A stretch of DNA of 64,000 bases, taken from contig BPGO01000001.1 of assembly GCA_026003075.1 (NCBI GenBank), positions 62,001 to 126,000 on the forward strand. The letters are read 5' to 3'. The DNA is from Fimbriimonadales bacterium (GTDB taxonomy: Bacteria > Armatimonadota > Fimbriimonadia > Fimbriimonadales > GBS-DC). How positions within the stretch are numbered: position 1 is the first letter of the stretch; every line of letters begins with the position of its first letter. The notes under the pieces were generated by a model. It saw only the letters and a list, made by a program, of their open reading frames with translations, ran no database searches and was not told the DNA's origin. Both the position numbers and the translations under genes were made by a program. This document shows, piece after piece, positions 1 through 64,000 of this stretch.

Positions 1-766
1 GCACGGGCAACAGCAAGAGATACGCGGGCAGCCAATCCACCGCCTGACCGACAAGCGTACCGAACCCTTGATCGGCAATTTGGGTACGCATCACCCACAT
101 GCGTCCCCCAACGGTCGCCACACATGCCACCGCCCAAAGAATTAACCCCCATGCCCACTGCTGTCGGCGACTGCGCCCCGAAATCTCCATCGCCTCCAGC
201 GCGATGCTTCCCAAGAGCGCGGTCGTGAACACCATCAGGTACAACATCGGGTAAATCAGCAGCGCCCATGCGCCGACCGCGGGCTGCTGCGCCATCGCCA
301 TCATGCGTAGGTTCGCCCCGCTAAACATCAGCAGATAGATGACCAACAGCAGCATAAAAAAGAGCGCCCCCAGCAGCCCCCGTATCAGAATCAGCCCCCG
401 AAACAGCGTGAGAGGCTTGAGCGGTGTCGTGAACAGGTAATGCACATCGCTTTCCTGCACCAGGATCTGCGCGGGGCGAAAGACGGAAGGAATCACGGTG
501 AACACGACATAAAACCAGTGGATAATCAGTATCACGCCCAGCAAGCGCGCCATGAGCGCCTCGGGCGGGAGTTCAGGGGTCGGCGCTTTGCCGCGCGCTG
601 GCTCTATCATCGCGCCCAGGATCGCCCCACCCCATCCACACAACACGAAGCTAATCACCAGCAAGGTAAGGACCGCGCGTACGGGATTGCCAAACGCGCG
701 GCGCAGACTGTTCACGAACACACGTAGGGTTTGGAAGAGCAGCACCCTCAGGACAAGGCGCGTCAT
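1..766 (-). CDS. Putative ABC exporter membrane protein, C-terminus beyond window
   Basis: The reverse strand is open from an ATG at 766 to the left edge, giving at least 255 residues with the C-terminus missing. The protein begins MTRLVLRVLLFQTLR and has about five hydrophobic segments in the visible part, around residues 28-53, 73-95, 120-147, 163-190 and 203-220. The arrangement resembles the 'putative ABC exporter' permease family, which works with a separate ATPase. No ATPase is visible nearby; it may lie beyond the edge. The ATG overlaps the hslV stop in an ATGA (763-766), so it is probably translationally coupled to hslV in the xerC-hslV operon. The family assignment is from overall pattern only. 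Confidence 0.6.
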   Translation of the reverse strand, partial: MTRLVLRVLLFQTLRVFVNSLRRAFGNPVRAVLTLLVISFVLCGWGGAILGAMIEPARGKAPTPELPPEALMARLLGVILIIHWFYVVFTVIPSVFRPAQILVQESDVHYLFTTPLKPLTLFRGLILIRGLLGALFFMLLLVIYLLMFSGANLRMMAMAQQPAVGAWALLIYPMLYLMVFTTALLGSIALEAMEISGRSRRQQWAWGLILWAVACVATVGGRMWVMRTQIADQGFGTLVGQAVDWLPAYLLLLPV

Positions 767-1308
767 CGGCTCTCTATCACCTCGACGGTGATGTGATCAT
801 TCGTGTAGATACAGAGACGGGCAGCGATGCGGAGCGCCTCTTCGGCGATTTCGCGGGCGGATAAGTTCGTGTGTTTCAGCAACGCTTGCGCGGCGGCGTG
901 CGCGTACGCACCACCCGAGCCGATGCCCACCACCCCTTCGTCAGGCTCCAACACATTTCCATCCCCAGCGACCACCAGCATCGTGTCGGTGTCGGCGACC
1001 ACCATCAGCGCGTTTAGGTGGCGCAGCACGCGATCGGTGCGCCAGTCTTTCGCAAACTCCACCGCCGCACGGCGCAGGTTGCCCCCGGATGCCTCCAGCT
1101 TCGCCTCGAATCGGTCCATCAGCGCCTGCGCGTCTGCGGCGGAGCCTGCAATCCCCGCCAGCACGCGGTTTTGATAGAGCCAGCGCACTTTCCGCGCGGT
1201 ATGTTTCATCACGACCTCGCCGAAGGTCACCTGCCCATCGGCGGCGAAAGCGGTCTGTCCATCCCGTCGAACGGCTAAAACAGTGGTCGCGTGCATGGAT
1301 GTCGTCAT
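763..1308 (-). CDS. hslV: HslV, proteasome-like peptidase subunit of HslUV (ClpYQ)
   Basis: The 181-residue protein matches HslV along its whole length. Known family features include a mature N-terminal Thr nucleophile, here in ATTVLAVRRDG with a 7-residue propeptide, the FAADGQVTFG and AVEFAKDWRTDRVLR blocks, and the GSGGAYAHAAAQALL segment. HslV forms a double hexamer that degrades proteins unfolded by the HslU ATPase in the cytoplasm. Its start overlaps the xerC-like stop by 4 nt (ATGA at 1305-1308), the arrangement seen in Firmicutes xerC-hslV-hslU operons. Here hslU does not follow; a membrane protein does. Identification is secure; whether HslU is encoded elsewhere cannot be seen. Confidence 0.95.
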   Translation of the reverse strand: MTTSMHATTVLAVRRDGQTAFAADGQVTFGEVVMKHTARKVRWLYQNRVLAGIAGSAADAQALMDRFEAKLEASGGNLRRAAVEFAKDWRTDRVLRHLNALMVVADTDTMLVVAGDGNVLEPDEGVVGIGSGGAYAHAAAQALLKHTNLSAREIAEEALRIAARLCIYTNDHITVEVIESR

Positions 1309-2204
1309 TCTTCCTCCTCCAGGCTCAGGCTGGGCAGAGCGCGGTTGACGGTCTGACGGAGCCGATCCAGCGTCAAATGCGTATAAATCTGCGTCGTGGT
1401 GAGTCGGCTATGTCCGAGCAATTCCTGCACCGTGCGCAAGTCCGCGCCCCCGTCCAGCATATGCGTCGCGAATGAATGGCGCAGGGTGTGCGGGCTGATG
1501 TCCACGCCGATTTGCTTGCCGTAGCGTTTCACGATTCGGTGCAAACTGCGCACAGTCAGTCGGTCGCCATACGCGTTCAGGAACAGGGCGCGTGTGGGCT
1601 TATCGGGGTTCAAGATCTGTGGGCGAGCGCGTTGCAAGTATTCCACCAGCGCTTCATGCGCCGCCTGCCCGAACAAGACAATACGCGCCTTGCCCCCCTT
1701 ACCACGTACACGCGCCGCCGACTGCTCCAAATCGAGCGCGGTGGTGTCCAAGCTCGCCAACTCACTCACACGCAGTCCCGTCGCATACAGCATCTCCAAA
1801 ATCGCGCGGTCACGCAAACGCAGAGGGTCATACTCGGGCTCGGGCTGTTGCACCAACTGCTCCGCTTGCGAAGCCGTGAGAAATCGCGGCAGGGGACGTT
1901 TCTGGATTGGCAAGGCAATCTCTGCGCTGGGGTCATGCGACAACCACTCCATCGCCCGACAGAACTTAAAAAACGCACGCAGACAGGCGAGTTTCCGCTC
2001 ACGGGTACGGCGACTTGCGGCGCGATGCGAGTCCATCCAACTGCGCACCAGCCGCTCGTTTAGATGCTCTACCTGCTCGATTCCTGCGCCCAGAGCGTAT
2101 TCTACAAACTGCGCAAGGTCGGTCCCATACGCTTTGAGCGTATGGGACGAGCGCGTCGCGCTCAGATGCGTCAGAAACCGCTCCACTGCCTCATCCAAGT
2201 GCAT
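1305..2204 (-). CDS. xerC: Tyrosine site-specific recombinase, XerC/XerD type
   Basis: This 299-residue protein has the usual Xer length. An N-terminal SAM-like DNA-binding domain (residues about 1-90, AVERFLTHLSATRSSHTLKAY) is followed by a catalytic domain. The catalytic residues seen are Arg in ATGLRVSELASL, Lys in VRGKGGKARIV, HTLRHSFATHML (His-x-x-Arg), LLGHSRLTTTQ (His) and the nucleophile Tyr in IYTHLT. Xer recombinases resolve chromosome dimers at dif. It heads the operon with hslV. The start is set by a TACAAT at 2217-2212, exactly 7 nt before the ATG, with no Shine-Dalgarno site, so the message is probably leaderless. XerC rather than XerD is inferred from the hslV linkage. Confidence 0.9.
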   Translation of the reverse strand: MHLDEAVERFLTHLSATRSSHTLKAYGTDLAQFVEYALGAGIEQVEHLNERLVRSWMDSHRAASRRTRERKLACLRAFFKFCRAMEWLSHDPSAEIALPIQKRPLPRFLTASQAEQLVQQPEPEYDPLRLRDRAILEMLYATGLRVSELASLDTTALDLEQSAARVRGKGGKARIVLFGQAAHEALVEYLQRARPQILNPDKPTRALFLNAYGDRLTVRSLHRIVKRYGKQIGVDISPHTLRHSFATHMLDGGADLRTVQELLGHSRLTTTQIYTHLTLDRLRQTVNRALPSLSLEEEE

Positions 2205-2217
2205 CAGGGGAATTGTA
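2205..2217 (-). promoter_or_regulatory. -10 element of xerC-hslV operon (leaderless start)
   Basis: TACAAT lies at 2217-2212 on the minus strand. Seven bases separate it from the xerC ATG at 2204, so transcription would start at or next to the A of the ATG. No convincing -35 hexamer was seen. Confidence 0.55.
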
Positions 2218-2399
2218 CCTGACCGTGAGTGGATTGCGCAGGCAGCTTAGGAGGTTTTTCGGTGAGAGCCTGTTGAGGTGGGGGAAGGTGGATGGTGTCG
2301 TTCTGAGTGTAAGCTGGTTTATGGCTGCTCGATGGCACACCGTACTATTGAAGGTTACGACGAGGCGAAAACGCTCTCCTACAACATCCCTATTAATGG

Positions 2400-2405
2400 T
2401 ATAAT
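2400..2405 (+). promoter_or_regulatory. -10 element upstream of SARP-type regulator
   Basis: A perfect TATAAT sits 16 nt upstream of the ATG at 2422, and no purine-rich ribosome-binding site lies between them. It supports choosing 2422 as the start, because an ATG at 2278 would lie upstream of the transcript. No good -35 was found. The rest of 2205-2399 shows no gene or clear structure. Confidence 0.5.
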
Positions 2406-2421
2406 TGATTCGTTCTGCGAA

Positions 2422-5400
2422 ATGTCTTTATCCGATACTCGATGGTATTTTCAGCTATTCGGAGGGTTCGAGGCGCGTCTGGGCACGCTTCGGGTTAATC
2501 GTTTCCGCACAGCGAAGACGACTTCGCTGCTGGGCTACTTGATCACTCACCCGCCCCATCGATTTGCGCGGGAGGTGCTTGCTGATCTGTTCTGGGGCGA
2601 CATGGAACCCGAGCGCGCCCGCAATAACCTCAGTGTTGCGCTTCACTCCCTGCGCTACGTGCTGGACATTCCTGGTACCCCTTCAGTCATCGAGGCGGAT
2701 TCACGGTGGGTTGGTCTCAGAGCAGGCTCTTATCTGGCGGATGTGCAAGAATTCGAACAAGCAATCCAGCTTGCCCTCGCTACTTCGGATCCCGCGCAGC
2801 AGTACGAGCGCCTCGCTTTTGCAGTACGCCTGTATCAAGGTGATTTTTTGCCGGGTCTCTACGACTCTTGGGTCGTGGACAAAGCGGCTGAACTGCAAGC
2901 GGAATGCCTGAACGCGCTGAAACAATTAGCTCGGTTTGATGCAGCGCGTGGGAACACTGAAGCGGAACGGGCATGGCTCACGCATGCGGTGAGCCTCAAC
3001 CCGTTAGACTGTGATTTGTCGGCGCGTTTGATCGAACTGCACTTGCAGGCGCGTCAATATGAAACGGCAGCGCGTTTGAGTATCGCGTGGATGGAGCAGT
3101 ATCAGCGACTCACGGGCGAACCACCACCCCCGCGCATCGTTGCCCTCTCCGAAGAGGCGCAACGCGGACGCATAAACCACCCCCACGGTGCTGTCTCTCT
3201 CTCAGAAACGCGCCCCGACAAGCCCGCGCTTCTGCCCCAAAACTCGGAAAAACCCTCCGAAGTCTTCACAACGCCTCCTGCGCTCCCTGCGCTGCCACGC
3301 ACCCGATTCATCGGGCGCGAAGAGGAAACCGTACAGTTAATGCAACTGCTGACCGATTCCACGGTTCCCTGCGTTGTGATTACGGGGCTGGGCGGTATGG
3401 GCAAAACGCGGCTCGCGTTGGAAGTGGCGCACTGCATCGCCGCCTCCCAGCAAATGTGCGTCCACTGGATTTGTCTGTCCGCAATTACGCGCCCAGAGCA
3501 AATTGTCCCTATGATTGTGCAGACGCTGGGACTGGCAGCAACAAACCATTTAACTGAATCTCTACGCCGCTACAGTGCCCAGTATCGCCCGCTTCTGTTT
3601 CTGGACAACTTCGAGCATTTACTCCCCGACGGTGCGCTGATTGTGTCCGAACTATTGCGCACCGTTCCCGAGATGCGTCTTTGCATTACCTCACGCCTAC
3701 CGTTGCGTATTGAGAGTGAAACCCTCTTTCCACTCACACCGTTGCCCTGTCCCGACGACATGGATTGCCCTGCCCTGACTCTGTTTGTGGACAGGGTGCG
3801 TCAGGTCTGCTATGATTTTCGCCTGACGGAACAGAATCGCCGTCTGATCTTAGAACTCTGTCGTTATTTGGACAACATTCCACTTGCGTTGGAGCTGGCG
3901 GCGGCGCGGCTGAACACGCTCTCGCTGAAGCAGCTGCTGGAGCGCGTTCACAGTCGCCTCCAGTGGCTAAAGACACGACGAGGCGACATCAAGGTACGCC
4001 ACCGCGCGATGTTGAGCGTGTTGGAAGCCACGCTGGCTACTGTGCCCCCCGATACCCGAAGAGCATTTGCGCAGTTGGGTCTTTTGCCCGATGTTTGGGA
4101 CATCGAACTCGCGCAGGCAACGGTCGGCATGCCCCCAGAACGCTTCATGGAGGTTCTGGAGACCCTGCGGGAGGCAAGCCTTATCGAGCGCGTTAGCGAT
4201 GAGCCAGCGCGTTATCGCATGCTGGAAATCGTGCGGGAATACGCCCAGAGCTTGCTCAGCGATGCCCGTCGCCGTGCCACCGAGAAGCGCCTGAGCGCTT
4301 GGATGTTGCGTACCGCTCTACGCCGTGCGGAGGAGGCGTATACGCCACGCCTGACCGAATGGCTCAGTTTCTGGGACTCTTACCGTACACCGCTCCTGCA
4401 CACGCTGGACCTACTGGAGCGCACGGGGCAATACCACGAAGCTATCCGCCTTTTGCGTGCCGTCGAGCGCTACCTCTATCTGCGCCCCCTACACGACAAT
4501 CTCCTAAACCGCCTCCAACACTGGCTCGATAAGGGCAAGCTGTCGTCGCGCGATACAGCGGATTTGCGCCTGCTTCTGGCGCGCCTGCTGTTCCAGGAGA
4601 GAGAGGGGCGTCAGGTTATGTCCACCGTGAGGGAGTTGACCCAAGCGGAACAGCACGACAAACGGCGCGGCTGGGCGCTCTACTGGATTGTACAAGCGGC
4701 GTTAATCATGTGCGATAAGCCCACAGCTCTGCGCTACTGGAAACGACTCCGTCGCTTCTACCCGTGCCCAGAACAGCCAGAACTACACTATGCAATCCAT
4801 TACTTGTGGAGTTATCTGGAGCCGATAGAGAATATAATAGCATGGCGTGAGGAGGGCGTGCGCTTCGCACAGCAGTCGGGAGACCCTGTCTTACTGGGCA
4901 ACGCACTCGACGCGCTCATCGAACAGCTCATCCTGCATGGGGACTATACCCGTGCGCTTAGTTATCTGGACGAGATGCAACAACTCTTTGCCCAACTCAA
5001 CACGCCCCTGCACTTGAACGGAGCCATGCATTACCGCGCCTATTGCCTCTTGCAACAAGGCGAGTTAGCCCAAGCGCAGCAAATCCTGAACGACTGCGCT
5101 GAGCGAGAAAGCAGACTGGGACTGCCTAAACACATTACCGACTGGTTGCAGGCGTTATTGTGGCGGTGGGAGGGGCGTTGCGTGCAGGCGCAACAGCTTG
5201 CGCTCTCCCGAACGGCTGAATTTGAACTCCACCAGCGTTGGCATTTGGGCGCGATGATGTGGGAGATTGCAGCCCTGTGCGCCGCCGAAATGGGCAACCT
5301 GGATGTAGCTTTGCGTTACGCTGCGGAAGCCGTGCGCCTGCGTGAACACGAAGACGACCTCCCCCGAAAGCACTTCACGCGGACTCACTACGCCTACTTG

Positions 5401-5646
5401 CGCGCTCGCGCAGGCGACCCAAACGCCCTGCAGGAACTGCAAGAGTGTCTTCAGTTTTGGCGAACACTCCACTGGCGCCCATGGCAGGCGACGACCCTGC
5501 TCTACCTTGCCGAAACCTATGCGCAACACGGCGAAATTCCTCGCGCCCACGCGGCGGTAGAAGAGGCGATTCAACTCAACCAGTCCATGGGACGCGCTTT
5601 CGCACTCCAAAAATGTCAAATTCTGAAAAATTCGCTCCCGATCTGA
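2422..5646 (+). CDS. SARP/AfsR-like transcriptional regulator (BTAD, NB-ARC ATPase, TPR)
   Basis: The protein is 1074 residues from the ATG at 2422; an in-frame ATG at 2278 is less likely because the TATAAT at 2400-2405 lies downstream of it. Residues about 5-100 look like an OmpR-type winged helix (FQLFGGFEARLG, LADLFWGD, ALHSLRYVLD). Residues about 105-250 fit the bacterial transcriptional activation domain. An ATPase follows, with Walker A GLGGMGKT near residue 324 and Walker B LLFLDNFEH near 394. The C-terminal 500 residues are helical repeats of TPR type. AfsR-type SARPs bind direct heptamer repeats at promoters and activate transcription. The downstream promoter at 5651-5682 carries such repeats, so it probably controls the secreted-protein genes. 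Family identification is strong; the target is inferred. Confidence 0.85.
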   Translation: MSLSDTRWYFQLFGGFEARLGTLRVNRFRTAKTTSLLGYLITHPPHRFAREVLADLFWGDMEPERARNNLSVALHSLRYVLDIPGTPSVIEADSRWVGLRAGSYLADVQEFEQAIQLALATSDPAQQYERLAFAVRLYQGDFLPGLYDSWVVDKAAELQAECLNALKQLARFDAARGNTEAERAWLTHAVSLNPLDCDLSARLIELHLQARQYETAARLSIAWMEQYQRLTGEPPPPRIVALSEEAQRGRINHPHGAVSLSETRPDKPALLPQNSEKPSEVFTTPPALPALPRTRFIGREEETVQLMQLLTDSTVPCVVITGLGGMGKTRLALEVAHCIAASQQMCVHWICLSAITRPEQIVPMIVQTLGLAATNHLTESLRRYSAQYRPLLFLDNFEHLLPDGALIVSELLRTVPEMRLCITSRLPLRIESETLFPLTPLPCPDDMDCPALTLFVDRVRQVCYDFRLTEQNRRLILELCRYLDNIPLALELAAARLNTLSLKQLLERVHSRLQWLKTRRGDIKVRHRAMLSVLEATLATVPPDTRRAFAQLGLLPDVWDIELAQATVGMPPERFMEVLETLREASLIERVSDEPARYRMLEIVREYAQSLLSDARRRATEKRLSAWMLRTALRRAEEAYTPRLTEWLSFWDSYRTPLLHTLDLLERTGQYHEAIRLLRAVERYLYLRPLHDNLLNRLQHWLDKGKLSSRDTADLRLLLARLLFQEREGRQVMSTVRELTQAEQHDKRRGWALYWIVQAALIMCDKPTALRYWKRLRRFYPCPEQPELHYAIHYLWSYLEPIENIIAWREEGVRFAQQSGDPVLLGNALDALIEQLILHGDYTRALSYLDEMQQLFAQLNTPLHLNGAMHYRAYCLLQQGELAQAQQILNDCAERESRLGLPKHITDWLQALLWRWEGRCVQAQQLALSRTAEFELHQRWHLGAMMWEIAALCAAEMGNLDVALRYAAEAVRLREHEDDLPRKHFTRTHYAYLRARAGDPNALQELQECLQFWRTLHWRPWQATTLLYLAETYAQHGEIPRAHAAVEEAIQLNQSMGRAFALQKCQILKNSLPI

Positions 5647-5650
5647 GCAT

Positions 5651-5682
5651 GTAAGAGTCTCGTAAGACCTCATCTGTATAAT
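5651..5682 (+). promoter_or_regulatory. SARP-type promoter: two heptamers 11 bp apart, 8 bp upstream of TATAAT
   Basis: GTAAGAG at 5651-5657 and GTAAGAC at 5662-5668 are direct repeats with an 11-bp period. Exactly 8 bp separate the second repeat from a perfect TATAAT at 5677-5682. The repeats occupy the place of the -35 element, for which no consensus is seen. This is the geometry known for SARP operators. The ATG of the first secreted gene is at 5724 behind AAGGAGG. Confidence 0.7.
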
Positions 5683-5723
5683 GATTGTGTACGCTCCTGA
5701 CGGGCGTGCAAAGGAGGTTAACG

Positions 5724-7100
5724 ATGCGCAATCGGTTACAGACTTTCGGGCTTAGCGTGATTTTTGCGCTTTCGGCGATGAGCGGCGCCTTGGCGCAAGG
5801 CGTCTCGCAAGCGTTTACCTATCAGGGGTTCCTGCGTCAAGGAGGCGTGCCCCTGACCAACCCGTCCCAATCGATGACCTTTCGGATTTACGACGCGCTA
5901 ACCGGCGGAACGCTGTTGTGGAACTCCGGCGCGGTGACCGTCAATGTCAACAACGGGCTGTTTACTGTGCAGCTGAACGCGCCTGCCAGTGTGTGGAGCG
6001 GCGCGGAGCGGTATTTGGAGATCCAGGTCGGCGGCACGACGCTCTCGCCGCGTGTGCGTCTCACCCCAACCCCCTATGCGAACACCGCCACGCAGATAAA
6101 TATGTTCCAAAGCGGCGTCAGCAACCCCAACCGAATGGTGATTACCCACTCGCCTGATTACACCGACTGGGGCTTGCAGTACCGCGACAGCGACGATACC
6201 TTCCACTTTTTGGGGGGCGGCGCCTCGCAGGTGAGTATCAGCCTCGGCAGCGGACTGCTGACCGCCAAAGCGTTTCGGCTGCCTACGGGTGCAACAGCAG
6301 GGCATGTTCTCACCAGCGACGCCAGTGGCAACGCCAGCTGGCAAGCGTTACCTGCAGGTGCAAGCATTTGGGCAGTGAGCGGTGCGAACATCTATAACAC
6401 GAACACGGGGAAGGTCGGTATCGGCTCACCAACCGTAATGACCGCACAACTGAATGTCGTCGCCGATACCACTACCGGCAACGCTACTCTGCGCCTGCAC
6501 GAAACGGCTGCTGACTTCGCCCGACTGGAGTTCACCAACACGAACACCGCCCGTAAGTGGCACATTGCGGGGTTAATCGGCTCCACCCAGGCAGACGACC
6601 GTCTCAACTTCTGGAACAGCGCGGCGGGCGATATTATGAGCATTCGCGGCGACGGCACGGTGGCGGTGAAGGTGCTGGAAATCACGGGCGCGGACCTCGC
6701 CGAGAAGTTCCCCACCACCGACACTGTGGAACCTGGCATGGTCGTGGAGATTGACCCCGATCACCCCGGACACCTGCGCAAGGCGCGGGGCGCCTATAAC
6801 AAGCGCGTGGCGGGCGTGGTCGCCGGCGCGAATGGGCTGTCCAAAGGCATTATCTTGGGCAACCTCGAAGGCAGCGAGAGCCATACTCCCATCGCCATGA
6901 GCGGGCGCGTGTGGGTCTATGCCGATGCGACCGAGTGCGCGATTGAACCGGGCGATTTACTGACCACTGCGGACCGACCGGGTTATGCCATGGTGGCACG
7001 CGACAAGGCGCGTGCGCACGGCGCCATCCTCGGCAAAGCAATGACCCGTCTGGAAAAGGGCAAAACGGGCATGGTGCTGGTGCTGGTAAACCTGCAATAA
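5724..7100 (+). CDS. Secreted protein with C-terminal peptidase G2/chaperone-like domain
   Basis: The start at 5724 follows AAGGAGG (5711-5717); an in-frame codon at 5685 has no such site. The 458-residue protein has a signal peptide (LSVIFALSAMSGALAQG). Next comes a beta-rich region (FTYQGFLRQGGVPLTN, FRIYDALTGGTLLW) of a kind common in surface proteins of Planctomycetes, Armatimonadota and related phyla. The C-terminal ~140 residues (GADLAEKFPTTDTVEPGMVV, KRVAGVVAG, GILGNLEGSE, MSGRVWVYAD) resemble the self-cleaving intramolecular chaperone domain found at the end of phage tail spikes and bacterial surface proteins. That match is from memory and tentative. It is first in the SARP-box operon with the protease gene 12 nt downstream. 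Confidence 0.6.
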   Translation: MRNRLQTFGLSVIFALSAMSGALAQGVSQAFTYQGFLRQGGVPLTNPSQSMTFRIYDALTGGTLLWNSGAVTVNVNNGLFTVQLNAPASVWSGAERYLEIQVGGTTLSPRVRLTPTPYANTATQINMFQSGVSNPNRMVITHSPDYTDWGLQYRDSDDTFHFLGGGASQVSISLGSGLLTAKAFRLPTGATAGHVLTSDASGNASWQALPAGASIWAVSGANIYNTNTGKVGIGSPTVMTAQLNVVADTTTGNATLRLHETAADFARLEFTNTNTARKWHIAGLIGSTQADDRLNFWNSAAGDIMSIRGDGTVAVKVLEITGADLAEKFPTTDTVEPGMVVEIDPDHPGHLRKARGAYNKRVAGVVAGANGLSKGIILGNLEGSESHTPIAMSGRVWVYADATECAIEPGDLLTTADRPGYAMVARDKARAHGAILGKAMTRLEKGKTGMVLVLVNLQ

Positions 7101-7112
7101 GGAGGTGCAAGA

Positions 7113-8693
7113 ATGAAACGCTGCTGGCTTATAGGATGCTGTGTCTTGCTGATGGGTTTTGGAATGGCTCAAGAGGGCGACGCGCCGTTCTTGGACGGAG
7201 CCATGCGCCCTCCAGCGGAAGAAAGTGTCCGCGCCAAGCCCCCGAAGTTGGTGGCGCCCCAGGCGAAACCCACGCAGATTACCCTGCCACCTACCCAGAT
7301 CCCTTACCGGGGCAATGGCTCAGATGGCGACAGTACTGCACAACCGAGACTGGTCGTGGGCTACTCCATCGATGCACCTCCGAACCTAATTGCCCGTGCC
7401 CAGTGGCAGCGCGTGCAAGGCGGAGGACAGTCTGTAGCAGGCTGGGTCGCGCATGTGCAGCTTCGCTCCCAAAACGCCGTCGGGCTGCGCCTGCAGCTGC
7501 AAGGACGCTCCCACCCCGACATTCAGATCAATATCTACGACCCGAATGGCGAGACCGTTCTGCCCGCTCGTGCGTACCCCGACGAGGAGGAGAAATGGTG
7601 GGCGCCTACCCTATGGTACAGCGACACCATAGGGATTGAAGTGTTTGTGCCCGATGGCGTCGACGCCCAGCGTGTACCTGAGATCGTCGCCGTCGGCTGC
7701 ATGTACACGGGCATTGAACCTGACTTCACCCCCGCCGAACTGGGCTGTCATCTGGATGTAACCTGCTACCCGGCTTATAACGATATTAAGCGAGGCGTAG
7801 CACGAATCCTGTATCCCGAAGGAAGCGGCTGGTTCCTCTGTACGGGGCAATTGCTCAATCGGACGAACACAGACTTTTCCCCAATCTTTATGACCGCCCA
7901 GCACTGCATCAGCATGCAGGCGTCGGCTCACGGGATGGAAGCCTACTGGTTTTACCAGACCGCAACCTGCAACGGGACCCCACCCAGTCTCAACTCAGTG
8001 CCGCGCACTATCGGGGCGCTGCTACTCAAACAACATGCAGACTCGGACTGGACGCTGCTGGGGCTGTATGAGCCGCCCGCAGGGAACTATTACTTCGGCT
8101 GGGATACAAATAGCTGGGCATCGGGCAGCAGCGGCAGCGCAGTGCATCATCCTGGTGGAACATTCAAGCGAATCACTTTCTTTACCACCGACGGTACCTG
8201 GGGCGGTTGCGGGCGCAGCCTGTGGTCGTCCCAAGTGTCTTTAGGAAATGGTACTATCGAAGGTGGTTCTTCGGGTTCAGCAGGACTGGATAGCGCGTTT
8301 CGGGTGCGAGGCAGTTGCTCCTGTGCCGAGACTGCAGGGAACGACGCGAATGGTAACCCCATTTGGAAATGTCCTACCAGCGGCGACCCTGTGTGGGTTG
8401 GCTGGGGGCGAATGGATCTGGCATTCCCGACTATCCGCTGGTACATCTTTGAGATGGCGAACCCGACCTTTGTGAACCGTGCGGTGGCGGGCGACCCTAA
8501 TAATGCAGGCGACAGCGAGCGCGGCGCTTCAGCCAATCCGTTCAACACGGTCTACGAGGGCACTTTCTGCGTGCCGACGGGCGGCACGGTGCGCATTGTG
8601 CCCGGCAACTACAACGAGCGATTCCGCGTGTGGCGTGCGATGCGACTGGAACGCAGCGGCACCTCGGGCGTCGTGGTCATCGGTAGACCCTAA
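7113..8693 (+). CDS. Secreted trypsin-like serine endopeptidase (lysyl endopeptidase-like)
   Basis: A 526-residue protein with a signal peptide (LIGCCVLLMGFGMAQ) and a Pro-rich linker. An N-terminal beta domain (residues about 80-190) comes before the protease. The catalytic triad can be read as His264 in MTAQHC, Asp312 in ADSDWTLL and Ser387 in EGGSSGSAG. Order and spacing fit chymotrypsin-fold enzymes, and the Cys-rich CxGQLLNR...TAQHC pattern resembles Achromobacter lysyl endopeptidase. The C-terminal ~90 residues form another small domain. It probably acts outside the cell as a protein-degrading enzyme. GGAGGTG lies before the ATG, and only 12 nt separate it from the gene upstream, so it belongs to the SARP-box operon. 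Confidence 0.8.
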   Translation: MKRCWLIGCCVLLMGFGMAQEGDAPFLDGAMRPPAEESVRAKPPKLVAPQAKPTQITLPPTQIPYRGNGSDGDSTAQPRLVVGYSIDAPPNLIARAQWQRVQGGGQSVAGWVAHVQLRSQNAVGLRLQLQGRSHPDIQINIYDPNGETVLPARAYPDEEEKWWAPTLWYSDTIGIEVFVPDGVDAQRVPEIVAVGCMYTGIEPDFTPAELGCHLDVTCYPAYNDIKRGVARILYPEGSGWFLCTGQLLNRTNTDFSPIFMTAQHCISMQASAHGMEAYWFYQTATCNGTPPSLNSVPRTIGALLLKQHADSDWTLLGLYEPPAGNYYFGWDTNSWASGSSGSAVHHPGGTFKRITFFTTDGTWGGCGRSLWSSQVSLGNGTIEGGSSGSAGLDSAFRVRGSCSCAETAGNDANGNPIWKCPTSGDPVWVGWGRMDLAFPTIRWYIFEMANPTFVNRAVAGDPNNAGDSERGASANPFNTVYEGTFCVPTGGTVRIVPGNYNERFRVWRAMRLERSGTSGVVVIGRP

Positions 8694-8703
8694 AACTCGC
8701 CAC

Positions 8704-8733
8704 GCTGAGAGGCAAAATTATTTGCCTCTCGGC
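8704..8733 (+). promoter_or_regulatory. RNA hairpin between protease and dockerin genes
   Basis: GAGAGGCAAA (8707-8716) pairs with TTTGCCTCTC (8721-8730) around an ATTA loop, and the stem can extend to 8704/8733. No U-tract follows, so it is not a standard terminator. TTGCC (8722-8726) can instead pair with GGCAA (8731-8735), giving a competing hairpin just before the AAGGAGG at 8748. Confidence 0.6.
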
Positions 8734-8762
8734 AAACTACATTCAGTAAGGAGGCATTTGTG

Positions 8763-9182
8763 ATGAAAACACTCTTGAAGTGTCTGAACCTCTCGGCAGC
8801 CTTGCTGCTGAGCCTACTGTGCGCCAACGCCCAATCGGGCGGTGGGTATGACCTAACTTGGTGGACAATCGACGGGGGCGGCATCACTTTCGCGACAGGC
8901 GGGAGTTTTGAACTCGGCGGCACGATTGGTCAGCCTGACGCCACCTCACTCAACGAACTCGCGGGCGGCGCGTTCCGTATGACGGGCGGCTTCTGGTTCG
9001 TGTCGTGCCTTATTACCAACGGCGATGTGGACGGCAACGGTTGCGTAGATGATGCCGACCTGTTGCAGGTGCTGTTCAACTTCGGCGCGACGGGCTTCAA
9101 CCTCGCCGATGTGAACTGCGACGCAATCGTCGACGACGCCGACCTGCTGACCGTGCTGTTCAACTTCGGTAGCGGGTGTTAA
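8763..9182 (+). CDS. Small secreted protein with two dockerin type I repeats
   Basis: The ATG at 8763 is 8 nt after AAGGAGG; a GTG at 8760 is in frame but too close. The 139-residue protein has a signal peptide (LLLSLLCANAQ), a short beta-rich region (GGSFELGGTIGQPDA, AFRMTGGFW) and a C-terminal dockerin-like pair. Those repeats, GDVDGNGCVDDADLLQVLFN and VNCDAIVDDADLLTVLFN, carry the Asp/Asn pattern of Ca-binding F-hand loops. Dockerins bind cohesins in cellulosomes, but in Planctomycetes and Armatimonadota they often occur alone on secreted proteins. It is the last gene of the SARP-box group, 69 nt after the protease with a hairpin between, and is followed by a terminator-like stem. Confidence 0.8.
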   Translation: MKTLLKCLNLSAALLLSLLCANAQSGGGYDLTWWTIDGGGITFATGGSFELGGTIGQPDATSLNELAGGAFRMTGGFWFVSCLITNGDVDGNGCVDDADLLQVLFNFGATGFNLADVNCDAIVDDADLLTVLFNFGSGC

Positions 9183-9190
9183 GGGATAAT

Positions 9191-9228
9191 GGCTCGGAAG
9201 GGATTACTACTATGCTTCCTTCCGAGCC
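9191..9228. terminator. Bidirectional terminator-like hairpin between convergent genes
   Basis: A 12-bp perfect stem, GGCTCGGAAGGA (9191-9202) with TCCTTCCGAGCC (9217-9228), has a 14-nt loop. It lies exactly between the convergent dockerin and lipoprotein genes. The U-tract is weak on both sides. Confidence 0.65.
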
Positions 9229-9240
9229 TTACAGCGCGGC

Positions 9241-9600
9241 TTAGAACGGCGGCGTCGGGGGCGGTGCGGTAATATTGCCCGTTTCACGAGTGTTGCCTGC
9301 GCGATCTTGGGCACGGATACGCACGCGCACCGTGTTCGCGGGCAGAGTCGCCTGATACTGGTGGTTGCCCTCGGCTTGCATGGCGATGGTCTGCTCGGTT
9401 GTGCCCACCGTCGCCAGCACGACGACGCTTGCCACGCCCGTCTCGGCGTCTTGCACGGTAGCGCGGGCGCGTACGCCATTGCCAGTATGTTCGAGCGCGA
9501 TGTTGCTAATCGCGGGCGGGACTGTGTCGGGGGGTAGCCCGCCCCCCCCACAGCCCGTGAGCAATACTGCGAGACTCCCAATCAGCCATTGGCGTCGCAT
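9241..9600 (-). CDS. Small lipoprotein with Ig-like repeat
   Basis: The ATG at 9600 is preceded on the minus strand by GGAGGT, 5 nt upstream. The 119-residue product starts MRRQWLIGSLAVLLTGCGGG with a clear lipobox (LTGC), so it should be lipid-anchored after signal peptidase II cleavage. The rest (PPAISNIALEHTGNGVRARA, VRIRAQDRAGNTRETG) looks like a single Ig/fibronectin-like beta domain, similar in wording to the DxxSGV and DRVGN segments of the giant protein upstream. It lies 11 nt downstream of that gene and is probably cotranscribed. Function unknown. Confidence 0.75.
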   Translation of the reverse strand: MRRQWLIGSLAVLLTGCGGGGLPPDTVPPAISNIALEHTGNGVRARATVQDAETGVASVVVLATVGTTEQTIAMQAEGNHQYQATLPANTVRVRIRAQDRAGNTRETGNITAPPPTPPF

Positions 9601-9611
9601 GGGTGACCTCC

Positions 9612-12600
9612 TTAGCGCGTGAGTGTAATCGGCGCGACCGCACGCACGATTTGACCGTCGTCTGTTTCCGCTTGAATCACGATTTGGTAGTTGCCTGGGG
9701 GCATGGCGCGTCCGTGCGCATCGCGCCCGTCCCATACCACCTGCTGCACGCCCCGATTGCGGCTGCGCCCTTGCTCCAGCGTGCGCACTGCCTGACCACC
9801 TACCTGCACGGTCACGCTGACGCGCGCGCTGTCCGACAAGGTGAACTGCACCGTATACTGATGCGTGCTGCGATTTGATTGCACCTGCACGCCCATGATT
9901 CGCACCAAGCGGCTGGTGTTGATGAGGCTGATCTCGTAGGTGCGGGTCAACCCCTCGGAGGGCACAGGGATTTGCCAACCTGTACTGTTGCGCAAGAAGC
10001 GGCGTTCACCTGTCTGAGTGTCGCGCAGCACAGGGTTCACGCCGCGCGGCAGGCGTGCCAAGTCGGGCGCGGTGATCAGCAGCGTGCGGGTACGCTCGTC
10101 GCTACTGGGGGGGACGTGCACCTCTAATGTCCAGCTCGGTGCGCGACGCGCGCGGGGCTGGATATCCGCCTCCATTGCTGTACCGTCGCGTGTCAGGCGC
10201 AATCGCACACCGCTATACGCGCTCCGTGTGGGCGGGTCTGGCGGGGCAACGACTTGCAGCCCATGCTCATTCCCCGAAACGCCCAGCAGCACCTCATCGT
10301 ACTGGTCGCCCAAGTGCGCAGCGATACGGAAACTCCAGCCACCATTCCGCTCCGTGGTGTAGCGGCGCGTTAGCCCTGTAAAGAGCGCCGCTTCCTCGGG
10401 TGTGGGCAGCTCCAGGGTGCATGCTTGGTGGGCGTAAATCCAGTAGCCCTGCCACGGTTGCAACGCGGTCTGCATACCAGGGAGAAGTTGCGCATCGGAG
10501 ACCAGCACATAGCGTCCTTGCGTGGGGTTGCTGGGGTTCGGCTCCCAGCCCCACAGGTAGGGTTCGACGAATTCACCGGCTTGGCTCAAGGGGCGTGCAA
10601 CGCCTTGCACCCGTACCTGCACCGCTTCGCGATGCCACACGAGCGGCTCCGTCCACGGGTTCGCAATCAGGTTCCAGCCGGGTTGCAAGTCAATTAGGTA
10701 GTGCGATTCAGGGTCCGGCAGCGTGCCGACAAGGTTCGGCTGGACGGCGTTCGGCAGCGCCACCCAAATCCCGCGTCCGGGCACAGGCGCAGCGCCCGCG
10801 TCGGGATATTGCACATACTGCCCCGTGACAGGGTTATAGGTTGCCCACTGGTTGTTTTGGAACCCGAACAGCGATTGCGGGTTGTTCGCATCAGGCAACA
10901 CGGGAATCCCGATGAGGTGCAAGCCTGCGCGGAACTGCGGCGGTTGCCCCATGCGAATGGCGGCGACGGGTTCTGTTTGTAGCGAGTTGGCATTGCCCAC
11001 GCGGTCGCGCGAGCGGGCAAACAGACGCGTTTCCTCGCCGAACCGTCGGGCACGGATGAGTACCTCGCCGTTTTCCGTGCGCGCGCCTGCCGCACGGGTG
11101 AATCCGATACGGCGCGTGTTCTCGCCCTCCTGTGCCCAAATCTCCACCTCCTCGACGCCAGAGGCATCGTCGGAGGCGCTCCAACGCAAGCGCGCTTTCG
11201 TCTCGGGGACAGCACTGGCAGGCACTTCGACCACCACCTGCGGCGGCTGCCCATCCAGCGTGATGGTGTGGGTGTTGGTCACGATGGGCGGATTCGCCTG
11301 CAGGTGCGGGTCAAAAGTAATTACTGCCTGATTGTTGACCACCGTGCCAGACGCCACATTACTGCGCGGGCGAATTTGGAACACTACTTTGCCCTCGCCC
11401 TGCGGCGGAGTCTGGTTCGGTGGGAGGAAGCCCTCCGCATAATAACTGTTCGTCCTGGGGTCAATACCGCTGAGTCGGACACTGAGCTTGCGCGTCGCTG
11501 AATCGTAGTTGCTGGTGACCCGCACAACCACGGGCAACTGCGGACTCAGGTCAATCGTGTGGTTGAGCGTGGTGGTGTTCTCGGGCAGGGTCAAGCGTTG
11601 AGACCCCACCTGAACCCACAGAAACTGCAGGGTCGATTCGTCCAGCGATTCGGGCAGTGTGTCCTCAAGAAGCACTTCCTGCGCTCCTGCCGTTGCCGTC
11701 GCTAAGTTTTCGAACAGCAGTTCGTAGACGATCGTACTATCCGTGCGCACATACCCATCGATTCCAACGCTGCCACGCTTCTCGTTGGGATCCCACGAGT
11801 TTCGGACGCGCCGTGGGGCAGGAGGCTCCAGGCGATCAAAAAGACGGTCCGCAGCGCGCGCCAAGCTCAAACATCTCGACGCGGTATTGAGGAAGGTAGA
11901 CAACCCTACATTCAGGATAATGCCATAAGTGTTCGGCAAGTAGTTTGCGAGATCGATGCCGTCTGGTGGCTCGAGTACATTTTCGTTGAAGGCATACTGA
12001 AGCAGCAGCCCATTGAGTTCGTTAACTGCGTTTTGATAAGTTGCTGCGACACTGTTCGGATCGGACGCCTCACCGATTTGCTTGTAGCCTTCATACGCGC
12101 GTACGAACGCATCGGCGAGCGGGTCAATCATCTCTTCGGGGATGTTGTAGCGGTTGAGCTTTTTCCTCAACACGCGTGTGCCAACATCCTTAGCTGCCTG
12201 TTGCAAAGCACTTCCGCCGGCGCTCAGTGCCTCCTGTCCAATAGAGGTCAGCATGTACTCAAAGATACTCTTGCGATCCATCGTGTACAAATCCATCAGG
12301 CGTCGCACATTGTCGCGGTCAAGGAGCCAGTCTGCCCACGCCCCCGCTTGACTTACCCCTGCAGAATCAAGAGCGTCCATAACAGCCCCCGTCAATTGGA
12401 GGTTGTAGCTGCTGAAAAAGTCGCATCCTGCCTGAAGCACATAGGAGCCAACAGCAAGGATTGTCGCTGCCCCAAGAACTACGACTATTGGGGCGACTCT
12501 CGATCGCGAGTCGCGTAGAACGGGCGTTTCGATGGAAGTGCGCCCGCGTGCAACAAAACGCACATACACATCTACATAACGCACCGCAAAGGGAGGTATC

Positions 12601-15600
12601 GGCGAGAGCTGGGCAATCAACAAGGTGTTTTCGGGGGTCAGCTCGCGACGCCCGCTGCTAATCACACGGCGGTTCGCCCAAGAGGTGTACTCCTCGATGC
12701 GATACTCCATATCCCACAGTCCCGAATCAATATCTTGCTCACTGACAGGAACTGTAAAGACAAGCACAGGCGCCTCGGGTAGCGCGCCTGTGCTGATTCT
12801 GAAAGTGAAGGTATCGCCTGCCCCCGCACGGAAGAAGGAAGGAACCGACCAGAGCGCGAGTTCAATCTTGGGGACACCAATCGGGTGATAGTCATAAGCT
12901 GTAGCCGTCTCGGTATAGGGCGAGTAGACCTCATAACGCATATAAGCGGTATCGCGCAGGTGGTCGGCGAAGCGGAAGCGTGCCTTGATCTCAGTGCCTT
13001 GCTCGTTGACTTGCACCTCGTCTGCTTCGATAACGCGCGTATCCACGACGCTCTGCTCATCGTTAATCACCGCGCGTACGCGCATCACGGGGGCAAACGA
13101 ACTCCCCTGAATCGTAACGAGGTGCGACTCTTGCCACGACAGTCTCGATGTAAGAGACAAGGAGTTTATCTGAGGTCGCCCGCGCGTAATCTGCACGGCG
13201 TTTTCAATACGCGCAACCTGAGTCTCGCTATAGCGTACCTCTGCTGTCCAGTCGCCGAGATCCTCCAGACGAATGGGGAACTGGGCTTCTATCTGCGTGA
13301 CGCCCACCAGCCATCCATCTGGGGTGCGCGAAAGTCTGCTCGGTTCGATGACGCGATCGCCCTGACGCAAAACCACCGTTACCGCAGGGGAGTCGTTCGT
13401 GACTTGGAGATAGAGCCGCACGGGACTTGTGAGGTTGTTTTGTTGAATGGGATAGTTGATCCGTGCAGCATAGGGGCGGTAGAGGGTCAACAGCGCATCG
13501 TCACGCCGTCCCATGTGATTAATATACACTCTCCCCGTATCGGCGAAGTTGCTGGGCAGGGCGCCTTCCGCCGGGAAGGTCAAACGCCACCGTCGATTGC
13601 CTAGCGGCTGCACTTGTGAAGGCGCAATACGATGCTCTTGCCCACCCCGCAGCGTCACGCGATATTCTGCACGCAGCGGCTCGGAGTCGAGGGCATTGGT
13701 CACCTCGACTTCCACCGTGAAGTTAGGGGTATCCTGTGTCAGCTCCAGTGAGCGTACATTTGCCGACACATCAATTGCTGGGAACTGCAGGACCCAGTTC
13801 ACCAAGTTGCTCGTCTGCTGGTTCGGGTTGCGTACCTGCAGGCGGGCAGTCAGCGTGTCGCTGTTGCTCTCTATCTGCTGATAGGGTGCTAAGTTGAAGG
13901 TGGCGCGGATCTGGGTTTGAGACAGATACTCGACACTGGTGGCGTTGAGGGGGTCTACCGAGACGCTCGTGGGAGGCAGCAAGGTGACCTGAGCGCCGGG
14001 CACAAACAGGCTCCCTGTAATCGTCACCGTGAAAGTGGACAGCGGGCGTGCGCCTCCGGGCGACACCGTGGCGATGTTGGGAACCGCTTCCACGATACTG
14101 AAGCCGTTCGCCAAACGCGCCTCCGAGTTGTTCGGTAAGCGCACCACCACATCCCACTGCGTGCCCACAGGTTCGCCGTTGAACTGGAAGGTAGCGTTAA
14201 GGCGCGTAGCACTGACGAACTCCACATCCGTCGCAAGAATTTGCATGCTACCGCGCTCTAAGCGCACCGTTGCCCCAGGCTCAAACCCTGCCCCCGTAAT
14301 CGCGACGCGTAAACTCCCTTGGTTTGCGCCCTGGGCAGGGGTAAGTCCCGAAACGGAAAGCGTCGGCCCCCCGAAGAGCGTATTGCGGTACAGCACCAAT
14401 CCCTCTTCACGCCCCGCGCCCAACACCTGCTCGCCATTGAAACTGAGCCGATACATACGGCGATTCAGGGTCATTGCCACAGGATTCAGGGTCGGGAAAT
14501 CAGATACGCGGAACAGAAAGACCTTACGATTGTTCCCATCGTAGGCGTAGAACACATTCACTGCAGGGTCATATCCCAGTTGCACCATGGAAACACCGCT
14601 GAGTGAATAGGTAGCTACAACCTGCGGGTTGGTGCGTACCCGTGCGTCCACCAAAGCGAGATTGCCTTGCCAGTCGGTCGTGAGTACATAACCGCCGCCA
14701 GCCGCAACATCACTGATGAACTGCGACTGAGGCAAATCCACACTGGCAAGTTGAACGGGGTTGTTAGGGTCGGTCAGATCATACACGCGTAGCGAGCGCG
14801 GGGTTGCACTAACAGCAAGGTAAAGCGTGTTCTCCTCGAGGTCAAAATTTTTCGTGGCGGGGGAGATGCTCCCAGCGCGTTGGGGCGCGGTAGGGTTCGA
14901 AATATCGTATATCTGGATCTGGTTCTGTCGGGTCGCCATCGCTAAAAAAGCGGCGCTGCCGAGTCGGATACGATCGCTGAAGCCCGGCGACGAAAAACCG
15001 CCCGGATCGTCCTGAAAGAGGAGGTTCAACGAGTTGCCTACTTGTTCGTAGAGATGCAGTACGCCGTTGATAGCCACCGCCACGCGCCCACTGCCGATGA
15101 GCGCTAAATCGGTACCCGAGGTGCGCTGCAACGGCAAGAACGCTGTGCCGCGTACTGTGGGCATAGAAGGGTTCGTGATGTCCAGCGCGGTCAATCGCTG
15201 CTCTTCGGCATAGAAAACGGTAGTGCCTTGCTGCACCACCGCCAGCGGGTAGGGATACGTCACAATGTTCGTTCCCTGAGTCGCGGGGTGATACAGTGCC
15301 AAGATAGACTGTCCTTGAATCAACACCTTGCCTGACAGGGGGTCGGCGTTTTGGACATCGCTATAGGTCAGCACGCGCACCGAAGTAGGAGCGGAGGGCG
15401 TACTCACATCCACCACATCCGTACCGCGCTCATAGCCCGACAGAAAGACGAAATTCCCCACGGCTGCCAGCCCTGACACACGCTCGGTGGCGTAGGCGCC
15501 CACTTGCGTGGGAGAGTCGGGGTTGGTTAAGTCAAAAATATAGAGTTGGAGGGGGGGATTACTGGTTTTGAGCGCGTAAAGCTTACCCCCGGAGACGGTG

Positions 15601-16271
15601 ACGCGGCGTACATTCGTGCCCGCGCCTACCGAGCCGATTCGGGTCGGGTTGTCCGGTTGGCTAATATCCCATACCCCAATCCCGTTCGCCGGCTCTGCTG
15701 TGTAAAGGCGGTTGCCAACGACCACTCCCCCCGCAGCGGTCGCGTTCACTAAACGCACCTGCGTGGGATTGGCTGGATTAGAAACATTCACCACAGCGAA
15801 GTTCCCCTCGTAGGGAAACAGGTAGAGGAAGTTGCCCGATTTCGCGAAGTTGAGATAAAACGGGTCGGTGCTGGGGAATGCTAATTCGCCTGCGAGTTGC
15901 GGCATGTCGGGGTCCGACACATCGACCACTGCCAGGCGGACATTATCGCTCGGACCGCTCGTGGCTACATACAGCACATAGGCATAGTTGCCCTCCACCA
16001 GGATGCTAATTCCTTGCCTTGGGGTATTGCCGGGATAGTTCAAGCGTCCCCGCAGTGTCGGGGATGCGCCACTGAAATCGTAAATCGCCAGCATCACCTC
16101 GCTGCTGGTCACCACATAGACGCGATTATTGTAGGCATACGAGGTACTGTAAGAGCGCACTTCTCCGCGTGCCAAGATACGGTCTTCTACTAACTGCGCC
16201 CAACTTGGCGCACCAATACCTAACGCCCAGATGATGAGTGTCCACCACCAGAAAGCCTTTCGGTATTGCAT
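9612..16271 (-). CDS. Giant secreted multidomain surface protein (propeller, IPT/TIG, FlgD-like Ig)
   Basis: 2219 residues from an ATG at 16271 that is preceded by GGAGGT; a start at 16295 lacks a site. A signal peptide (WWWTLIIWALGIGAPSWAQ) is followed by ~600 residues of LVIVD-type propeller repeats (GNYAYVLY, VVDVSDPDMPQLAG, NFLYLFPYEGN). Two IPT/TIG domains come next (LTPAQGANQGSLRVAITGAG; VSPGGARPLSTFTVTITGS), then further beta domains. One hydrophobic segment (VVVLGAATILAVGSYVLQAG) lies near the middle. After a helical region comes the SWDPNEKRGSVG / VYELLFENLATAT block of large bacterial surface proteins. The C-terminus has a FlgD-like Ig domain (VVWDGRDAHGRAMPPGNYQI). Probably a cell-surface or secreted adhesion/scaffold protein; no enzyme motif was found. 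Confidence 0.75.
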   Translation of the reverse strand: MQYRKAFWWWTLIIWALGIGAPSWAQLVEDRILARGEVRSYSTSYAYNNRVYVVTSSEVMLAIYDFSGASPTLRGRLNYPGNTPRQGISILVEGNYAYVLYVATSGPSDNVRLAVVDVSDPDMPQLAGELAFPSTDPFYLNFAKSGNFLYLFPYEGNFAVVNVSNPANPTQVRLVNATAAGGVVVGNRLYTAEPANGIGVWDISQPDNPTRIGSVGAGTNVRRVTVSGGKLYALKTSNPPLQLYIFDLTNPDSPTQVGAYATERVSGLAAVGNFVFLSGYERGTDVVDVSTPSAPTSVRVLTYSDVQNADPLSGKVLIQGQSILALYHPATQGTNIVTYPYPLAVVQQGTTVFYAEEQRLTALDITNPSMPTVRGTAFLPLQRTSGTDLALIGSGRVAVAINGVLHLYEQVGNSLNLLFQDDPGGFSSPGFSDRIRLGSAAFLAMATRQNQIQIYDISNPTAPQRAGSISPATKNFDLEENTLYLAVSATPRSLRVYDLTDPNNPVQLASVDLPQSQFISDVAAGGGYVLTTDWQGNLALVDARVRTNPQVVATYSLSGVSMVQLGYDPAVNVFYAYDGNNRKVFLFRVSDFPTLNPVAMTLNRRMYRLSFNGEQVLGAGREEGLVLYRNTLFGGPTLSVSGLTPAQGANQGSLRVAITGAGFEPGATVRLERGSMQILATDVEFVSATRLNATFQFNGEPVGTQWDVVVRLPNNSEARLANGFSIVEAVPNIATVSPGGARPLSTFTVTITGSLFVPGAQVTLLPPTSVSVDPLNATSVEYLSQTQIRATFNLAPYQQIESNSDTLTARLQVRNPNQQTSNLVNWVLQFPAIDVSANVRSLELTQDTPNFTVEVEVTNALDSEPLRAEYRVTLRGGQEHRIAPSQVQPLGNRRWRLTFPAEGALPSNFADTGRVYINHMGRRDDALLTLYRPYAARINYPIQQNNLTSPVRLYLQVTNDSPAVTVVLRQGDRVIEPSRLSRTPDGWLVGVTQIEAQFPIRLEDLGDWTAEVRYSETQVARIENAVQITRGRPQINSLSLTSRLSWQESHLVTIQGSSFAPVMRVRAVINDEQSVVDTRVIEADEVQVNEQGTEIKARFRFADHLRDTAYMRYEVYSPYTETATAYDYHPIGVPKIELALWSVPSFFRAGAGDTFTFRISTGALPEAPVLVFTVPVSEQDIDSGLWDMEYRIEEYTSWANRRVISSGRRELTPENTLLIAQLSPIPPFAVRYVDVYVRFVARGRTSIETPVLRDSRSRVAPIVVVLGAATILAVGSYVLQAGCDFFSSYNLQLTGAVMDALDSAGVSQAGAWADWLLDRDNVRRLMDLYTMDRKSIFEYMLTSIGQEALSAGGSALQQAAKDVGTRVLRKKLNRYNIPEEMIDPLADAFVRAYEGYKQIGEASDPNSVAATYQNAVNELNGLLLQYAFNENVLEPPDGIDLANYLPNTYGIILNVGLSTFLNTASRCLSLARAADRLFDRLEPPAPRRVRNSWDPNEKRGSVGIDGYVRTDSTIVYELLFENLATATAGAQEVLLEDTLPESLDESTLQFLWVQVGSQRLTLPENTTTLNHTIDLSPQLPVVVRVTSNYDSATRKLSVRLSGIDPRTNSYYAEGFLPPNQTPPQGEGKVVFQIRPRSNVASGTVVNNQAVITFDPHLQANPPIVTNTHTITLDGQPPQVVVEVPASAVPETKARLRWSASDDASGVEEVEIWAQEGENTRRIGFTRAAGARTENGEVLIRARRFGEETRLFARSRDRVGNANSLQTEPVAAIRMGQPPQFRAGLHLIGIPVLPDANNPQSLFGFQNNQWATYNPVTGQYVQYPDAGAAPVPGRGIWVALPNAVQPNLVGTLPDPESHYLIDLQPGWNLIANPWTEPLVWHREAVQVRVQGVARPLSQAGEFVEPYLWGWEPNPSNPTQGRYVLVSDAQLLPGMQTALQPWQGYWIYAHQACTLELPTPEEAALFTGLTRRYTTERNGGWSFRIAAHLGDQYDEVLLGVSGNEHGLQVVAPPDPPTRSAYSGVRLRLTRDGTAMEADIQPRARRAPSWTLEVHVPPSSDERTRTLLITAPDLARLPRGVNPVLRDTQTGERRFLRNSTGWQIPVPSEGLTRTYEISLINTSRLVRIMGVQVQSNRSTHQYTVQFTLSDSARVSVTVQVGGQAVRTLEQGRSRNRGVQQVVWDGRDAHGRAMPPGNYQIVIQAETDDGQIVRAVAPITLTR

Positions 16272-16420
16272 GACTTCAATACCTCCGTGCTTCAAGTCCC
16301 GTGTGAAATATTACCCGATCTTCGGCTTGGATAGGAATCTATTTCCCCATTTTTAGGGGACTGACTGAGCCTTTGAACCATATGCTTCGGAGCGACTCAG
16401 CAGGAATCCGTCTATTGAAG

Positions 16421-16440
16421 TACAATTTACCCACTGGAGG
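16421..16440 (+). promoter_or_regulatory. -10 and ribosome-binding site of the GAF gene
   Basis: TACAAT is at 16421-16426 and GGAGG at 16436-16440, 11 nt before a TTG codon at 16452 that opens the reading frame. There is no ATG or GTG at a better distance. The rest of 16272-16420 separates divergent genes and holds no other clear feature. Confidence 0.4.
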
Positions 16441-16451
16441 CAAGCGTTGGT

Positions 16452-17843
16452 TTGGACTATGCAGAGCAGCCTGCATGGGGCGTGTGGTTAGCGGGGTTGG
16501 AACAGGGCGCGCCCCCGGGCGAGGCGATTGAAAACGCGCTGCGCTGGCTGGTAGAGCAGACCCAGTCGCAGCGAGGGATTTTGCTACTCCCCGACCCCCG
16601 TGGTGAACAGGTGGAGTTCGCTTATGTTGTCGGGGAACGCGCTACAGAGCTCCACGGGTTCCGATTACGCTCCCAAGACACGATTTTGGAGCCGACGCTG
16701 CTGCATCGCGAGGTCTGGGAGTACCACGCCCAAACACATCAAGAGCCACTTGGCGCCATCATGACGGGGCTTGCTGTGCCGTTGCCCACATTGCCCCTGA
16801 GTGCGCTCGTGTTGCTCAATCGCCCCGAGCCTTATGCGCCGTCCCATCGTGCGCTGCTTGCGCAATTCGCGACGCCGTTAGAGTTGCTCGCTCGGTTGAA
16901 CCATGCAAGGCAACAGTTAGAACAGCGTGAGCGTGCCCTCAAATGGCTCGGTCGACTGCCCAACCGACTGGGCTCCGAACTCAGCCTACAACGCGCTCTG
17001 GAAGCCGTAGAGTCGTTGATGCGAAAAGCGGCGCCTGAAGGTGGCGGCGTATGGCTCTACGACGAGAATCATCAGGTGCTGCTGCAGGCGCTCCAATACG
17101 GCGCGTCGCCTCTGCCCGCACGGATAGACATTGCCACCCTTCCCCCCGAATGGAAAACGGTCGTGACGGAGCAGCACTGGGCAGGACGCCCCTATCGTGT
17201 CTACGCGCTCACGCTTAACGAACAGCCGCTGGGATTGCTCGCGCTTGCCATCCCCGCCGATACGCCCGATGCCTTCGATTGGATTTCCCCACTGCTGGGT
17301 CATATCGCGCTCATCCTCTCCAACGCCCTGCTCTTCGAACAGACGGCGCAACGCGCCCAGCACATGGCAAAACTCTACGACCTCTCGCTGCAACTGGGTG
17401 AAACGCACAGCCTGCGTGAGGTGCTGAGCCTGCTCTGTCGCACGGCGCACGAACTTATCCCCCACGACTACACGGTGATTTATCTGCCGAGTCGTCGGGA
17501 ACCAGACCGCCTGACGCCCGCTTATGTGGAACCACATTCAGAAACCCTCTTGAGCCACACTCCCGACGCGCAATATAGCCTGCCGGGTTGGGTGTACGCC
17601 TTCAACGCGCCCATCGCCGCGCCCGACCTACCGCAGCACCCGCAGAATCTCAAAGAACCCCTCCCCGGCGGATACGCTTCTGCGCTCGCCGTGCCGTTGC
17701 AGGTCGCCGAACGCACGCTCGGCGTGATGACCTTGCTTACGGCGACTCCGCGCGAGTTCACCCTCTCGGAAGTGGAACTCCTCTTCACGCTCGCCAACAC
17801 GGGCGCGCTGCGCCTACACACTCTGGAGCGCCTCCATGCGTAA
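16452..17843 (+). CDS. Multi-GAF domain protein
   Basis: 463 residues, TTG start behind GGAGG. Three GAF-like segments can be seen: residues about 15-150 (QSQRGILLLPDPRGEQ, GLAVPLPTLPLSALVLLN), 175-290 (GGGVWLYDENHQV, LGLLALAIPADTP) and 310-460 (YTVIYLPSRREPD, ALAVPLQVAERTLGVMTLL). Short coiled-coil linkers join them. GAF domains bind small ligands or mediate dimer contacts in signalling proteins. No kinase, cyclase or DNA-binding output domain is present, so it may act by protein-protein contact. Its end overlaps the nuclease gene by 8 nt, which points to cotranslation of the two. Confidence 0.7.
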   Translation: MDYAEQPAWGVWLAGLEQGAPPGEAIENALRWLVEQTQSQRGILLLPDPRGEQVEFAYVVGERATELHGFRLRSQDTILEPTLLHREVWEYHAQTHQEPLGAIMTGLAVPLPTLPLSALVLLNRPEPYAPSHRALLAQFATPLELLARLNHARQQLEQRERALKWLGRLPNRLGSELSLQRALEAVESLMRKAAPEGGGVWLYDENHQVLLQALQYGASPLPARIDIATLPPEWKTVVTEQHWAGRPYRVYALTLNEQPLGLLALAIPADTPDAFDWISPLLGHIALILSNALLFEQTAQRAQHMAKLYDLSLQLGETHSLREVLSLLCRTAHELIPHDYTVIYLPSRREPDRLTPAYVEPHSETLLSHTPDAQYSLPGWVYAFNAPIAAPDLPQHPQNLKEPLPGGYASALAVPLQVAERTLGVMTLLTATPREFTLSEVELLFTLANTGALRLHTLERLHA

Positions 17844-18606
17844 GCCGACCTTCAGCCCCACGAAACTCACCACCTATCTCACCTGTCGAATCAAGTATCA
17901 CTGGGCGTACATGACCCCGTATGGCAAATGGATGCGCCGTCAGCACCCCGCTTTCGCGTTCGGCACGAACCTGCATCGCGCGTTGCAGTACTTTCACAGT
18001 GCGGGCGGCGCCGAAAAACTCTCGCCAGACGAGTTCCACCAAGCCATCCACCAACTCTGGAGCCACGCGGGCTTCGAAACCACCGAACAGAGCGAGGCAT
18101 TCAAACAAACAGGGCTGGAACTGGCGCAGCAATACTATCAGACTCAACGCGAGCAACCTGCGGAAGCCATCGTGCTGTTCACCGAGCGGATGCTACGCCG
18201 GGACATGGGACGCTATGTGCTTATCGGGCGCATCGACCGCGTGGACGAATACCCCGACGGGACGCTGGAGATTATCGATTACAAAAGCGGACGCTCGCAG
18301 GTATCGGAGGAGCAGGTGCGCAACGAATTCGCGTTGCACTGCTACGCACTGCTCGTGCAAGAGCATTACCCCGACCGCCCCCTGAAAATCGCCATCTATG
18401 CCCTGCGCCCGAACAAAAAAGTCTCCCTATCGCTCAGCGCAGAGACTCTGGAAGAGTTTCGCGCACTGCTCAATCGCCTCGTGGAACAGATTCTGGAGGA
18501 AGACTGGAGCCTGTTGAATCCGCACTGGATTCCAGAATGCGCCGAGTGCGAATTTAGAGAGTTATGCGTGCGCAAATTAGGACTAAATCTCCCCAATCCG
18601 TTGTAA
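17836..18606 (+). CDS. RecB/Cas4-like PD-(D/E)XK nuclease with Fe-S cysteines
   Basis: 256 residues. The nuclease motifs are GTNLHRAL (His), IGRIDRVDEY (Asp) and EIIDYKSG (Asp-x-Lys). One Cys lies near residue 17 (YLTCRIKY) and three near the C-terminus in CAECEFRELC. This C...CxxCx5C spacing is the iron-sulphur signature of AddB and Cas4. Members cleave or resect single-stranded DNA ends in repair or spacer handling. No CRISPR or addA/addB genes lie nearby, so a stand-alone repair role is the default guess. It overlaps the GAF gene upstream by 8 nt. Confidence 0.8.
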   Translation: MRKPTFSPTKLTTYLTCRIKYHWAYMTPYGKWMRRQHPAFAFGTNLHRALQYFHSAGGAEKLSPDEFHQAIHQLWSHAGFETTEQSEAFKQTGLELAQQYYQTQREQPAEAIVLFTERMLRRDMGRYVLIGRIDRVDEYPDGTLEIIDYKSGRSQVSEEQVRNEFALHCYALLVQEHYPDRPLKIAIYALRPNKKVSLSLSAETLEEFRALLNRLVEQILEEDWSLLNPHWIPECAECEFRELCVRKLGLNLPNPL

Positions 18607-18632
18607 AACTGGCAGGAATTCTATACAGCCTG

Positions 18633-18641
18633 TGGTATAGT
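18633..18641 (+). promoter_or_regulatory. Extended -10 promoter of the DivIC-like gene
   Basis: TG-G-TATAGT at 18633-18641 fits an extended -10 element (TGnTATAAT) 19 nt before the ATG at 18661. A weak GGAG follows at 18654. Confidence 0.45.
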
Positions 18642-18660
18642 TTGGCAACGGAGCGGAGAC

Positions 18661-18948
18661 ATGGCTCGTACAGGGAGGTCATATCGGGGCTGGAGCCTTG
18701 GGCTCTGGCTGGTGGCTTTGGCTTTAGCCATTAACATTACGCCTCGCACAGTGCGACACTACACGCAGTGGCGTCAGTTGCGCCAAGAGACTGCGCAACT
18801 CCAGCAGGAGTTGTATGCGCTTCGGCAACAGGAGCGCACGCTTCAGGCAGAGTTGCAACGGGTACAAACCGACCCCGGGCGCGAATCGCTGGCGCGACAA
18901 CGCGGCTGGATTCGAAAAGGCGAGGAGCCGTTGCGCATTAACCCCTAA
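18661..18948 (+). CDS. Septum formation initiator-like protein (FtsB/DivIC type)
   Basis: 95 residues: a short cytoplasmic N-terminus, one membrane helix (SLGLWLVALALAINI, residues about 12-28) and a coiled coil (residues about 35-75, rich in Gln/Leu/Arg). A C-terminal segment then reads DPGRESLARQRGWIRKGEEP. That last part matches the 'LEEIAREKLGMVKPGE' theme of the FtsB/DivIC family, which links FtsL and FtsQ/DivIB in the divisome. The gene stands alone with its own promoter. Its stop overlaps the stop of the convergent cupin gene (CTAA at 18945-18948). Confidence 0.75.
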   Translation: MARTGRSYRGWSLGLWLVALALAINITPRTVRHYTQWRQLRQETAQLQQELYALRQQERTLQAELQRVQTDPGRESLARQRGWIRKGEEPLRINP

Positions 18949-19463
18949 AACACATAGGGCGCCGTCTCCGGATTCGCACGCAACGCCTGCCATTCGGCTT
19001 CCGAGACAGGCTGCGGTTTGTCGCGCTCCGCGTCCGCAGGACACAGGAAGCCAAACGGCTCGCTGTAAGGGTTTATCCAACGGTGCGGCGTGTTTGGCGG
19101 CACATAGAGAATATCGAACGGCTTAAGTTCGACCACGCGCTCGCCCACCAGTGCGCGTCCCCGCCCGCGAATCACTACGACCAGATGCACATGCGCATGC
19201 TTCTCCAAGCTGGAGTAGCCGTCTGGCGCAATCTCAAAGTAGCGCAACGCAAATCGCGCTTCCACATAGGGCGGGCGTCCCAGACTATAGCGCGTCACTC
19301 CACGCCAGTTCATCCCAGGCGCGTCGCCCGCATGCTCCTTGTACTCCAGCGGCTGGATCCCCACCCAGGCGAACTGCGCCTCATCGAACGGGATGTGCAG
19401 GCGTTGCAACGCTTGCTGCAACGCCTGCGCTGCTTGCGCCAACGCCTCTGCACTCGGTTTCAT
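18945..19463 (-). CDS. Cupin-domain protein
   Basis: 172 residues from the ATG at 19463; an upstream in-frame start at 19529 would run deep into the peptidase gene. An N-terminal helical segment is followed by a cupin barrel at residues about 70-155. Metal-binding-type residues are visible in SLEKHAHVHLVVVIRGRG (H-x-H) and in PPNTPHRWINP (His). Small cupins of this type act as sugar isomerases, dioxygenases or sensors; the substrate cannot be told here. Its ATG overlaps the M28 peptidase stop (ATGA at 19460-19463), so both are in one operon. Confidence 0.75.
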   Translation of the reverse strand: MKPSAEALAQAAQALQQALQRLHIPFDEAQFAWVGIQPLEYKEHAGDAPGMNWRGVTRYSLGRPPYVEARFALRYFEIAPDGYSSLEKHAHVHLVVVIRGRGRALVGERVVELKPFDILYVPPNTPHRWINPYSEPFGFLCPADAERDKPQPVSEAEWQALRANPETAPYVF

Positions 19464-21043
19464 CGCCGACGCTGTAAGTCCTCCAACTTCACCCGCGCGG
19501 GGCGTTCGGGTGAGTCGGCTAACTCCCACGCCAAACCAAACACCGTACGCGCCACACGCGCCATCTTGTCGAAGTCAATCTTGTCCACCGAGTCGCTGAC
19601 CTGATGATAATCCTCATGCAGACCACTGAAGAAGAAGACCGCAGGAATCCCTTTAGACACGAAGCTGTAGTGGTCGCTGCGGAAGTAGAGCTGCTCCGGA
19701 TGGTTGAGGGAGTCGTACATCGGGTTCAGCGTCATCTTCAGGTACTGGTCGTTCACCGCGTTGAGGATTTTGCCCAGGTCAGGACTGGCGACGTTGGGGC
19801 CAATCACATACACCTCGTTCGGTCCCGACAAGTAGCGGTTGCGGGGATTGTTGTCGTTGGGCGATTTACTGCGCCCCACCATGTCTAAGTTGAGATTCAC
19901 GATGATATTCTGCAAAGGCACAGTGGGGCGTTCCACAAATAGGCGCGAGCCGAGCAAGCCTTTCTCTTCACCGGCGTACCAGAGCAGCAGGATAGAACGC
20001 TTTGGGCGCGGGCCTGTGGCAAACGCTTCCGCAATCTCCAACAGCGCGACACTCCCCGAACCGTTGTCGTCGGCGCCGTTATAGATACGGTCTTCCCCAC
20101 TGCGGGCAATGCCCACATGGTCTAAGTGCGCCCCAATTGAGACATATTCCTGCTTCAGCACAGGGTCGGAACCCTCAATCACCCCAACAATATTTCGGGC
20201 GACCTCTTTTTGGGTCTGTACGCTAAGGTTGATTGCGATTCGCTTGTCGGGATTCAGCGCGAAAGAGGGGGCAGGCTCTCCGCTGTCGGCGCGCTGGATG
20301 AGTTCCGCCGCAGAGATCGGCTCGCCTGCAAAAATCGCCTCCAACAGCGGCTGTGAGGCGACAATCACGGGGATGTTGCTTATCGGTTGCAACCCTTCCA
20401 CGGCGCGTCGCTGGCTCCACGCGCGGGCGATACGCTCGATGCGCCCCATGTCGGTCGGGTCGATGCGCACAATGGCCACCGCGCCTTTTTGCTCGGCGTT
20501 TTGCTCTGGAGAAAGCCAGCCCGCCTGCGCGGCGGCATTGAAACCCAACTCTATGACCTCCTTCGGGTAGCCTGCCTGCACGACCAGCACGGCGCCGCGC
20601 ACTTCCAAGCCCGCGTAGGGGTCTATGCCTTTGGAGGGGTTTGACCAACCGTAGCCTACATAGACGAGCGGTGCGCTTGTGTTTAGCGGGACTGCACGCG
20701 CCACAAATCCCACGCCATATTCAAAACTGCGCCCTCCAAGCTGAATGCGCGATTCGCTCACATTGACGGTATCAACGCGATAGGTGAGCGTTTGATAGTA
20801 CGTTCCATTCTCACCGGCAGGCTTCACGCCCCAACGCTGCAAGTGCGACACGATATACATCCCCGCGAGATCCAGACCGCGCGAGGGGGTATCACGCCCT
20901 TCCAACTCATCCGAAGCAATAAACTCCAAGTGAGCGCGTAAATCGGTCAGCGTAATCGTCTCGGCGCGGCTCACCCAGAGCGGTCGATCCGCCCACGCAA
21001 ACAGCAACAGCACACTCAGGCTCAGCGACAGAAAGCGTTTCAT
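19460..21043 (-). CDS. Secreted M28-family zinc aminopeptidase
   Basis: 527 residues from the ATG at 21043. A signal peptide (LSLSLSVLLLFAWA) is followed by a PA-like insert domain (residues about 120-270). The zinc peptidase has ligands in IGAHLDHVG (His), YNGADDNGSGSVAL (Asp), YAGEEKGLLGS (Glu-Glu), NLDMVGR (Asp) and FRSDHYSF (His). M28 enzymes remove N-terminal residues from peptides in the periplasm or outside the cell. TACAAT at 21055-21050 lies 6 nt before the ATG with no ribosome-binding site, so a leaderless start is likely; a longer reading frame to 21133 is therefore rejected. The cupin gene follows with an ATGA overlap. Confidence 0.9.
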   Translation of the reverse strand: MKRFLSLSLSVLLLFAWADRPLWVSRAETITLTDLRAHLEFIASDELEGRDTPSRGLDLAGMYIVSHLQRWGVKPAGENGTYYQTLTYRVDTVNVSESRIQLGGRSFEYGVGFVARAVPLNTSAPLVYVGYGWSNPSKGIDPYAGLEVRGAVLVVQAGYPKEVIELGFNAAAQAGWLSPEQNAEQKGAVAIVRIDPTDMGRIERIARAWSQRRAVEGLQPISNIPVIVASQPLLEAIFAGEPISAAELIQRADSGEPAPSFALNPDKRIAINLSVQTQKEVARNIVGVIEGSDPVLKQEYVSIGAHLDHVGIARSGEDRIYNGADDNGSGSVALLEIAEAFATGPRPKRSILLLWYAGEEKGLLGSRLFVERPTVPLQNIIVNLNLDMVGRSKSPNDNNPRNRYLSGPNEVYVIGPNVASPDLGKILNAVNDQYLKMTLNPMYDSLNHPEQLYFRSDHYSFVSKGIPAVFFFSGLHEDYHQVSDSVDKIDFDKMARVARTVFGLAWELADSPERPARVKLEDLQRRR

Positions 21044-21055
21044 AGCGGTATTGTA
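21044..21055 (-). promoter_or_regulatory. -10 element of the M28 peptidase operon (leaderless start)
   Basis: TACAAT at 21055-21050 is 6 nt from the ATG at 21043. There is no purine-rich site between them. Confidence 0.5.
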
Positions 21056-21147
21056 CCTGCTGGAACGCCTAATTCCTGCGACACGCCTTTGAATAGCCCT
21101 CTTCGGTCTTGAAACCACCGAGGTACTTGGCAAGCGAATCGGAAGTG

Positions 21148-23571
21148 TTAGCCACCCGGCGCGTGGCTATCGTTCTCGATAATCGTTTTCAACTTTCCCA
21201 AAACCGTCATCAGCGTCTCCAGCGGATGTTTACCCAGGGGCGCGGTAATCTCATCGGGTTGGGTGCGTATGCCGGGCACTGCCTTCTGCATCGCCAGCTG
21301 CCAGCGCGCCTTGAGTTTGCGATCGGGTTTGAACTTGAGTATCAGCCGCTTGTCTTCCACACAGATGCTCTGCACGCCGAGTCCATAGGCGAGGATTCGC
21401 TGCTCCATCAGCCGAATGAGGTTCTTTAGGGGGACGGGCAGCTCGCCATACCGATCGCGCAACTCCCGCACCAGCGACTTCAGTTCCTCGCGTGTGCGAC
21501 TGCCTGCAATCCGCTTGTAGTAGCCCAGTCGCTGCGCCACATCCGCGATATAGTCGTGCGGAATGTAGGCGTGCACGGGCAACTTGCTCGCGTCGGGCAG
21601 GTCTTCTTGCACGGGGGCTTCGAGGTTCCAGCTCGTTTCGCCACGGCGCAATCGGCGTATCGCGTCGCGCAACATCGCTTGATACAGTTCCAACCCCACC
21701 GAGCGCATCGCGCCGTGCTGCTCCTCGCCCAGCAAGTTGCCCGCGCCTCGTATTTCCAAATCCCTCAGCGCCAGCGCGAACCCTGAGCCTAAATGCGAGA
21801 ACTCCCGCAACGCCTGCAAGCGTTCCTCGGCTTTTTCGGTCAGCCTGCCCGTCCGAAACAGAAAATACGCATAGGCTTGTCTGTCAGAACGCCCCACACG
21901 ACCCCGCAACTGATACAACTGCCCTAAGCCGAATCGCTCCGCACCTTCCACAATCAGTGTGTTCACATTGGGCATATCCAGCCCGTTCTCGATAATCGTC
22001 GTACTGACCAGCACATCGTACTCGTGATGGTAAAATGCCAGCACGATGCTCTCCACTTCCTGCGGTGGCATCTGACCGTGGGCGACGCAAATCCGTGCGT
22101 GGGGCGCCAGTTTCTGCAACCGCTCCGCGACATGCGTGATCCCCTGAATGCGCGGCACGACATAGAACACCTGCCCACTGCGCTGCAACTCGCGGAGAAT
22201 CGCCTCGCGTACCATCCAATCGGTATAGGGCGCAACGACGGTGCGTATCGGCAGCCGACCTGGGGGTGGGTCGGTAATCATACTCATGTCGCGTATCTCG
22301 GTGAGCGCCATATACAGCGTGCGCGGTATGGGCGTCGCGCTCATGGACAGCACATCCACGGTACCCCGCAGTTTTTTGAATCGCTCTTTCTGCATCACGC
22401 CGAAGCGTTGCTCCTCGTCGATAATCACCAGCCCCAGATTCTTGAACTGCACATCTGCAGAGAGGAGCCGATGCGTGCCGATGACCATATCGATCGCACC
22501 TGTCTTAAGCCCGTGCAGAATACGCTTCTGTTCGGCGGGGGTAATGAGGCGGCTCAGCAACGCCACCTGCGCCCCGAACGGCTCAAACCGCTCCTTGAAG
22601 GTCTGATAGTGCTGATACGCCAGTATCGTAGTAGGGCATAGCAGGGCGACCTGTCGCTCAGCCATAATCGCCTTGAATGCTGCGCGAATCGCCACCTCCG
22701 TCTTACCGAAGCCGACATCGCCAATCAGTAGCCTGTCCATCGGATGGGGCGATTCTAAATCAGCCTTCACTTCCTGAATCGCGCGGAGTTGTCCCTCGGT
22801 CTCGATGTAGGGGAACATCGCCTCCATCTCGGCTTGCCACGGGGTGTCCTCGCCGTAGGGCGGGCGGGTGGCTTTCTCACGCAGAGCGTAGAGACGCACT
22901 AGCTCTTCGGCAACCTCTTTCGCTTTCTGACGGGCTTTGGCGACGGTGCGTGCCCACGCCGTGCTGCTGAGGCGCTTGATTTCAGGCGGTCTGTCGTCAG
23001 GCGCGATATATTTCTGAATACGGTCTAACTGATCCACAGGCACGAAGATCCGGTCGGGATGGGCATACTCAATCAGCAGGTACTCGCGCTTGACCCCTTC
23101 GCGCTCCAGTGTGGTAAGTCCCTTGAAGACACCTACCCCATGATAGATATGCACCACATAATCGCCCGGCTGCAAATCCATAATCGAGGTGATAGGCACA
23201 CCTTCGTTAAAGCGTCGTGGAGGCAAGCGCAGGCGACGGTTCTCAAACAGTTCAGCATCGGTAATCAGCACGAACTTCTGGGCGTCCCACACGAAGCCCC
23301 CGCCGAGATTGCCTTTTTGAAGGAGGATGTGGCTCTCCTCACCCCCCTGCGTCTCCAGAGCCTTCTGAACCTGAGTGGGTCTGTCGGTCGCAATTACAAT
23401 TGTGTAGCCTGCTTTCTGCCAGTTGGCGATGCGGTGCCAGATATCCGCGCCGCTGGAGACGGTACGCAGGGAGCGCGTGTTGAGGACATACTCTTGGCAC
23501 GGGCAGTCTTCACCGTGCCCTATGCTCGGACGGGATGGCAGCGCAGGTACCGGCTGAGTTGCGTCGTGCAT
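21148..23571 (-). CDS. mfd: Mfd-type transcription-repair coupling factor lacking the UvrB-homology region
   Basis: 807 residues from the ATG at 23571 (MHDATQPVPALPS). In order: a domain-3-like segment (residues about 20-110), the RNA polymerase-interacting CarD-like domain (about 115-175, LQPGDYVVHIYHGVGVFKGL), and a RecG-like translocase. The translocase has Walker A IGDVGFGKTE, DEEQRFG, SATPIPRTL, QLRGRVGRSD and the TRG motif. A TRCF C-terminal domain ends the protein. Full-length Mfd is about 1100-1200 residues. The missing part corresponds to domains 1a-2-1b, which resemble UvrB and recruit UvrA. TATAAT at 23593-23588 sits just upstream of the start, so the short form looks original and not a misread start. 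Confidence 0.88.
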   Translation of the reverse strand: MHDATQPVPALPSRPSIGHGEDCPCQEYVLNTRSLRTVSSGADIWHRIANWQKAGYTIVIATDRPTQVQKALETQGGEESHILLQKGNLGGGFVWDAQKFVLITDAELFENRRLRLPPRRFNEGVPITSIMDLQPGDYVVHIYHGVGVFKGLTTLEREGVKREYLLIEYAHPDRIFVPVDQLDRIQKYIAPDDRPPEIKRLSSTAWARTVAKARQKAKEVAEELVRLYALREKATRPPYGEDTPWQAEMEAMFPYIETEGQLRAIQEVKADLESPHPMDRLLIGDVGFGKTEVAIRAAFKAIMAERQVALLCPTTILAYQHYQTFKERFEPFGAQVALLSRLITPAEQKRILHGLKTGAIDMVIGTHRLLSADVQFKNLGLVIIDEEQRFGVMQKERFKKLRGTVDVLSMSATPIPRTLYMALTEIRDMSMITDPPPGRLPIRTVVAPYTDWMVREAILRELQRSGQVFYVVPRIQGITHVAERLQKLAPHARICVAHGQMPPQEVESIVLAFYHHEYDVLVSTTIIENGLDMPNVNTLIVEGAERFGLGQLYQLRGRVGRSDRQAYAYFLFRTGRLTEKAEERLQALREFSHLGSGFALALRDLEIRGAGNLLGEEQHGAMRSVGLELYQAMLRDAIRRLRRGETSWNLEAPVQEDLPDASKLPVHAYIPHDYIADVAQRLGYYKRIAGSRTREELKSLVRELRDRYGELPVPLKNLIRLMEQRILAYGLGVQSICVEDKRLILKFKPDRKLKARWQLAMQKAVPGIRTQPDEITAPLGKHPLETLMTVLGKLKTIIENDSHAPGG

Positions 23572-23614
23572 AGCAAACAGTAGGTGGATTATACCTGCTT
23601 GGGCGTACTGCGTG

Positions 23615-25075
23615 CTATGCAACACTGGCAACGGTTTCGTTGGGCGCCGACTCTAAGAGAGGCGGCGCCGGAAACACACATACGAAGGTGGTTCCCTGCC
23701 CGACTTCGGACTGAACATGAATCACGCCCTGATGTTTCTCGATCGCGCGTTGCACCAACATCAGCCCGATCCCGCTTCCCCCTTGCTTCGTGGTGATAGC
23801 ACGCTCAAACAGGTGATCGCGCACTTCGGGGGGCATTCCCGGACCCGTGTCCCGAATGACCAGAATTGTTTGCTCGGGATGCTCGACCCAATCGTACTCA
23901 ATCCGCCGCTCGCCGTTCCAACCGCGCATCGCCTGAATCGCGTTCAGGGTCAAGTTCAGGAATAGTTGCATTAGGTAGCGGCGGTCGGCGCGCATGCGCA
24001 GGTTCAGCGGGATGTTGTTGACAATCTGTATCGGTGGATTCAGCAGACGCGCCCCCGATAATCGTTCCACCTCACGCGCTACCTGTGCAGGGACCACCTC
24101 ATCGAGTTCCACATCGCCCTCCTCGTGAGTCATCGCCAGCAAATCCATCAGATACTGGTGTGCCTGCTGCGTGGCGTTGCGGATATTCTCAAAGTAGCGT
24201 GCCGAATCGAACTGGGGGTCTTTGCGCGCGCGCATGATTCCGACATCCGAGAGCGACTGTACATTGTTGAAAAAATTCTTCAGGTCATGGATAATGCCCC
24301 GCACAACTTGCCCGATAGTGCTAAGCCGTTCGTGTTCCACCATTTGCCGGTAGGCGTTCTGTAGCTCAAGGTTCGCCTGCGCCAAATCGTGGGTCAGCTG
24401 GTAAATCTGCGCATTGAGCCGCAGCGAGAACGCCAGCGAGACCACCCAGTAGTTGTAGTTCCAAGTGGGCAGGAAAGCGACCATCCCGTAGTAGACAAGC
24501 ATGTCAACGGTCACTAACGGGATCATCAGGCTCAGCACGCCCAGCAATATCCGATCCTGCGCCCCGTAGCAACGCCATCGCCGATAAGCAACAGCAAAAC
24601 TCCCCAGAAACGCAAGCAAGTACACTATAGAGTAGCCGAGCCCCAGTGGGGTGCTATCCCCTTGAATATAGTAGCCACCTAAGAGAATCGGGCGCGCCTC
24701 AAAATTCGGCTGCACAATCCAGCCCAGCAAAGCAAACACAGGGAGCGGCAGCGTAATCAACCACAACGCACGCATCAGACGCTGAATGCCCAGTTTCAGA
24801 AGATCGTTCATCAAATGAACAAACAACACGGCGCATAGAGAAGAGGTCAAGAACTGCCCTATCGCATAGGTATAGGCGTTTTGTGGGGGGTGCGGAGTCG
24901 GCTGATACATTCGTACATCCACAAAACTGAAAATGAGACAGCATATCAAGAAGGCAATCAGCCACAGGTTGCGCACTCGCTCTTTTGAGAGAGAGGCTTG
25001 CAACCCATGATGAACGATAAGATAACCATATAACCCCGCACTCAGCCATAGTATTGCCTGTGCCCAGTTTTGCAT
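23615..25075 (-). CDS. Membrane sensor histidine kinase
   Basis: 486 residues from the ATG at 25075, behind GGGAG on the minus strand. The N-terminal half has about seven hydrophobic segments (residues about 8-225: LWLSAGLYGYLIVHHG, LIAFLICCLIFSF, YLLAFLGSFAVAY). A dimerisation/phosphoacceptor helix follows with TIGQVVRGIIHDLKNFFNN, in which the HD is the likely phospho-His. The ATPase has N (LTLNAIQAM), G1 (RDTGPGMPP), F (LFERAITTK) and G2 (GSGIGLMLV) boxes. No response regulator is adjacent, so the partner is unknown. It lies just upstream of and divergent from the groES promoter region. Confidence 0.85.
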   Translation of the reverse strand: MQNWAQAILWLSAGLYGYLIVHHGLQASLSKERVRNLWLIAFLICCLIFSFVDVRMYQPTPHPPQNAYTYAIGQFLTSSLCAVLFVHLMNDLLKLGIQRLMRALWLITLPLPVFALLGWIVQPNFEARPILLGGYYIQGDSTPLGLGYSIVYLLAFLGSFAVAYRRWRCYGAQDRILLGVLSLMIPLVTVDMLVYYGMVAFLPTWNYNYWVVSLAFSLRLNAQIYQLTHDLAQANLELQNAYRQMVEHERLSTIGQVVRGIIHDLKNFFNNVQSLSDVGIMRARKDPQFDSARYFENIRNATQQAHQYLMDLLAMTHEEGDVELDEVVPAQVAREVERLSGARLLNPPIQIVNNIPLNLRMRADRRYLMQLFLNLTLNAIQAMRGWNGERRIEYDWVEHPEQTILVIRDTGPGMPPEVRDHLFERAITTKQGGSGIGLMLVQRAIEKHQGVIHVQSEVGQGTTFVCVFPAPPLLESAPNETVASVA

Positions 25076-25236
25076 GACGCCACTCCCGAAAAGATTTTCC
25101 AAAACCAAGCACATTATCGGTTTTTGCGCGGCATATCTTGCCCCTAAAACGCGCCGAAAATAGGCTTGGGAAATCCCACTTGCCCCGCAGAAATACGGAA
25201 TTCCCACCGAATTCGCTCCAAACACCCCCTTACCCC

Positions 25237-25266
25237 TTGACAAACCTTGTTGCCATAGGGTATAAA
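25237..25266 (+). promoter_or_regulatory. Housekeeping-type promoter of groES-groEL
   Basis: TTGACA at 25237-25242 and TATAAA at 25261-25266 are separated by 18 bp. The predicted transcription start falls just before the CIRCE element. The remainder of 25076-25236 holds only the 5' region of the divergent kinase gene. Confidence 0.8.
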
Positions 25267-25276
25267 TGAATCGCTT

Positions 25277-25303
25277 TCAGCACTCGCTCGGCGCGAGTGC
25301 TAA
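25277..25303 (+). promoter_or_regulatory. CIRCE operator (HrcA-binding site)
   Basis: TCAGCACTC (25277-25285), nine bases, then GAGTGCTAA (25295-25303). It matches the CIRCE consensus TTAGCACTC-N9-GAGTGCTAA with one mismatch. CIRCE binds the heat-shock repressor HrcA, which is not encoded in the window. Confidence 0.9.
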
Positions 25304-25352
25304 ATTTATGAAGTAATGCAGCATCACCTACGGAGAAGGAGGTGTTGTGGAA

Positions 25353-25640
25353 ATGTTGAAACCGATTGGCGACCGTGTCGTGGTACGACCCAAGTCCGCT
25401 GAAGAAACTACTCAGAGCGGGATTATCCTGCCCGACACTGCGAAAGAGCGACCTCAGGAGGGCGAGGTCATGGCAGTGGGCACAGGACGCATTATGGACG
25501 ATGGAAAGGTCGTCCCTCTTGCCGTGAAAGTCGGCGATAAGGTACTTTTTTCGAAGTATGGTGGTACAGAAATCAAAATCGGTGGCGAAGAGTATATCAT
25601 TTTACGCGAAGACGATATTTTAGCGATTTTGGAGAACTAA
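25353..25640 (+). CDS. groES: GroES, 10-kDa co-chaperonin
   Basis: 95 residues ([13 protein letters not shown]...), the usual GroES length. The mobile loop ([20 protein letters not shown]), the roof loop region GTGRIMDDG and [15 protein letters not shown] are all present. GroES caps the GroEL cage during ATP-driven folding. AAGGAGG at 25336-25342 is 10 nt before the ATG at 25353; a GTG at 25347 is in frame and 4 nt from the site, so a two-residue longer form is possible. It is first in the CIRCE-controlled operon, with groEL 23 nt downstream. Confidence 0.97.
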
Positions 25641-25663
25641 ACGCACGGAGGTGATAGCAAGCG

Positions 25664-27274
25664 ATGGCAGCGAAGGAAATTTTATATACTGAGCAAGCGC
25701 GACAGGCGCTGGAGCGAGGCGTAGATACAATCGCTAACGCAGTTAAAGTCACTCTCGGACCGCGAGGTAGAAATGTCGTTTTAGAGAAAAAGTTCGGCTC
25801 TCCCACCGTTATCAACGATGGCGTGACCATCGCGAAAGAGATTGAATTAGAAGACCGCTTTGAGAATATGGGCGCGCAACTCGTGCGCGAGGTAGCGTCC
25901 AAAACCAACGATGTCGCCGGCGACGGCACGACCACCGCTACAGTGCTGGCGCAAGCCATTTTCAAAGAGGGGCTAAAAGCCGTCGCTGCCGGGGCGAACC
26001 CGATGTATGTCAAACGCGGCATCGATAAAGCGGTCGAAGCAGCGGTGAAATTCATTCAAGAGACCGCTACGCCCGTGGAAGGGCGCGCCGCTGTGGAGCA
26101 AGTGGCGACTATCTCGGCGAATGACCCCGCAATCGGCAAAGTCGTCGCCGACGCCATCGAAAAGGTCACTAAAGACGGCGTGATTACCGTCGAAGAATCC
26201 AAAGGTACGGAAACCACGCTCGAGGTGGTGGAAGGCATGCGCTTCGACCGTGGGTATATCTCCCCCTACTTCATCACCGACCCCGAGCGCATGGAAGCCG
26301 TGCTGGAAGAGCCGTACATTTTACTCTACGAGAAGAAAATCAGCGCGGCGCAGGATCTAATCCCTGTGTTGGAGCAAGTGGTGCGTGCAGGGCGCCCGCT
26401 GTTGGTGATTGCTGAAGATGTGGAAGGCGAGGCGCTGGCGACGCTGGTCGTCAACAAACTGCGCGGCGTGTTCCAGTGCGCCGCTGTGAAAGCCCCCGGC
26501 TTCGGTGAGCGACGCAAAGCGATGATGGAAGACATCGCTATCCTCACAGGCGGTACCTTTATCACCGAAGACCTCGGCATCAAACTGGAGAATGTGAAAC
26601 TCGACCAACTCGGTCGCGCCGAGAAGGTGGTCATCGAGAAAGAGTACACCACCATCGTCGGCGGCAAGGGGCGACCTGAAGCCATTCAAGGGCGCATCCA
26701 GCAAATCCGTAAGCAGATTGAGACCACCGAATCCGACTACGACCGCGAGAAACTGCAGGAGCGTCTGGCGAAACTCGCGGGTGGCGTGGCGGTCATCAAA
26801 GTCGGCGCTGCCACCGAGACCGAACTGAAAGAGAAGAAAGCGCGCTTTGAAGACGCGATCAACGCCACCAAAGCCGCGCTGGAAGAGGGCATCGTACCCG
26901 GTGGCGGCGTGACGCTGGTGAACGCGATCAAAGCACTCGATACGCTGCAGGTGGAAGGCGACGAGAAAATCGGTGTCCACATCATCCGCCGCGCTCTCGA
27001 AGAGCCACTGCGCCAAATCGCTCATAACGCCGGCGCGGAAGGCTCCGTAATCGTCGAGAAAGTTAAGGAATTGCCGCACGGTCAGGGCTACAACGCCGCT
27101 ACGGGCGAGTTCGTGAATATGATCGAGGCAGGGGTTATCGACCCGGCGAAGGTAACCCGCACTGCGCTGGAAAACGCCGCGTCGATCGCGTCGATGCTGC
27201 TCACCACTGAGGCGCTCGTGGCGGAAATCCCTGAAGAGAAAAACGGCAAGAAGACTTCACCATCCCCCTACTGA
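25664..27274 (+). CDS. groEL: GroEL, 60-kDa chaperonin
   Basis: 536 residues with the full GroEL plan: [58 protein letters not shown] (ATP site), [15 protein letters not shown], and the C-terminal [13 protein letters not shown] and [19 protein letters not shown] blocks. It forms the tetradecameric folding chamber. The C-terminus ends [13 protein letters not shown] and lacks the Gly-Gly-Met repeat tail found in most bacterial GroELs. A strong terminator follows at 27302. Heat-shock control by HrcA through the CIRCE site upstream is expected. Confidence 0.98.
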
Positions 27275-27301
27275 CACACACAGACCACTCACCCCCCAAT
27301 A

Positions 27302-27331
27302 GCCGGGGCTGAAAAGCCCCGGCATTTTTTT
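27302..27331 (+). terminator. Intrinsic terminator of groES-groEL
   Basis: GCCGGGGCT (27302-27310) pairs with AGCCCCGGC (27315-27323) around a GAAA tetraloop, followed by a run of seven T (27325-27331). Confidence 0.95.
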
Positions 27332-27404
27332 CTATCAAGAATACGCGCCATAACCCCGAAAAGTTTCCAAAGGGTATAACGCACTTTACCCTATGAAAAT
27401 GAGG

Positions 27405-27410
27405 TATAAT
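27405..27410 (+). promoter_or_regulatory. -10 element of prepilin gene
   Basis: TATAAT is at 27405-27410, 17 nt before the first ATG at 27428. No clear -35 was found. Confidence 0.5.
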
Positions 27411-27427
27411 CGCGCTGGTGATCAACG

Positions 27428-28273
27428 ATGATGAAGCGACGCGGTTTTACACTGATCGAGCTACTGGTGGTAATAGCGATTATCGCAATCCTTGCCGCTA
27501 TTCTGTTCCCTGTGTTTGCACAAGCGCGTGAAAAAGCGCGTCAAACGCAGTGTCTAAGCCAGAACAAGCAAATCGGCATCGCTGCGATGATGTATGTGCA
27601 GGACTACGACGAGACCTTCCCACTTGCTGAGAACCAGTTGATCCCTCCGCCGGGATTTTGTGGGGGCGGCTATACAAGCTGTACTTCCATTGGCTATTTG
27701 TATTGGCTCCAGCCGTATTCCAAAGATAATCTGTACTCCCGCTGTCCTTCGGCGAAGCCGATTGCCAATCCCGATTCGGCGACGGGGCGGCGTCTTCTCT
27801 GTGAAGGGCGCGTCGGCTACGGTGCGGCGTATCCCTCGCCGATGGGGTTCTCCGCCGGCTGCTCTTTCCCCCCTCAAGTGTTCCCGCCAAGCAAATCTCT
27901 GGCGCAACTCTCTGCCCCAGCGAACCATGTGATGGTGATGGATGGTGTCCCTTCGGGCATACAAAGTCGTCCGCTCTGGGAGCAGCAAGGGTTCTATATG
28001 AATGTCGTTCACTCGCCCTTTATGCGTACTGAGTGGCAGCATTACGGTTTCAGTACCGTGCCAGGCTTCCCCCCCGCGTTCCATCAACGCCCTCACGGAC
28101 GCCACCAACGGCAAGTCACCGTGACCTACGCCGACGGGCACACCAAAGCCACACCGTTTGAAGCGCTCTACGGACTACCTGAGAGCGAATGCGAGCGGAA
28201 CAATAACACCTTCTGCTCCTCGGTAGAGTACACCCGCACTCAGCGTCCCGACCTATGGGAGAGGTGGGATTGA
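27428..28273 (+). CDS. Type II secretion/pilin-like protein with DUF1559-type C-terminus
   Basis: 281 residues; ATG at 27428 or 27431. The N-terminus [15 protein letters not shown] is a class III prepilin signal, cut between G and F with Glu at +5, followed by one membrane helix. The block [16 protein letters not shown] and the later [12 protein letters not shown] are the hallmark of prepilins expanded in Armatimonadota and Planctomycetes. Many Cys residues in the middle suggest disulphides outside the cell. It probably forms part of a pseudopilus or thin pilus assembled by machinery encoded elsewhere. A second intact copy (36889) and a remnant (35730) are present in the window. Confidence 0.85.
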
Positions 28274-28409
28274 ACTGTTTCATTCCTTGTTCCCCTCTTC
28301 CGCTACTGTGGGGAGGGGAAACTTGATTAATTCCCGTAATATCATCATAACGCGCCCCTGCCAAGCGTGGCATAATCGATTCAGCAGTCCAGAAGGGGAG
28401 GTGGATCGA

Positions 28410-28499
28410 TTGGTTTCAGCCTTAGCCTTGGCTCTTGCCGTTGCCTGTCTCGTGGGGGCTTATAGCCTGCTGCGCGACGCACTCGATGAGGTCTGGTAA
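28410..28499 (+). CDS. Possible small single-helix membrane protein
   Basis: A short frame from a TTG at 28410, 8 nt after GGGGAGG (28396-28402), encodes 29 residues: one hydrophobic helix (ALALALAVACLVGAY) and an acidic tail ending DALDEVW. A GTG at 28401 would give 32 residues. CATAAT at 28370-28375 could be its -10. There is no known family; coding is inferred from the ribosome-binding site and membrane-helix composition only. Confidence 0.35.
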   Translation: MVSALALALAVACLVGAYSLLRDALDEVW

Positions 28500-28556
28500 T
28501 CGAAGCGCGGACATCCCTGTCCGTGTGTGGTGGACGCGCGCCACCGAGAACCGGTG

Positions 28557-28844
28557 CTAAGTATCGATCGGTTCCACATAAATCAGGCTCGCGAGTTGCG
28601 CGTCCACGGCGATTGTAGACAGCCCCACTCGTACGGCGTAGGTCGGGAAGCGTTGCTGCAAGTAGAGCCTTGCGCCGGGCACGATGCCCAGCGCGCTTAA
28701 CTTGCGCCAGTGCCCATCGTGGTCAGGGACGACCCGTACGATGCGCGCCTGGGCGCCTGTCGGCAGCTGCGTCAATGGGAGGGCGCGTCCTGCGCTCTCC
28801 CCGTCCGCTTCCGCCGTGCCCATTCGACTAAGCTCTTGATCCAT
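28557..28844 (-). CDS. feoA: FeoA-domain protein
   Basis: 95 residues. The FeoA SH3-like fold begins near residue 24 (LTQLPTGAQARIVRVV) and contains GHWRKLSALGIVPGARLYL and VRVGLSTIAVD, all typical. FeoA is thought to support Fe(II) uptake by FeoB at the cytoplasmic face. AGGAG lies 5 nt before the ATG at 28844, inside the zinc-ribbon gene, so the two genes overlap by 73 nt in different frames. An alternative TTG start at 28775 would overlap the upstream stop in TTGA and give a FeoA of ordinary length. It is the last gene of the feo operon. Confidence 0.85.
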   Translation of the reverse strand: MDQELSRMGTAEADGESAGRALPLTQLPTGAQARIVRVVPDHDGHWRKLSALGIVPGARLYLQQRFPTYAVRVGLSTIAVDAQLASLIYVEPIDT

Positions 28845-28978
28845 TTCGGCTCCTGCGGTTGCTCATAGCCACAACGCGGGCACTTGACGAGTCGGCAGCC
28901 GCCGAACGCCGCACACCCACGACACGCCTTTTCAATACCTTCCTCGGTCAACTCGTGCCCGCAAAAACTGCATCTCAT
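28772..28978 (-). CDS. Small zinc-ribbon protein in feo operon
   Basis: 68 residues with eight Cys: CSFCG at the N-terminus, then CRGCAAFGGC and CPRCGYE. The first and last pairs look like a zinc ribbon or a small Fe/Zn site. A basic tail (WARRKRTGRAQ) follows. It lies between feoB-C (ATGA overlap at 28975-28978) and feoA. Small Cys-rich proteins often accompany FeoB, for example FeoC-like or FeoB-associated Cys-rich proteins, and may sense iron or assist assembly. No exact family is recognised. Confidence 0.7.
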   Translation of the reverse strand: MRCSFCGHELTEEGIEKACRGCAAFGGCRLVKCPRCGYEQPQEPKWIKSLVEWARRKRTGRAQDAPSH

Positions 28979-30441
28979 CCGACCTGCACCCCCAACCCAC
29001 TGAGTAGTCGACTGAGCGCGAACCCGACACCAAACGCGACGGTCATCGCAATTGCGAACATGCCCAGCGCCGTCTTCCAGCCGCGCTCCTTAATCGTAAC
29101 CAGAAACTGCGCCACGCACGGCACAAACAGGGTCAGCACAACTGCCGTAATCAGCATATCGTTGCCTGAGAGCATCCCCTTCTCGTGGAGGTCATACAAT
29201 CCGGCTGCGCCGTAATCGCGTCGGAAGAAGCCGAACAGGAACGCTACGCTCGCTTCAGCAGGCAGATTCAGCAACCGTGTGAGCGGCGCCAGTAAGCGTA
29301 GTGCCAAATCGAATAGCCCCGTCAACTGCCCCACCCAGATAAGCACGCTGGCAATCAAAAACAGCGGGAGCACCTCCATGAAATACCACTGCAGCCGTGC
29401 CAGCGTTTTGAGCAGCACATTCGACAGGCTCGGCAAGCGCATCGGGGGTATTTCCATATAGAACGGCGTGGCGCGTCCGGGCAACACCTGCGCCGCCAGC
29501 CAGCCCGCAAGCAGAAACACCAGCACAATCACCCCTGCCCAAATCGCCAAGCCCAACGGATACGCCGACAGCAGCGCCAGCACGACGCCCAACTGTGCCG
29601 AGCAGGGAATCGTCAGAGTCAGTAAGAGCGTTGTGATAATCCGTTCGCGGCGCGTCTCCAGCACCCGCGTCACAACGGTCGCCATCGTATCGCAACCGAA
29701 GCCCAGCACGATGGGAATCACTGCCCGCCCATTCAGCCCCAGCGACTTGAATGCTCGATCAATCAGCATCGCCAAACGGGGCAGATAGCCCGTGTCTTCC
29801 AAGAGAGCGAACACCAGAAAGAAGAAGGTCACAATCGGCAGTATGAGCGCGATGGCGTAGGTCACGCCAAGTGTCCATACCCCATACTCCCCCACCAACA
29901 ACTCCTGAATCGGCGTCCACGGAACCACAGAGCGCACCAGATTCTCCACAAACGGATTGATGTGCCCCCCAAACAGATCCTCTTCAATCCATCCGACGAC
30001 CGTCCCGGCACCGAACACGCCCACGAACTGATACAGTCCAAAATAAAGCACGAGCGCGAGGATGGGAAATCCCGTCCACGGATTCATACAGAGCCAACCT
30101 ATCCAGTCGGCAAGGGTTTGCGGGCGTGGCGAACGAGTTGCTTGCGTGACCTGTGCCGCGATTTGCCGACCCCACTGCTGCCGCTGTTGCTCAATCTGCC
30201 ACGCGAGGGGCGTCTCACTCATTTGCTCCAATGTATCCTTGAGGCTGCGAATCCGCTCGACGGTTCCCCTGCCCTCCTGCGCCTCGACCTCATCCCAGAT
30301 TTCGGGGTCGCCTTGCAGCAGTAGCAATGCCATCGTTCGTGAGCTGAGCGCGTAGTCGCCGCGCAGCAGCTCGCCGATTTGCGCGATGGCATGTTCAATC
30401 GCGGGTGGGTAGGTCGGCGCAGGCGGCGGTGAGACGCTCAT
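28975..30441 (-). CDS. feoB: FeoB membrane-channel subunit (C-terminal part of split FeoB)
   Basis: 488 residues. The first ~110 (TYPPAIEHAIAQIGELL...) match the GDI/spacer domain that follows the G domain in ordinary FeoB. The rest carries two Gate/nucleoside-recognition-type halves with about 8-10 membrane helices (PILALVLYFGLYQFVG, ALLEDTGYLPRLAMLIDR, VLGFGCDTMATVVTR, TIPCSAQLGVVLALLSAY, LFGFFRRDYGAAGLYDL). The conserved Cys in GFGCDTMA and TIPCSAQ fits the Fe(II) path. The G domain is a separate gene upstream. AAGGAG lies 7 nt before the ATG at 30441, inside the G-domain gene, which supports a true second start and argues against a sequencing frameshift. Confidence 0.9.
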   Translation of the reverse strand: MSVSPPPAPTYPPAIEHAIAQIGELLRGDYALSSRTMALLLLQGDPEIWDEVEAQEGRGTVERIRSLKDTLEQMSETPLAWQIEQQRQQWGRQIAAQVTQATRSPRPQTLADWIGWLCMNPWTGFPILALVLYFGLYQFVGVFGAGTVVGWIEEDLFGGHINPFVENLVRSVVPWTPIQELLVGEYGVWTLGVTYAIALILPIVTFFFLVFALLEDTGYLPRLAMLIDRAFKSLGLNGRAVIPIVLGFGCDTMATVVTRVLETRRERIITTLLLTLTIPCSAQLGVVLALLSAYPLGLAIWAGVIVLVFLLAGWLAAQVLPGRATPFYMEIPPMRLPSLSNVLLKTLARLQWYFMEVLPLFLIASVLIWVGQLTGLFDLALRLLAPLTRLLNLPAEASVAFLFGFFRRDYGAAGLYDLHEKGMLSGNDMLITAVVLTLFVPCVAQFLVTIKERGWKTALGMFAIAMTVAFGVGFALSRLLSGLGVQVG

Positions 30442-30964
30442 AGATTAACTCCTTCACAGCTTCCACGCCCTGCCCTGAGAGGCAGACCGTCGGCAGCACA
30501 GGCACGCCTAACTGGTGCGCCAGCGTATCAATTTGGATACTCAGCCCAGCGCGCTCCAGCTCATCCATCATATTCAGCACCACCGCAACAGGCACACCCG
30601 TCTCCACCAACTGCATCGTCAGCGGCAGCATCCGAGCGAGATTCTTGGCGTCGATCACATGAAGCACCAGTGCGGGACGTTCGCGCAGCAAGATACGCCG
30701 CGCCACACGCTCCTCATCGGTAATCGGCATCAGTGAATACATGCCAGGCGAGTCGATAATCACGAATTCGCGTCCACGATAGCGCATCAACCCACGCGCG
30801 ACCTCCACCGTTGTGCCAGGGTAGTTTGATACCGTCACATAGCGTCCTGTCAGTTTATGGAACAGCACGCTTTTGCCCACATTCGGGTTGCCGACAATCA
30901 AAACGGTCGGTCTTGGACGCGCCTGCCTGCGCATCGGCTCCTCAACAACAGTAGCGGTTGCCAT
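30395..30964 (-). CDS. feoB: FeoB GTPase subunit (N-terminal part of split FeoB)
   Basis: 189 residues. G-protein motifs: G1 GNPNVGKS, G2 Thr in NYPGTTVEV, G3 DSPGMYSL (usually DLPGTYSL), G4 VLNMMDE, and a weak G5 near CLSGQGVEAV. The protein stops right after the G domain, where ordinary FeoB continues into the GDI and channel domains. The last 47 nt overlap feoB-C in another frame. It heads the feo operon: feoB-N, feoB-C, zinc ribbon, feoA. TATATT at 30978-30973 is 8 nt before the ATG, so the message is probably leaderless. No Fur or DtxR site was recognised. Confidence 0.9.
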   Translation of the reverse strand: MATATVVEEPMRRQARPRPTVLIVGNPNVGKSVLFHKLTGRYVTVSNYPGTTVEVARGLMRYRGREFVIIDSPGMYSLMPITDEERVARRILLRERPALVLHVIDAKNLARMLPLTMQLVETGVPVAVVLNMMDELERAGLSIQIDTLAHQLGVPVLPTVCLSGQGVEAVKELIYERLTAACADLPTRD

Positions 30965-31001
30965 TTTCCATAAATATACCCTTTAGCGTGGCTAAATATC
31001 A

Positions 31002-31144
31002 AGGGGGGCACGAGGGTGTTCGAAAAATCGCGTGGCAGGGAATAGAAGGGCGCACCCGCAGGTGCGCCCCTACACAACGACCTGTAGGGGCAGACCTGCG
31101 TGTCTGCCCCGCGCAAAGAGAATTTTCGAACTCTCAGGGGGGCA
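31002..31144. repeat. Nested palindromic element flanked by 9-bp direct repeats
   Basis: AGGGGGGCA occurs at 31002-31010 and again at 31136-31144. Inside lie an inverted repeat GTTCGAAAA (31018-31026) / TTTTCGAAC (31123-31131) and two perfect hairpins. The hairpins are GGGCGCACC/GGTGCGCCC (31048-31056/31061-31069) and GGGGCAGAC/GTCTGCCCC (31087-31095/31102-31110). The second hairpin recurs at 45123-45148. It resembles a REP/MITE-type non-coding element. It lies between the feo operon start and the MBL gene. Confidence 0.6.
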
Positions 31145-31151
31145 TAGCGTG

Positions 31152-31934
31152 TTAGGAAACCCCAGACGATGTTTTCAGCTCTACAACCTGCCCGTCATAT
31201 GCCAGTTCAATCCCATCGGGCAGCGCGGCGTTGGTGGACTCGTAGTCCAAATCGTGCGTTAGGTGCGTGAAGAGCGTGCGCTCTGCCTTAAGCTGCAGGG
31301 CGACCTCCACCGCCTTCTCGAAGTGGAAGTGGGTGGGATGAGGTTCGCGGCGCAAAGCGTCCAGGATCAACAATTTCAATCCGTGCAGCCGCTCCCAAGT
31401 GTCGGGAGGGATATAGCTCACATCGGTCACATAGGCAAATGCGCCGATACGAAACGCTAAGATAGGCATCTCCCCGTGAAATACGCGCAGTGGCTCAATG
31501 GTGAGGTCGCCTATTTGCAACACGCCATTAATCTCGCGGAACTCGATCTGGGGGGTGCTGACACCAGGCGGGTACGGGAAAAAGATGTATCGAAACACGC
31601 GCTTAAGGTCGTCTAACGCGCTGGGTTCGGCGTAGACAGGCACGGTGCGTCCCGTGTAGAGGGTGAAGCCGCGGAGATCGTCCAACCCCATGATGTGGTC
31701 GGCATGGGTATGGGTAATCAGCACGGCGTCCAGATGCTGGTCTAATCCCGTGCGCAGGAGTTGCAGACGCAGTTCAGGAGGCGTATCGATGAGAATCTGC
31801 GTTTCACCGTGCTGGATATGAACGCTGGGTCGGGTGCGGTGATTGCGTGGGTCTGAGGAGGTGCAGACGGCGCAGCGGCATCCCAGTTGCGGCACGCCCA
31901 TCGATGTGCCACAGCCCAGAATGGTGATCCGCAC
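31152..31934 (-). CDS. MBL-fold metal-dependent hydrolase, PhnP-like
   Basis: 260 residues. The N-terminal MRITILGCGTSMGVPQLGC with CAVC is typical of PhnP/lipoate-protein-type MBL enzymes. The metal motif HTHADH (VLITHTHADHIMGLDD) and later His in RVFHGEMP and FTHLTHDLD, plus Asp in YVTDVSY, are present. PhnP is a phosphodiesterase for cyclic ribose phosphates; the substrate here is unknown. It lies 6 nt after plsX and is the last gene of the DUF177-rpmF-plsX operon. Confidence 0.85.
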   Translation of the reverse strand: MRITILGCGTSMGVPQLGCRCAVCTSSDPRNHRTRPSVHIQHGETQILIDTPPELRLQLLRTGLDQHLDAVLITHTHADHIMGLDDLRGFTLYTGRTVPVYAEPSALDDLKRVFRYIFFPYPPGVSTPQIEFREINGVLQIGDLTIEPLRVFHGEMPILAFRIGAFAYVTDVSYIPPDTWERLHGLKLLILDALRREPHPTHFHFEKAVEVALQLKAERTLFTHLTHDLDYESTNAALPDGIELAYDGQVVELKTSSGVS

Positions 31935-31940
31935 CGCGTG

Positions 31941-32948
31941 TTAGCCCTCCTTTTCTTGGTGGAGCAAGGTGAGCGCGTGGCGGAGCGTGGGAATGAGCCG
32001 ATTCGCCACGGCTTGCGCCGCCACAGAAATCGCTTGGCGCACGGCGTAGCTGTCGGAGCGCCCATGCCCGATGATGCAGACCCCATCCACGCCCAGTAAC
32101 GGTGCGCCACCCCATTCCCGATAATCCAGCCGCCGTTTGATGCGCCCGAACGCCGGTCGCAGCAGCGCGAGGGGGAGTTTATTCAGCACATTGCGGGTGA
32201 GCTCCTCCTTGACGACCTTCAACACGATTTCCGCCACGCCCTCGCTGGTCTTCAAAAAGACATTGCCCACGAACCCGTCGCACACCACCACATCGGCGAT
32301 GCCCTCAAAGAAGGTTTTGCCCTCCACGTTGCCCACGAACTCCTCGCCAAGCTGGCTCTGGAGGAGTTGGTACGCTTCTTTGGTGACGCTGTTGCCTTTG
32401 GTGGCTTCCTCGCCGATGTTGAGCAATCCGACGCGCGGGTTGGGGATTTCCAGCACCTGCGCGGCGTAGATTTGACCCATCAGCGCGAAATCAAGCAAGT
32501 GGCGCGGGGAGCAGTCGACCGTTGCGCCGCTATCGAGCAATACGCACCGCCCCGTATAAGTGGGCAGTACCGTCGCGATGGCGGGGCGATCAACATAGGG
32601 CAGCCCACCCCAGAGCAGCTTCGCCGTGACCCCGACCGCGCCCGTGTTGCCCATCGACACCAGTGCGTCCGCCTTGCCCTCTTTGACAAGTTTGGCAGCG
32701 ACCACCAGCGACGAGTCGCGCTTGCGCCGAATCGCCATCACAGGCGCGTCGTCCATCGTAATCACCTGTGAGGCGTGATGGACGAGCAGGTTCGCAGGGC
32801 GTCCGCGTTTGGGCAGCAGCGGTTCGATTTGGGCAGTATCACCCACCAGCAGGATTTCAAAGCTCACCTGCCGCGCGGTCTCCAGCGCACCCGCTACGAT
32901 TTCTTGAGGGGCATAATCGCCCCCCATCGCGTCGACGGCGATACGCAT
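31941..32948 (-). CDS. plsX: PlsX, phosphate acyltransferase
   Basis: 335 residues starting MRIAVDAMGGDYAPQEIVAG, the family's diagnostic N-terminus. SMGNTGAVGVTAKLL, LLNIGEEATKGN and VVCDGFVGNVFLKTSEG are also characteristic. PlsX converts acyl-ACP plus phosphate to acyl-phosphate for PlsY in phospholipid synthesis. It starts 3 nt after rpmF, the common bacterial DUF177-rpmF-plsX order. Normally fabH follows; here an MBL hydrolase does. Confidence 0.97.
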   Translation of the reverse strand: MRIAVDAMGGDYAPQEIVAGALETARQVSFEILLVGDTAQIEPLLPKRGRPANLLVHHASQVITMDDAPVMAIRRKRDSSLVVAAKLVKEGKADALVSMGNTGAVGVTAKLLWGGLPYVDRPAIATVLPTYTGRCVLLDSGATVDCSPRHLLDFALMGQIYAAQVLEIPNPRVGLLNIGEEATKGNSVTKEAYQLLQSQLGEEFVGNVEGKTFFEGIADVVVCDGFVGNVFLKTSEGVAEIVLKVVKEELTRNVLNKLPLALLRPAFGRIKRRLDYREWGGAPLLGVDGVCIIGHGRSDSYAVRQAISVAAQAVANRLIPTLRHALTLLHQEKEG

Positions 32949-32951
32949 CGC

Positions 32952-33152
32952 TTACTCGTCAGTGGGCACCGATTCCGTAATCGCCGCTTCGTATTTACGC
33001 TTCTTGTAGTAGCCGCACACGGGACAAGCGCGATGCGGTAATACCATCGCGCCGCAGTGGGTGCAACGGCTCAAGCCGGGCATCTCCAGTTTATAGTGCG
33101 TGCGGCGTTTTGCGCCCCGCGCGTGCGAATGTCGTCGTTTCGGGTTTGCCAT
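32952..33152 (-). CDS. rpmF: Ribosomal protein bL32
   Basis: 66 residues from the ATG at 33152 (MANPKRRHSHARGAKRRTHY), behind GGAGG; a longer frame to 33233 is a misread start. The zinc ribbon CTHC...CPVC is followed by GYYKKRKYEA. It is part of the 50S subunit. The tail (AITESVPTDE) is short and acidic. It lies between the DUF177 gene and plsX. Confidence 0.97.
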   Translation of the reverse strand: MANPKRRHSHARGAKRRTHYKLEMPGLSRCTHCGAMVLPHRACPVCGYYKKRKYEAAITESVPTDE

Positions 33153-33168
33153 CGTTTGCCTCCTTGTC

Positions 33169-33705
33169 TTACTCCTCGCTATACCAAGCGCGCGCCAGCG
33201 CCTCGAATGCAGGATGTCCCGCTCGTGGCGCACAGTCGCAAGCGCCTTCGTTCAGGTTCTGCCCGCAGGTCGGACACAAGCCCTTGCAATCCGCCCTGCA
33301 TACAGGCGCTATCGGCAACTCCAGCAACAGATATTGCCGTAGCAAATCATCGGCGTACAGATAGTTCCCCTCGAACACGGGGAACGAGTCCCGATCTTCC
33401 ACTTCGGCGTAGCCATACGCGCTCAAGCCCGCAGGAGTGCCCACTAAGGGGAACTCTTCGTGAATCTCGAACGCGACGGGCAGCTGAAAGTAGCTAAGGC
33501 AGCGTCCGCACTCCAGCCATACAATGGTTTCAAACCTACCTGCAAGGCGCAGAATGCGTCCACCGCTCTCCGCGACCAGCGTCCCGTGAATTGGTTCCGC
33601 CAGCGGGGGAGCCTCTTCCCGCTCCAACCAGATTTCGATCGGGTACTCTACGCGCCGTCCAGGATGCTGGACGACATCATTTAAATCTAATCGATACCCA
33701 TTCAT
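33169..33705 (-). CDS. DUF177 (YceD-family) protein
   Basis: 178 residues. The family pattern is clear: an N-terminal beta region, LECGRCLSYFQLPVAFEIHEEFPL in the centre (an xCxRCL motif), and a C-terminal CRADCKGLCPTCGQNLNEGACDC Cys cluster. DUF177 proteins are linked to 23S rRNA accumulation and almost always sit directly before rpmF, as here. The ATG follows a GGGGGAG-type site; a 16-bp palindrome lies in the short leader. Confidence 0.92.
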   Translation of the reverse strand: MNGYRLDLNDVVQHPGRRVEYPIEIWLEREEAPPLAEPIHGTLVAESGGRILRLAGRFETIVWLECGRCLSYFQLPVAFEIHEEFPLVGTPAGLSAYGYAEVEDRDSFPVFEGNYLYADDLLRQYLLLELPIAPVCRADCKGLCPTCGQNLNEGACDCAPRAGHPAFEALARAWYSEE

Positions 33706-33718
33706 GGCAGCTCCCCCT

Positions 33719-33748
33719 GTAGCCTGCAGGCTACGAATAGAAAGTATA
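33719..33748 (-). promoter_or_regulatory. Promoter and palindrome before DUF177-rpmF-plsX
   Basis: A perfect 16-bp palindrome GTAGCCTGCAGGCTAC spans 33719-33734, just upstream of the ribosome-binding site. TATACT on the minus strand (33748-33743) is the likely -10. The hairpin would form at the 5' end of the mRNA and might control or stabilise it. Confidence 0.5.
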
Positions 33749-33773
33749 CCCTATCCCATGCCTTCGCGCAATA

Positions 33774-34412
33774 TTGATAGGAAAAACGCCGCGCGGAGCG
33801 AACCTCAAACGCGTGCGTCTGGGGATCTTCGGCGGCACATTTGACCCTGTGCATTACGGACACTTACGCCTTGCGGAAGAGGCACGGGAGGCGGCGAACC
33901 TGGAGCGTGTGCTGTTTGTGCCTGCTTCCGTGTCGCCGTTTCGAACCAATGAACCACTCAGCGCGGCGGAAGCCCGCGTGCAGATGGCGCGCCTCGCCGT
34001 GCAACACAACCCCCACTTCGAAATCTCCGAGATAGAGGTTAGGCGTGGGGGCGTTTCCTACACGGTCGATACCGTGCGCGTCATTCGCCAACAGTACCCC
34101 GAAGCGGAGCTGTTTCTCATTCTGGGCGCCGACGCGCTGCAGGGCTTTATGGACTGGCGTGAGCCGTACTTAATCGCTCACGAATGCCACCTGCTGGTGG
34201 GTGTGCGTCCAAACTACGACCTGCGGAAGACGCTGAAACAACTCCCGGAACCCATCCGACAGCGCGTGCAACGGGTACCGATGACCCCGATGGGCATCAG
34301 CGCAAGCAATATCCGAGAGCACGTGCGCACAGGGCGATCGATTCGCTATCTGACACCCCAAGATGTGATAGAATATATCCAGCAACATCGGCTGTATCGG
34401 GAGCCAGAGTGA
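33774..34412 (+). CDS. nadD: NadD, nicotinate-nucleotide adenylyltransferase
   Basis: 212 residues from a TTG at 33774. The core starts at RLGIFGGTFDPVHYGHLRLA, with the nucleotidyltransferase GGTFDPxHxGH motif, and ends with the ISASNIREHVRTGRSIRYL (SxTxxR-type) motif. A GTG at 33813 would give a NadD of standard length (199 residues) and is the better biological start, although GGAG at 33795 is rather far from it. NadD makes deamido-NAD in the cytoplasm. rsfS follows by 1 nt, the usual bacterial pairing. Confidence 0.92.
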   Translation: MIGKTPRGANLKRVRLGIFGGTFDPVHYGHLRLAEEAREAANLERVLFVPASVSPFRTNEPLSAAEARVQMARLAVQHNPHFEISEIEVRRGGVSYTVDTVRVIRQQYPEAELFLILGADALQGFMDWREPYLIAHECHLLVGVRPNYDLRKTLKQLPEPIRQRVQRVPMTPMGISASNIREHVRTGRSIRYLTPQDVIEYIQQHRLYREPE

Positions 34413-34413
34413 T

Positions 34414-34812
34414 ATGACAACGGAACAGAAGCGTCAAATGATTCAGAATGCAGCAGAAGACGCCAAGGCAGAGCGCATCAACGCGCTCGATTTACACGGC
34501 AAAACCCTGATCGCGGACTATTTTATCGTGTGCAGTGGCAACTCGGATGTGCATATCCGTACCATCGCGGATAAGATCCAGGACGCCCTGCGCGATCAAG
34601 GCGAGCGCGTCCTGCGCGTAGAGGGCTACCGCGAGGCGACTTGGGTGCTCCTGGACTATGGCGATGTGGTGGTGCATATCATGCGGGAGGAAGCGCGTCA
34701 GCACTATGGACTGGAGGCGTTCTGGCAGAACGCGCCACTGATTGAGAGTCTCAGGGAACATACGAGCGATGAACCTCGGAAGCGAGCTAGATCCGAAACG
34801 GGAAGAGATTGA
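34414..34812 (+). CDS. rsfS: RsfS, ribosomal silencing factor
   Basis: 132 residues. The motifs IADYFIVCSGNSDVHIRTIADKI, WVLLDYGDVVVHIMREEARQHYGLEAFW are diagnostic. RsfS binds uL14 and blocks subunit joining when nutrients are short. It follows nadD immediately. Its C-terminal tail (TSDEPRKRARSETGRD) is longer than usual because the frame overlaps the next gene by 44 nt. Confidence 0.95.
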   Translation: MTTEQKRQMIQNAAEDAKAERINALDLHGKTLIADYFIVCSGNSDVHIRTIADKIQDALRDQGERVLRVEGYREATWVLLDYGDVVVHIMREEARQHYGLEAFWQNAPLIESLREHTSDEPRKRARSETGRD

Positions 34813-35437
34813 GCGATTGCTCCGTCTGGCGCATATCCATCAGGTGCGCGGCGAGCGGAGCAAAGCAAAAGAACTACTCCAGCAAGCGTTGGAGCTGGAC
34901 GCCGAGAACGCGGCTGTATGGGAGCTGCTGGGCGATTACCAGCGCGAAGCAGGCGACTGGCAAAGCGCACACGACGCCTATAAAAAAGCGCACGAGCTGG
35001 ACCCCAGCAACGCCCCCGTCGAGCGGAAATATGCCGAAGCCGTCCTGCAACTCACACGCCAGCAAGAGCAATATCAGCAGTGGGAGCGCGCCTTGGAAGG
35101 AAAAGGTACGGGCGACGCGATCGCTCTTCCCCGCAATCCGGGGCTGGCGTTCCTGCTCTCACTGCTCATGCCAGGCGTGGGACAACTCTATAACGGACAG
35201 TTCGTCAAAGGGGGCGTTATTTTGGGGATTATGGTGGTGGGGGTTATCATCTTCCTGACCACGCCCGGGGGAAGTGACTTCATCTATAACCTGCTGGCGT
35301 ATTTAGTAAACCCATCGCGCGTGCGCGGCGGGATGAGCGGGGTGCAACTCTTCGCTGCGCTGATGATGTTCCTCGCGTGGGTCTACGCCTTTATCGACGC
35401 TCCGCTCAGCGCCGCCGCACGCAACCGATTGATTTAG
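34769..35437 (+). CDS. TPR protein with TM2-like membrane domain
   Basis: 222 residues from the ATG at 34769. Two to three TPR units (residues about 10-100: IHQVRGERSKAKELLQQALE, LLGDYQREAGDWQSAHDAY) come before two or three membrane segments. Those begin LAFLLSLLMPGVGQLYNGQF, a TM2/DUF5683-type motif common in small membrane proteins. The gene overlaps rsfS by 44 nt. The role is unknown; TPRs suggest partner binding at the membrane. Confidence 0.7.
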   Translation: MNLGSELDPKREEIERLLRLAHIHQVRGERSKAKELLQQALELDAENAAVWELLGDYQREAGDWQSAHDAYKKAHELDPSNAPVERKYAEAVLQLTRQQEQYQQWERALEGKGTGDAIALPRNPGLAFLLSLLMPGVGQLYNGQFVKGGVILGIMVVGVIIFLTTPGGSDFIYNLLAYLVNPSRVRGGMSGVQLFAALMMFLAWVYAFIDAPLSAAARNRLI

Positions 35438-35479
35438 CGGGGCGCGTCTCACCGGACTTCCACAGGGAGCAATTCGTTC

Positions 35480-35683
35480 CTAAGGACCACTTGCGCCCGT
35501 GCCTGGTTGTACGCCCGTGGGTGGTGCTTGATTGCCAAACGGGTTCGACTCGCTGCCGAAGGTCTTTTCCACCACCGTATCCCTGCTTCCCTTCCCTGTG
35601 TTCGAGAAATACCATGCGCCCACTAAGCCCAGTACCAGCACGATAGCCACAATCACTGCCCAAGTCGGGATCTCTTTCTTCAT
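35480..35683 (-). CDS. Small membrane-anchored hypothetical protein
   Basis: 67 residues from the ATG at 35683, with AGGAGT before it on the minus strand. One helix (WAVIVAIVLVLGLVGAWYF) is followed by a Gly/Pro-rich tail (SNPFGNQAPPTGVQPGTG) that would face outside. It lies directly downstream of the broken prepilin gene, from which a hairpin separates it. This neighbour pairing suggests an accessory role with the pilin. No family recognised. Confidence 0.6.
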   Translation of the reverse strand: MKKEIPTWAVIVAIVLVLGLVGAWYFSNTGKGSRDTVVEKTFGSESNPFGNQAPPTGVQPGTGASGP

Positions 35684-35699
35684 AACGGACTCCTTCAGA

Positions 35700-35725
35700 A
35701 TATAGGGGGGCATAGCCCCCCATAT
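35700..35725 (-). terminator. GC-rich hairpin after prepilin remnant
   Basis: GGGGGG (35705-35710) pairs with CCCCCC (35716-35721), closed by C-G with a 3-nt loop and extended by AT pairs. It sits 4 bp after the pseudogene stop. No clear U-tract. Confidence 0.5.
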
Positions 35726-35729
35726 GCGA

Positions 35730-36039
35730 CTACATCGTCGGTTGACAGCGTTGGTCAATGGACGGATTATCGCCTGGGTAAGCGACCATCGGGTTCCAAT
35801 GAACGCCCGCAGGGTTGTAGTTAACACAGGTGAAGTTCTGGGCACCGGAACTCACACGCTCCTGCACCATGCCACGATGCTGAGTTGACGAGAGGCGCAG
35901 ATTCGGGTCGGTCTGTGTGAGCCACGACTCGGTCGCACGAAGCGGATACCATTTGCTGTGTCCGTCAGCGAAAGTAATGTTGTGCCCCTCGTGACGCCCA
36001 GAAATACCGAAGAGCGAGTTAACTGGACCCGACACATTA
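35730..36039 (-). pseudogene. C-terminal remnant of a prepilin-type (DUF1559-like) gene, cut by an IS
   Basis: About 100 codons remain. They contain GHNITFADGHSKWYPLRATE, the C-terminal motif of the prepilins at 27428 and 36889. There is no [10 protein letters not shown] start: the frame runs into the IS5-like element at 36040. The N-terminal half is not found on the other side of the IS, where the terminator hairpin of the next prepilin gene begins at once. An insertion followed by a neighbouring deletion would explain this. A GTG at 36035 is not credible as a start. Confidence 0.75.
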
Positions 36040-36805
36040 GAGACTGTTTAGAAACCATTGCTTGCAAGATACCGCATTAACCGCCGTATCCCTGACAGCC
36101 AAATCCAAGCCTCCTCCACCTCACACAACACATCCCAACACCGAGACAAACAAGTACGGGTACGGCATGCCGTACCCCAACAACCACTCCAACAAACCCT
36201 CCCGATCATACGCCCTATCCGCTATCACCACCCGCACCGAACGATACCGACCCAACACCCCGTCCAAAACCCCATACGCCCCACGCGCATCCGACACATC
36301 GGCACCCGTCACCATCACCCCTAACAAGTTCCCCAGTGAGTCCACCACTATGTGCCGTTTGCGCCCTTTGATTTTCTTGCCACCGTCGTACCCACGCACC
36401 CCCCTTTTTGCGTGGTCGGCACACTCTGACTGTCCACCGCCACCGTCTTGGGCTGTCCGCGTCGCTCCCGCCGACGCGACCTTGCCGCCAGCGCGTGTTG
36501 TACTTGTTCAAACACCCCCAACGCTTGCCAACGACGAAAGTGGTAATAGACGGTTTGCCACGGGGGCAGGTCGCGGGGGAGGTCGCGCCAACGGATGCCG
36601 TTGACAAGCACATAGAGCATGGCTCGGTACAGGTCGTAGAGGCTGTATCGTCGGGGTGCGCCGATGGGTTTGCGTTTGCGTCCATAGAGGGCGCGTTTGA
36701 GGACGGGTTCGATGATGTCCCACTGTTGGGGCGTTGGGTCTGACGGATAGGTTGGTTGAACACTCATACCGTGATTATACCCCACCTACCTTCTTAAACA
36801 GCCCC
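36040..36805 (-). mobile_element. IS5-family (IS427-like) insertion sequence, internally deleted
   Basis: The left end reads GAGACTGTTTAGAA and the right end (minus strand) GGGGCTGTTTAAGAA, giving imperfect inverted ends. TTA flanks the left end and TAA the right, so a TA target duplication is possible. It encodes a two-frame transposase on the minus strand. The catalytic C-terminal part is missing, so the copy cannot move by itself. At 766 bp it is somewhat shorter than typical members. It interrupts a prepilin gene. Confidence 0.75.
36049..36767 (-). pseudogene. IS5-family transposase, orfA/orfB with -1 frameshift site and C-terminal deletion
   Basis: OrfA starts at the ATG at 36767 (MSVQPTYPSDPTPQQWDII); TATAAT lies 6 nt before it. 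Motifs: YRAMLYVLVNGIRWRDLP, PPWQTVYYHFRRWQ, and the first catalytic Asp in VAVDSQSV. At A5G6 (minus 36409-36399) a -1 slip joins KGG to VRGYDGGKKIKGRKRHIV in orfB, a known way to express IS427-type transposases. OrfB carries the second Asp in VVIADRAYDREGL, then stops at 36121. The expected WVVERTFAWL-type segment with the catalytic Glu is absent. A last ~25-residue piece (VEEAWIWLSGIRRLMRYL) appears in another frame at about 36050-36130. The DDE triad is incomplete. Confidence 0.75.
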
Positions 36806-36810
36806 TAAGA

Positions 36811-36847
36811 ACAGACAAGTGGAAGGTTGTAGTCTCCACTTGTCTGT
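36811..36847 (-). terminator. Hairpin downstream of intact prepilin gene
   Basis: ACAGACAAGTGGA (36811-36823) pairs perfectly with TCCACTTGTCTGT (36835-36847), 13 bp with an 11-nt loop, 42 bp after the stop of the 36889 gene. There is little U-tract. Confidence 0.65.
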
Positions 36848-36888
36848 GTGCAGTTAGTACGACACGCCCAACTTTACACAGTCTTCTC

Positions 36889-37707
36889 TCAGTACATGCA
36901 CTGAGGAGCGTTGGGAATGGGGGCTCGCGGCGGGATGTCTGCGCCCCACATCTGCGGGTCGTTTAAGAACCGTTTATAGTGAACCCACTTCGCATGCCCA
37001 TCCGCAAATACTACCCCCATTCCGTCAACATGACGCCGCGCTCCTGCCACATTGTACCAGCGCGTCTTGTCCGTGCAGCTACCCAAACCAGCATTCATGT
37101 CAGGAATATCGTCATCTGTGTCGCAGTTTGTATTGAACGGCCAATCTTGAGGATTGAAGAACAGCAGTGAACCGTTCGAGTCCGTTATCACGGCAACATT
37201 AGCTGGTGAAGGGATCTCAGGGAGCGACGCGGAGTTGACCAAGTTATTATTGATGCAAGCAATCCTCAAAACGCCATAGCGCTCCCCATAGTTGGCGCCG
37301 TAAGACATCTGACAAAACGGTCCAGCCGTTGGGCTGGGACAGTTGAAGACATACGGACCGGAATAACTCGGGCAGCGATAAATCTGATGATTCTTGATAT
37401 ACGGATGGAGTAAGCCCGGCCAACGACAGGTGTGGAGCGGACAGTTGACCAATACATTTGGATCATCGTAGCTCGGCCAACGAAGACGACTGTAAGGGAA
37501 CCCATATGCAAAGGGAACCAGAGTCTCGTCGTAGTCCTGGGTGTACATGTAAACGCCGGTCGCGATTTGCTTGGCATTAGAGACGCATTGGGTTTGTCTC
37601 GCCTTTTCACGCGCCCGCGCGAACACAGGGAATAGAATCGCCGCTAAAATCGCGATAATCGCGATGACGACCAATAGCTCAATCAAAGTGAAACCGCTTC
37701 GTCGCAT
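36889..37707 (-). CDS. Type II secretion/pilin-like protein with DUF1559-type C-terminus
   Basis: 272 residues from the ATG at 37707, which follows GAGGAGG by 6 nt; a longer frame to 37770 lacks a site. [14 protein letters not shown] is the prepilin signal, then [16 protein letters not shown]. The C-terminal motif is [20 protein letters not shown]. Ten or more Cys lie in the middle. It is clearly related to the proteins at 27428 and 35730 but not close enough to be a recent duplicate. Expected to be a minor or major pilin-like subunit on the cell surface. Confidence 0.88.
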
Positions 37708-37819
37708 ACGAAACCTCCTCTGCCTTAAATAAGCCAGCATTTTGCCGATTCCTGCCATAAAAACGGACAAATTGCTGCCTTCACCGTCCTATCCAAGTGA
37801 TTCCCCTGTGCATTTTACC

Positions 37820-38995
37820 CTATGACTTGTCCTGCAATACGGCAACGCCTGGCAAAACGCGTCCTTCCAGAAACTCCAGCGACGCACCGCCGCCGGTGGA
37901 GATGTGGGTTATTTTGTCGGCAAAGCCGAGTTGCTCCGCCGCGGCTGCGGTATCGCCCCCACCCAGAATCGAAACGGCGCCCGACTCTGCCAACGCTTGC
38001 AACACGGCGCGTGTGCCCTGCTCGAACGGGGGAGTCTCAAACGCGCCCAGCGGACCGTTCCAGACCACCGTACGCGCCGATTTCACCGTCTCGCCAAACG
38101 CGCGGGCAGTCTCGGAACCAATATCCAGCCCCATCTGGTCCGCAGGTATCGCGCTTACAGGAACGGTCCGCACGGGCACATTCGGCTCTAAAGCAGGCGC
38201 CACCACGACATCCGTCGGGAGCGCGATTTTGTCGCCGGCCTGCTGTAGCATCTGCGCAGCGAACTCCAAGCTCTCCGCGTCCAGTAGCGACTTACCGATT
38301 TCGTAGCCCTGTGCCTTTAGGAAAGTGAACGCCATTCCACCGCCGATGAGCAACCGATCGACTTTCGGCAGCAGGTTCTGGATAACGCCGATTTTATCAT
38401 GCACCTTCGCGCCGCCGAGAATCGCGATGAAGGGGCGCTCGGGGTGGGTGAGCGCTTGCCCCAGATAGCGCAACTCTTTTTCCATCAGCAGCCCGGCGAC
38501 GGCAGGCAGGTAATGCGCCACGCCCTCGGTGGAGGCGTGTGCCCGATGCGCGGAGCCGAAAGCGTCGTTCACATAAATCTCTCCCAACCGCGCCAGCGCA
38601 CGGGCAAATTCGGGGTCGTTCGCCTCCTCCTGCGGGTAGAAGCGCACATTTTCCAGAAGCGCAACGGAGTTCGGGGGCAGTTGGCGTATGCCTTGCTCCA
38701 CCACCTCGCCAATACAGTCGTCAAAGAACTGCACTGGTCGCCTGAGCAGCTGACAGAGCCGCTCGGCAACGGGACGGAGGCTGAACTCCGGAGTGCGCTG
38801 TCCCTTCGGGCGCCCCAAGTGCGACATCAGAATCACCGTCGCGCCCTGCTCCAGCAGGTACTGAATCGTGGGCAGCGACTCACGAATGCGTCGATCATCC
38901 GTTATCTGACCGTTCTGCATTGGCACATTGAAATCCACGCGCACCAGCACGCGCTTGCCACGCACATCGATATCGCGAACTGTTTTCTTATTCAT
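37820..38995 (-). CDS. pgk: Phosphoglycerate kinase
   Basis: 391 residues, full length. The N-terminal [54 protein letters not shown] and the C-terminal [13 protein letters not shown] / [13 protein letters not shown] are all family motifs. It catalyses ATP formation from 1,3-bisphosphoglycerate in glycolysis. It is 9 nt downstream of the DinB-like gene and probably cotranscribed with it. No gap or tpi gene is next to it. Confidence 0.98.
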
Positions 38996-39004
38996 GATTG
39001 ACCC

Positions 39005-39502
39005 TCACTTCCCATGGTGGGCTGCGTATAAGCCGCGAATGTAGATAATCTGCCCTGCGTGATACACATCGTGTTCCGCGAGCATCAGAAACAGGTCGCC
39101 TGTGGGCATGCGTCCACCGCCCCAGTAGGGGCGTTCCACTTCGAGGTCATCGTCGGTCAGGGGCGCAAGCGCATCGAGGGTGGTCTCGTAGCCTTCCTGT
39201 GCAATCTGTAGCGCGGCGTTCAAATTGCCCCCCATCGCGCGGAAACGATGCTCCATCGCCTGCCAGTCGACACCCCCTTCGCCGAACGCGGTTGAAATCT
39301 GCACCAGTTTATCCGCGCCGAGGTGGAAGATAATTTTCAGGATCGAGCCGTCCGCCCAGCGATAGCCCTTGTAGCCCGTGGGCGGAATCCAACGCGCCTC
39401 TTCCTCGCTCAGGTTGCGCACAGCGGTCTTGAAACTGTGCCATGGGCTGCCCTCGTAGCTGCGTATCAGCAGTTCCTTTAGAAAGTTCACTCGCGTCTTC
39501 AT
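39005..39502 (-). CDS. DinB/YfiT-like four-helix metal-binding protein
   Basis: 165 residues. The fold is suggested by helical segments and the three metal-type His: one in IIFHLGADKL and two in LAEHDVYHAGQIIYI. The last motif (HxxxHxxQI) is the DinB superfamily signature. Members are thiol transferases or stress proteins of mostly unknown substrate. TACAAT on the minus strand (39524-39519) with AGGGGA gives a short leader. Cotranscribed with pgk. Confidence 0.8.
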   Translation of the reverse strand: MKTRVNFLKELLIRSYEGSPWHSFKTAVRNLSEEEARWIPPTGYKGYRWADGSILKIIFHLGADKLVQISTAFGEGGVDWQAMEHRFRAMGGNLNAALQIAQEGYETTLDALAPLTDDDLEVERPYWGGGRMPTGDLFLMLAEHDVYHAGQIIYIRGLYAAHHGK

Positions 39503-39595
39503 CGGTGTTCCCCTACAGATTGTACCATGAGGGGGTTCCTCGGCAGGAGTCGCACCTGCACGGGCGAAAATTGCCTGCCCGGCAGGAGACGAGCG

Positions 39596-41797
39596 ATGCT
39601 TATCGAAACCCTACTCACGACAGGACTATTGAGTATGCAACCGCCGACCTACAAACTGCAGCCCTATCTACAGGATCGGAGTGTCTACTACACGGTTCAG
39701 CATGGGTTGCCGGATGCGCCTGTGCTGGCGATTACGATTGCAGGCGATCGGCTCTACGCGGGTACCTCCAAAGGCGTCGCCGTTGCGCTCCTCGGTCAGC
39801 CTAATCAGTGGCGTGTTGGCTCTACCCAGCCCCTGCGTGCCCTTGCGACCGACAACGCAGGCAACGTGTACGGAATTGGGGGCGCGTCGCTGTATCAGAT
39901 TACGCCACACGGTGAGACGCGCTTGCTGTATACTGCTGACGACGAACTCATCGGGCTACAGCCAGCGCGCGAGGGAGGGTGGTGGCTACTCACCGCAAAT
40001 CGGCTCCTGCGCTACGAGGGCGACTCCATCCGCGAAACTTACGACGCACCCGCTAATCGGCAGTTCCGCTGGTTCCACCAAGACGCGCGCGGGCGCATTT
40101 TCGCGTTTGCTGAGGGAGAATTAGAACGGCGCTGTTATCGCTTGGAGGGCGGGCAGTGGCGATTGCTGGAGGTCAGCGATAATCGGGGGCGCTATTACGA
40201 CGATGTTTGGCTCTGCGCCGCCAGCGACGCCATCGGGCACCTCTGGATAGGCGCACGGTCGGGACTAATTCTCAGCGATGGCGAGGGCTGGTTCCTTGCA
40301 CGCGAGGTGTATGACGGCGTCCCCACGGTTCCCGCCGCGCCCACAACCGAACTGATTCCCCCCTACGGCTTCATTCGCTGCCTCGCGTTCGCTCCGAATG
40401 GCGACCTCTGGGCAGGAACGCCCGAGGGCGCGTGCCGACTGCGCGACGGCAAATGGAGCTACTTCTGGGGCAAACGCTGGCTACCGGGCAACCAAGTGTA
40501 TGCCATCGCTCTCGACGCCCAGAACCGCGCCTGGATCGCCACCGATAAAGGCGTCGCGTGTATCGAATCGGTGACGATGACCCTGCGCGAGAAAGCGGAA
40601 CACTATGAGCGACTCATCGCCCTGCGCCACAATCGGAATGGCTTCGTGACCAACTGCGACTGGGACGACCCCAACGATCCCGACAGTTGGAAAATCGAGG
40701 CGAGCGATAACGACGGGCTGTGGACGGCGGTTTACTGCGCCGCGCAGGTGTTTCAATACGCCACTACAAAAGACCCTGCCGCCCGCGAGCGCGCCCGCAA
40801 ATCGTTCAACGCTCTGCTGGAACTGGAGCGGCTCACAGGCATTCCCGGCTTCCCCGCTCGCAGCATCATCCGCAAAGACGAAACCCGCTACCACCAATCT
40901 ACGGGCGAATGGCACGAATCGCCCGTAGACCCCAACTTCATTTGGAAAGGCGACACCAGTTCCGACGAACTGGATGGGCACTACTTTATCTGGGCGGTCT
41001 ATTACGACCTGTGCGCCGATGATGCCGAAAAAGAGCGCATTCGCGGTGTGGTGCGGCGCGTCACAGACCACCTGATGCAAAACAACTGGCGACTCATCGA
41101 CAAAGACGGAAAACCCACCCGCTGGGCGATTTTCAATCCCGAAGCGGTTAACGACGACCCCGTTTGGGAAGAAGAGCGTGGGCTAAACTCACTTTCCCTA
41201 CTCTCGCACCTCAAAGTGGCTTATCACATCACAGGCGACGCAAAGTACCAGCAGGCGTATGAGGAGCTGATTCGCAAACACCACTATCTCCTCAACGCCG
41301 TGACGCAAAAGATGCTCCCCCCCTACTCTATCAACCACTCCGATGACCAGCTGGCGTTTTTGTGCTATTATCCCTTCCTGCTCTACGAGACGAACCCCAA
41401 CTATCGGCGTCTCTGGCTGATGAGTTTGGAGCGCAGTTGGCAGATTGAGCGACCGGAGCGGAGTCCCCTGTTCAATTTCATCTATGGCGCACTTACAGGC
41501 AAGCCTTGCGATGTGGAAGCGGCGGTCCAGACGCTGCAGGAGTGGCCCCTCGACCTGCGCAACTGGGAGTGCCGCAACAGTCATCGGCTCGACATCACGC
41601 TGGATACCAGCAAAGGACGCTTTGGTGAGTGGCAGTCGGTGCAGATTGTGCCCTACAGCGAGCGCGTCGTAATGCGCTGGAACGGCAACCCGTACCGACT
41701 GGACGGCGGCGACCCGCGGGGCAGGCGTGAAGACGACGGCAGCGCATTCCTCCTCCCCTACTGGATGGGCAGGTACCACCGACTAATCGAAGAGTAG
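39596..41797 (+). CDS. Two-domain protein: propeller repeats plus alpha/alpha-toroid (glycosidase-like)
   Basis: 733 residues from the ATG at 39596, 7 nt after AGGAG; the frame extends to 39527 without a site. Residues about 25-330 are Reg_prop-type propeller blades (LYAGTSKGVAVAL, GHLWIGARSGLI, GDLWAGTPEGACRL, NRAWIATDKGVACI). Residues about 340-733 form a helical region with Trp/Asn-rich motifs (SDNDGLWTAVYCAAQVF, DELDGHYFIWAVYYDLC, EERGLNSLSLLSHLKVAYHI) like six-hairpin glycosidases. Acidic residues in these motifs could be catalytic. There is no clear signal peptide. A sugar-active or sensor role is inferred only from the fold type. Confidence 0.55.
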   Translation: MLIETLLTTGLLSMQPPTYKLQPYLQDRSVYYTVQHGLPDAPVLAITIAGDRLYAGTSKGVAVALLGQPNQWRVGSTQPLRALATDNAGNVYGIGGASLYQITPHGETRLLYTADDELIGLQPAREGGWWLLTANRLLRYEGDSIRETYDAPANRQFRWFHQDARGRIFAFAEGELERRCYRLEGGQWRLLEVSDNRGRYYDDVWLCAASDAIGHLWIGARSGLILSDGEGWFLAREVYDGVPTVPAAPTTELIPPYGFIRCLAFAPNGDLWAGTPEGACRLRDGKWSYFWGKRWLPGNQVYAIALDAQNRAWIATDKGVACIESVTMTLREKAEHYERLIALRHNRNGFVTNCDWDDPNDPDSWKIEASDNDGLWTAVYCAAQVFQYATTKDPAARERARKSFNALLELERLTGIPGFPARSIIRKDETRYHQSTGEWHESPVDPNFIWKGDTSSDELDGHYFIWAVYYDLCADDAEKERIRGVVRRVTDHLMQNNWRLIDKDGKPTRWAIFNPEAVNDDPVWEEERGLNSLSLLSHLKVAYHITGDAKYQQAYEELIRKHHYLLNAVTQKMLPPYSINHSDDQLAFLCYYPFLLYETNPNYRRLWLMSLERSWQIERPERSPLFNFIYGALTGKPCDVEAAVQTLQEWPLDLRNWECRNSHRLDITLDTSKGRFGEWQSVQIVPYSERVVMRWNGNPYRLDGGDPRGRREDDGSAFLLPYWMGRYHRLIEE

Positions 41798-41813
41798 CCC
41801 CCGTTGTGCCCGG

Positions 41814-42551
41814 CTAATTCCAAGGCGTGGGCACGCGGTTGGGGTCTTCGATGCGCCGCGTTTCCACCAGCACGCCTTGCTCGCTCAGCTCGCGGGCATG
41901 GCTCTCTGCCTTCCGTCGGGGCAGGTTCGTGAGCAGTGTTACGGGAACCGTCTCTAACAGTTTCTTCACATCGGGGCGGTTCAGGTCTAAAAACCGCTCC
42001 AGCGCCAAAATCGCCTGCTCCTCTTTGAGACGATCTACCCCCAATAGCACCAACTCGTACGGCGTCGGGTCGTCTTGGGGCAAGGGCATTCCAACGGGTA
42101 CGCGCCCCGTTGTGCGGATGGGGAACTCACGCTGACACTGTTCACAGATCGCCGCCGCCGCCTTCACTGATACCTGCTCCATCGAGCCACAGTGGGGACA
42201 CTTGACCGCAATCACCTCCATCACGCGCCCGTTCTCAATCGGCACGCGCTTGAGGCAGTGTTCGCAAGTGAAGTCCATCTGAGGCGGCGCAACCAGTATG
42301 GTCTCTTTATGGCAGAAGGGACACTCCACCGGGTAGGCAGGGACTTTGGTGGTTTTGTAGTACGACCACCCTGCATAGCCCCACGCGCCGAGCCAGATCA
42401 GTGCAAACCCCCAAGAGAACGAGTAAAACATCCCGCCATATCGCCAAAACAGAAAAGTCAGCGCCAACGCCACCAGCCCGACAATACCGTAAATCACTGC
42501 TTGGGTCAGTTCCTTCTCTACAGCGTCGGAACGCTTAATCGGTTCGTCCAC
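41814..42551 (-). CDS. Membrane protein with zinc-ribbon motifs
   Basis: 245 residues from a GTG at 42551 behind AGGAGG. Two membrane helices (residues about 18-37 and 43-63) are followed by cytoplasmic Cys pairs: CPFC...CEHC and CPHC...CEQC, two zinc ribbons. The C-terminal part (residues about 165-245, VLLGVDRLKEEQAILALERF, VPVTLLTNLPRRKAESHARE) resembles the ribosomal L7/L12 C-terminal fold used in some membrane proteins. Function unknown. It lies alone between convergent and codirectional genes. Confidence 0.6.
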   Translation of the reverse strand: MDEPIKRSDAVEKELTQAVIYGIVGLVALALTFLFWRYGGMFYSFSWGFALIWLGAWGYAGWSYYKTTKVPAYPVECPFCHKETILVAPPQMDFTCEHCLKRVPIENGRVMEVIAVKCPHCGSMEQVSVKAAAAICEQCQREFPIRTTGRVPVGMPLPQDDPTPYELVLLGVDRLKEEQAILALERFLDLNRPDVKKLLETVPVTLLTNLPRRKAESHARELSEQGVLVETRRIEDPNRVPTPWN

Positions 42552-42648
42552 GCTCTCGCCTCCTGGCTATAGATACGGCGGTTCAGCAGGCGATTCCTGC
42601 CACTCCGTGGCACAAAGACGAGTACTTTCAACGAATGGCTCGCCCAGA

Positions 42649-43737
42649 CTACTCGGCAGTACTATAAGCGCGGACGTTCGAGCCTGCCCCCAGCACGGCG
42701 TTCCGTAGGCGTACATGGGGTTCAATTACGCACTCGTCGTCGAGGATGCAGTCTACCAACTGGCAACCGTCGCCGATTTGCACGCGCTCGCCCAAGATAC
42801 AGCCATGCAACGTGCTGCCCCCCCCGATAGCGCATCCCGCCCCGACCACCGTGTAGCCGCTGAGCCGCACACGCGATTCGATAGTGACATTGTCACCGAT
42901 TTGGCAGCCGGGTTCAATTTCGGCGTCGGGGGCAATCTCCACTTCCGAGCCAAGCCAGTAGCCGTGTTCAGTGCAGCGTCCTGCAGGGGGTAGAGCGGTC
43001 TTGACCGCGCCGCTGAGCAGGGCGCGCGTGGCACGAATGTACTGCGCGGGGCGCCCGATATCGAGCCAGAAGCCCACGCCCTCCACCCCATACACGGGCA
43101 CACCTTCCGCCAGAATCTGCGGATAGAACTCACGCTCAATCGAGCAAGGGCGCAGGGGAATGCGTGCCAGCGTCTCAGGCTCCATCACATAGATCCCTGC
43201 GTTGATGAAGTCGCTGCCCTCCATCGGCTCGCCTCGATCGGCGGCGCGTTTCTGCTCTTCGGTGGGTTCCATAAACGCCTGCACGCGCCCATCCTCGGCG
43301 ACCTGAATCACTCCGTAGGGGTGCGGTCGCTGCACGCGGTAGAGGGTGAGCGTGACCTGCGCTCGGTTCTCGATATGTCGGCGCACGATACTGCCGATGT
43401 CGAAATCGGTGAGGATGTCGCCGTTGAACACAATCGCGCGGTCGGGGGGTAAGCCTTCGACGGCGTTGCGGATGGCGCCTGCTGTGCCCAGCGGCTCGCG
43501 TTCTACGGCATAGCGCATCCGCACGCCGAACCGACTGCCGTCGCCAAAGTGCGCTTCGATTCGGTCGGCAAGGTAGTTCGTAGCGAACACGATTTCGTCC
43601 GCGCCTGCGGCTTTGAGTTGCGCCACCTGATACTCCAGAAACGCGCGGTTGGCGACGGGCATCAACGGTTTCGGGCGGCGCAAAGTGAGCGGGCGCAACC
43701 GCGTGCCGAACCCACCTGCGATAATCACACCTCTCAA
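42649..43737 (-). CDS. Sugar-phosphate nucleotidyltransferase with left-handed beta-helix
   Basis: 362 residues from a TTG at 43737, 9 nt after GGAGG. The N-terminal domain has the signature GVIIAGGFGTRLRPLTLRRP, the substrate motifs FNGDILTD and GVIQVAEDGRV, and FINAGIYVM. The C-terminal ~110 residues are hexapeptide repeats (IAPDAEIEPGCQIGDNVTIE). It is closest in plan to mannose-1-phosphate guanylyltransferase or glucose-1-phosphate thymidylyl/adenylyltransferases, which activate sugars for polysaccharide synthesis. The exact sugar and nucleotide cannot be decided from the sequence. Confidence 0.85.
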   Translation of the reverse strand: MRGVIIAGGFGTRLRPLTLRRPKPLMPVANRAFLEYQVAQLKAAGADEIVFATNYLADRIEAHFGDGSRFGVRMRYAVEREPLGTAGAIRNAVEGLPPDRAIVFNGDILTDFDIGSIVRRHIENRAQVTLTLYRVQRPHPYGVIQVAEDGRVQAFMEPTEEQKRAADRGEPMEGSDFINAGIYVMEPETLARIPLRPCSIEREFYPQILAEGVPVYGVEGVGFWLDIGRPAQYIRATRALLSGAVKTALPPAGRCTEHGYWLGSEVEIAPDAEIEPGCQIGDNVTIESRVRLSGYTVVGAGCAIGGGSTLHGCILGERVQIGDGCQLVDCILDDECVIEPHVRLRNAVLGAGSNVRAYSTAE

Positions 43738-43842
43738 CGGTCAGTTCCTCCCAGCATCGGGTTCAAGTGTACCTTATGGGACAGGCGGTGCGTGCAAGCA
43801 CCGCTGGGAACACGACCACTTCCACATCCAACGGCTGCTCGC

Positions 43843-43926
43843 TCATAGTGATAAGATACCCGCTATCTGAAGATGTTCCTGCTGGTGCTGCCGCAGGATG
43901 AACCGAACCTCCTCCAAAGTGCGCAT
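43843..43926 (-). pseudogene. N-terminal remnant of an MNT-type nucleotidyltransferase antitoxin
   Basis: The 27-codon frame MRTLEEVRFILRQHQQ... matches the first helix of MNT antitoxins (MxTLEEIRxxLRxHxxEL) and then ends. The GSxxR...D catalytic region is missing. It lies directly after a HEPN remnant on the same strand. The match is short, so confidence is limited. Confidence 0.35.
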
Positions 43927-43936
43927 CGTGTTGGAA

Positions 43937-44026
43937 TCATACCCCACTCCTCTCCTGCGTAAACGCGGCGATGGCATCCCCCACATCCAGCATGTCCCTC
44001 AAAAAGAGGTGTATGTCGCGGCTCAC
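43937..44026 (-). pseudogene. N-terminal remnant of a HEPN (DUF86) toxin
   Basis: From a GTG at 44026 the frame encodes MSRDIHLFLRDMLDVGDAIA and nine more residues before a stop. This is the N-terminal pattern of DUF86-type HEPN toxins; the RxxxxH RNase motif and the rest (about 85 residues) are gone. It suggests decay of an MNT-HEPN toxin-antitoxin module. Around it, 43738-44355 holds no intact gene. Confidence 0.45.
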
Positions 44027-44068
44027 GGGCGCACCAAATCGGTAGCATGTTCTCTCGGATTTCGGCAT

Positions 44069-44104
44069 GCGTTGAAGGTGGTTGGAAAGCATCCCCCGCT
44101 CAGC
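44069..44104 (+). repeat. 36-bp direct repeat, copy 1
   Basis: The segment, starting GCGTTGAAGGTGGTTGG and ending CCCCGCTCAGC, is identical to 46046-46081. The two copies bracket about 1.94 kb that holds the HAF pseudogene, one hypothetical gene and the tandem array. Confidence 0.9.
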
Positions 44105-44355
44105 GGTCAGGTTTTTGATGAATTTTAAGGAGTATAATGAAATCGAGAGGCAATGCGGGGTGCGCGTTGCCCAAAACAGACAAACAATCAGTGGACGCCG
44201 CGTGGTCGCGGCGGCGCGGTGGTCTTCCACGACAGTGGATCTGCTGCAGGGCGATGGCCTCTCAGGGGCTTTGGGACTGCGGGGAAGCGCCGCCAATGGG
44301 AAGGGGTTTCCTTTCCCAATCAGAAACCCAATACCAAAAAAGGAGGCTCAGAACG

Positions 44356-45076
44356 ATGAAACGAGAGCGCAGTATCTGGCTTGTGTTGAGCGTGTTGGTG
44401 AGCGTGGTGCTGGGTGCAGGCACCCGTGTCTGTGCGCAATCGCTGACCTGGCTGGGCACGCTGGGAGGTGGTTTGAGCTATGCGAATGGCGTCTCTTCGG
44501 ACGGCGCGGTGGTGGTCGGCTGGGCACACAACGCCAGCGGGCTATGCCGTGCCTTTCGCTGGACCTCATCGGGCGGGATGCAGGATCTCGGCACGCTGGG
44601 CGGTGCATGAGAGCTGTGCGTATGGCGTTTCTGCGGACGGCGCGGTGGTGGTCGGCTGGCACATTCACTGCCAGCGCGGTTATGGTCGTGCCTTTCGCTG
44701 GACTTCATCGGGCGGGATGCAGAATCTCGGCACGCTGGGCGGTGCTGGGAGCGCTGCGCGTTGGCGTCTCTGCGGACGGCTCGGTGGTGGTCGGCTGGGC
44801 ACAAAACGCCAGCGGGCAAGCCGTGCCTTTCGCTGGACGGCGTCGGGCGGCATGGAAGACCTGAATAGCACCTACGCCAGCCTGCTCACCAATGGCTCAG
44901 TGCTTGTGGCTGCTTACGCCATCTCGCCCGACGGACGCTATATTGTGGGGCAGGGCTACAACGCCGCCACTGGACGCAGGGAAGCGTTCCTGCTGGATAC
45001 GGTGCCGGAGCCTGCCAGCCTGTTGGCGTTAGGGGCGGGACTGGCGGGGCTGCTGGTTCGGCGTCGGCGTTGCTAA
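44356..45076 (+). pseudogene. Frameshifted HAF-repeat, PEP-CTERM surface protein
   Basis: The ATG at 44356 follows AGGAGG by 9 nt and starts MKRERSIWLVLSVLVSVVLG (signal peptide). HAF repeats follow (LTWLGTLGGG, GVSSDGAVVVGWAHNASG, AFRWTSSGGMQDLGTLGG). The first frame ends at 44610. Repeat 2 continues in a +1 frame, repeat 3 starts in a third frame and returns. The rest ends in VPEPASLLALGAGLAGLLVRRRR, a PEP-CTERM sorting tail recognised by an exosortase. The extra base in repeats 2 and 3 is at the same place (GGCGGTGC), and one base is missing later in repeat 3 (near 44818). As read, the protein cannot be made in full. Confidence 0.75.
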
Positions 45077-45122
45077 CGCGCGCCTCCCCTGCGCCTTCTG
45101 CGCCACGAAGACCGATGCGAGT

Positions 45123-45148
45123 GGGGGCAGACCTGCGTGTCTGCCCCC
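45123..45148. repeat. REP-like palindrome
   Basis: GGGGGCAGAC (45123-45132) and GTCTGCCCCC (45139-45148) form a perfect 10-bp stem with loop CTGCGT. Stem core and loop are identical to 31087-31110. It lies between convergent genes and may also act as a terminator. Confidence 0.7.
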
Positions 45149-45165
45149 TTTCCCTATTGGTTCGG

Positions 45166-45810
45166 TTAGCCTCCCAAAGTCACGGCTTCTTCGGGGCTGG
45201 GCGTGCCGAGGTCGCGTTCGCGTGTGCCCCGATACGCCACCCGAAAATAGAACCGCTGCGGCGCGCCCCGATATTCCCACACATAGGGGCTTGCCGTGTC
45301 GAACGCCAGCAGGCGATAGTCGCTCTCGCCCTCCGCGCGCACATAGATGTTCGCCCCAATCGCCCAGTCGGGCTTGCCGTTGCGGGTCTCGTCGTCGGGG
45401 TTCGTGCCGAAATGCACCGTCACGCGCCCCGCATCCACCTCCAGCCGCACGCCAGGGATTTCAGGACCGACGCCCCGACGCTGGCGCGGTTTGGGCACAT
45501 TCAAGCCCAGATTCGCCCGCAGCGCGTCGGTCATATTCGGGTGGCGGTTAATCCGTTGCGCCATCTGTCGGAAGAGCCGTTCCGCCGCGTCGCGCGAGTC
45601 GGTTTTGGCTTCCGACGCCGTGCGGTAGGCAATCAGCGCGTTCTGAAAGGCGCCCAACTTCGTCTGGAAGTCGTTGCGGGCGTTGGTCAGCGGGGTCAAG
45701 TCCGCCGCCACCAGCCCGAAGGTCGCCAAGTTCGCGTTCAGCACCGTCAGAAAGTTGTTCATCCACGCCAGAAGGTCCTGGTCGCTCTTTGGAATATAGT
45801 CGCGTGCCAT
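45166..45810 (-). CDS. Hypothetical protein with helical N-terminus and beta C-terminus
   Basis: 214 residues from the ATG at 45810, 7 nt after AGGAGG. Residues about 1-110 look helical (DYIPKSDQDLLAWMNNFLTV, ALIAYRTASEAKTDSRDAAE), and residues about 125-214 look like a fibronectin/Ig-type beta domain (VRLEVDAGRVTVHFG, VYIRAEGESDYRLLAFDTAS-like order, RFYFRVAYRG). No signal peptide. Proteins with the 'PKSDQDLLAWMNNF' start occur in environmental genomes without known role. It lies inside the segment bracketed by the 36-bp direct repeats. Confidence 0.6.
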   Translation of the reverse strand: MARDYIPKSDQDLLAWMNNFLTVLNANLATFGLVAADLTPLTNARNDFQTKLGAFQNALIAYRTASEAKTDSRDAAERLFRQMAQRINRHPNMTDALRANLGLNVPKPRQRRGVGPEIPGVRLEVDAGRVTVHFGTNPDDETRNGKPDWAIGANIYVRAEGESDYRLLAFDTASPYVWEYRGAPQRFYFRVAYRGTRERDLGTPSPEEAVTLGG

Positions 45811-45897
45811 CACTGTGCCTCCTATAGGGATTGGTGTTCCACCTGGCATCGCCATCTCCTGCTATGATGTGTCCGATCGAGGGTTAGGAAGTTCCCC

Positions 45898-46044
45898 GTC
45901 GTTGAGGTTATCGTTTCCGTCGTCGAGGTTATCGTTTCCGTCGTCAAGGTTATCGTTTCCGTCGTCAAGGTTATCGTTTCCATCGCCTACGTTATCGATT
46001 CCGTCGTCAAGGTTATCGTTTCCGTCGTCAAGGTTATCGTTTCT
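45898..46044 (+). repeat. 21-bp tandem repeat array, 7 units
   Basis: Seven contiguous 21-bp units with the core GTCGTCAAGGTTATCGTTTCC-type sequence fill 147 bp. Units 3, 4 and 6 are identical; unit 5 (45982-46002) is the most diverged. The minus strand would read GNDNLDD repeats but has no start codon. The 36-bp direct repeat copy 2 begins 1 bp after the array. Confidence 0.95.
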
Positions 46045-46045
46045 G

Positions 46046-46081
46046 GCGTTGAAGGTGGTTGGAAAGCATCCCCCGCTCAGC
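46046..46081 (+). repeat. 36-bp direct repeat, copy 2
   Basis: Identical to 44069-44104. The last few bases run into the stop codon of the GAF histidine kinase gene (TGA at 46077-46079). Confidence 0.9.
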
Positions 46082-47831
46082 TGTGCGGTTTAGGGAACAC
46101 CAGCGTGGCGGTCGTGCGTCCGTTTTCGCTAACCATCGTGAATTTGCCGCGCAGGGTGCCGCGCGTGAGGTTGTCGATAATCTTCAGCCCCAGCGTGTTG
46201 CTTTTGCTGGGGTCAAAGTGGGGGGGCAGGGGCGCGCCGTCGTTGGCGACCTGCAGGGTGATTTCGTTTTCGACTTCGCACACCTGCACTTCGATGTGCC
46301 CGATTTCTTGCTCGCGGAAGCCGTGTTCGATGGCGTTTTGGATGAGCTCGTTGAGAATCAGCGCGACGGCGGTGGCGTGTTGCAAAGGCAGCAGCACCTC
46401 GTCGCCTTCCACGCGCGAGTGGATGTGCTTGCCTGGTGGGGTGAGCGCTTGCTTGGTGTTGTGGAGAATGCCCGACGCAATCTTGCGCAGGCTCACCATG
46501 TCCAAGTCCTCACGCGAGAGCAGTTCGTGTACCTGAGCAATTGCCAAAATGCGGCTGAGGCTGTCGTGGATGACCTCTTCGATGGTCTTGTAGCGCGAGT
46601 AGTGCATTTGCAGGCGCATCAGGCTGGCGATTTGTTGCAGGTTGTTTTTCACGCGGTGGTGCATCTCTTGCAGGATGGCGCTGCGCACCATCAGTTTGGC
46701 GTGGTCGATGGCGAGGGCGGCTTGGCTGGCGACGGCTTCCAGCGTGCGCAGCTCCTCGTCGCTGAACAGGTGGGGGCGGTCGGTGTAGCAGTTCAGCACG
46801 CCGATGACCTGCTCGCGCACGCGCAGGGGGACGCAGACCATCGTGTGGAGTCCTTCGCGCTTGGCGAGGTCGGGGAAGCGATAGTCGGGGTGCGCTTGCA
46901 CATCGGGCACGACGAGGATGCGGTCTTCGGCGACGGCGCGCCCCGCGATACTTTCCCCCAGGCGCAGGGGCGGTTTCTGGCGGTACTCCTCGCTCTCGGC
47001 TTGGGTGGCTTTGACCTCCAGCACGCCTTTCTCCTCATCCAGCAGCATCACGGTCACGATTTTGTAGCCCAGCGTGCGCGCGGTCATATGCACGAGTAGC
47101 TGCAGCACCTCTTCCAGATAGAGGTTGCCCGTGAGCGTGCGACTGATTTCCGACAGGGTGGCGACCTGCGTGGCGGTGCGCTCCAGTTGTTCGATACGGC
47201 TGAGTTGGTTCAACGCGCCGGCGAGGTGGCTCGCGATACCCGAAAGCAGGCGGATTTCGTCCTGCTGATACTCTTTGGGGGCACGGGTGCGCACGCTAAT
47301 CACGCCAAACACCTCGTTGCGGGCAAGCAGAGGAACGGCAAGCATACTCTCATACGCCTCTTCGCGCAGGTCGGGGTAGAGTTTGAAGCGGGGGTCTCGG
47401 TAGGCTTCGCGAGCGATAGCGACGGGTTTGCGTTCCCGTGCCACCCAGCCGATGATGCCCTCCCCCGGCTGCAGGCGGATTTGGTTCACATAGCGCGCGT
47501 CCTCACCCGTCGCCGCACGCAAAATCAGCTCGGTGCGCGTCTCGTCGTACAAAAAGATGTGGCAGATGTCGGTCTCGGTGATGCGCGTGGCGATTTCGGC
47601 GATGGACTGGAGCATGCTCTCGGACGCGAGTGCGCTGCCTGTAGCTTCGCTGATGCGCTGTAACGCCTCGATTTCGGCTTCGCGGTCGGCCAGGCGATGC
47701 TGCAGGGCGTGGATGACGCGTCGTGCCTCCTGCAACTCCAGTTCGCGTTGCTGCAGCGCCATCTTCAACGCATTCGGATCGTCGATATTGAGCGGGGCTT
47801 GCCGCCGCCGCCACGAACGCAGGTATCGCAT
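46077..47831 (-). CDS. Soluble GAF-GAF histidine kinase (HisKA_2 type)
   Basis: 584 residues, no membrane segment. An N-terminal coiled coil (residues about 22-65) is followed by GAF1 (about 70-205, DICHIFLYDETRTELIL, GVISVRTRAPKEY) and GAF2 (about 225-365, LLDEEKGVLEVKA, GVLNCYTDRPHLF). The HisKA_2 motif ILQEMHHRVKNNLQQIASLM has the phospho-His, then a HATPase domain (LNELIQNAIEHGF, VANDGAPLPP, TLGLKIIDNL). This kinase class responds to cytoplasmic ligands or light. No response regulator is adjacent. CATACT at 47845-47840 is 8 nt before the ATG, so a leaderless start is likely. Divergent to pstB. Confidence 0.9.
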   Translation of the reverse strand: MRYLRSWRRRQAPLNIDDPNALKMALQQRELELQEARRVIHALQHRLADREAEIEALQRISEATGSALASESMLQSIAEIATRITETDICHIFLYDETRTELILRAATGEDARYVNQIRLQPGEGIIGWVARERKPVAIAREAYRDPRFKLYPDLREEAYESMLAVPLLARNEVFGVISVRTRAPKEYQQDEIRLLSGIASHLAGALNQLSRIEQLERTATQVATLSEISRTLTGNLYLEEVLQLLVHMTARTLGYKIVTVMLLDEEKGVLEVKATQAESEEYRQKPPLRLGESIAGRAVAEDRILVVPDVQAHPDYRFPDLAKREGLHTMVCVPLRVREQVIGVLNCYTDRPHLFSDEELRTLEAVASQAALAIDHAKLMVRSAILQEMHHRVKNNLQQIASLMRLQMHYSRYKTIEEVIHDSLSRILAIAQVHELLSREDLDMVSLRKIASGILHNTKQALTPPGKHIHSRVEGDEVLLPLQHATAVALILNELIQNAIEHGFREQEIGHIEVQVCEVENEITLQVANDGAPLPPHFDPSKSNTLGLKIIDNLTRGTLRGKFTMVSENGRTTATLVFPKPHS

Positions 47832-47915
47832 CGATTAATAGTATGGCATGCCTTACCCATCGTGGGAACGCTTTTAACACGCGCTTAACATTCGGAGCAG
47901 GTATCCTTTAATTCG

Positions 47916-48725
47916 GTGGAGCGAGTGATTCAAGAGATGCAATCGGCGACCTCAAGTGCGCAGGCGACGCCCCCTGCGCGCATGTCCACACGCAAACTGA
48001 ACCTCTATTACGGCGATTTCCACGCTTTGAAAGATATCGATCTCGAGATCCGCACAAACAGCATCACCGCGCTCATCGGTCCGTCGGGTTGCGGCAAAAG
48101 TACCTTTCTGCGCTGCCTGAACCGCATGAATGACCTGATCGAAGGCGTGCGTATCACAGGTGAAGTGACTTTAGACGGTAAGAGTATCTACGCCCCCGAT
48201 GTCGATGTGGTGGATCTGCGCAAGCGTGTGGGCATGGTGTTCCAGAAGCCGAACCCGTTTCCGATGAGCATCTACGACAATGTCGCCTATGGCCCTCGCA
48301 TGCACGGCATTCGCGACCGGCGGATTCTCGATCAGATTGTGGAAACCAGTTTGCGTCAGGCGGCGTTATGGAACGAGGTGAAAGATAAACTCCGCCAGTC
48401 TGGCTTGGCGCTTTCAGGCGGGCAGCAGCAGCGTCTGTGCATCGCCCGCGTGCTGGCGGTCAATCCCGAAGTAATCCTACTGGACGAACCGACTTCTGCC
48501 CTTGACCCCACCGCGACTTTCTATATCGAAGAGCTCCTGACCGAGCTGAAAAAGGACTACACCATCGTTATCGTCACCCACGGAATGCAACAAGCAGCCC
48601 GAATCTCCGACTATACAGGCTTCTTTTTGATGGGCGCATTGCACGAATTTGACACCACTGAGAAAATCTTCACCAACCCCAGCAAAAAAGAGACGGAAGA
48701 CTACATCCGCGGAAGGTTCGGTTAG
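47916..48725 (+). CDS. pstB: PstB, phosphate ABC transporter ATPase
   Basis: 269 residues from a GTG at 47916; the ATPase core starts near residue 23 ([16 protein letters not shown]). Walker [10 protein letters not shown], the PstB-specific [12 protein letters not shown]-loop [11 protein letters not shown], signature LSGGQQQR and Walker [14 protein letters not shown] are present. PstB powers phosphate uptake with PstSCA. None of pstS, pstC, pstA or phoU is next to it, which is unusual. No Pho box was recognised. TATCCT at 47902-47907 is 8 nt before the GTG and may give a leaderless message. Confidence 0.95.
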
Positions 48726-48788
48726 ACCCGCATCCACGCAGCAGGAGCTTTTTCCCTCGCGTCGAACTGTCCCCGCGAGGTGAACTCT

Positions 48789-49427
48789 ATGGCAAAACGC
48801 GAATCGGGTCGGGTTTTAGGGATTTTGGTGGTTCTCCTGCTGCTGGCAGGGCTGGGCGTCGGCGCGTGGTACTTCTTGGTCTACACGAAGTCGCCCCAGT
48901 ATGCGCTGAACCAATTCTTCGAAGCGGCAAAAGCCAACGACACCCAAAAAGTAGAGCAGTATATAGACAAGTCGGGTGCAATCGTGGGCATGATTTCAGC
49001 AGCGGCGGCGATGAATCCGAACATGGCAGGCGCAGACCCCGTGCGCGCCATCTACCCAGGCTATCTTGATGCCTCATTGGGACAAACACAAAAGGTCACG
49101 ATTGAGTCCATCTCCGTCGAAGGCGACACGGCAAAAGCAAAGGTCGTGATGGAGGTCGCCATCGATGGCAAGGTGGAGACCATCAAGCCGACCTATGTGT
49201 TGAAAAAGACCGAGAACGGCTGGAAGGTGCAGGTGCAAGATACGATGTTCGGCTCGTTCAACCAGTTCGTTACTCCCCGTGCGCGCCAGATGATGGTGCG
49301 CCAGCTACGCGCTATTAGCAACAGTCCGATGGGCGCGATGGCGAAGGCGCAGCTGCAGGGTATCCGCGCCGAGATTGACAAGTATCCTGAATTCGCGGCT
49401 ATCCTCAAACAAGCGGGATTGCTCTAA
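48789..49427 (+). CDS. Membrane-anchored protein with DUF4878-like domain
   Basis: 212 residues from the ATG at 48789, 7 nt after GAGGTG; a GTG at 48780 is in frame. One membrane helix (VLGILVVLLLLAGLGVGAWYF) comes before a ~160-residue outer domain. It starts SPQYALNQFFEAAKANDTQK and has the plan of DUF4878/SnoaL-like lipoprotein domains (accumulating a cone fold: KAKVVMEVAIDGK, TYVLKKTENGWKVQ). Function unknown. The MFS gene starts on the base after its stop, so both are cotranscribed. Confidence 0.65.
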   Translation: MAKRESGRVLGILVVLLLLAGLGVGAWYFLVYTKSPQYALNQFFEAAKANDTQKVEQYIDKSGAIVGMISAAAAMNPNMAGADPVRAIYPGYLDASLGQTQKVTIESISVEGDTAKAKVVMEVAIDGKVETIKPTYVLKKTENGWKVQVQDTMFGSFNQFVTPRARQMMVRQLRAISNSPMGAMAKAQLQGIRAEIDKYPEFAAILKQAGLL

Positions 49428-50720
49428 ATGTCGGTTGACCCCGAAGCGCGCCCGAAGCGTTGGTATCACGGGCTGACGGGCTACCATTGGCTCGTGCTGA
49501 CCGTCGCCGCGTTGGGCTGGCTGTTCGACACGATGGATCAGTGGCTCTATGTGCTGGCGCGTCAGCCCGCCATGACCGAGCTGCTGGGTCCCAACGCCCC
49601 CAAAGAGCAAGTGGCGTACTATTCGGGGATCGTGCAGATGATTTTCATCGCAGGCTGGGCGACGGGGGGATTCTTATTCGGCATTATCGGCGACAAACTG
49701 GGACGTACGCGCACGATGATGATCACCGTGCTGATGTACGCAGGGTTTACCGGGCTGAGTGCGCTGGCGCAGACCTGGGAACAGTTCGCCATCTTGCGTT
49801 TTCTGGTGGGGTTGGGAATTGGCGGCGAGTTCGCAGCAGGCGCGGCGCTGGTCGCGGAGACCTTTCCCAACCATGCGCGCCCCACCGCGCTCGGAATTAT
49901 GCAAGCATGCTCGGCGATTGGCAACCTGCTCGCTGCGGTGACTTATCTACTAATAGGCGCGAATCCGAACCTCGGTTGGCGCTGGGCGTTCGCGGTCGGT
50001 TTCCTCCCTGCCCTGCTGGTATTCGTCATCCGTCTTTTTGTACGCGAGCCTGAGAGTTGGCATCGCGCCCGCGCGATTGGCGAAAAACTCGGCTCCTTCG
50101 CCGAACTGTTCCAAGACCCACGCTGGCGCCGCCACACACTTGTCGGCGTGGGGCTGGCGGCGGTGGGTGTGATTGGATTCTGGGGAATTGGCACATGGTC
50201 GCCCGAACTGCTCAAGCAAGCCATCAACCCGCAAGGCGACCCTGCGCTGAACCAGCGTGTAGAAGAGCAGAAAACCTACGCCGTGATGCTACAACAGGTC
50301 GGCGCGTTTTTCGGGATGCTCGGCTGGGCAATCCTTGCACAACGCATCGGGAGGAGACCCACTTTTGCGCTCACTTTCATCGCGTGCCTGATAGTCGTGC
50401 CGGCGACTTTTTTCCTAACGACCTCGTTCGAACGCGCGTTGTTGCTGTACCCATTGCTGGGCTTCTTCACGACATCCCTCTTTGCGGGCTATGCGGTCTA
50501 CTTCCCCGAACTGTTCCCCACCCGCCTGCGTGCCACGGGCGTCGGCTTCTGCTACAATGTCGCACGCTATATTGCTATCGTGGGTCCTTATACTTTCGGT
50601 TTGCTCACTGCCCTCTATAGCATTCAGTGGGCGGCGACGATTCTGTCGAGTGTGTTCCTGCTGGGGCTGATCATTTTACTGTTCGCGCCCGAAACCCATG
50701 GTAAGCCGTTGCCTGAATAA
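49428..50720 (+). CDS. MFS transporter, sugar/carboxylate porter type
   Basis: 430 residues, twelve hydrophobic segments. Family signatures: GFLFGIIGDKLGRTRTMM (loop 2-3 motif), GLGIGGEFAAGAALVAE (helix 4-5), and PELFPTRLRATGVGF with NVARYIAIVGP in the second half, as in the metabolite:H+ symporter/sialate-type group. There is a long central loop (residues about 195-290). The substrate is unknown. ATG follows the previous stop directly. Confidence 0.9.
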   Translation: MSVDPEARPKRWYHGLTGYHWLVLTVAALGWLFDTMDQWLYVLARQPAMTELLGPNAPKEQVAYYSGIVQMIFIAGWATGGFLFGIIGDKLGRTRTMMITVLMYAGFTGLSALAQTWEQFAILRFLVGLGIGGEFAAGAALVAETFPNHARPTALGIMQACSAIGNLLAAVTYLLIGANPNLGWRWAFAVGFLPALLVFVIRLFVREPESWHRARAIGEKLGSFAELFQDPRWRRHTLVGVGLAAVGVIGFWGIGTWSPELLKQAINPQGDPALNQRVEEQKTYAVMLQQVGAFFGMLGWAILAQRIGRRPTFALTFIACLIVVPATFFLTTSFERALLLYPLLGFFTTSLFAGYAVYFPELFPTRLRATGVGFCYNVARYIAIVGPYTFGLLTALYSIQWAATILSSVFLLGLIILLFAPETHGKPLPE

Positions 50721-50752
50721 AAACGGGCAGACGCTTCCGCGTAGGTGAGCCT

Positions 50753-52249
50753 TCAATCGTACAGCGCATCCAGATAGCGCTTCAGCACTTCGTCCACCAC
50801 GCCCCGAAACGGCAACGAGTTCGCCATGCCGTAAATCGGCGCCATTTCCCCTTTCTCATCGGGATGCGCCTTAACATAGTCCACCGCGTCGCGCAGGTCG
50901 CGCAGGAACGCCTCAGCAACGCCCGGCTGGGCGTGGCGAATCGTAACGGCGAAATGTAATCCGGGCGGGCGCTGCAACGCCGTCAGACGCCAGCCCCGCA
51001 GTGCCATCTGATCGAAAACCTGGTAGATGTTCAGTTTCTCTTGCGCGTTGGTGAACGCAATCAGAAACAGCGGCTCGCCCATCAATTTGAGTTCGGGCAT
51101 CTGCTCAATCCCCTTGCGTATCTGCTTGGCGGTCTCCATAATTGGGCGAGCGCACTCCAGATAGCCCTGCTTACCGATAGAGACCATTGCCGCCCAGCCT
51201 GCCACGCTCAACGCGCCGGGACGACTGCCTGGCAAGGTCGGAGAGGCATATAAACCGCCCTGCCAGTCGGTTGCCGTGAAATACTGGTAGCGTCGCAACC
51301 GCCGCCCACGATATAACACAACCGACAGCCCTTTTGGGGTGTAGCCGTACTTATGCGGGTCTACCGAAATGGAGGTCACACCTTCCACTCGGAAGTCGAA
51401 CGGAGTCACGGGGTAGCCCAACGCCTCAATAAACGGCAGCAGAAATCCCCCTAAGCAACCGTCTACATGCATCCCTATCCCGTACTGTTTCGCCATCTGC
51501 GCGATCTGCGGGATGGGGTCAATCACGCCGTGCGGATAGCCCGGTGCGGAGCCGACCAGCGCAATCGTGTTGCGCGTGATCGCCCGATGCATCGCCTCCA
51601 AGTTCGCCTTGAAGTCGTCGCCGACGGGGGTGCGAATCAATTTGATACAGAACAGGTGCGCCGCCTTATCGAAGGCGGGATGTGCCGTTTCCGGGGCGAT
51701 GACTTCTGGCTCGGTAATTCCCTTCTCCGCATGCGCCCAGTCGCGGTAGGTCTTCATCGCCAGCAGAATGCTCTCTGTGCCTCCTGAAGTGGTTGTGCCC
51801 ACCACTTGCTGTTCGGGGTCATCTGTAGCGGGTGCGTTGAGCAGGTTCGCTGTCATCCGCACAATCTCCGCTTCGAACTTAATCGTGCTTGGGAACAGGT
51901 CGGCGTGGAGGGGGTTGCTTTGGGAATGGAGGGCGTAGACTTGGCTCAGGAACGCGCTATGCTCGGCGCCGCCGTGATAGACCGTTCCCGACACGCGCCC
52001 CTGTTCCCAGACGGGGGTCTCCTGCTGACGCAAGTGTTGAAGCCACTCCAGAATCTGCTCTTGAGGAATGCCCTGTTCAGGCAGTTGGTCAAAATCGGGC
52101 AGCGTCTCCAGTTTGGGGCGCATTTTGGATCGTACCATCGCCTCCACCTGTGCGTACTCCGCTTCCAACCGCCGCTGCACGGCAGGAATCCGCTGTGCTG
52201 CCTTCTCCGCGCCCCGCACCACACCCTGCCAAATGCGTTTCAGCCCCAT
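50753..52249 (-). CDS. PLP-dependent lyase/decarboxylase, sphingosine-1-phosphate lyase-like
   Basis: 498 residues from the ATG at 52249. PLP-binding Lys lies in [41 protein letters not shown] and [13 protein letters not shown] (cofactor phosphate and ring Asp) match group II decarboxylases, closest to the S1P lyase/DplA branch. Those enzymes split sphingoid base phosphates or decarboxylate acidic amino acids. The N-terminal ~60 residues are amphipathic but lack the membrane helix of eukaryotic S1P lyase. TACAAT at 52265-52260 is 10 nt from the ATG. The gene is divergent from the R-M/atp promoter. Confidence 0.8.
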
Positions 52250-52274
52250 AACGCGAGGGATTGTACCCGAACCC

Positions 52275-52356
52275 CACCCCCTTGACGCGCAGGAGAAAGA
52301 GCGGGTATAATAGTGGCGTCTAAGGAAGGCGAAGGAGACGCACATCAGTGGAGGAA
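52275..52356 (+). repeat. 82-bp direct repeat, copy 1 (duplicated atp promoter)
   Basis: Identical over 82 bp to 54867-54948. It contains TTGACG (52282-52287), an 18-bp spacer and TATAAT (52306-52311), the leader and the first codons of atpB (GTGGAGGAA, 52348-52356 region). The two copies flank the R-M genes; period 2592 bp. Confidence 0.97.
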
Positions 52357-52419
52357 GTCTGCCCCACCGAACACCTACGATGCGTTAGCAACCAGCGCGG
52401 CAGTCTCAGCAGGTTCTGA
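52349..52419 (+). other. Chimeric leader reading frame before the methyltransferase
   Basis: The GTG of atpB in repeat copy 1 opens a 23-codon frame, [20 protein letters not shown] then SRF, ending at a TGA (52417-52419). It lies 16 nt before the methyltransferase ATG. Its first three codons are those of atpB. It may couple translation into the methyltransferase. Inferred from sequence only. Confidence 0.4.
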
Positions 52420-52435
52420 GGAAGGGACGCAGGCA

Positions 52436-53875
52436 ATGATAGGTAATGCAAGCGAGCGAAAACGACGGCGCGCTTTAGGTGAGCATCTTACGCCCAGTCA
52501 GGTCTTTCAGGACTATGTGCTGCCTGCACTGATGCCCCTGCGTACGCACTATCGCTGGGTAGATATGTTTGCAGGCGCAGGCGACCTAATCTTCCCCCTG
52601 CTGGAACAGACGCCTCACGAAGAACGTACCGAGTTCTTTCGCGAGCATATCTTTTTGTATGATATACAGCCAGAAATGGTGGAGCGGTGTGTGCAGCGAG
52701 CAATTCAGTTGGGAATCCCTGAACAGGTTGCGCGTCAGAACATCCGCTGTCAGGATACGCTCGCGCATTATCCCACTGAAATTCTTGACAGCCGCCTGCC
52801 GGTCTATCATGTAACAAATCCCCCCTATCTCTACCTGGGGTATATCGTCAAGCACCCTGAGACACAACCATACTTACACTATTTCAAGGGCATGAACGAG
52901 GGTTATCAGGACCTATATCAAATTGCGCTCATCAACGACTTGAGACACAATCTACCGCGCATGGTCTACATCATTCCCACCAACTTTCTGTTTGGGTTCT
53001 CCAACTCTAACAAAATCCGCGATGACTTCCTGCCGTTCTACGCGATAGAAAAGGCGATTATTCTGGAGAAGGATTTGTTCGAGTATACGGGCGTGCATGT
53101 GGCAGTCTGTTTTTTCAGGCGCAAAACAAAACCCGCTCGCGAAGTGCAGACATTCGAAGGGCTGAAAATCAACCATGCGGTACAATCACGCTTGTACCGC
53201 CTCTCGCCTGCCTATCACTACCGTGCAGGTGCCGAATTTGAGGAGTTTACTACGCAGTTTCGCGCCTCCCGTCCTCTCAGGGTGGAATACTACCTGTATC
53301 AATCGACAGTGGAGCAACACCCAGGAGAACACCGTCTCTGTCTTGTGGATGCGAATGAGTTCACGGGTAGGGATTACCGCCGATTCACAGCGCCAGTAGA
53401 TGAGGTTCTTTTCTCTCGTGTACGGGCTAATCCGCTCTTTGTGCGCACTCTGGACACTGGAACAGCAGACGGACGCGCTGGACTGTATTTAATCCCTGAG
53501 GTGTTTCAAGCGGATGGAATCGTAATCACTCGATCGCCCTACCGTACTCATCCGATCCATGTCTTTCTGGAGCCGACCTTGCCCTATGAGGATGTGATTC
53601 TGCTACGCGATTATTTCAACCTTCTGCTCGAGCATTTTCGCTCTCGCACAGATAGCGAATTCCTGACAACCTACAAATATTCCGAAAGTGCATACACACG
53701 CAAATATCTGGGACTCTCTCAAGCAAGAGCGCTGATAGAAACTTTTCCGTATTGTGACATATCGCTTGCACAGCGTGAGGCGCTTAGAGAGGCTGTGAAC
53801 GAGCGCGATGCAGAAAAAGTGATAGCGCTCTTGGAGAGCTTTCGGAACAGTGGCAACCTGCGACTATGCCTATGA
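52436..53875 (+). CDS. Type II DNA adenine-N6 methyltransferase (gamma class)
   Basis: 479 residues from the ATG at 52436, 8 nt after AAGGGA. A longer frame to a GTG at 52313 is rejected because that codon lies almost at the -10 element. AdoMet motif I is VDMFAGAGDL (near residue 42) and catalytic motif IV is NPPY (VTNPPYLYLGYIV). The order I then IV is that of gamma-class N6-adenine enzymes such as M.TaqI. The C-terminal half holds the target-recognition region. The endonuclease gene overlaps its end by 10 nt. Expression is probably driven by the copied atp promoter. Base composition is more AT-rich than the neighbours. Confidence 0.88.
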   Translation: MIGNASERKRRRALGEHLTPSQVFQDYVLPALMPLRTHYRWVDMFAGAGDLIFPLLEQTPHEERTEFFREHIFLYDIQPEMVERCVQRAIQLGIPEQVARQNIRCQDTLAHYPTEILDSRLPVYHVTNPPYLYLGYIVKHPETQPYLHYFKGMNEGYQDLYQIALINDLRHNLPRMVYIIPTNFLFGFSNSNKIRDDFLPFYAIEKAIILEKDLFEYTGVHVAVCFFRRKTKPAREVQTFEGLKINHAVQSRLYRLSPAYHYRAGAEFEEFTTQFRASRPLRVEYYLYQSTVEQHPGEHRLCLVDANEFTGRDYRRFTAPVDEVLFSRVRANPLFVRTLDTGTADGRAGLYLIPEVFQADGIVITRSPYRTHPIHVFLEPTLPYEDVILLRDYFNLLLEHFRSRTDSEFLTTYKYSESAYTRKYLGLSQARALIETFPYCDISLAQREALREAVNERDAEKVIALLESFRNSGNLRLCL

Positions 53876-54858
53876 AGCAGAATATCGAGTATTGGGTTCT
53901 CTCCCTTACGCACCCTGAAATAACAGGCGAAAGTGTTTACGGTCGCGATGAGATTATTGTCCAAGATAGTGCCTATCTGGAAGCAGTGAATCGCCTGAGA
54001 GAGCATATTACTGCTTATTGCGTCCTGAAAGAGTTAGGCGAGAACAACGAAACGAGGCGGCGAGTGTTGATCGAAATCGACGCTCTCCTGCGCAGCGTGG
54101 ATAAGATCCAATACACCGAGTTTGTCGCTTACTGGAAATGCTTGGATTTTACCTTCAGTATTTACCTTAAGATTTCCGACGACCCGCAGCGATACACACT
54201 GCTTGAAAACGCCCTTGAGAACTATTGTGAACACAGACGCAGGCTTTATGATAGACTGGGCTACACTCCTGTGATTCAACAGGCTCTCTACGACAGTGCA
54301 AAAGCACGTTCACAGGGAGTTTCAGGTTTTCAGAAGCTCCAGCAAATCTTGCAACAAGCGATTGGCAAGGAAGTGCCTACCGTGAGCTGCCTCACAGATT
54401 TTGTCTCATGTCAGCTCTGTCAGTTCGTACCGAGCAGCAACAAACAGGAACTATTTCGCGAGATTATGCAGAGCCTGCACGCCAAATACGAATTTGGAGC
54501 AATGTATCAGAAAAAGGTTCCTGACCTCATGGTGAAGGTGAGGGAGAAGGTCTTCGTGATAGAGGCAAAACACATCAAAGAACCAGGCGGTGCCCAGAAT
54601 AAGCAGATAGCGGAGCTGATCAGCTACATTCGGCAAAAGGAGGGCAGGCAATCGCCCGTTCGCTACATAGCGTTTCTCGATGGGCTTTATTTCAACCTAC
54701 TTGCTGGCGCCACAGAGAACACGAAACTCGCGCATCAGCGTCAAGAGATAGTGGACGCACTCAAAGAAAACCCATGCAACTACTTTGTGAATACAGTCGG
54801 TTTGCTACACCTATTTCAAGACGCTTTCTCAGAGACGCTCCAGGGCAAAGCCAAGTGA
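53866..54858 (+). CDS. Type II restriction endonuclease, PD-(D/E)XK type
   Basis: 330 residues; ATG at 53866 or 53872. The likely active site is VPDLMVKVREKVFVIEAKH, a PD...ExK arrangement near residue 225. Mostly helical N-terminal region (residues about 40-160). No match to a named enzyme is recognised, and the site it cuts cannot be told. Its placement, 10-nt overlap with the adenine methyltransferase and position inside the 82-bp repeats identify it as the cognate nuclease. AT-richer than the flanks, which fits recent transfer. Confidence 0.8.
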   Translation: MPMKQNIEYWVLSLTHPEITGESVYGRDEIIVQDSAYLEAVNRLREHITAYCVLKELGENNETRRRVLIEIDALLRSVDKIQYTEFVAYWKCLDFTFSIYLKISDDPQRYTLLENALENYCEHRRRLYDRLGYTPVIQQALYDSAKARSQGVSGFQKLQQILQQAIGKEVPTVSCLTDFVSCQLCQFVPSSNKQELFREIMQSLHAKYEFGAMYQKKVPDLMVKVREKVFVIEAKHIKEPGGAQNKQIAELISYIRQKEGRQSPVRYIAFLDGLYFNLLAGATENTKLAHQRQEIVDALKENPCNYFVNTVGLLHLFQDAFSETLQGKAK

Positions 54859-54866
54859 TGCCGCTA

Positions 54867-54948
54867 CACCCCCTTGACGCGCAGGAGAAAGAGCGGGTAT
54901 AATAGTGGCGTCTAAGGAAGGCGAAGGAGACGCACATCAGTGGAGGAA
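54867..54948 (+). repeat. 82-bp direct repeat, copy 2 (atp promoter)
   Basis: Exact copy of 52275-52356. TTGACG is at 54874-54879 and TATAAT at 54898-54903, 18 bp apart; GAAGGAG (54922-54928) lies before the atpB GTG at 54940. This is the native setting, because the repeat runs into the first three codons of atpB. Confidence 0.97.
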
Positions 54949-55695
54949 CAGCTGAACACGATTTGGCTTTTGACTCAGACGGGCATCGGAGCGCATGTGC
55001 CACCGCCCGTTTTTTCTGTGCTATCGGGCATCGCGGCGCTGGCGCTGCTGGTCTTTGCATTCGCTGCCACGCGCAATCTACAAAAGCGTCCAGGCCGCCT
55101 GCAGAACCTCGCCGAGGTCATCTATGAATTCTTCGATAACCTCGCTGTGAGCGTTGTGGGCGAACACGGGCGCAAATATGTCCCCCTCGCAGGCACGATT
55201 TTCCTGTTTGTTCTGTTCAGCAATCTGATGGGCTTAATTCCTCCGGGCATCGCTCCCACCGCCAGCCTCAACACGACGATTGCCCTCGCATTGATTGTAA
55301 TTATCTATGTTCAATACGAGGGGATACGGGCGCGTGGGATTATCGGCTACCTAAAGCATTTCGCACGGTGGGGCGAAGTGCCTGTGCTGCTTTCGCCCTT
55401 GCTGTTTATCATCGAAATCGTCAGTGAGTTAGCAAAGCCGGTATCGCTCTCCATCCGTCTGTATGCCAACATGTTTGGCAAGGAGCAGGTCACGATGGCG
55501 CTGATTACCGCGCTGGCGATGCCTATCTTCAAGGCGATTTACCTGCCCTTGCCCATCCAATTCCCGGTGATGCTGCTCGGAGTGCTGGTGGCGTTTGTGC
55601 AGGCGTTTGTGTTCTCCATTCTGACGCTCATTTATCTGGCGCTGGCGACCGAACACCACGAGGAACATCACGGCGAACACGCCCATGCGCATTAA
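54940..55695 (+). CDS. atpB: ATP synthase F0 subunit a
   Basis: 251 residues from a GTG at 54940. About six membrane helices. Subunit-a markers: FLFVLFSNLMGLIPPG, the essential Arg in LAKPVSLSIRLYANMFGKEQV, and the last helix (VMLLGVLVAFVQAFVFSILTLIYLALA). A His-rich tail (HHEEHHGEHAHAH) is unusual. With subunit c it forms the ion path of the synthase. First gene of atpBEFHAG; no atpI precedes it. Its promoter was duplicated by the R-M insertion. Confidence 0.95.
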   Translation: MEEQLNTIWLLTQTGIGAHVPPPVFSVLSGIAALALLVFAFAATRNLQKRPGRLQNLAEVIYEFFDNLAVSVVGEHGRKYVPLAGTIFLFVLFSNLMGLIPPGIAPTASLNTTIALALIVIIYVQYEGIRARGIIGYLKHFARWGEVPVLLSPLLFIIEIVSELAKPVSLSIRLYANMFGKEQVTMALITALAMPIFKAIYLPLPIQFPVMLLGVLVAFVQAFVFSILTLIYLALATEHHEEHHGEHAHAH

Positions 55696-55829
55696 AGGCT
55701 TGGACACTTGTGTCCTAAAAAGGCACGGAATAATGCTTGTGCCACAGGAAGATTTCCTCTCAAACGAGAGGAGAACCTCCGCACGGAAGCGCGGAGCATT
55801 TGAACGACTAAACAAGGAGGATAGCGGAT
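55696..55829 (+). promoter_or_regulatory. Structured atpB-atpE intergenic leader
   Basis: The 134-bp gap holds two hairpins: TCCTCTC/GAGAGGA (55755-55761/55766-55772) and CTCCGC/GCGGAG (55777-55782/55791-55796). AAGGAGG follows at 55815-55821, 8 nt before the atpE ATG. Such structures may raise translation of atpE, whose product is needed in many copies. Inferred. Confidence 0.5.
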
Positions 55830-56096
55830 ATGCAATTCGAAGTAGGTACTGGACTCTATCTGATGGGATTGGCGCTCGCCGTTGGGCTGGGTCTGCCGCT
55901 GGCGGTGATCGGCGCAGGCTTGGGTCAAGGACGCGCGGTTGCGGGCGCGATGGAAGGGATGGCGCGACAGCCCGAACTGGCAGGACGCATTCAGACGGGT
56001 ATGATTATCGGTCTGGCGTTCATCGAGTCGCTCGTGCTGTTCTCGTTCGTTATCTTCTTCCTGCTGCAGGGACGCCTGCCTACCGTCGGTCAGTAA
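55830..56096 (+). CDS. atpE: ATP synthase F0 subunit c
   Basis: 88 residues, two helices joined by the polar loop ARQPEL. Helix 1 has [18 protein letters not shown], helix 2 the ion-binding Glu in [17 protein letters not shown]. Gln in the GLGQG motif and Ser after the Glu match part of the sodium-binding pattern, but the following Thr and Tyr of true Na+ c-subunits are Leu and Phe. It forms the rotor ring in the membrane. Confidence 0.97.
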
Positions 56097-56146
56097 ACGA
56101 TTAGTCGGGGGCGGCGTGCGTCGCCCCCGCAGGAGGTTTATAGGCG

Positions 56147-56704
56147 ATGTTCGATATCTACTCGTATCTACCAAACCTGCTCGGCGCCGCAGAAGGCGGG
56201 GGCGGCGGACTGCTGGAACTCCTTGGCATCGACTTCAATATCTTGGTTATCCAGCTGGTCGGCTTCCTCGTGCTGCTGTGGGTGATGACCAAGTTTTTCT
56301 GGAAGCCGCTGGAGGCGATGCTGGAAGCGCGACGGCAGGACATTAACGCGACCTACGATAAAATCGAAGCCGACCGTCGCGCGATGGAGCAACTGCGCAG
56401 CGAGTACGAAGCGCGACTGGCGCAAATCGAAGCCGAAGCGCGCGAGCGGATCCAGCAAGCCGTCGGCGAGGCGCAGCAACTGCGCGACCAAATCGTCGCC
56501 GATGCCCGTCGCCAAGCGGACGAAATCGTCGCCCGCGCCCAAGAGCAGGCAAAGCTGGAAAGCGAGAAACTGCGCAGCGAACTGCAAACCTATGTCGCGG
56601 AACTGACCCTGCGCACAACCGAACGCCTGCTGCGCGAGGAAATGACCGACGAACGCCATCGCCGACTCGTGCAAGAGTTTATTCAAACGGCGGAGGTGCG
56701 CTGA
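56147..56704 (+). CDS. atpF: ATP synthase F0 subunit b
   Basis: 185 residues. An N-terminal Gly-rich segment (EGGGGGLLELLGID) precedes one membrane helix (ILVIQLVGFLVLLWVMTKFF). The rest is a long charged helix of about 140 residues that forms the peripheral stalk. The N-terminus is some 20 residues longer than usual. An AGGAGG lies before the ATG; atpH starts on the base after the stop. Confidence 0.95.
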   Translation: MFDIYSYLPNLLGAAEGGGGGLLELLGIDFNILVIQLVGFLVLLWVMTKFFWKPLEAMLEARRQDINATYDKIEADRRAMEQLRSEYEARLAQIEAEARERIQQAVGEAQQLRDQIVADARRQADEIVARAQEQAKLESEKLRSELQTYVAELTLRTTERLLREEMTDERHRRLVQEFIQTAEVR

Positions 56705-57280
56705 ATGGTCGATATTCGCGTCGCCCGACGGTATGCCCGCGCGCTGTTCGAAGTCGCGCTCAAGCAGCAGCTGCTCCAGCAGACCGCGGATGATTTGGCG
56801 TCGCTGCGCACGCTGATGGAGCAGTCGAGCGAGTGGCGTGCATTCTTCTACAGCCCACTGATCCCACGCGACCGCAAAGTCGCCCGCCTGCGCGAAGCGT
56901 TCAGCACACAAGTTCAACCTCACACCCTACGCCTGTTAGAATTGCTGGTCGAAAAGCGGCGCGAGAAGTTCCTCGAAGCGGTCTGCGAGGAGTTCCAACG
57001 CCTTCAGGAAGCCTATCAGGGCGTGGTGCGCGCGACGATCGAGTCCGCAGCCCCGCTCAGTGAAACCGAGCAGAACGCCCTCGTGCAAAAGCTCGAGCAA
57101 AGCACAGGCAAACGAATTATTCCCAACTACGAGGTGAATCCCGAACTCATCGGCGGCGTGCGTGTGCAGATGGGCGACTACCAGATTGACGGAACCCTGC
57201 GCGGAGCGTTAGACCGCCTGCGCGACCATATCATGCTGGAAATTGAGCGGCGCGGGGCGCGCGTCGCTAACACAGAGTAA
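56705..57280 (+). CDS. atpH: ATP synthase F1 subunit delta
   Basis: 191 residues. [16 protein letters not shown]-type start ([14 protein letters not shown]) and the C-terminal [23 protein letters not shown] are the OSCP/delta signatures. It joins the stator stalk to the top of F1. Directly after atpF and 14 nt before atpA. Confidence 0.95.
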
Positions 57281-57294
57281 AGCGAGGTGCGATT

Positions 57295-58839
57295 ATGGCT
57301 ATCCGACCCGAAGAGATTACGAGCATCTTAGCGAAGGAAATAGAGACCGCCGACGGTAAGCCCGTCGCGGAAAGCGTCGGCACGATTTTGCAAGTCGGCG
57401 ACGGCATCGCGCGCGTGTACGGATTGCCCGACGCGCAGATGGGCGAACTGCTGGAGTTTCCTCACGAAGTGATGGGCATGGTGCTGAACCTCGAAGAGGA
57501 CAGCATCGGCGTGATTGTGTTGGGTTCGGACGAGGAACTCAAAGAGGGCGACCCCGTCAAACGCACGGGACGCATCGCGGAAGTACCTGTCGGCAAAGCG
57601 CTGCTGGGGCGTGTGGTGGACGCGCTCGGACGACCGCTGGACGGTAAGGGTCCCATCGTCGCCGAAGAGTACCGCCGTATCGATGTGATTGCGCCGGGCG
57701 TCATCACCCGTCAGCCCGTCAAACAGCCCCTCCAAACAGGCATCAAAGCAATCGACGCGATGATTCCCATCGGACGCGGGCAACGCGAACTGATTATCGG
57801 CGACCGCTCCACGGGCAAGACCGCGATTATTCTCGACACCATCATCAACCAGAAATACACTCACGAATCGCCCGAAGAGAGACCGGTCTACTGTATCTAT
57901 GTTGCGGTCGGGCAGAAAATGGCAGCCGTGGCGCGCTTTGTGGACACTCTGGAACGCTACGGCGCGATGCAATACACCACCGTTGTTGTGGCGTCCGCCA
58001 GCGACCCGAACAGTCTGCAATATATCGCCCCGTACGCCGGCTGCGCCATGGGGGAATACTTCCGCGATAACGGTATGGATGCGCTGGTGGTGTACGATGA
58101 CTTATCGAAACACGCGCAAGCGTATCGTGCCGTGTCGCTGCTGCTGCGTCGCCCCCCAGGGCGCGAGGCGTATCCGGGGGATGTGTTCTACCTGCACTCG
58201 CGCCTGCTGGAGCGCGCCGCGAAAATGTCCGACGAGTACGGCGGTGGCTCGCTTACCGCGCTCCCTATCATCGAAACGCAGGCAGGCGATGTGTCGGCGT
58301 ACATCCCTACCAATGTCATCTCGATTACGGACGGACAAATCTACCTGGAGCCAAGCCTATTCTACGCAGGTATCCGCCCCGCGATTAATGTGGGCATCTC
58401 GGTGAGCCGCGTGGGCGGCGACGCGCAGATCCGCGCTATGAAGCAGGTCGCAGGTCGCCTGCGCCTGGAGATGGCGCAGTTCCGCGAGGTGCAGGCGTTC
58501 GCGCAGTTCGCCTCCGACTTAGACCGCGCCACCCAGCTCCAGCTCGCGCGCGGCTTGCGCCTGCAGGAGTTGCTGAAGCAGCCCCAATTCGCGCCGATGC
58601 CCGTGGAAGAGCAAGTGATGATTATCTTCGCGGGCACGCAGGGCTACCTGGACGACCTCCCCGTCGAGAAGGTGCGTGCGTTTGAGGAAGGCTTCCACCC
58701 CTATATGCGCGAGAAGTATCCCGAACTCGGTGAGAAAATCCGACGCGAGAAGAAACTCGACGAGGACACCGAGCGCACGCTGCGCGCGGCGATCGAAGAG
58801 TATAAAGCGAAGTTCGTGAAGGAGCAGGGCATCGCATGA
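57295..58839 (+). CDS. atpA: ATP synthase F1 subunit alpha
   Basis: 514 residues, full length. P-loop [11 protein letters not shown]-terminal [32 protein letters not shown], the [27 protein letters not shown] region and [10 protein letters not shown] are all present. The Arg finger region follows (SVSRVGG). It forms the non-catalytic nucleotide sites of F1. GAGGTG lies before the ATG; its stop overlaps atpG by 4 nt. Confidence 0.98.
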
Positions 58840-59702
58840 GAACACTACGCGGGATGCGTGCGCGGATACGCGCCGCGAAGAGTATCCAGCAAATCACGCG
58901 GGCGATGAAGTTGGTCTCGGCAGCGCGCCTGCGACGGGCGCAAGACCGCGTGCTGGCGGCGCGCCCCTACGCCCAACGCATGCACGATGTACTGCAGGAA
59001 CTCGGACGCGCCGGCGAACTACCCGACCATCCGCTGCTGCAAAAACGCGAGCCACGCACCTACGGCTTTGTGCTGGCAACCTCCGACCGCGGACTGTGTG
59101 GCTCCTACAACATGAACCTCATTCGTACCCTCCAAAACGCCATTCGCGATAGGGGGCTGCGCCCAGAACAGGTGAAACTGCTCTGCATCGGGCGACGGGG
59201 CTACCAGTTCTTCAGCAAGCGCGGCTATGACATTGCGTTCTACCGCTCGATGCCCACGGCGGGCGCAGGGTTGGAAGACGCCCGTGCAGTCGCTGACGCC
59301 GTCCAAGAGATGTTCATCAACGGCGCCGTCGACCGCGTCTACCTCATCTACTCGCAGTTTATCAACCCCGTGACGCAGCGCCCCACCGTGCTACCCCTGC
59401 TGCCCATCGAGCCGCCCTCCGGCGACGAAGATGGCAAAACCTACGACTTCGTGTTCGAACCCTCGGCAGAACAACTGCTCCAACGCCTCCTGCCGCGCTA
59501 CCTGCTAACGGAAGTCCTGCAGGCACTTTTGGAAGCCAGCGCGAGCGAACACGGGGCGCGTATGACCGCCATGTCGATGGCGAGCGATAATGCAGGCAAA
59601 ATGATTCAGGAACTCACGCTCACTATGAACCGCCTGCGCCAAGCGGCGATTACCAAAGAAATCGCCGAAGTGGTCGGCGGCGCAGAGGCGTTGAAAGGTT
59701 AA
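58836..59702 (+). CDS. atpG: ATP synthase F1 subunit gamma
   Basis: 288 residues. N-terminal [20 protein letters not shown] and C-terminal [20 protein letters not shown] / [19 protein letters not shown] are the paired rotor helices; [14 protein letters not shown] is the central motif. The start overlaps the atpA stop (ATGA, 58836-58839). Normally atpD and atpC follow; here the operon ends with a hairpin and ribH has its own promoter. Confidence 0.97.
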
Positions 59703-59714
59703 TAAGCCTTGCAT

Positions 59715-59736
59715 AGGGGCGCGGGTGTGCGCCCCT
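59715..59736 (+). terminator. Hairpin at the end of the atp operon
   Basis: AGGGGCGC (59715-59722) pairs with GCGCCCCT (59729-59736), 6-nt loop. The run after it is C-rich instead of T-rich, so termination may need Rho or it may be a REP-like remnant similar to 31048-31069. Confidence 0.5.
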
Positions 59737-59763
59737 CCCCCCTCAAACAGGTCGCTCATCGGG

Positions 59764-59769
59764 TATAAA
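59764..59769 (+). promoter_or_regulatory. -10 element of ribH (leaderless start)
   Basis: TATAAA at 59764-59769 is 8 nt before the ATG at 59778. There is no ribosome-binding site between. Confidence 0.5.
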
Positions 59770-59777
59770 TTAGCCTG

Positions 59778-60251
59778 ATGAGCCATTTCGAAGGCAACCT
59801 GAACGCGCAGGGCTTACGCTTCGCGATTATCGTGAGCCGCTACAACGAACTAATTACCGACCGCCTGAAGGAGGGAGCCATCCAAACCCTCTTGCGACAC
59901 GGCGCAGACCCCAACGCCATCGATATCTACACCGTGCCCGGCAGTTGGGAAATCCCCGTGGTGGCACGGGAGTGTGCCCACTCCAACGAATACGACGCCC
60001 TCATCTGCCTCGGCGCGGTACTTCAAGGGGAGACCAGCCACGCCCAGCACATCAGCAGCGCGGTCTGTTCCGCCCTCATGCACCTGATGCTGGAAACGGG
60101 CAAACCCATCGCGCTGGGCATCCTGACCGACGCCACTTTTGAGCAGGGGCTGGCGCGGTCAGGCGGTAAGATGGGCAACAAAGGCAGCGAAGCCGCCCTC
60201 AGCGCCATCGAAATGGCAAACCTGATGCACCGTACAGGAGAGACCCTATGA
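59778..60251 (+). CDS. ribH: RibH, 6,7-dimethyl-8-ribityllumazine synthase
   Basis: 157 residues. FAIIVSRYNELITDRLKEGA, the phosphate-binding VPGSWEIPVVAR, GAVLQGETSHAQH with the catalytic His, and GILTDATFEQGLARSGGKMGNKG are the family motifs, with a few changes (GETSHAQH for GETPHFDY, SRYNE for SRFNE). It makes the riboflavin precursor and usually forms 60-mer or pentamer shells. No other rib genes are adjacent. The M42 peptidase gene overlaps it by 4 nt. Confidence 0.93.
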   Translation: MSHFEGNLNAQGLRFAIIVSRYNELITDRLKEGAIQTLLRHGADPNAIDIYTVPGSWEIPVVARECAHSNEYDALICLGAVLQGETSHAQHISSAVCSALMHLMLETGKPIALGILTDATFEQGLARSGGKMGNKGSEAALSAIEMANLMHRTGETL

Positions 60252-61306
60252 GAGCAGAATCGTTGGCGTTTCTGAAGGCTATCGTGAACGCACCGTCCCC
60301 CTCGGGCTATGAGCAACGCGCGGCAGAAGTCTACCGCGCCTACACCCGTGAGTTCGCCGACCGCGTCTATACCGATGTGATGGGCAACACCATCGCCGTC
60401 CTCAACGAACAGGGCGCGCCACGCGTGATGTTCGCAGGGCATATGGACGAAATTGGATTCATCGTGAAGTATATCTCCGAGGAAGGTTTCCTCTACTTCG
60501 GTCCGATTGGCGGACACGACCCCGTGATCCCTGTCGGGCAGCGCGTGTTGGTACATACGAAACACGGCTCCATCCCCGGCGTCATCGGCAAAAAACCCAT
60601 CCACCTGCTCGATGACGACGAGCGCGGGAAAGCCCCCAAACTGCACGACCTGTGGATCGACATCGGCGCGAAGGACAAGGAAGACGCCCAATCCAAAGTA
60701 CGCATCGGCGACCCGGTGACAATTGCCGTGGAGTTCCAAGAACTGCAGAACGGCTTCGCCACCGCGCGTGGGTTCGACAATAAAATGGGTTCGTTTATCG
60801 TGGCGGAGGCGCTGCGCCTATTATCGGAAGACCGTCCCACCGCCGCGGTGTATGCCGTCGCCACTGTCCAAGAGGAGATCGGCTTGCGGGGCGCGCGCAC
60901 CAGCGCCTACGGCGTCGACGCACCCGTCGGCATCGCTGTCGATGTGACGCACGCCTCCGACTATCCCTCGGTAGACAAGCGGCGCGTGGGCGAACTGCGC
61001 CCCGGCAAAGGACCCGTAATTTGTCGCGGCGCGAACATCAACCCCCGCGTGTTCGAGATGCTGGTGGAAGCTGCCGAAGCGGAAGGAATCCCCTACCAGC
61101 TGGAGGCGGCTGGCGGCGGCACTGGCACCGACGCAAACGCGATGCAACTCAACAAGGCAGGCATGGCGACTGGGCTGGTCTCGGTACCGCTGCGCTACAT
61201 GCACACCCCGTGCGAGCTACTTCACTTAGACGATGTGGAGAACGCCGCGCGTCTCCTGGCAGCCTTCACTCGGCGCGTGAAACCCGACACGAACTTCATT
61301 CCCTAA
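60248..61306 (+). CDS. M42-family glutamyl/leucyl aminopeptidase
   Basis: 352 residues. Metal and catalytic residues: FAGHMDEIG (His), ATARGFDNKMG (Asp), TVQEEIGLRG (Glu-Glu), IAVDVTHASD (Asp) and RYMHTPCEL (His). M42 enzymes such as FrvX/TET form large tetrahedral aminopeptidase particles in the cytoplasm, common in thermophiles. It overlaps ribH in ATGA (60248-60251), so the two are cotranscribed. Confidence 0.95.
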   Translation: MRAESLAFLKAIVNAPSPSGYEQRAAEVYRAYTREFADRVYTDVMGNTIAVLNEQGAPRVMFAGHMDEIGFIVKYISEEGFLYFGPIGGHDPVIPVGQRVLVHTKHGSIPGVIGKKPIHLLDDDERGKAPKLHDLWIDIGAKDKEDAQSKVRIGDPVTIAVEFQELQNGFATARGFDNKMGSFIVAEALRLLSEDRPTAAVYAVATVQEEIGLRGARTSAYGVDAPVGIAVDVTHASDYPSVDKRRVGELRPGKGPVICRGANINPRVFEMLVEAAEAEGIPYQLEAAGGGTGTDANAMQLNKAGMATGLVSVPLRYMHTPCELLHLDDVENAARLLAAFTRRVKPDTNFIP

Positions 61307-61314
61307 ATCCCTTC

Positions 61315-61339
61315 GGTGCGACGCCGAGGGCGTCGCACC
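61315..61339 (+). terminator. Hairpin after ribH-M42 operon
   Basis: GGTGCGACGCC (61315-61325) and GGCGTCGCACC (61329-61339) make a perfect 11-bp stem with a 3-nt loop, 9 bp after the stop. No U-tract. Confidence 0.65.
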
Positions 61340-61391
61340 AGCATTCTAAGTGAGAGGAACTTTCAATACCTCGCCGAACAGTATAAACACT

Positions 61392-63182
61392 ATGACAGAA
61401 AAGGAACGATTGGAGCAAGAACCAGAACTCACCGAACCGATCGAAACCGATGCCGAGCCAGAACCGCTGCCCGAACAGGAGGAGTTCTGGCGTCCGCCTG
61501 TGCGCTTCGGAAGCGTTCCCGTCGAAAAAGAGCCGCTCGGCTGGGATCGGCGTAAGGGCTTTTACAAGCTCTACCCGCGCGTCAGCCTGCCGTTCCAAAT
61601 CGTGGAGCGCGTCTCGTTCGGCAATCCCAACCTGCCGCCCAATCGACTTATCTGGGGCGACAACCTGCATGTGATGCGCCAACTGCCCAGCGAAAGCATC
61701 GACCTCATCTATATCGACCCGCCGTTCTTCTCGGGCAGGCAATACAATGTGATTTTCGGCGACCAGAACGAGGTGCGCTCCTTCAACGACATCTGGGAGG
61801 GCGGAATGCCCGGCTACCTCGTGTGGCTGAACGCCCGCCTCTACGAAATGAAACGCCTACTGAAAAAGACAGGCAGCATCTATGTCCACTGCGACTGGCA
61901 CGCCAGCCACTACATCAAAGTGGAAATGGATAAGATTTTTGGGTATGAGAATTTTTTGAATGAAATTATATGGCATTATGACTATGGGGCGAGAAGCAAA
62001 CGGTATTTCGGTAGGAAACACGATTGCATACTTTGGTACAAGAAAACCAATGAATATAATTTCTACTCGGAAAATATTCTGGTTCCCTATGAAAGCAAGA
62101 TGACCCTATGGCGATACACAAAGGGTGGGCAAGCAGGCAAACCTATGCCTCAGGGCAAAATTCCATCAGATGTTTGGGACATCAAAATTAACGCTATGTC
62201 AAAAGAACGCATTGGCTACCCCACCCAAAAGCCCGAAGCCTTAATTGAACGCATCATCAAAGCCTCTACGAAGGAAGGCGATATTGTCGCAGACTTTTTC
62301 TGTGGGGGTGGCACGACGCCTGCGGTGGCGCAGCGTCTGGGCAGGCGGTGGATTGCGTGCGATCAGTCGCGCGTGGCGATTGCGGTCACTGCTGATCGCT
62401 TGGTTCGCGGCGCGGAGCAGCTGACCACCGATAACCCCACGCCCGACTTCACGATTGAATACTGGGGCGTGTATGAGGCGCGACGCTTGCAGAAAATGCC
62501 CCCGAACGAGTTTCGCGCCTTCATCCTGCGGTGCTTTGGGGCGCGCCCAGAAAACAAGTTTGCCGGGATTCATGGCTTCAAAGGGAGCGTGCCCGTGTGG
62601 GTGTGCGAGCCAGACCCGAAGCGGCGTGTGGAACCGCAGGATGTGGTGCAGTTCGCCAACGCCATCCGCCGCACGCCACACTATCAGCAGGCGAACCTGC
62701 GCGACGGCATCATGCTGGGCTGGGCGTTCAACCACAAAGCCCAAACAGCCGCCGAACAACTCCGCGCCCGCCAAAATACCGACATCCACTTCATCCGACT
62801 GGAGCTGATACGCATCGATTCACCCCGATTCCGCGAGCATATCACTCGCCTCTCCACCGACCACGCCGACTATGAGAACTTTCTCACCTTCGTGTTGCCG
62901 CCGCTGGTCTCGGTTGCCTACAAACGCATCGCCCCCCTCACTTACAAGTTCGATATTAGCGACACAACGGTGCAGAACCCAGGCGCGAATTTAATCAATG
63001 TGCAGTGGGACTTCAACTACGACGGCAGGCGGTTCCGCAGTGCGCAGGGCTACGCGCTTAAGAAGGCAGCCGAACCTGTGGTCTATAAGTTCCCATGTGC
63101 AGGGCGCTATGTGGTTGCCTGCAAGGTGCAAGACGACAAGGGCGGCGAAGGCTTCTGGTCAGAAGAGATTGCGGTGAGTTGA
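61392..63182 (+). CDS. DNA methyltransferase, beta class, with mosaic target-recognition region
   Basis: 596 residues from the ATG at 61392; a GTG at 61350 is in frame, but TATAAA at 61382-61387 lies downstream of it. An acidic leader (EQEPELTEPIETDAEPEPLP) comes first. Catalytic motif IV IYIDPPFFSGRQY near residue 115 comes before AdoMet motif I VADFFCGGGTTPA near residue 300, the beta-class order of N4-C or N6-A enzymes and type III Mod subunits. The region between (about 61920-62270) is markedly AT-rich compared with both flanks. The C-terminal ~90 residues resemble a small beta domain (NVQWDFNYDGRRF, AGRYVVACKVQDDKGG). No nuclease gene is next to it. Confidence 0.85.
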   Translation: MTEKERLEQEPELTEPIETDAEPEPLPEQEEFWRPPVRFGSVPVEKEPLGWDRRKGFYKLYPRVSLPFQIVERVSFGNPNLPPNRLIWGDNLHVMRQLPSESIDLIYIDPPFFSGRQYNVIFGDQNEVRSFNDIWEGGMPGYLVWLNARLYEMKRLLKKTGSIYVHCDWHASHYIKVEMDKIFGYENFLNEIIWHYDYGARSKRYFGRKHDCILWYKKTNEYNFYSENILVPYESKMTLWRYTKGGQAGKPMPQGKIPSDVWDIKINAMSKERIGYPTQKPEALIERIIKASTKEGDIVADFFCGGGTTPAVAQRLGRRWIACDQSRVAIAVTADRLVRGAEQLTTDNPTPDFTIEYWGVYEARRLQKMPPNEFRAFILRCFGARPENKFAGIHGFKGSVPVWVCEPDPKRRVEPQDVVQFANAIRRTPHYQQANLRDGIMLGWAFNHKAQTAAEQLRARQNTDIHFIRLELIRIDSPRFREHITRLSTDHADYENFLTFVLPPLVSVAYKRIAPLTYKFDISDTTVQNPGANLINVQWDFNYDGRRFRSAQGYALKKAAEPVVYKFPCAGRYVVACKVQDDKGGEGFWSEEIAVS

Positions 63183-63196
63183 CGGCTACTGTAGTG

Positions 63197-63202
63197 TATA
63201 AT
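63197..63202 (+). promoter_or_regulatory. -10 element of the DUF433 gene (leaderless start)
   Basis: A perfect TATAAT lies 8 nt before the ATG at 63211 with no ribosome-binding site between. Confidence 0.55.
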
Positions 63203-63210
63203 CAGCAGTG

Positions 63211-63882
63211 ATGGGTGAACAAGTGAAGCCAGGGCTGGGCTATGGCGTCTACTCGTATGCGGAGGTGGCGCGATTGCTGGGGATTACGCCCCATCGGGTG
63301 GCGCGCTGGGCGGACGGCTACCTGTTTCCGTTGAAGTGGGGACAGGGCTACTCTGCGCCTGTGCTGCAGTCGCATACTCATCAGCGGGGCGTGCTTTCCT
63401 TCCCCGAGCTCATCGAACTGATGTTCGTGCGCGAGTTTGTGGCACTGGGCGTCTCATTGCCCCATGTGCGAGCGACAGCGGAGGCGCTGGCGCAAGAAGT
63501 GGGCGATTATCCGTTCACGCGCAGGCGTGTACTGGTGGGAGGGCGTGAATTGCTGGTGCGCGAGACGGAACACATCTTGCGCCGACCCGATATCGGGCAA
63601 CTCGTGGCGGATTTCGCTGAAACACTGGCAACGCAAATAGAGATAGAGGACGACCATGTGCGCAGATACTATCCACCACAGTACGCACGGCAAGTCTACT
63701 TAGACCGAGCCATTCGTGGCGGTGAACCCGTGGTGTCCGAGCATGCGATACCCACGCGCGTCATCTACGCCCTCTGGGAGCAGGAACATGATTTGGAGCG
63801 TGTTGCGGATTACTTTGATCTACCTATCGAATCCATCTCCGCAGCCGTCCGCTACGAGGGCGAGTGGCGCTTGAGCGCGTAA
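63211..63882 (+). CDS. MerR-like HTH plus DUF433 protein, probable antitoxin
   Basis: 223 residues from the ATG at 63211; a GTG just before it is also in frame. Residues about 12-75 look like a MerR-type helix-turn-helix (YSYAEVARLLGITPHRVARW). The C-terminal part (DRAIRGGEPVVSEHAIPTRVIYALWEQEHDLERVADYFDL) is a DUF433 domain. DUF433 proteins are antitoxins of the DUF5615 PIN-like toxins. The next gene begins like such a toxin 27 nt downstream. The antitoxin role is inferred from domain and pairing. Confidence 0.8.
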   Translation: MGEQVKPGLGYGVYSYAEVARLLGITPHRVARWADGYLFPLKWGQGYSAPVLQSHTHQRGVLSFPELIELMFVREFVALGVSLPHVRATAEALAQEVGDYPFTRRRVLVGGRELLVRETEHILRRPDIGQLVADFAETLATQIEIEDDHVRRYYPPQYARQVYLDRAIRGGEPVVSEHAIPTRVIYALWEQEHDLERVADYFDLPIESISAAVRYEGEWRLSA

Positions 63883-63909
63883 AATTTGGCACAACGCTGT
63901 ATATCGCTT

Positions 63910-64000
63910 GTGAAGAAACTACTTTTCGATGAGAATATCTCGCAGCGACTGGTGGAATTCGTTAACCGCGAGTCGCGTCTTGTCGAAATGGCGCATATTC
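63910..64000 (+). CDS. DUF5615 PIN-like toxin, N-terminus only (cut by window edge)
   Basis: From a GTG at 63910 the frame is open to the edge and reads MKKLLFDENISQRLVEFVNR and ten further residues. The LLFDENIS motif (usually FLLDENLSxRLV) with its first acidic pair is typical of DUF5615 nucleases related to PIN/Mut7-C domains. Thirty residues are visible; the other acidic active-site residues lie outside. It pairs with the DUF433 gene. Confidence 0.65.
   Translation, partial: MKKLLFDENISQRLVEFVNRESRLVEMAHI

Follow-up and report, generated by a model that had tools for sequence, protein, structure and literature searches.

The protein encoded at 2422-5646 (plus strand) of the DNA analyzed here is very probably an AfsR-like activator of the large SARP type that would use SARP logic at paired repeats, as judged from its sequence, its modeled fold and analogy with AfsR. 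AfsR-like activators of this kind are predicted to occur in both Armatimonadota and Chloroflexota. The DNA, referred to below as the window, is a 64-kb stretch from a Fimbriimonadales bacterium (Armatimonadota; GCA_026003075.1, contig BPGO01000001.1, forward strand 62,001-126,000). SARPs have been described as confined to actinobacteria and usually located inside antibiotic gene clusters (2024 review PMC10972967). The distribution seen here departs from this, with a host in Armatimonadota, Fimbriimonadales, and secreted-protein genes as neighbors. Since confinement to actinobacteria concerns distribution and not mechanism, we call the protein SARP-type, and it is the distribution claim that is challenged.

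Domain architecture and predicted fold of the regulator

The regulator is 1074 aa long, ends with a TGA stop codon at 5644-5646 and is composed of a winged helix-turn-helix (wHTH), a BTAD, an NB-ARC/STAND ATPase and TPRs. Pfam and AlphaFold2 place an OmpR-type winged-helix DNA-binding domain at residues 30-91 (2509-2694), which includes a predicted recognition helix at residues 63-81 (2608-2664; pLDDT 93) with Ser71 as the residue linked to specificity by operator-sequence association. The BTAD follows directly at residues 107-205 (2740-3036). In a Pfam scan of the N-terminal 270 residues, Trans_reg_C scored 27.3 bits against a cut-off of 26.2 and BTAD 33.6 bits against 22.1. The remaining Pfam matches are AAA_16/NB-ARC in the center (3304-3684; Walker A GLGGMGKTR) and a tetratricopeptide-repeat region at the C-terminus (4930-5580), and the protein falls in the large-SARP size class of ~1000 residues.

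The AlphaFold2 model of residues 1-264 has a pLDDT of 93, and its best PDB matches, which cover the BTAD, are AfsR and EmbR (E 7e-9 to 1e-7, TM up to 0.68). A family sequence profile matched AfsR at 8.6e-25 across both the wHTH and the BTAD, and EmbR at 8.6e-18; the wHTH also resembles PhoB (1.4e-4). A family profile was needed for this, as the N-terminus used as a single phmmer query gave no match in the PDB. Likewise, searching the relatives' contigs with one regulator sequence returned no relatives, whereas an alignment used as the query did find them. The regulator is related to AfsR and is not AfsR itself: against the NCBIfam AfsR profile NF053617 it reached E 4.4e-20 and 71.3 bits, compared with a curated equivalog cut-off of 1430. 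Assignment as a PhoB/OmpR response regulator was rejected, as there is no receiver-domain match and the wHTH starts the protein at about residue 8. Assignment as a LAL/MalT-type STAND regulator was also rejected, with no GerE/LuxR HTH match and only a weak MalT-like TPR match.

Putative operator and promoter in the window

The regulator gene is followed by two heptamers, GTAAGAG (5651-5657) and GTAAGAC (5662-5668), that are 6/7 identical and start 11 bp apart. An 8-bp spacer, CTCATCTG (5669-5676), separates the second from the -10 hexamer TATAAT (5677-5682), and AGGAGG (5712-5717) precedes the start codon (ATG, 5724) of the following gene, all on the plus strand. The sequence-only reading had described a 1074-residue BTAD/NB-ARC/TPR protein followed by this promoter, and the layout of regulator, repeats, 11-bp and 8-bp spacing and -10 is real and correct to the base at every coordinate. 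By sequence, the putative operator consists of heptameric direct repeats with an 11-bp period that overlap the -35 region immediately upstream of the -10. With TATAAT set at -12 to -7, the repeats begin at -38 and -27. No sigma-70 type -35/-10 pair was found within 5300-9600.

Of 400,000 base shuffles of the 77-bp intergenic region, 5 (~1e-5) contained a pair of this kind with exactly 8 bp between it and TATAAT. Allowing one mismatch in the -10 across the 64-kb window returned three sites, namely the one described and two on the minus strand. In the bacterium's own genome, GTAAGA-N5-GTAAGA without mismatch is unique, and with two mismatches there were 53 sites compared with 84 for the reversed control. 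As relaxed counts show no excess over the control, this genome is taken to hold a single strong site for the GTAAGA heptamer, and a large regulon for it there was rejected.

Genes behind the promoter

The first gene downstream (5724-7100, plus strand) encodes a 458-aa secreted fibre-like protein with a signal peptide, a member of a multicopy family in relatives. It is followed after 12 bp by a secreted trypsin-like protease, named from its sequence (7113-8693), and then by a small secreted dockerin-like protein that carries two repeats of the type DVxxDGxVDDADLL (8763-9182), both conserved in the module and on the same strand. The genes behind the promoter agree with the sequence-only description of secreted-protein genes and not an antibiotic cluster; none of the three proteins reaches a Pfam family. 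The sequence likeness of the target to the Bdellovibrio mosaic adhesive trimer fibre proteins is limited to residues 19-84, where a weak match to the N-terminal family Bdello_MAT_N (1.5e-4) stays below the family cut-off.

The same geometry beside other BTAD regulators

When the flanks of 60 further BTAD regulators from Armatimonadota were scanned, an exact 7-mer pair with a -10 occurred at period 11 in nine cases, while every other period from 7 to 40 gave 0-1; even with 6/7 matches allowed, only 12 of these paralogues show a box. A second set of 74 profile-found regulators, nearly all from Chloroflexota, had period 11 in 16 flanks versus 0-3 elsewhere, and in 40 versus 1-11 when 6/7 matches were allowed. 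Box density near the regulator was ~58-fold and ~29-fold higher than far from it in the two sets. None of 13 plasmid-borne BTAD genes (Proteobacteria, Cyanobacteria, Deinococcota, Actinomycetota and one Chloroflexota) had a box, so we do not claim that the geometry is universal; this set is no positive control because it contains only two actinobacterial genes.

The bacterium's own genome has a second BTAD regulator, on contig C8 and with reversed domain order, which carries its own box, TTTCAGTG-N3-TTTCAGTG, before a -10. This motif is present in 11/18 genomes with 0 control matches, and forms three tandem repeats at two loci. A blind operator search of 113 genomes led to the site G108:C82:16619. 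Some 60 bp away lies a BTAD regulator new to the set, whose helix has the predicted LSV motif. SARP operator logic outside Actinobacteria, as the sequence-only reading proposed for the window, therefore appears broader than suggested, extending to other Armatimonadota paralogues and, more often, to Chloroflexota.

The genes behind these boxes differ between the phyla. Most Armatimonadota boxes precede secreted-protein genes, whereas in Chloroflexota the divergent partner gene often encodes a small protein with no signal peptide. The proposal of secretome control consequently holds up for the window regulator and most other Armatimonadota boxes and is not the rule in Chloroflexota; the gene neighborhoods support predicted secretome control by BTAD regulators in Armatimonadota only. 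Many Chloroflexota boxes lie between the divergent regulator and partner genes, where one box could serve both, and this arrangement would also suit repeats that bind the regulator as a repressor or autoregulatory site instead of an activator site. We regard such a role as unlikely, as the window box is upstream of a good -10 that lacks any -35 and is not before the regulator's own gene, and a SARP fold with a BTAD predicts activation.

Conservation of the operator with the regulator family

The sequence-only reading had named a lack of repeat conservation in orthologous promoters as one refutation, and this refutation failed. Downstream of orthologous regulators at 63-41% identity the operator is conserved, most of all in its repeats and the -10. 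Repeats and distance to the -10 are kept beside regulators down to 36-43% identity, while flanking bases diverge. Scanning the relatives located 18 operator sites in 11 genomes, each just before one member of the secreted fibre-like family, and backward and reversed-pattern controls in the family genomes gave 0 sites. The regulator gene is not linked to several of the sites (G016 C6, C9 and C18; G010 145440; G007 C87; G006 C31; G013 C123). Among the 18 family genomes, the box is present in 11/11 that have the regulator and in 0/7 that lack it (Fisher p 3e-5, uncorrected for relatedness of the genomes). In G016 the regulator contains an in-frame TAG; the four boxes of this genome are nevertheless intact.

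That a single gene family lies behind all 18 sites, and that the spacer bases TCTC are conserved as well, could mean that the box is an inherited fibre-family promoter, retained for use by RNA polymerase or for some other purpose, and spread by recent module duplication or transfer. The module does move between genera, as seen in G014, whose target gene is 77% identical. However, this G014 three-gene module, kept at 75% identity, lacks the box, and the regulator is missing too. About 50 promoters of other target-family members were also checked and mostly have unrelated sequences with no detectable period-11 box, which likewise rejects the notion that every fibre gene is SARP-controlled. Together with repeats that persist while flanks diverge, and with other BTAD regulators that share the geometry despite unrelated sequences and unrelated targets, these findings make simple promoter inheritance very unlikely.

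Recognition helix and operator sequence

The heptamers differ from one BTAD paralogue to the next. An Arg or Lys at the residue aligned with AfsR Arg87 (residue 71 in the window protein) is associated with CG in both repeats (p 1e-4), and this position is the strongest of 21 helix positions in a per-position test. The helix motif LSV goes along with an AGA in each of the two repeats (p 4e-6), and this extends to L263 of Chloroflexota. A Mantel test of recognition helix versus operator over all pairs gave a rho of 0.16, no different from that of the NB-ARC, so the link between residue and base depends on selected features and on sequences that are related. With the per-position test as the only clear link, the data are suggestive of a recognition-helix residue that may set the operator bases.

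PhoB/OmpR-type response regulators bind tandem 7-mers that lie close to the -35 and have a period of 11 bp. Given this similar geometry and the OmpR-type, PhoB-like wHTH of the window protein, an ordinary response regulator might read the repeats, with the adjoining BTAD gene being coincidental. This is highly improbable, as the box tracks the BTAD regulator across genomes, occurs beside BTAD genes at 29-58 times the density found in the rest of those loci, and varies between BTAD genes in a way that appears to follow each protein's own recognition helix; moreover, the operator search turned up a BTAD gene and not a response regulator. A chance repeat, which might be entertained as the window offers one 6/7 repeat only and the exact motif occurs once in the genome, has a negligible probability in light of the shuffle frequency, the persistence of the repeats across 11 genomes and the excess at period 11 in both independent regulator sets.

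Proposed mechanism and significance

As an AfsR-like activator, the window protein would bind the GTAAGA(G/C) direct repeats as two protomers side by side through their winged helices, with the repeats one helical turn apart at the place of a -35 element. By analogy with AfsR, the bound BTAD dimer may hold sigma region 4 and the alpha-CTD, replacing the -35 contact, and transcription would then start from the TATAAT 8 bp downstream. The NB-ARC/TPR half may restrain the activator domain until ATP and/or a signal binds. The predicted output is the secreted fibre-like protein plus the codirectional protease and dockerin-like genes, and in relatives it would also take in further, unlinked fibre-family members. 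We think it reasonably likely that the BTAD activators form a class, in at least Armatimonadota and Chloroflexota, with a fixed grammar of two to three 11-bp repeats, 7-10 bp and a -10, in which the heptamer is rewritten by recognition-helix changes.

SARP-type regulators with matching operators in two non-actinobacterial phyla would run against the exclusivity given in the 2024 review (PMC10972967), and those of Armatimonadota appear attached to secreted or fibre-like proteins, not antibiotics. Searches of the open-licence literature, where absence is no proof, found no paper on a SARP in Armatimonadetes or on the "bacterial transcriptional activator domain" in Chloroflexi, and no relevant paper on a non-actinobacterial SARP family. 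If the proposal is true, antibiotic control in Streptomyces is one use of a wider scheme, which in Armatimonadota controls how fibre-like surface proteins are displayed or secreted, and operators become predictable from sequence for hundreds of uncharacterized BTAD proteins. Fixed geometry with variable heptamers makes the paralogues a natural set for learning how BTAD proteins read DNA, and allows direct target prediction for regulators in mostly uncultured organisms.

Comparison with known systems

PhoB/OmpR response regulators share the wHTH type and the 11-bp half-site spacing with the window regulator, which instead of a receiver domain has a BTAD, NB-ARC and TPRs. EmbR of Mycobacterium tuberculosis shares the wHTH-BTAD fold (2fez) but has an FHA domain where the window regulator has NB-ARC/TPR. 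The operators of SARP-LAL proteins (PimR, SanG, PolR) and small SARPs (ActII-ORF4, DnrI, RedD) are also heptameric direct repeats, with 4-bp spacers and two or three copies (PMC10972967, PMC5930380), and the three-copy form matches the second regulator of the bacterium's own genome. These SARPs differ in sitting in actinomycete antibiotic clusters, and the PimR operator lies outside the -35.

The closest system is AfsR, the large SARP of Streptomyces coelicolor and the best fold and profile match, with which the window regulator shares the N-terminal OmpR-type wHTH and BTAD, the NB-ARC/NOD, the TPRs and a length of ~1000 aa. AfsR binds two 11-nt repeats at -40 to -19 and contacts T-38 and T-27; the SARP dimer takes the place of the -35 as the seat of sigma region 4, and ATP relieves the inhibition by the NOD/TPR part (PMC10936776). 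The window likewise has two direct repeats with an 11-bp period replacing the -35, in a register to the -10 within ~1 bp of the afs box (PMC10936776). In contrast, the window regulator is about 20% identical to AfsR, has a different heptamer, belongs to another phylum and, by alignment, has Ser71, Val72 and Ser76 at the base-contact positions occupied by Arg87, Thr88 and Arg92 in AfsR. It is predicted to control a secreted fibre/protease/dockerin module in place of afsS or antibiotic genes.

Regulator and promoter in the window

The promoter described by the sequence-only reading lies immediately behind the 1074-residue wHTH-BTAD-NB-ARC-TPR regulator, and re-reading of the sequence confirmed every coordinate. 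The regulator ends at 5646 (+; gene 2422-5646). Repeat 1, GTAAGAG (5651-5657, +), and repeat 2, GTAAGAC (5662-5668, +), are 11 bp apart, the second ending 8 bp before the -10 hexamer TATAAT (5677-5682, +), exact to the base; the target gene starts at 5724 (+). Within the N-terminal 270 residues scanned, the OmpR-type wHTH and BTAD both score over Pfam cut-offs, and an NB-ARC/AAA domain and then TPRs lie behind BTAD. Identity with AfsR itself was rejected, as the protein falls below the equivalog cut-off of the NCBIfam AfsR profile. Window interval 5300-9600 yielded no sigma-70 type promoter that includes a -35. Base shuffles of the 77-bp intergenic region reproduce the arrangement about once in 80,000. 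The exact heptamer pair occurs once in the host genome, and relaxed copies there show no excess over the reversed control; the window alone is therefore insufficient to decide.

A TATAAT also lies about 15-30 bp upstream of the regulator start codon, in the window (2400-2422) and at orthologue loci L009, L011, L012, L014 and L015. This proximity suggests that the transcripts may be leaderless or nearly so. At L009, L011 and L015, an ABC-transporter ATPase gene that looks LptB-like by eye immediately precedes the regulator gene.

Operator conservation and the putative family regulon

Searches of 60 relatives recovered regulator orthologues at 63% down to 36% identity, and the box recurs downstream of many of them. 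Examples are GTAAGAGtctcGCAAGAC, TTAAGAGtccgTTAAGAC, TTAAGACtctcGTAAGAC and TTAAGACttttGTAAGAC, with the -10 about 8-9 bp further on and a secreted-protein gene 50-75 bp further on. In a repeat-anchored alignment of 14 sites, the repeat 1 core TAAGA is invariant and the repeat 2 core deviates by a single base in one site, while bases farther upstream show 35-70% conservation. Pattern searches across 18 family genomes recovered the boxes; reversed controls gave none.

Including variants, 18 sites were found in 11 genomes, all directly before a member of one secreted protein family (window member 5724-7100). Sites unlinked to the regulator gene make up three of the four in G016 and one of the two in G010, and also include those on G007 C87, G006 C31 and G013 C123. 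A site is present in 11/11 genomes with the regulator, counting G013 (regulator 36% identical) and G008 (only an N-terminal piece at a contig end), and absent from 7/7 without it, two of which are two-thirds complete and three of which lack the target family. G014 keeps the fibre-protease-dockerin module, with a target about 75% identical, and has neither a close regulator nor the box. The G016 regulator (G016:C23:238174-241401, L014) carries an in-frame TAG, and its four operators are intact; the TAG may reflect either an error or recent loss. Among some 50 other target-family members checked, the box was missing from most.

Another promoter module was observed within the fibre-like gene family: a near-identical segment, AATTTCGATTCCGAAAGTGCCAAACGC...GGACTATAAT, precedes two members on G014 C8 and C4 (L318, L319) and is tandemly duplicated in L318.

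Genes behind the boxes

At its N-terminus, the secreted target protein weakly matches Bdellovibrio mosaic adhesive trimer fibres, with a score below cut-off. Behind it lie genes for a trypsin-like protease and then a dockerin-like protein; all three genes follow the box in G007, G010, G011 and G012, and G008 has the target and the protease there. Other Armatimonadota boxes precede further target-family members (L019, L199, L200), a prepilin-like protein gene (L165) and genes of signal-peptide proteins (L031, L037, L181). Secretome control, as originally proposed, is thus a fair description in Armatimonadota. It should not be extended to Chloroflexota, since the divergent gene there often encodes a small protein, about 70 residues long, that matches no Pfam family.

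Such partners, whose sequence pattern is YLLRLWQ...WRxSLEDPHTGERxGFADLxxLxxFL, recur beside SARP-type regulators (L218, L219, L223, L235, L252, L258, L263, L270, L279, L282 and others). The window module has as its opposite-strand neighbour a gene for a 2227-residue secreted-looking protein (9612-16295, -), whose repeats resemble beta-propeller and Ig-like domains by eye.

Operator geometry beside other BTAD regulators

The host belongs to the Fimbriimonadales, Armatimonadota. We scanned 300 bp either side of 60 other BTAD regulators of this order for any exactly repeated 7-mer with a -10-like hexamer 7-10 bp behind it, at every period from 7 to 40. Period 11 was found at nine regulators and any other period at no more than one. 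A profile search supplied an independent set of 74 regulators, almost all from Chloroflexota; here period 11 yielded 16 and other periods 0-3, or 40 against 1-11 with one mismatch allowed. Site density near regulators was about 58-fold and 29-fold higher than farther off in the same loci. The heptamers vary among regulators (TTTCAGTG, CTTTTCG, CCTTACG, TGTGACG, TTGACG, TTGAAGCG, TTGGATC, TAAAGAG and others), and most Armatimonadota boxes stand ahead of the regulator's downstream neighbour, most Chloroflexota boxes ahead of the divergent gene. No period-11 box was found at 13 plasmid-borne BTAD genes (Proteobacteria, Cyanobacteria, Deinococcota, Actinomycetota and one Chloroflexota), so the operator grammar is shown for the examined Armatimonadota and Chloroflexota genome loci only.

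Within that range, the idea that SARP operator logic operates outside Actinobacteria was supported. SARPs have been stated to occur only in actinobacteria (PMC10972967), a statement that the window regulator breaks. BTAD-domain proteins from elsewhere are already annotated in public records, plasmid records for example; the novelty lies in the matching operator grammar and the link to secreted proteins, not in the domain's existence outside actinobacteria. The pairing of regulator and operator carries a general and testable message.

A small BTAD regulator on Streptomyces clavuligerus plasmid CP065238.1 (80581-89162, L346) lies beside phage-tail-sheath and DUF4255 genes, a contractile-injection-like cluster and thus another BTAD neighbourhood that is no antibiotic cluster.

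Recognition helix and operator bases

Profile alignment to PDB entries places W58 of the window protein at W74 of AfsR, and position 71 at AfsR R87 in the recognition helix. CG in both repeats accompanies R or K at position 71 in 29/39 regulators, against 2/15 others (p 1e-4, relatedness ignored), and this position was the strongest of 21 helix positions tested against the operator. AGA in both repeats was found for 7/8 regulators with an LSV helix, a group including the window protein and one Chloroflexota regulator, against 3/48 others (p 4e-6, relatedness ignored). Phylogenetic non-independence weakens every one of these p-values, and the global helix-operator correlation is weak. A small blind test succeeded: scanning 113 genomes with a TTAAGA-type pattern returned the family sites, the site already known from G050 and one further site, in G108, which adjoins an LSV-helix BTAD regulator and a divergent gene for a secreted 550-residue protein. 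Because the regulators of G108 and G050 appear to be orthologous, the scan adds one case, not two.

A second BTAD regulator in the host

The host genome encodes one other full-length BTAD regulator (contig C8, 28430-31800, L086), whose domain order is reversed, with the DNA-binding half C-terminal. At the gene downstream, TTTTCAGTGgaTTTTCAGTG is followed by a -10; the conserved box is TTTCAGTG-N3-TTTCAGTG, in two or three tandem units. This motif has 17 matches in 11/18 family genomes against none in controls, and most precede a gene for a conserved protein of about 210 residues, which by eye looks like a putative ECF-type sigma region. In two loci (G017, G005) the motif stands as three tandem 11-bp units, as in several Streptomyces operators. 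A second box variant, in which the spacer is TTT or GTT, stands before other genes in G005, G010, G016 and G002.

Comparison with AfsR

AfsR is the best-understood large SARP. The predicted structure of the window regulator's N-terminal half (pLDDT 93) has AfsR and EmbR as its best PDB matches. In AfsR, the SARP domains sit as a side-by-side dimer on two 11-nt repeats at -40 to -19, contacting T-38 and T-27; sigma region 4 is held atop them rather than on a -35, and the NOD and TPR domains are inhibitory until ATP binds (PMC10936776). With TATAAT placed at -12, the window repeats start at -38 and -27. Given the AfsR-like fold prediction and this repeat register, the same sigma-holding activation would be expected for the window regulator, with binding, activation, the ATP step and a signal all inferred. 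By architecture, predicted fold and operator, the protein probably works like a large SARP.
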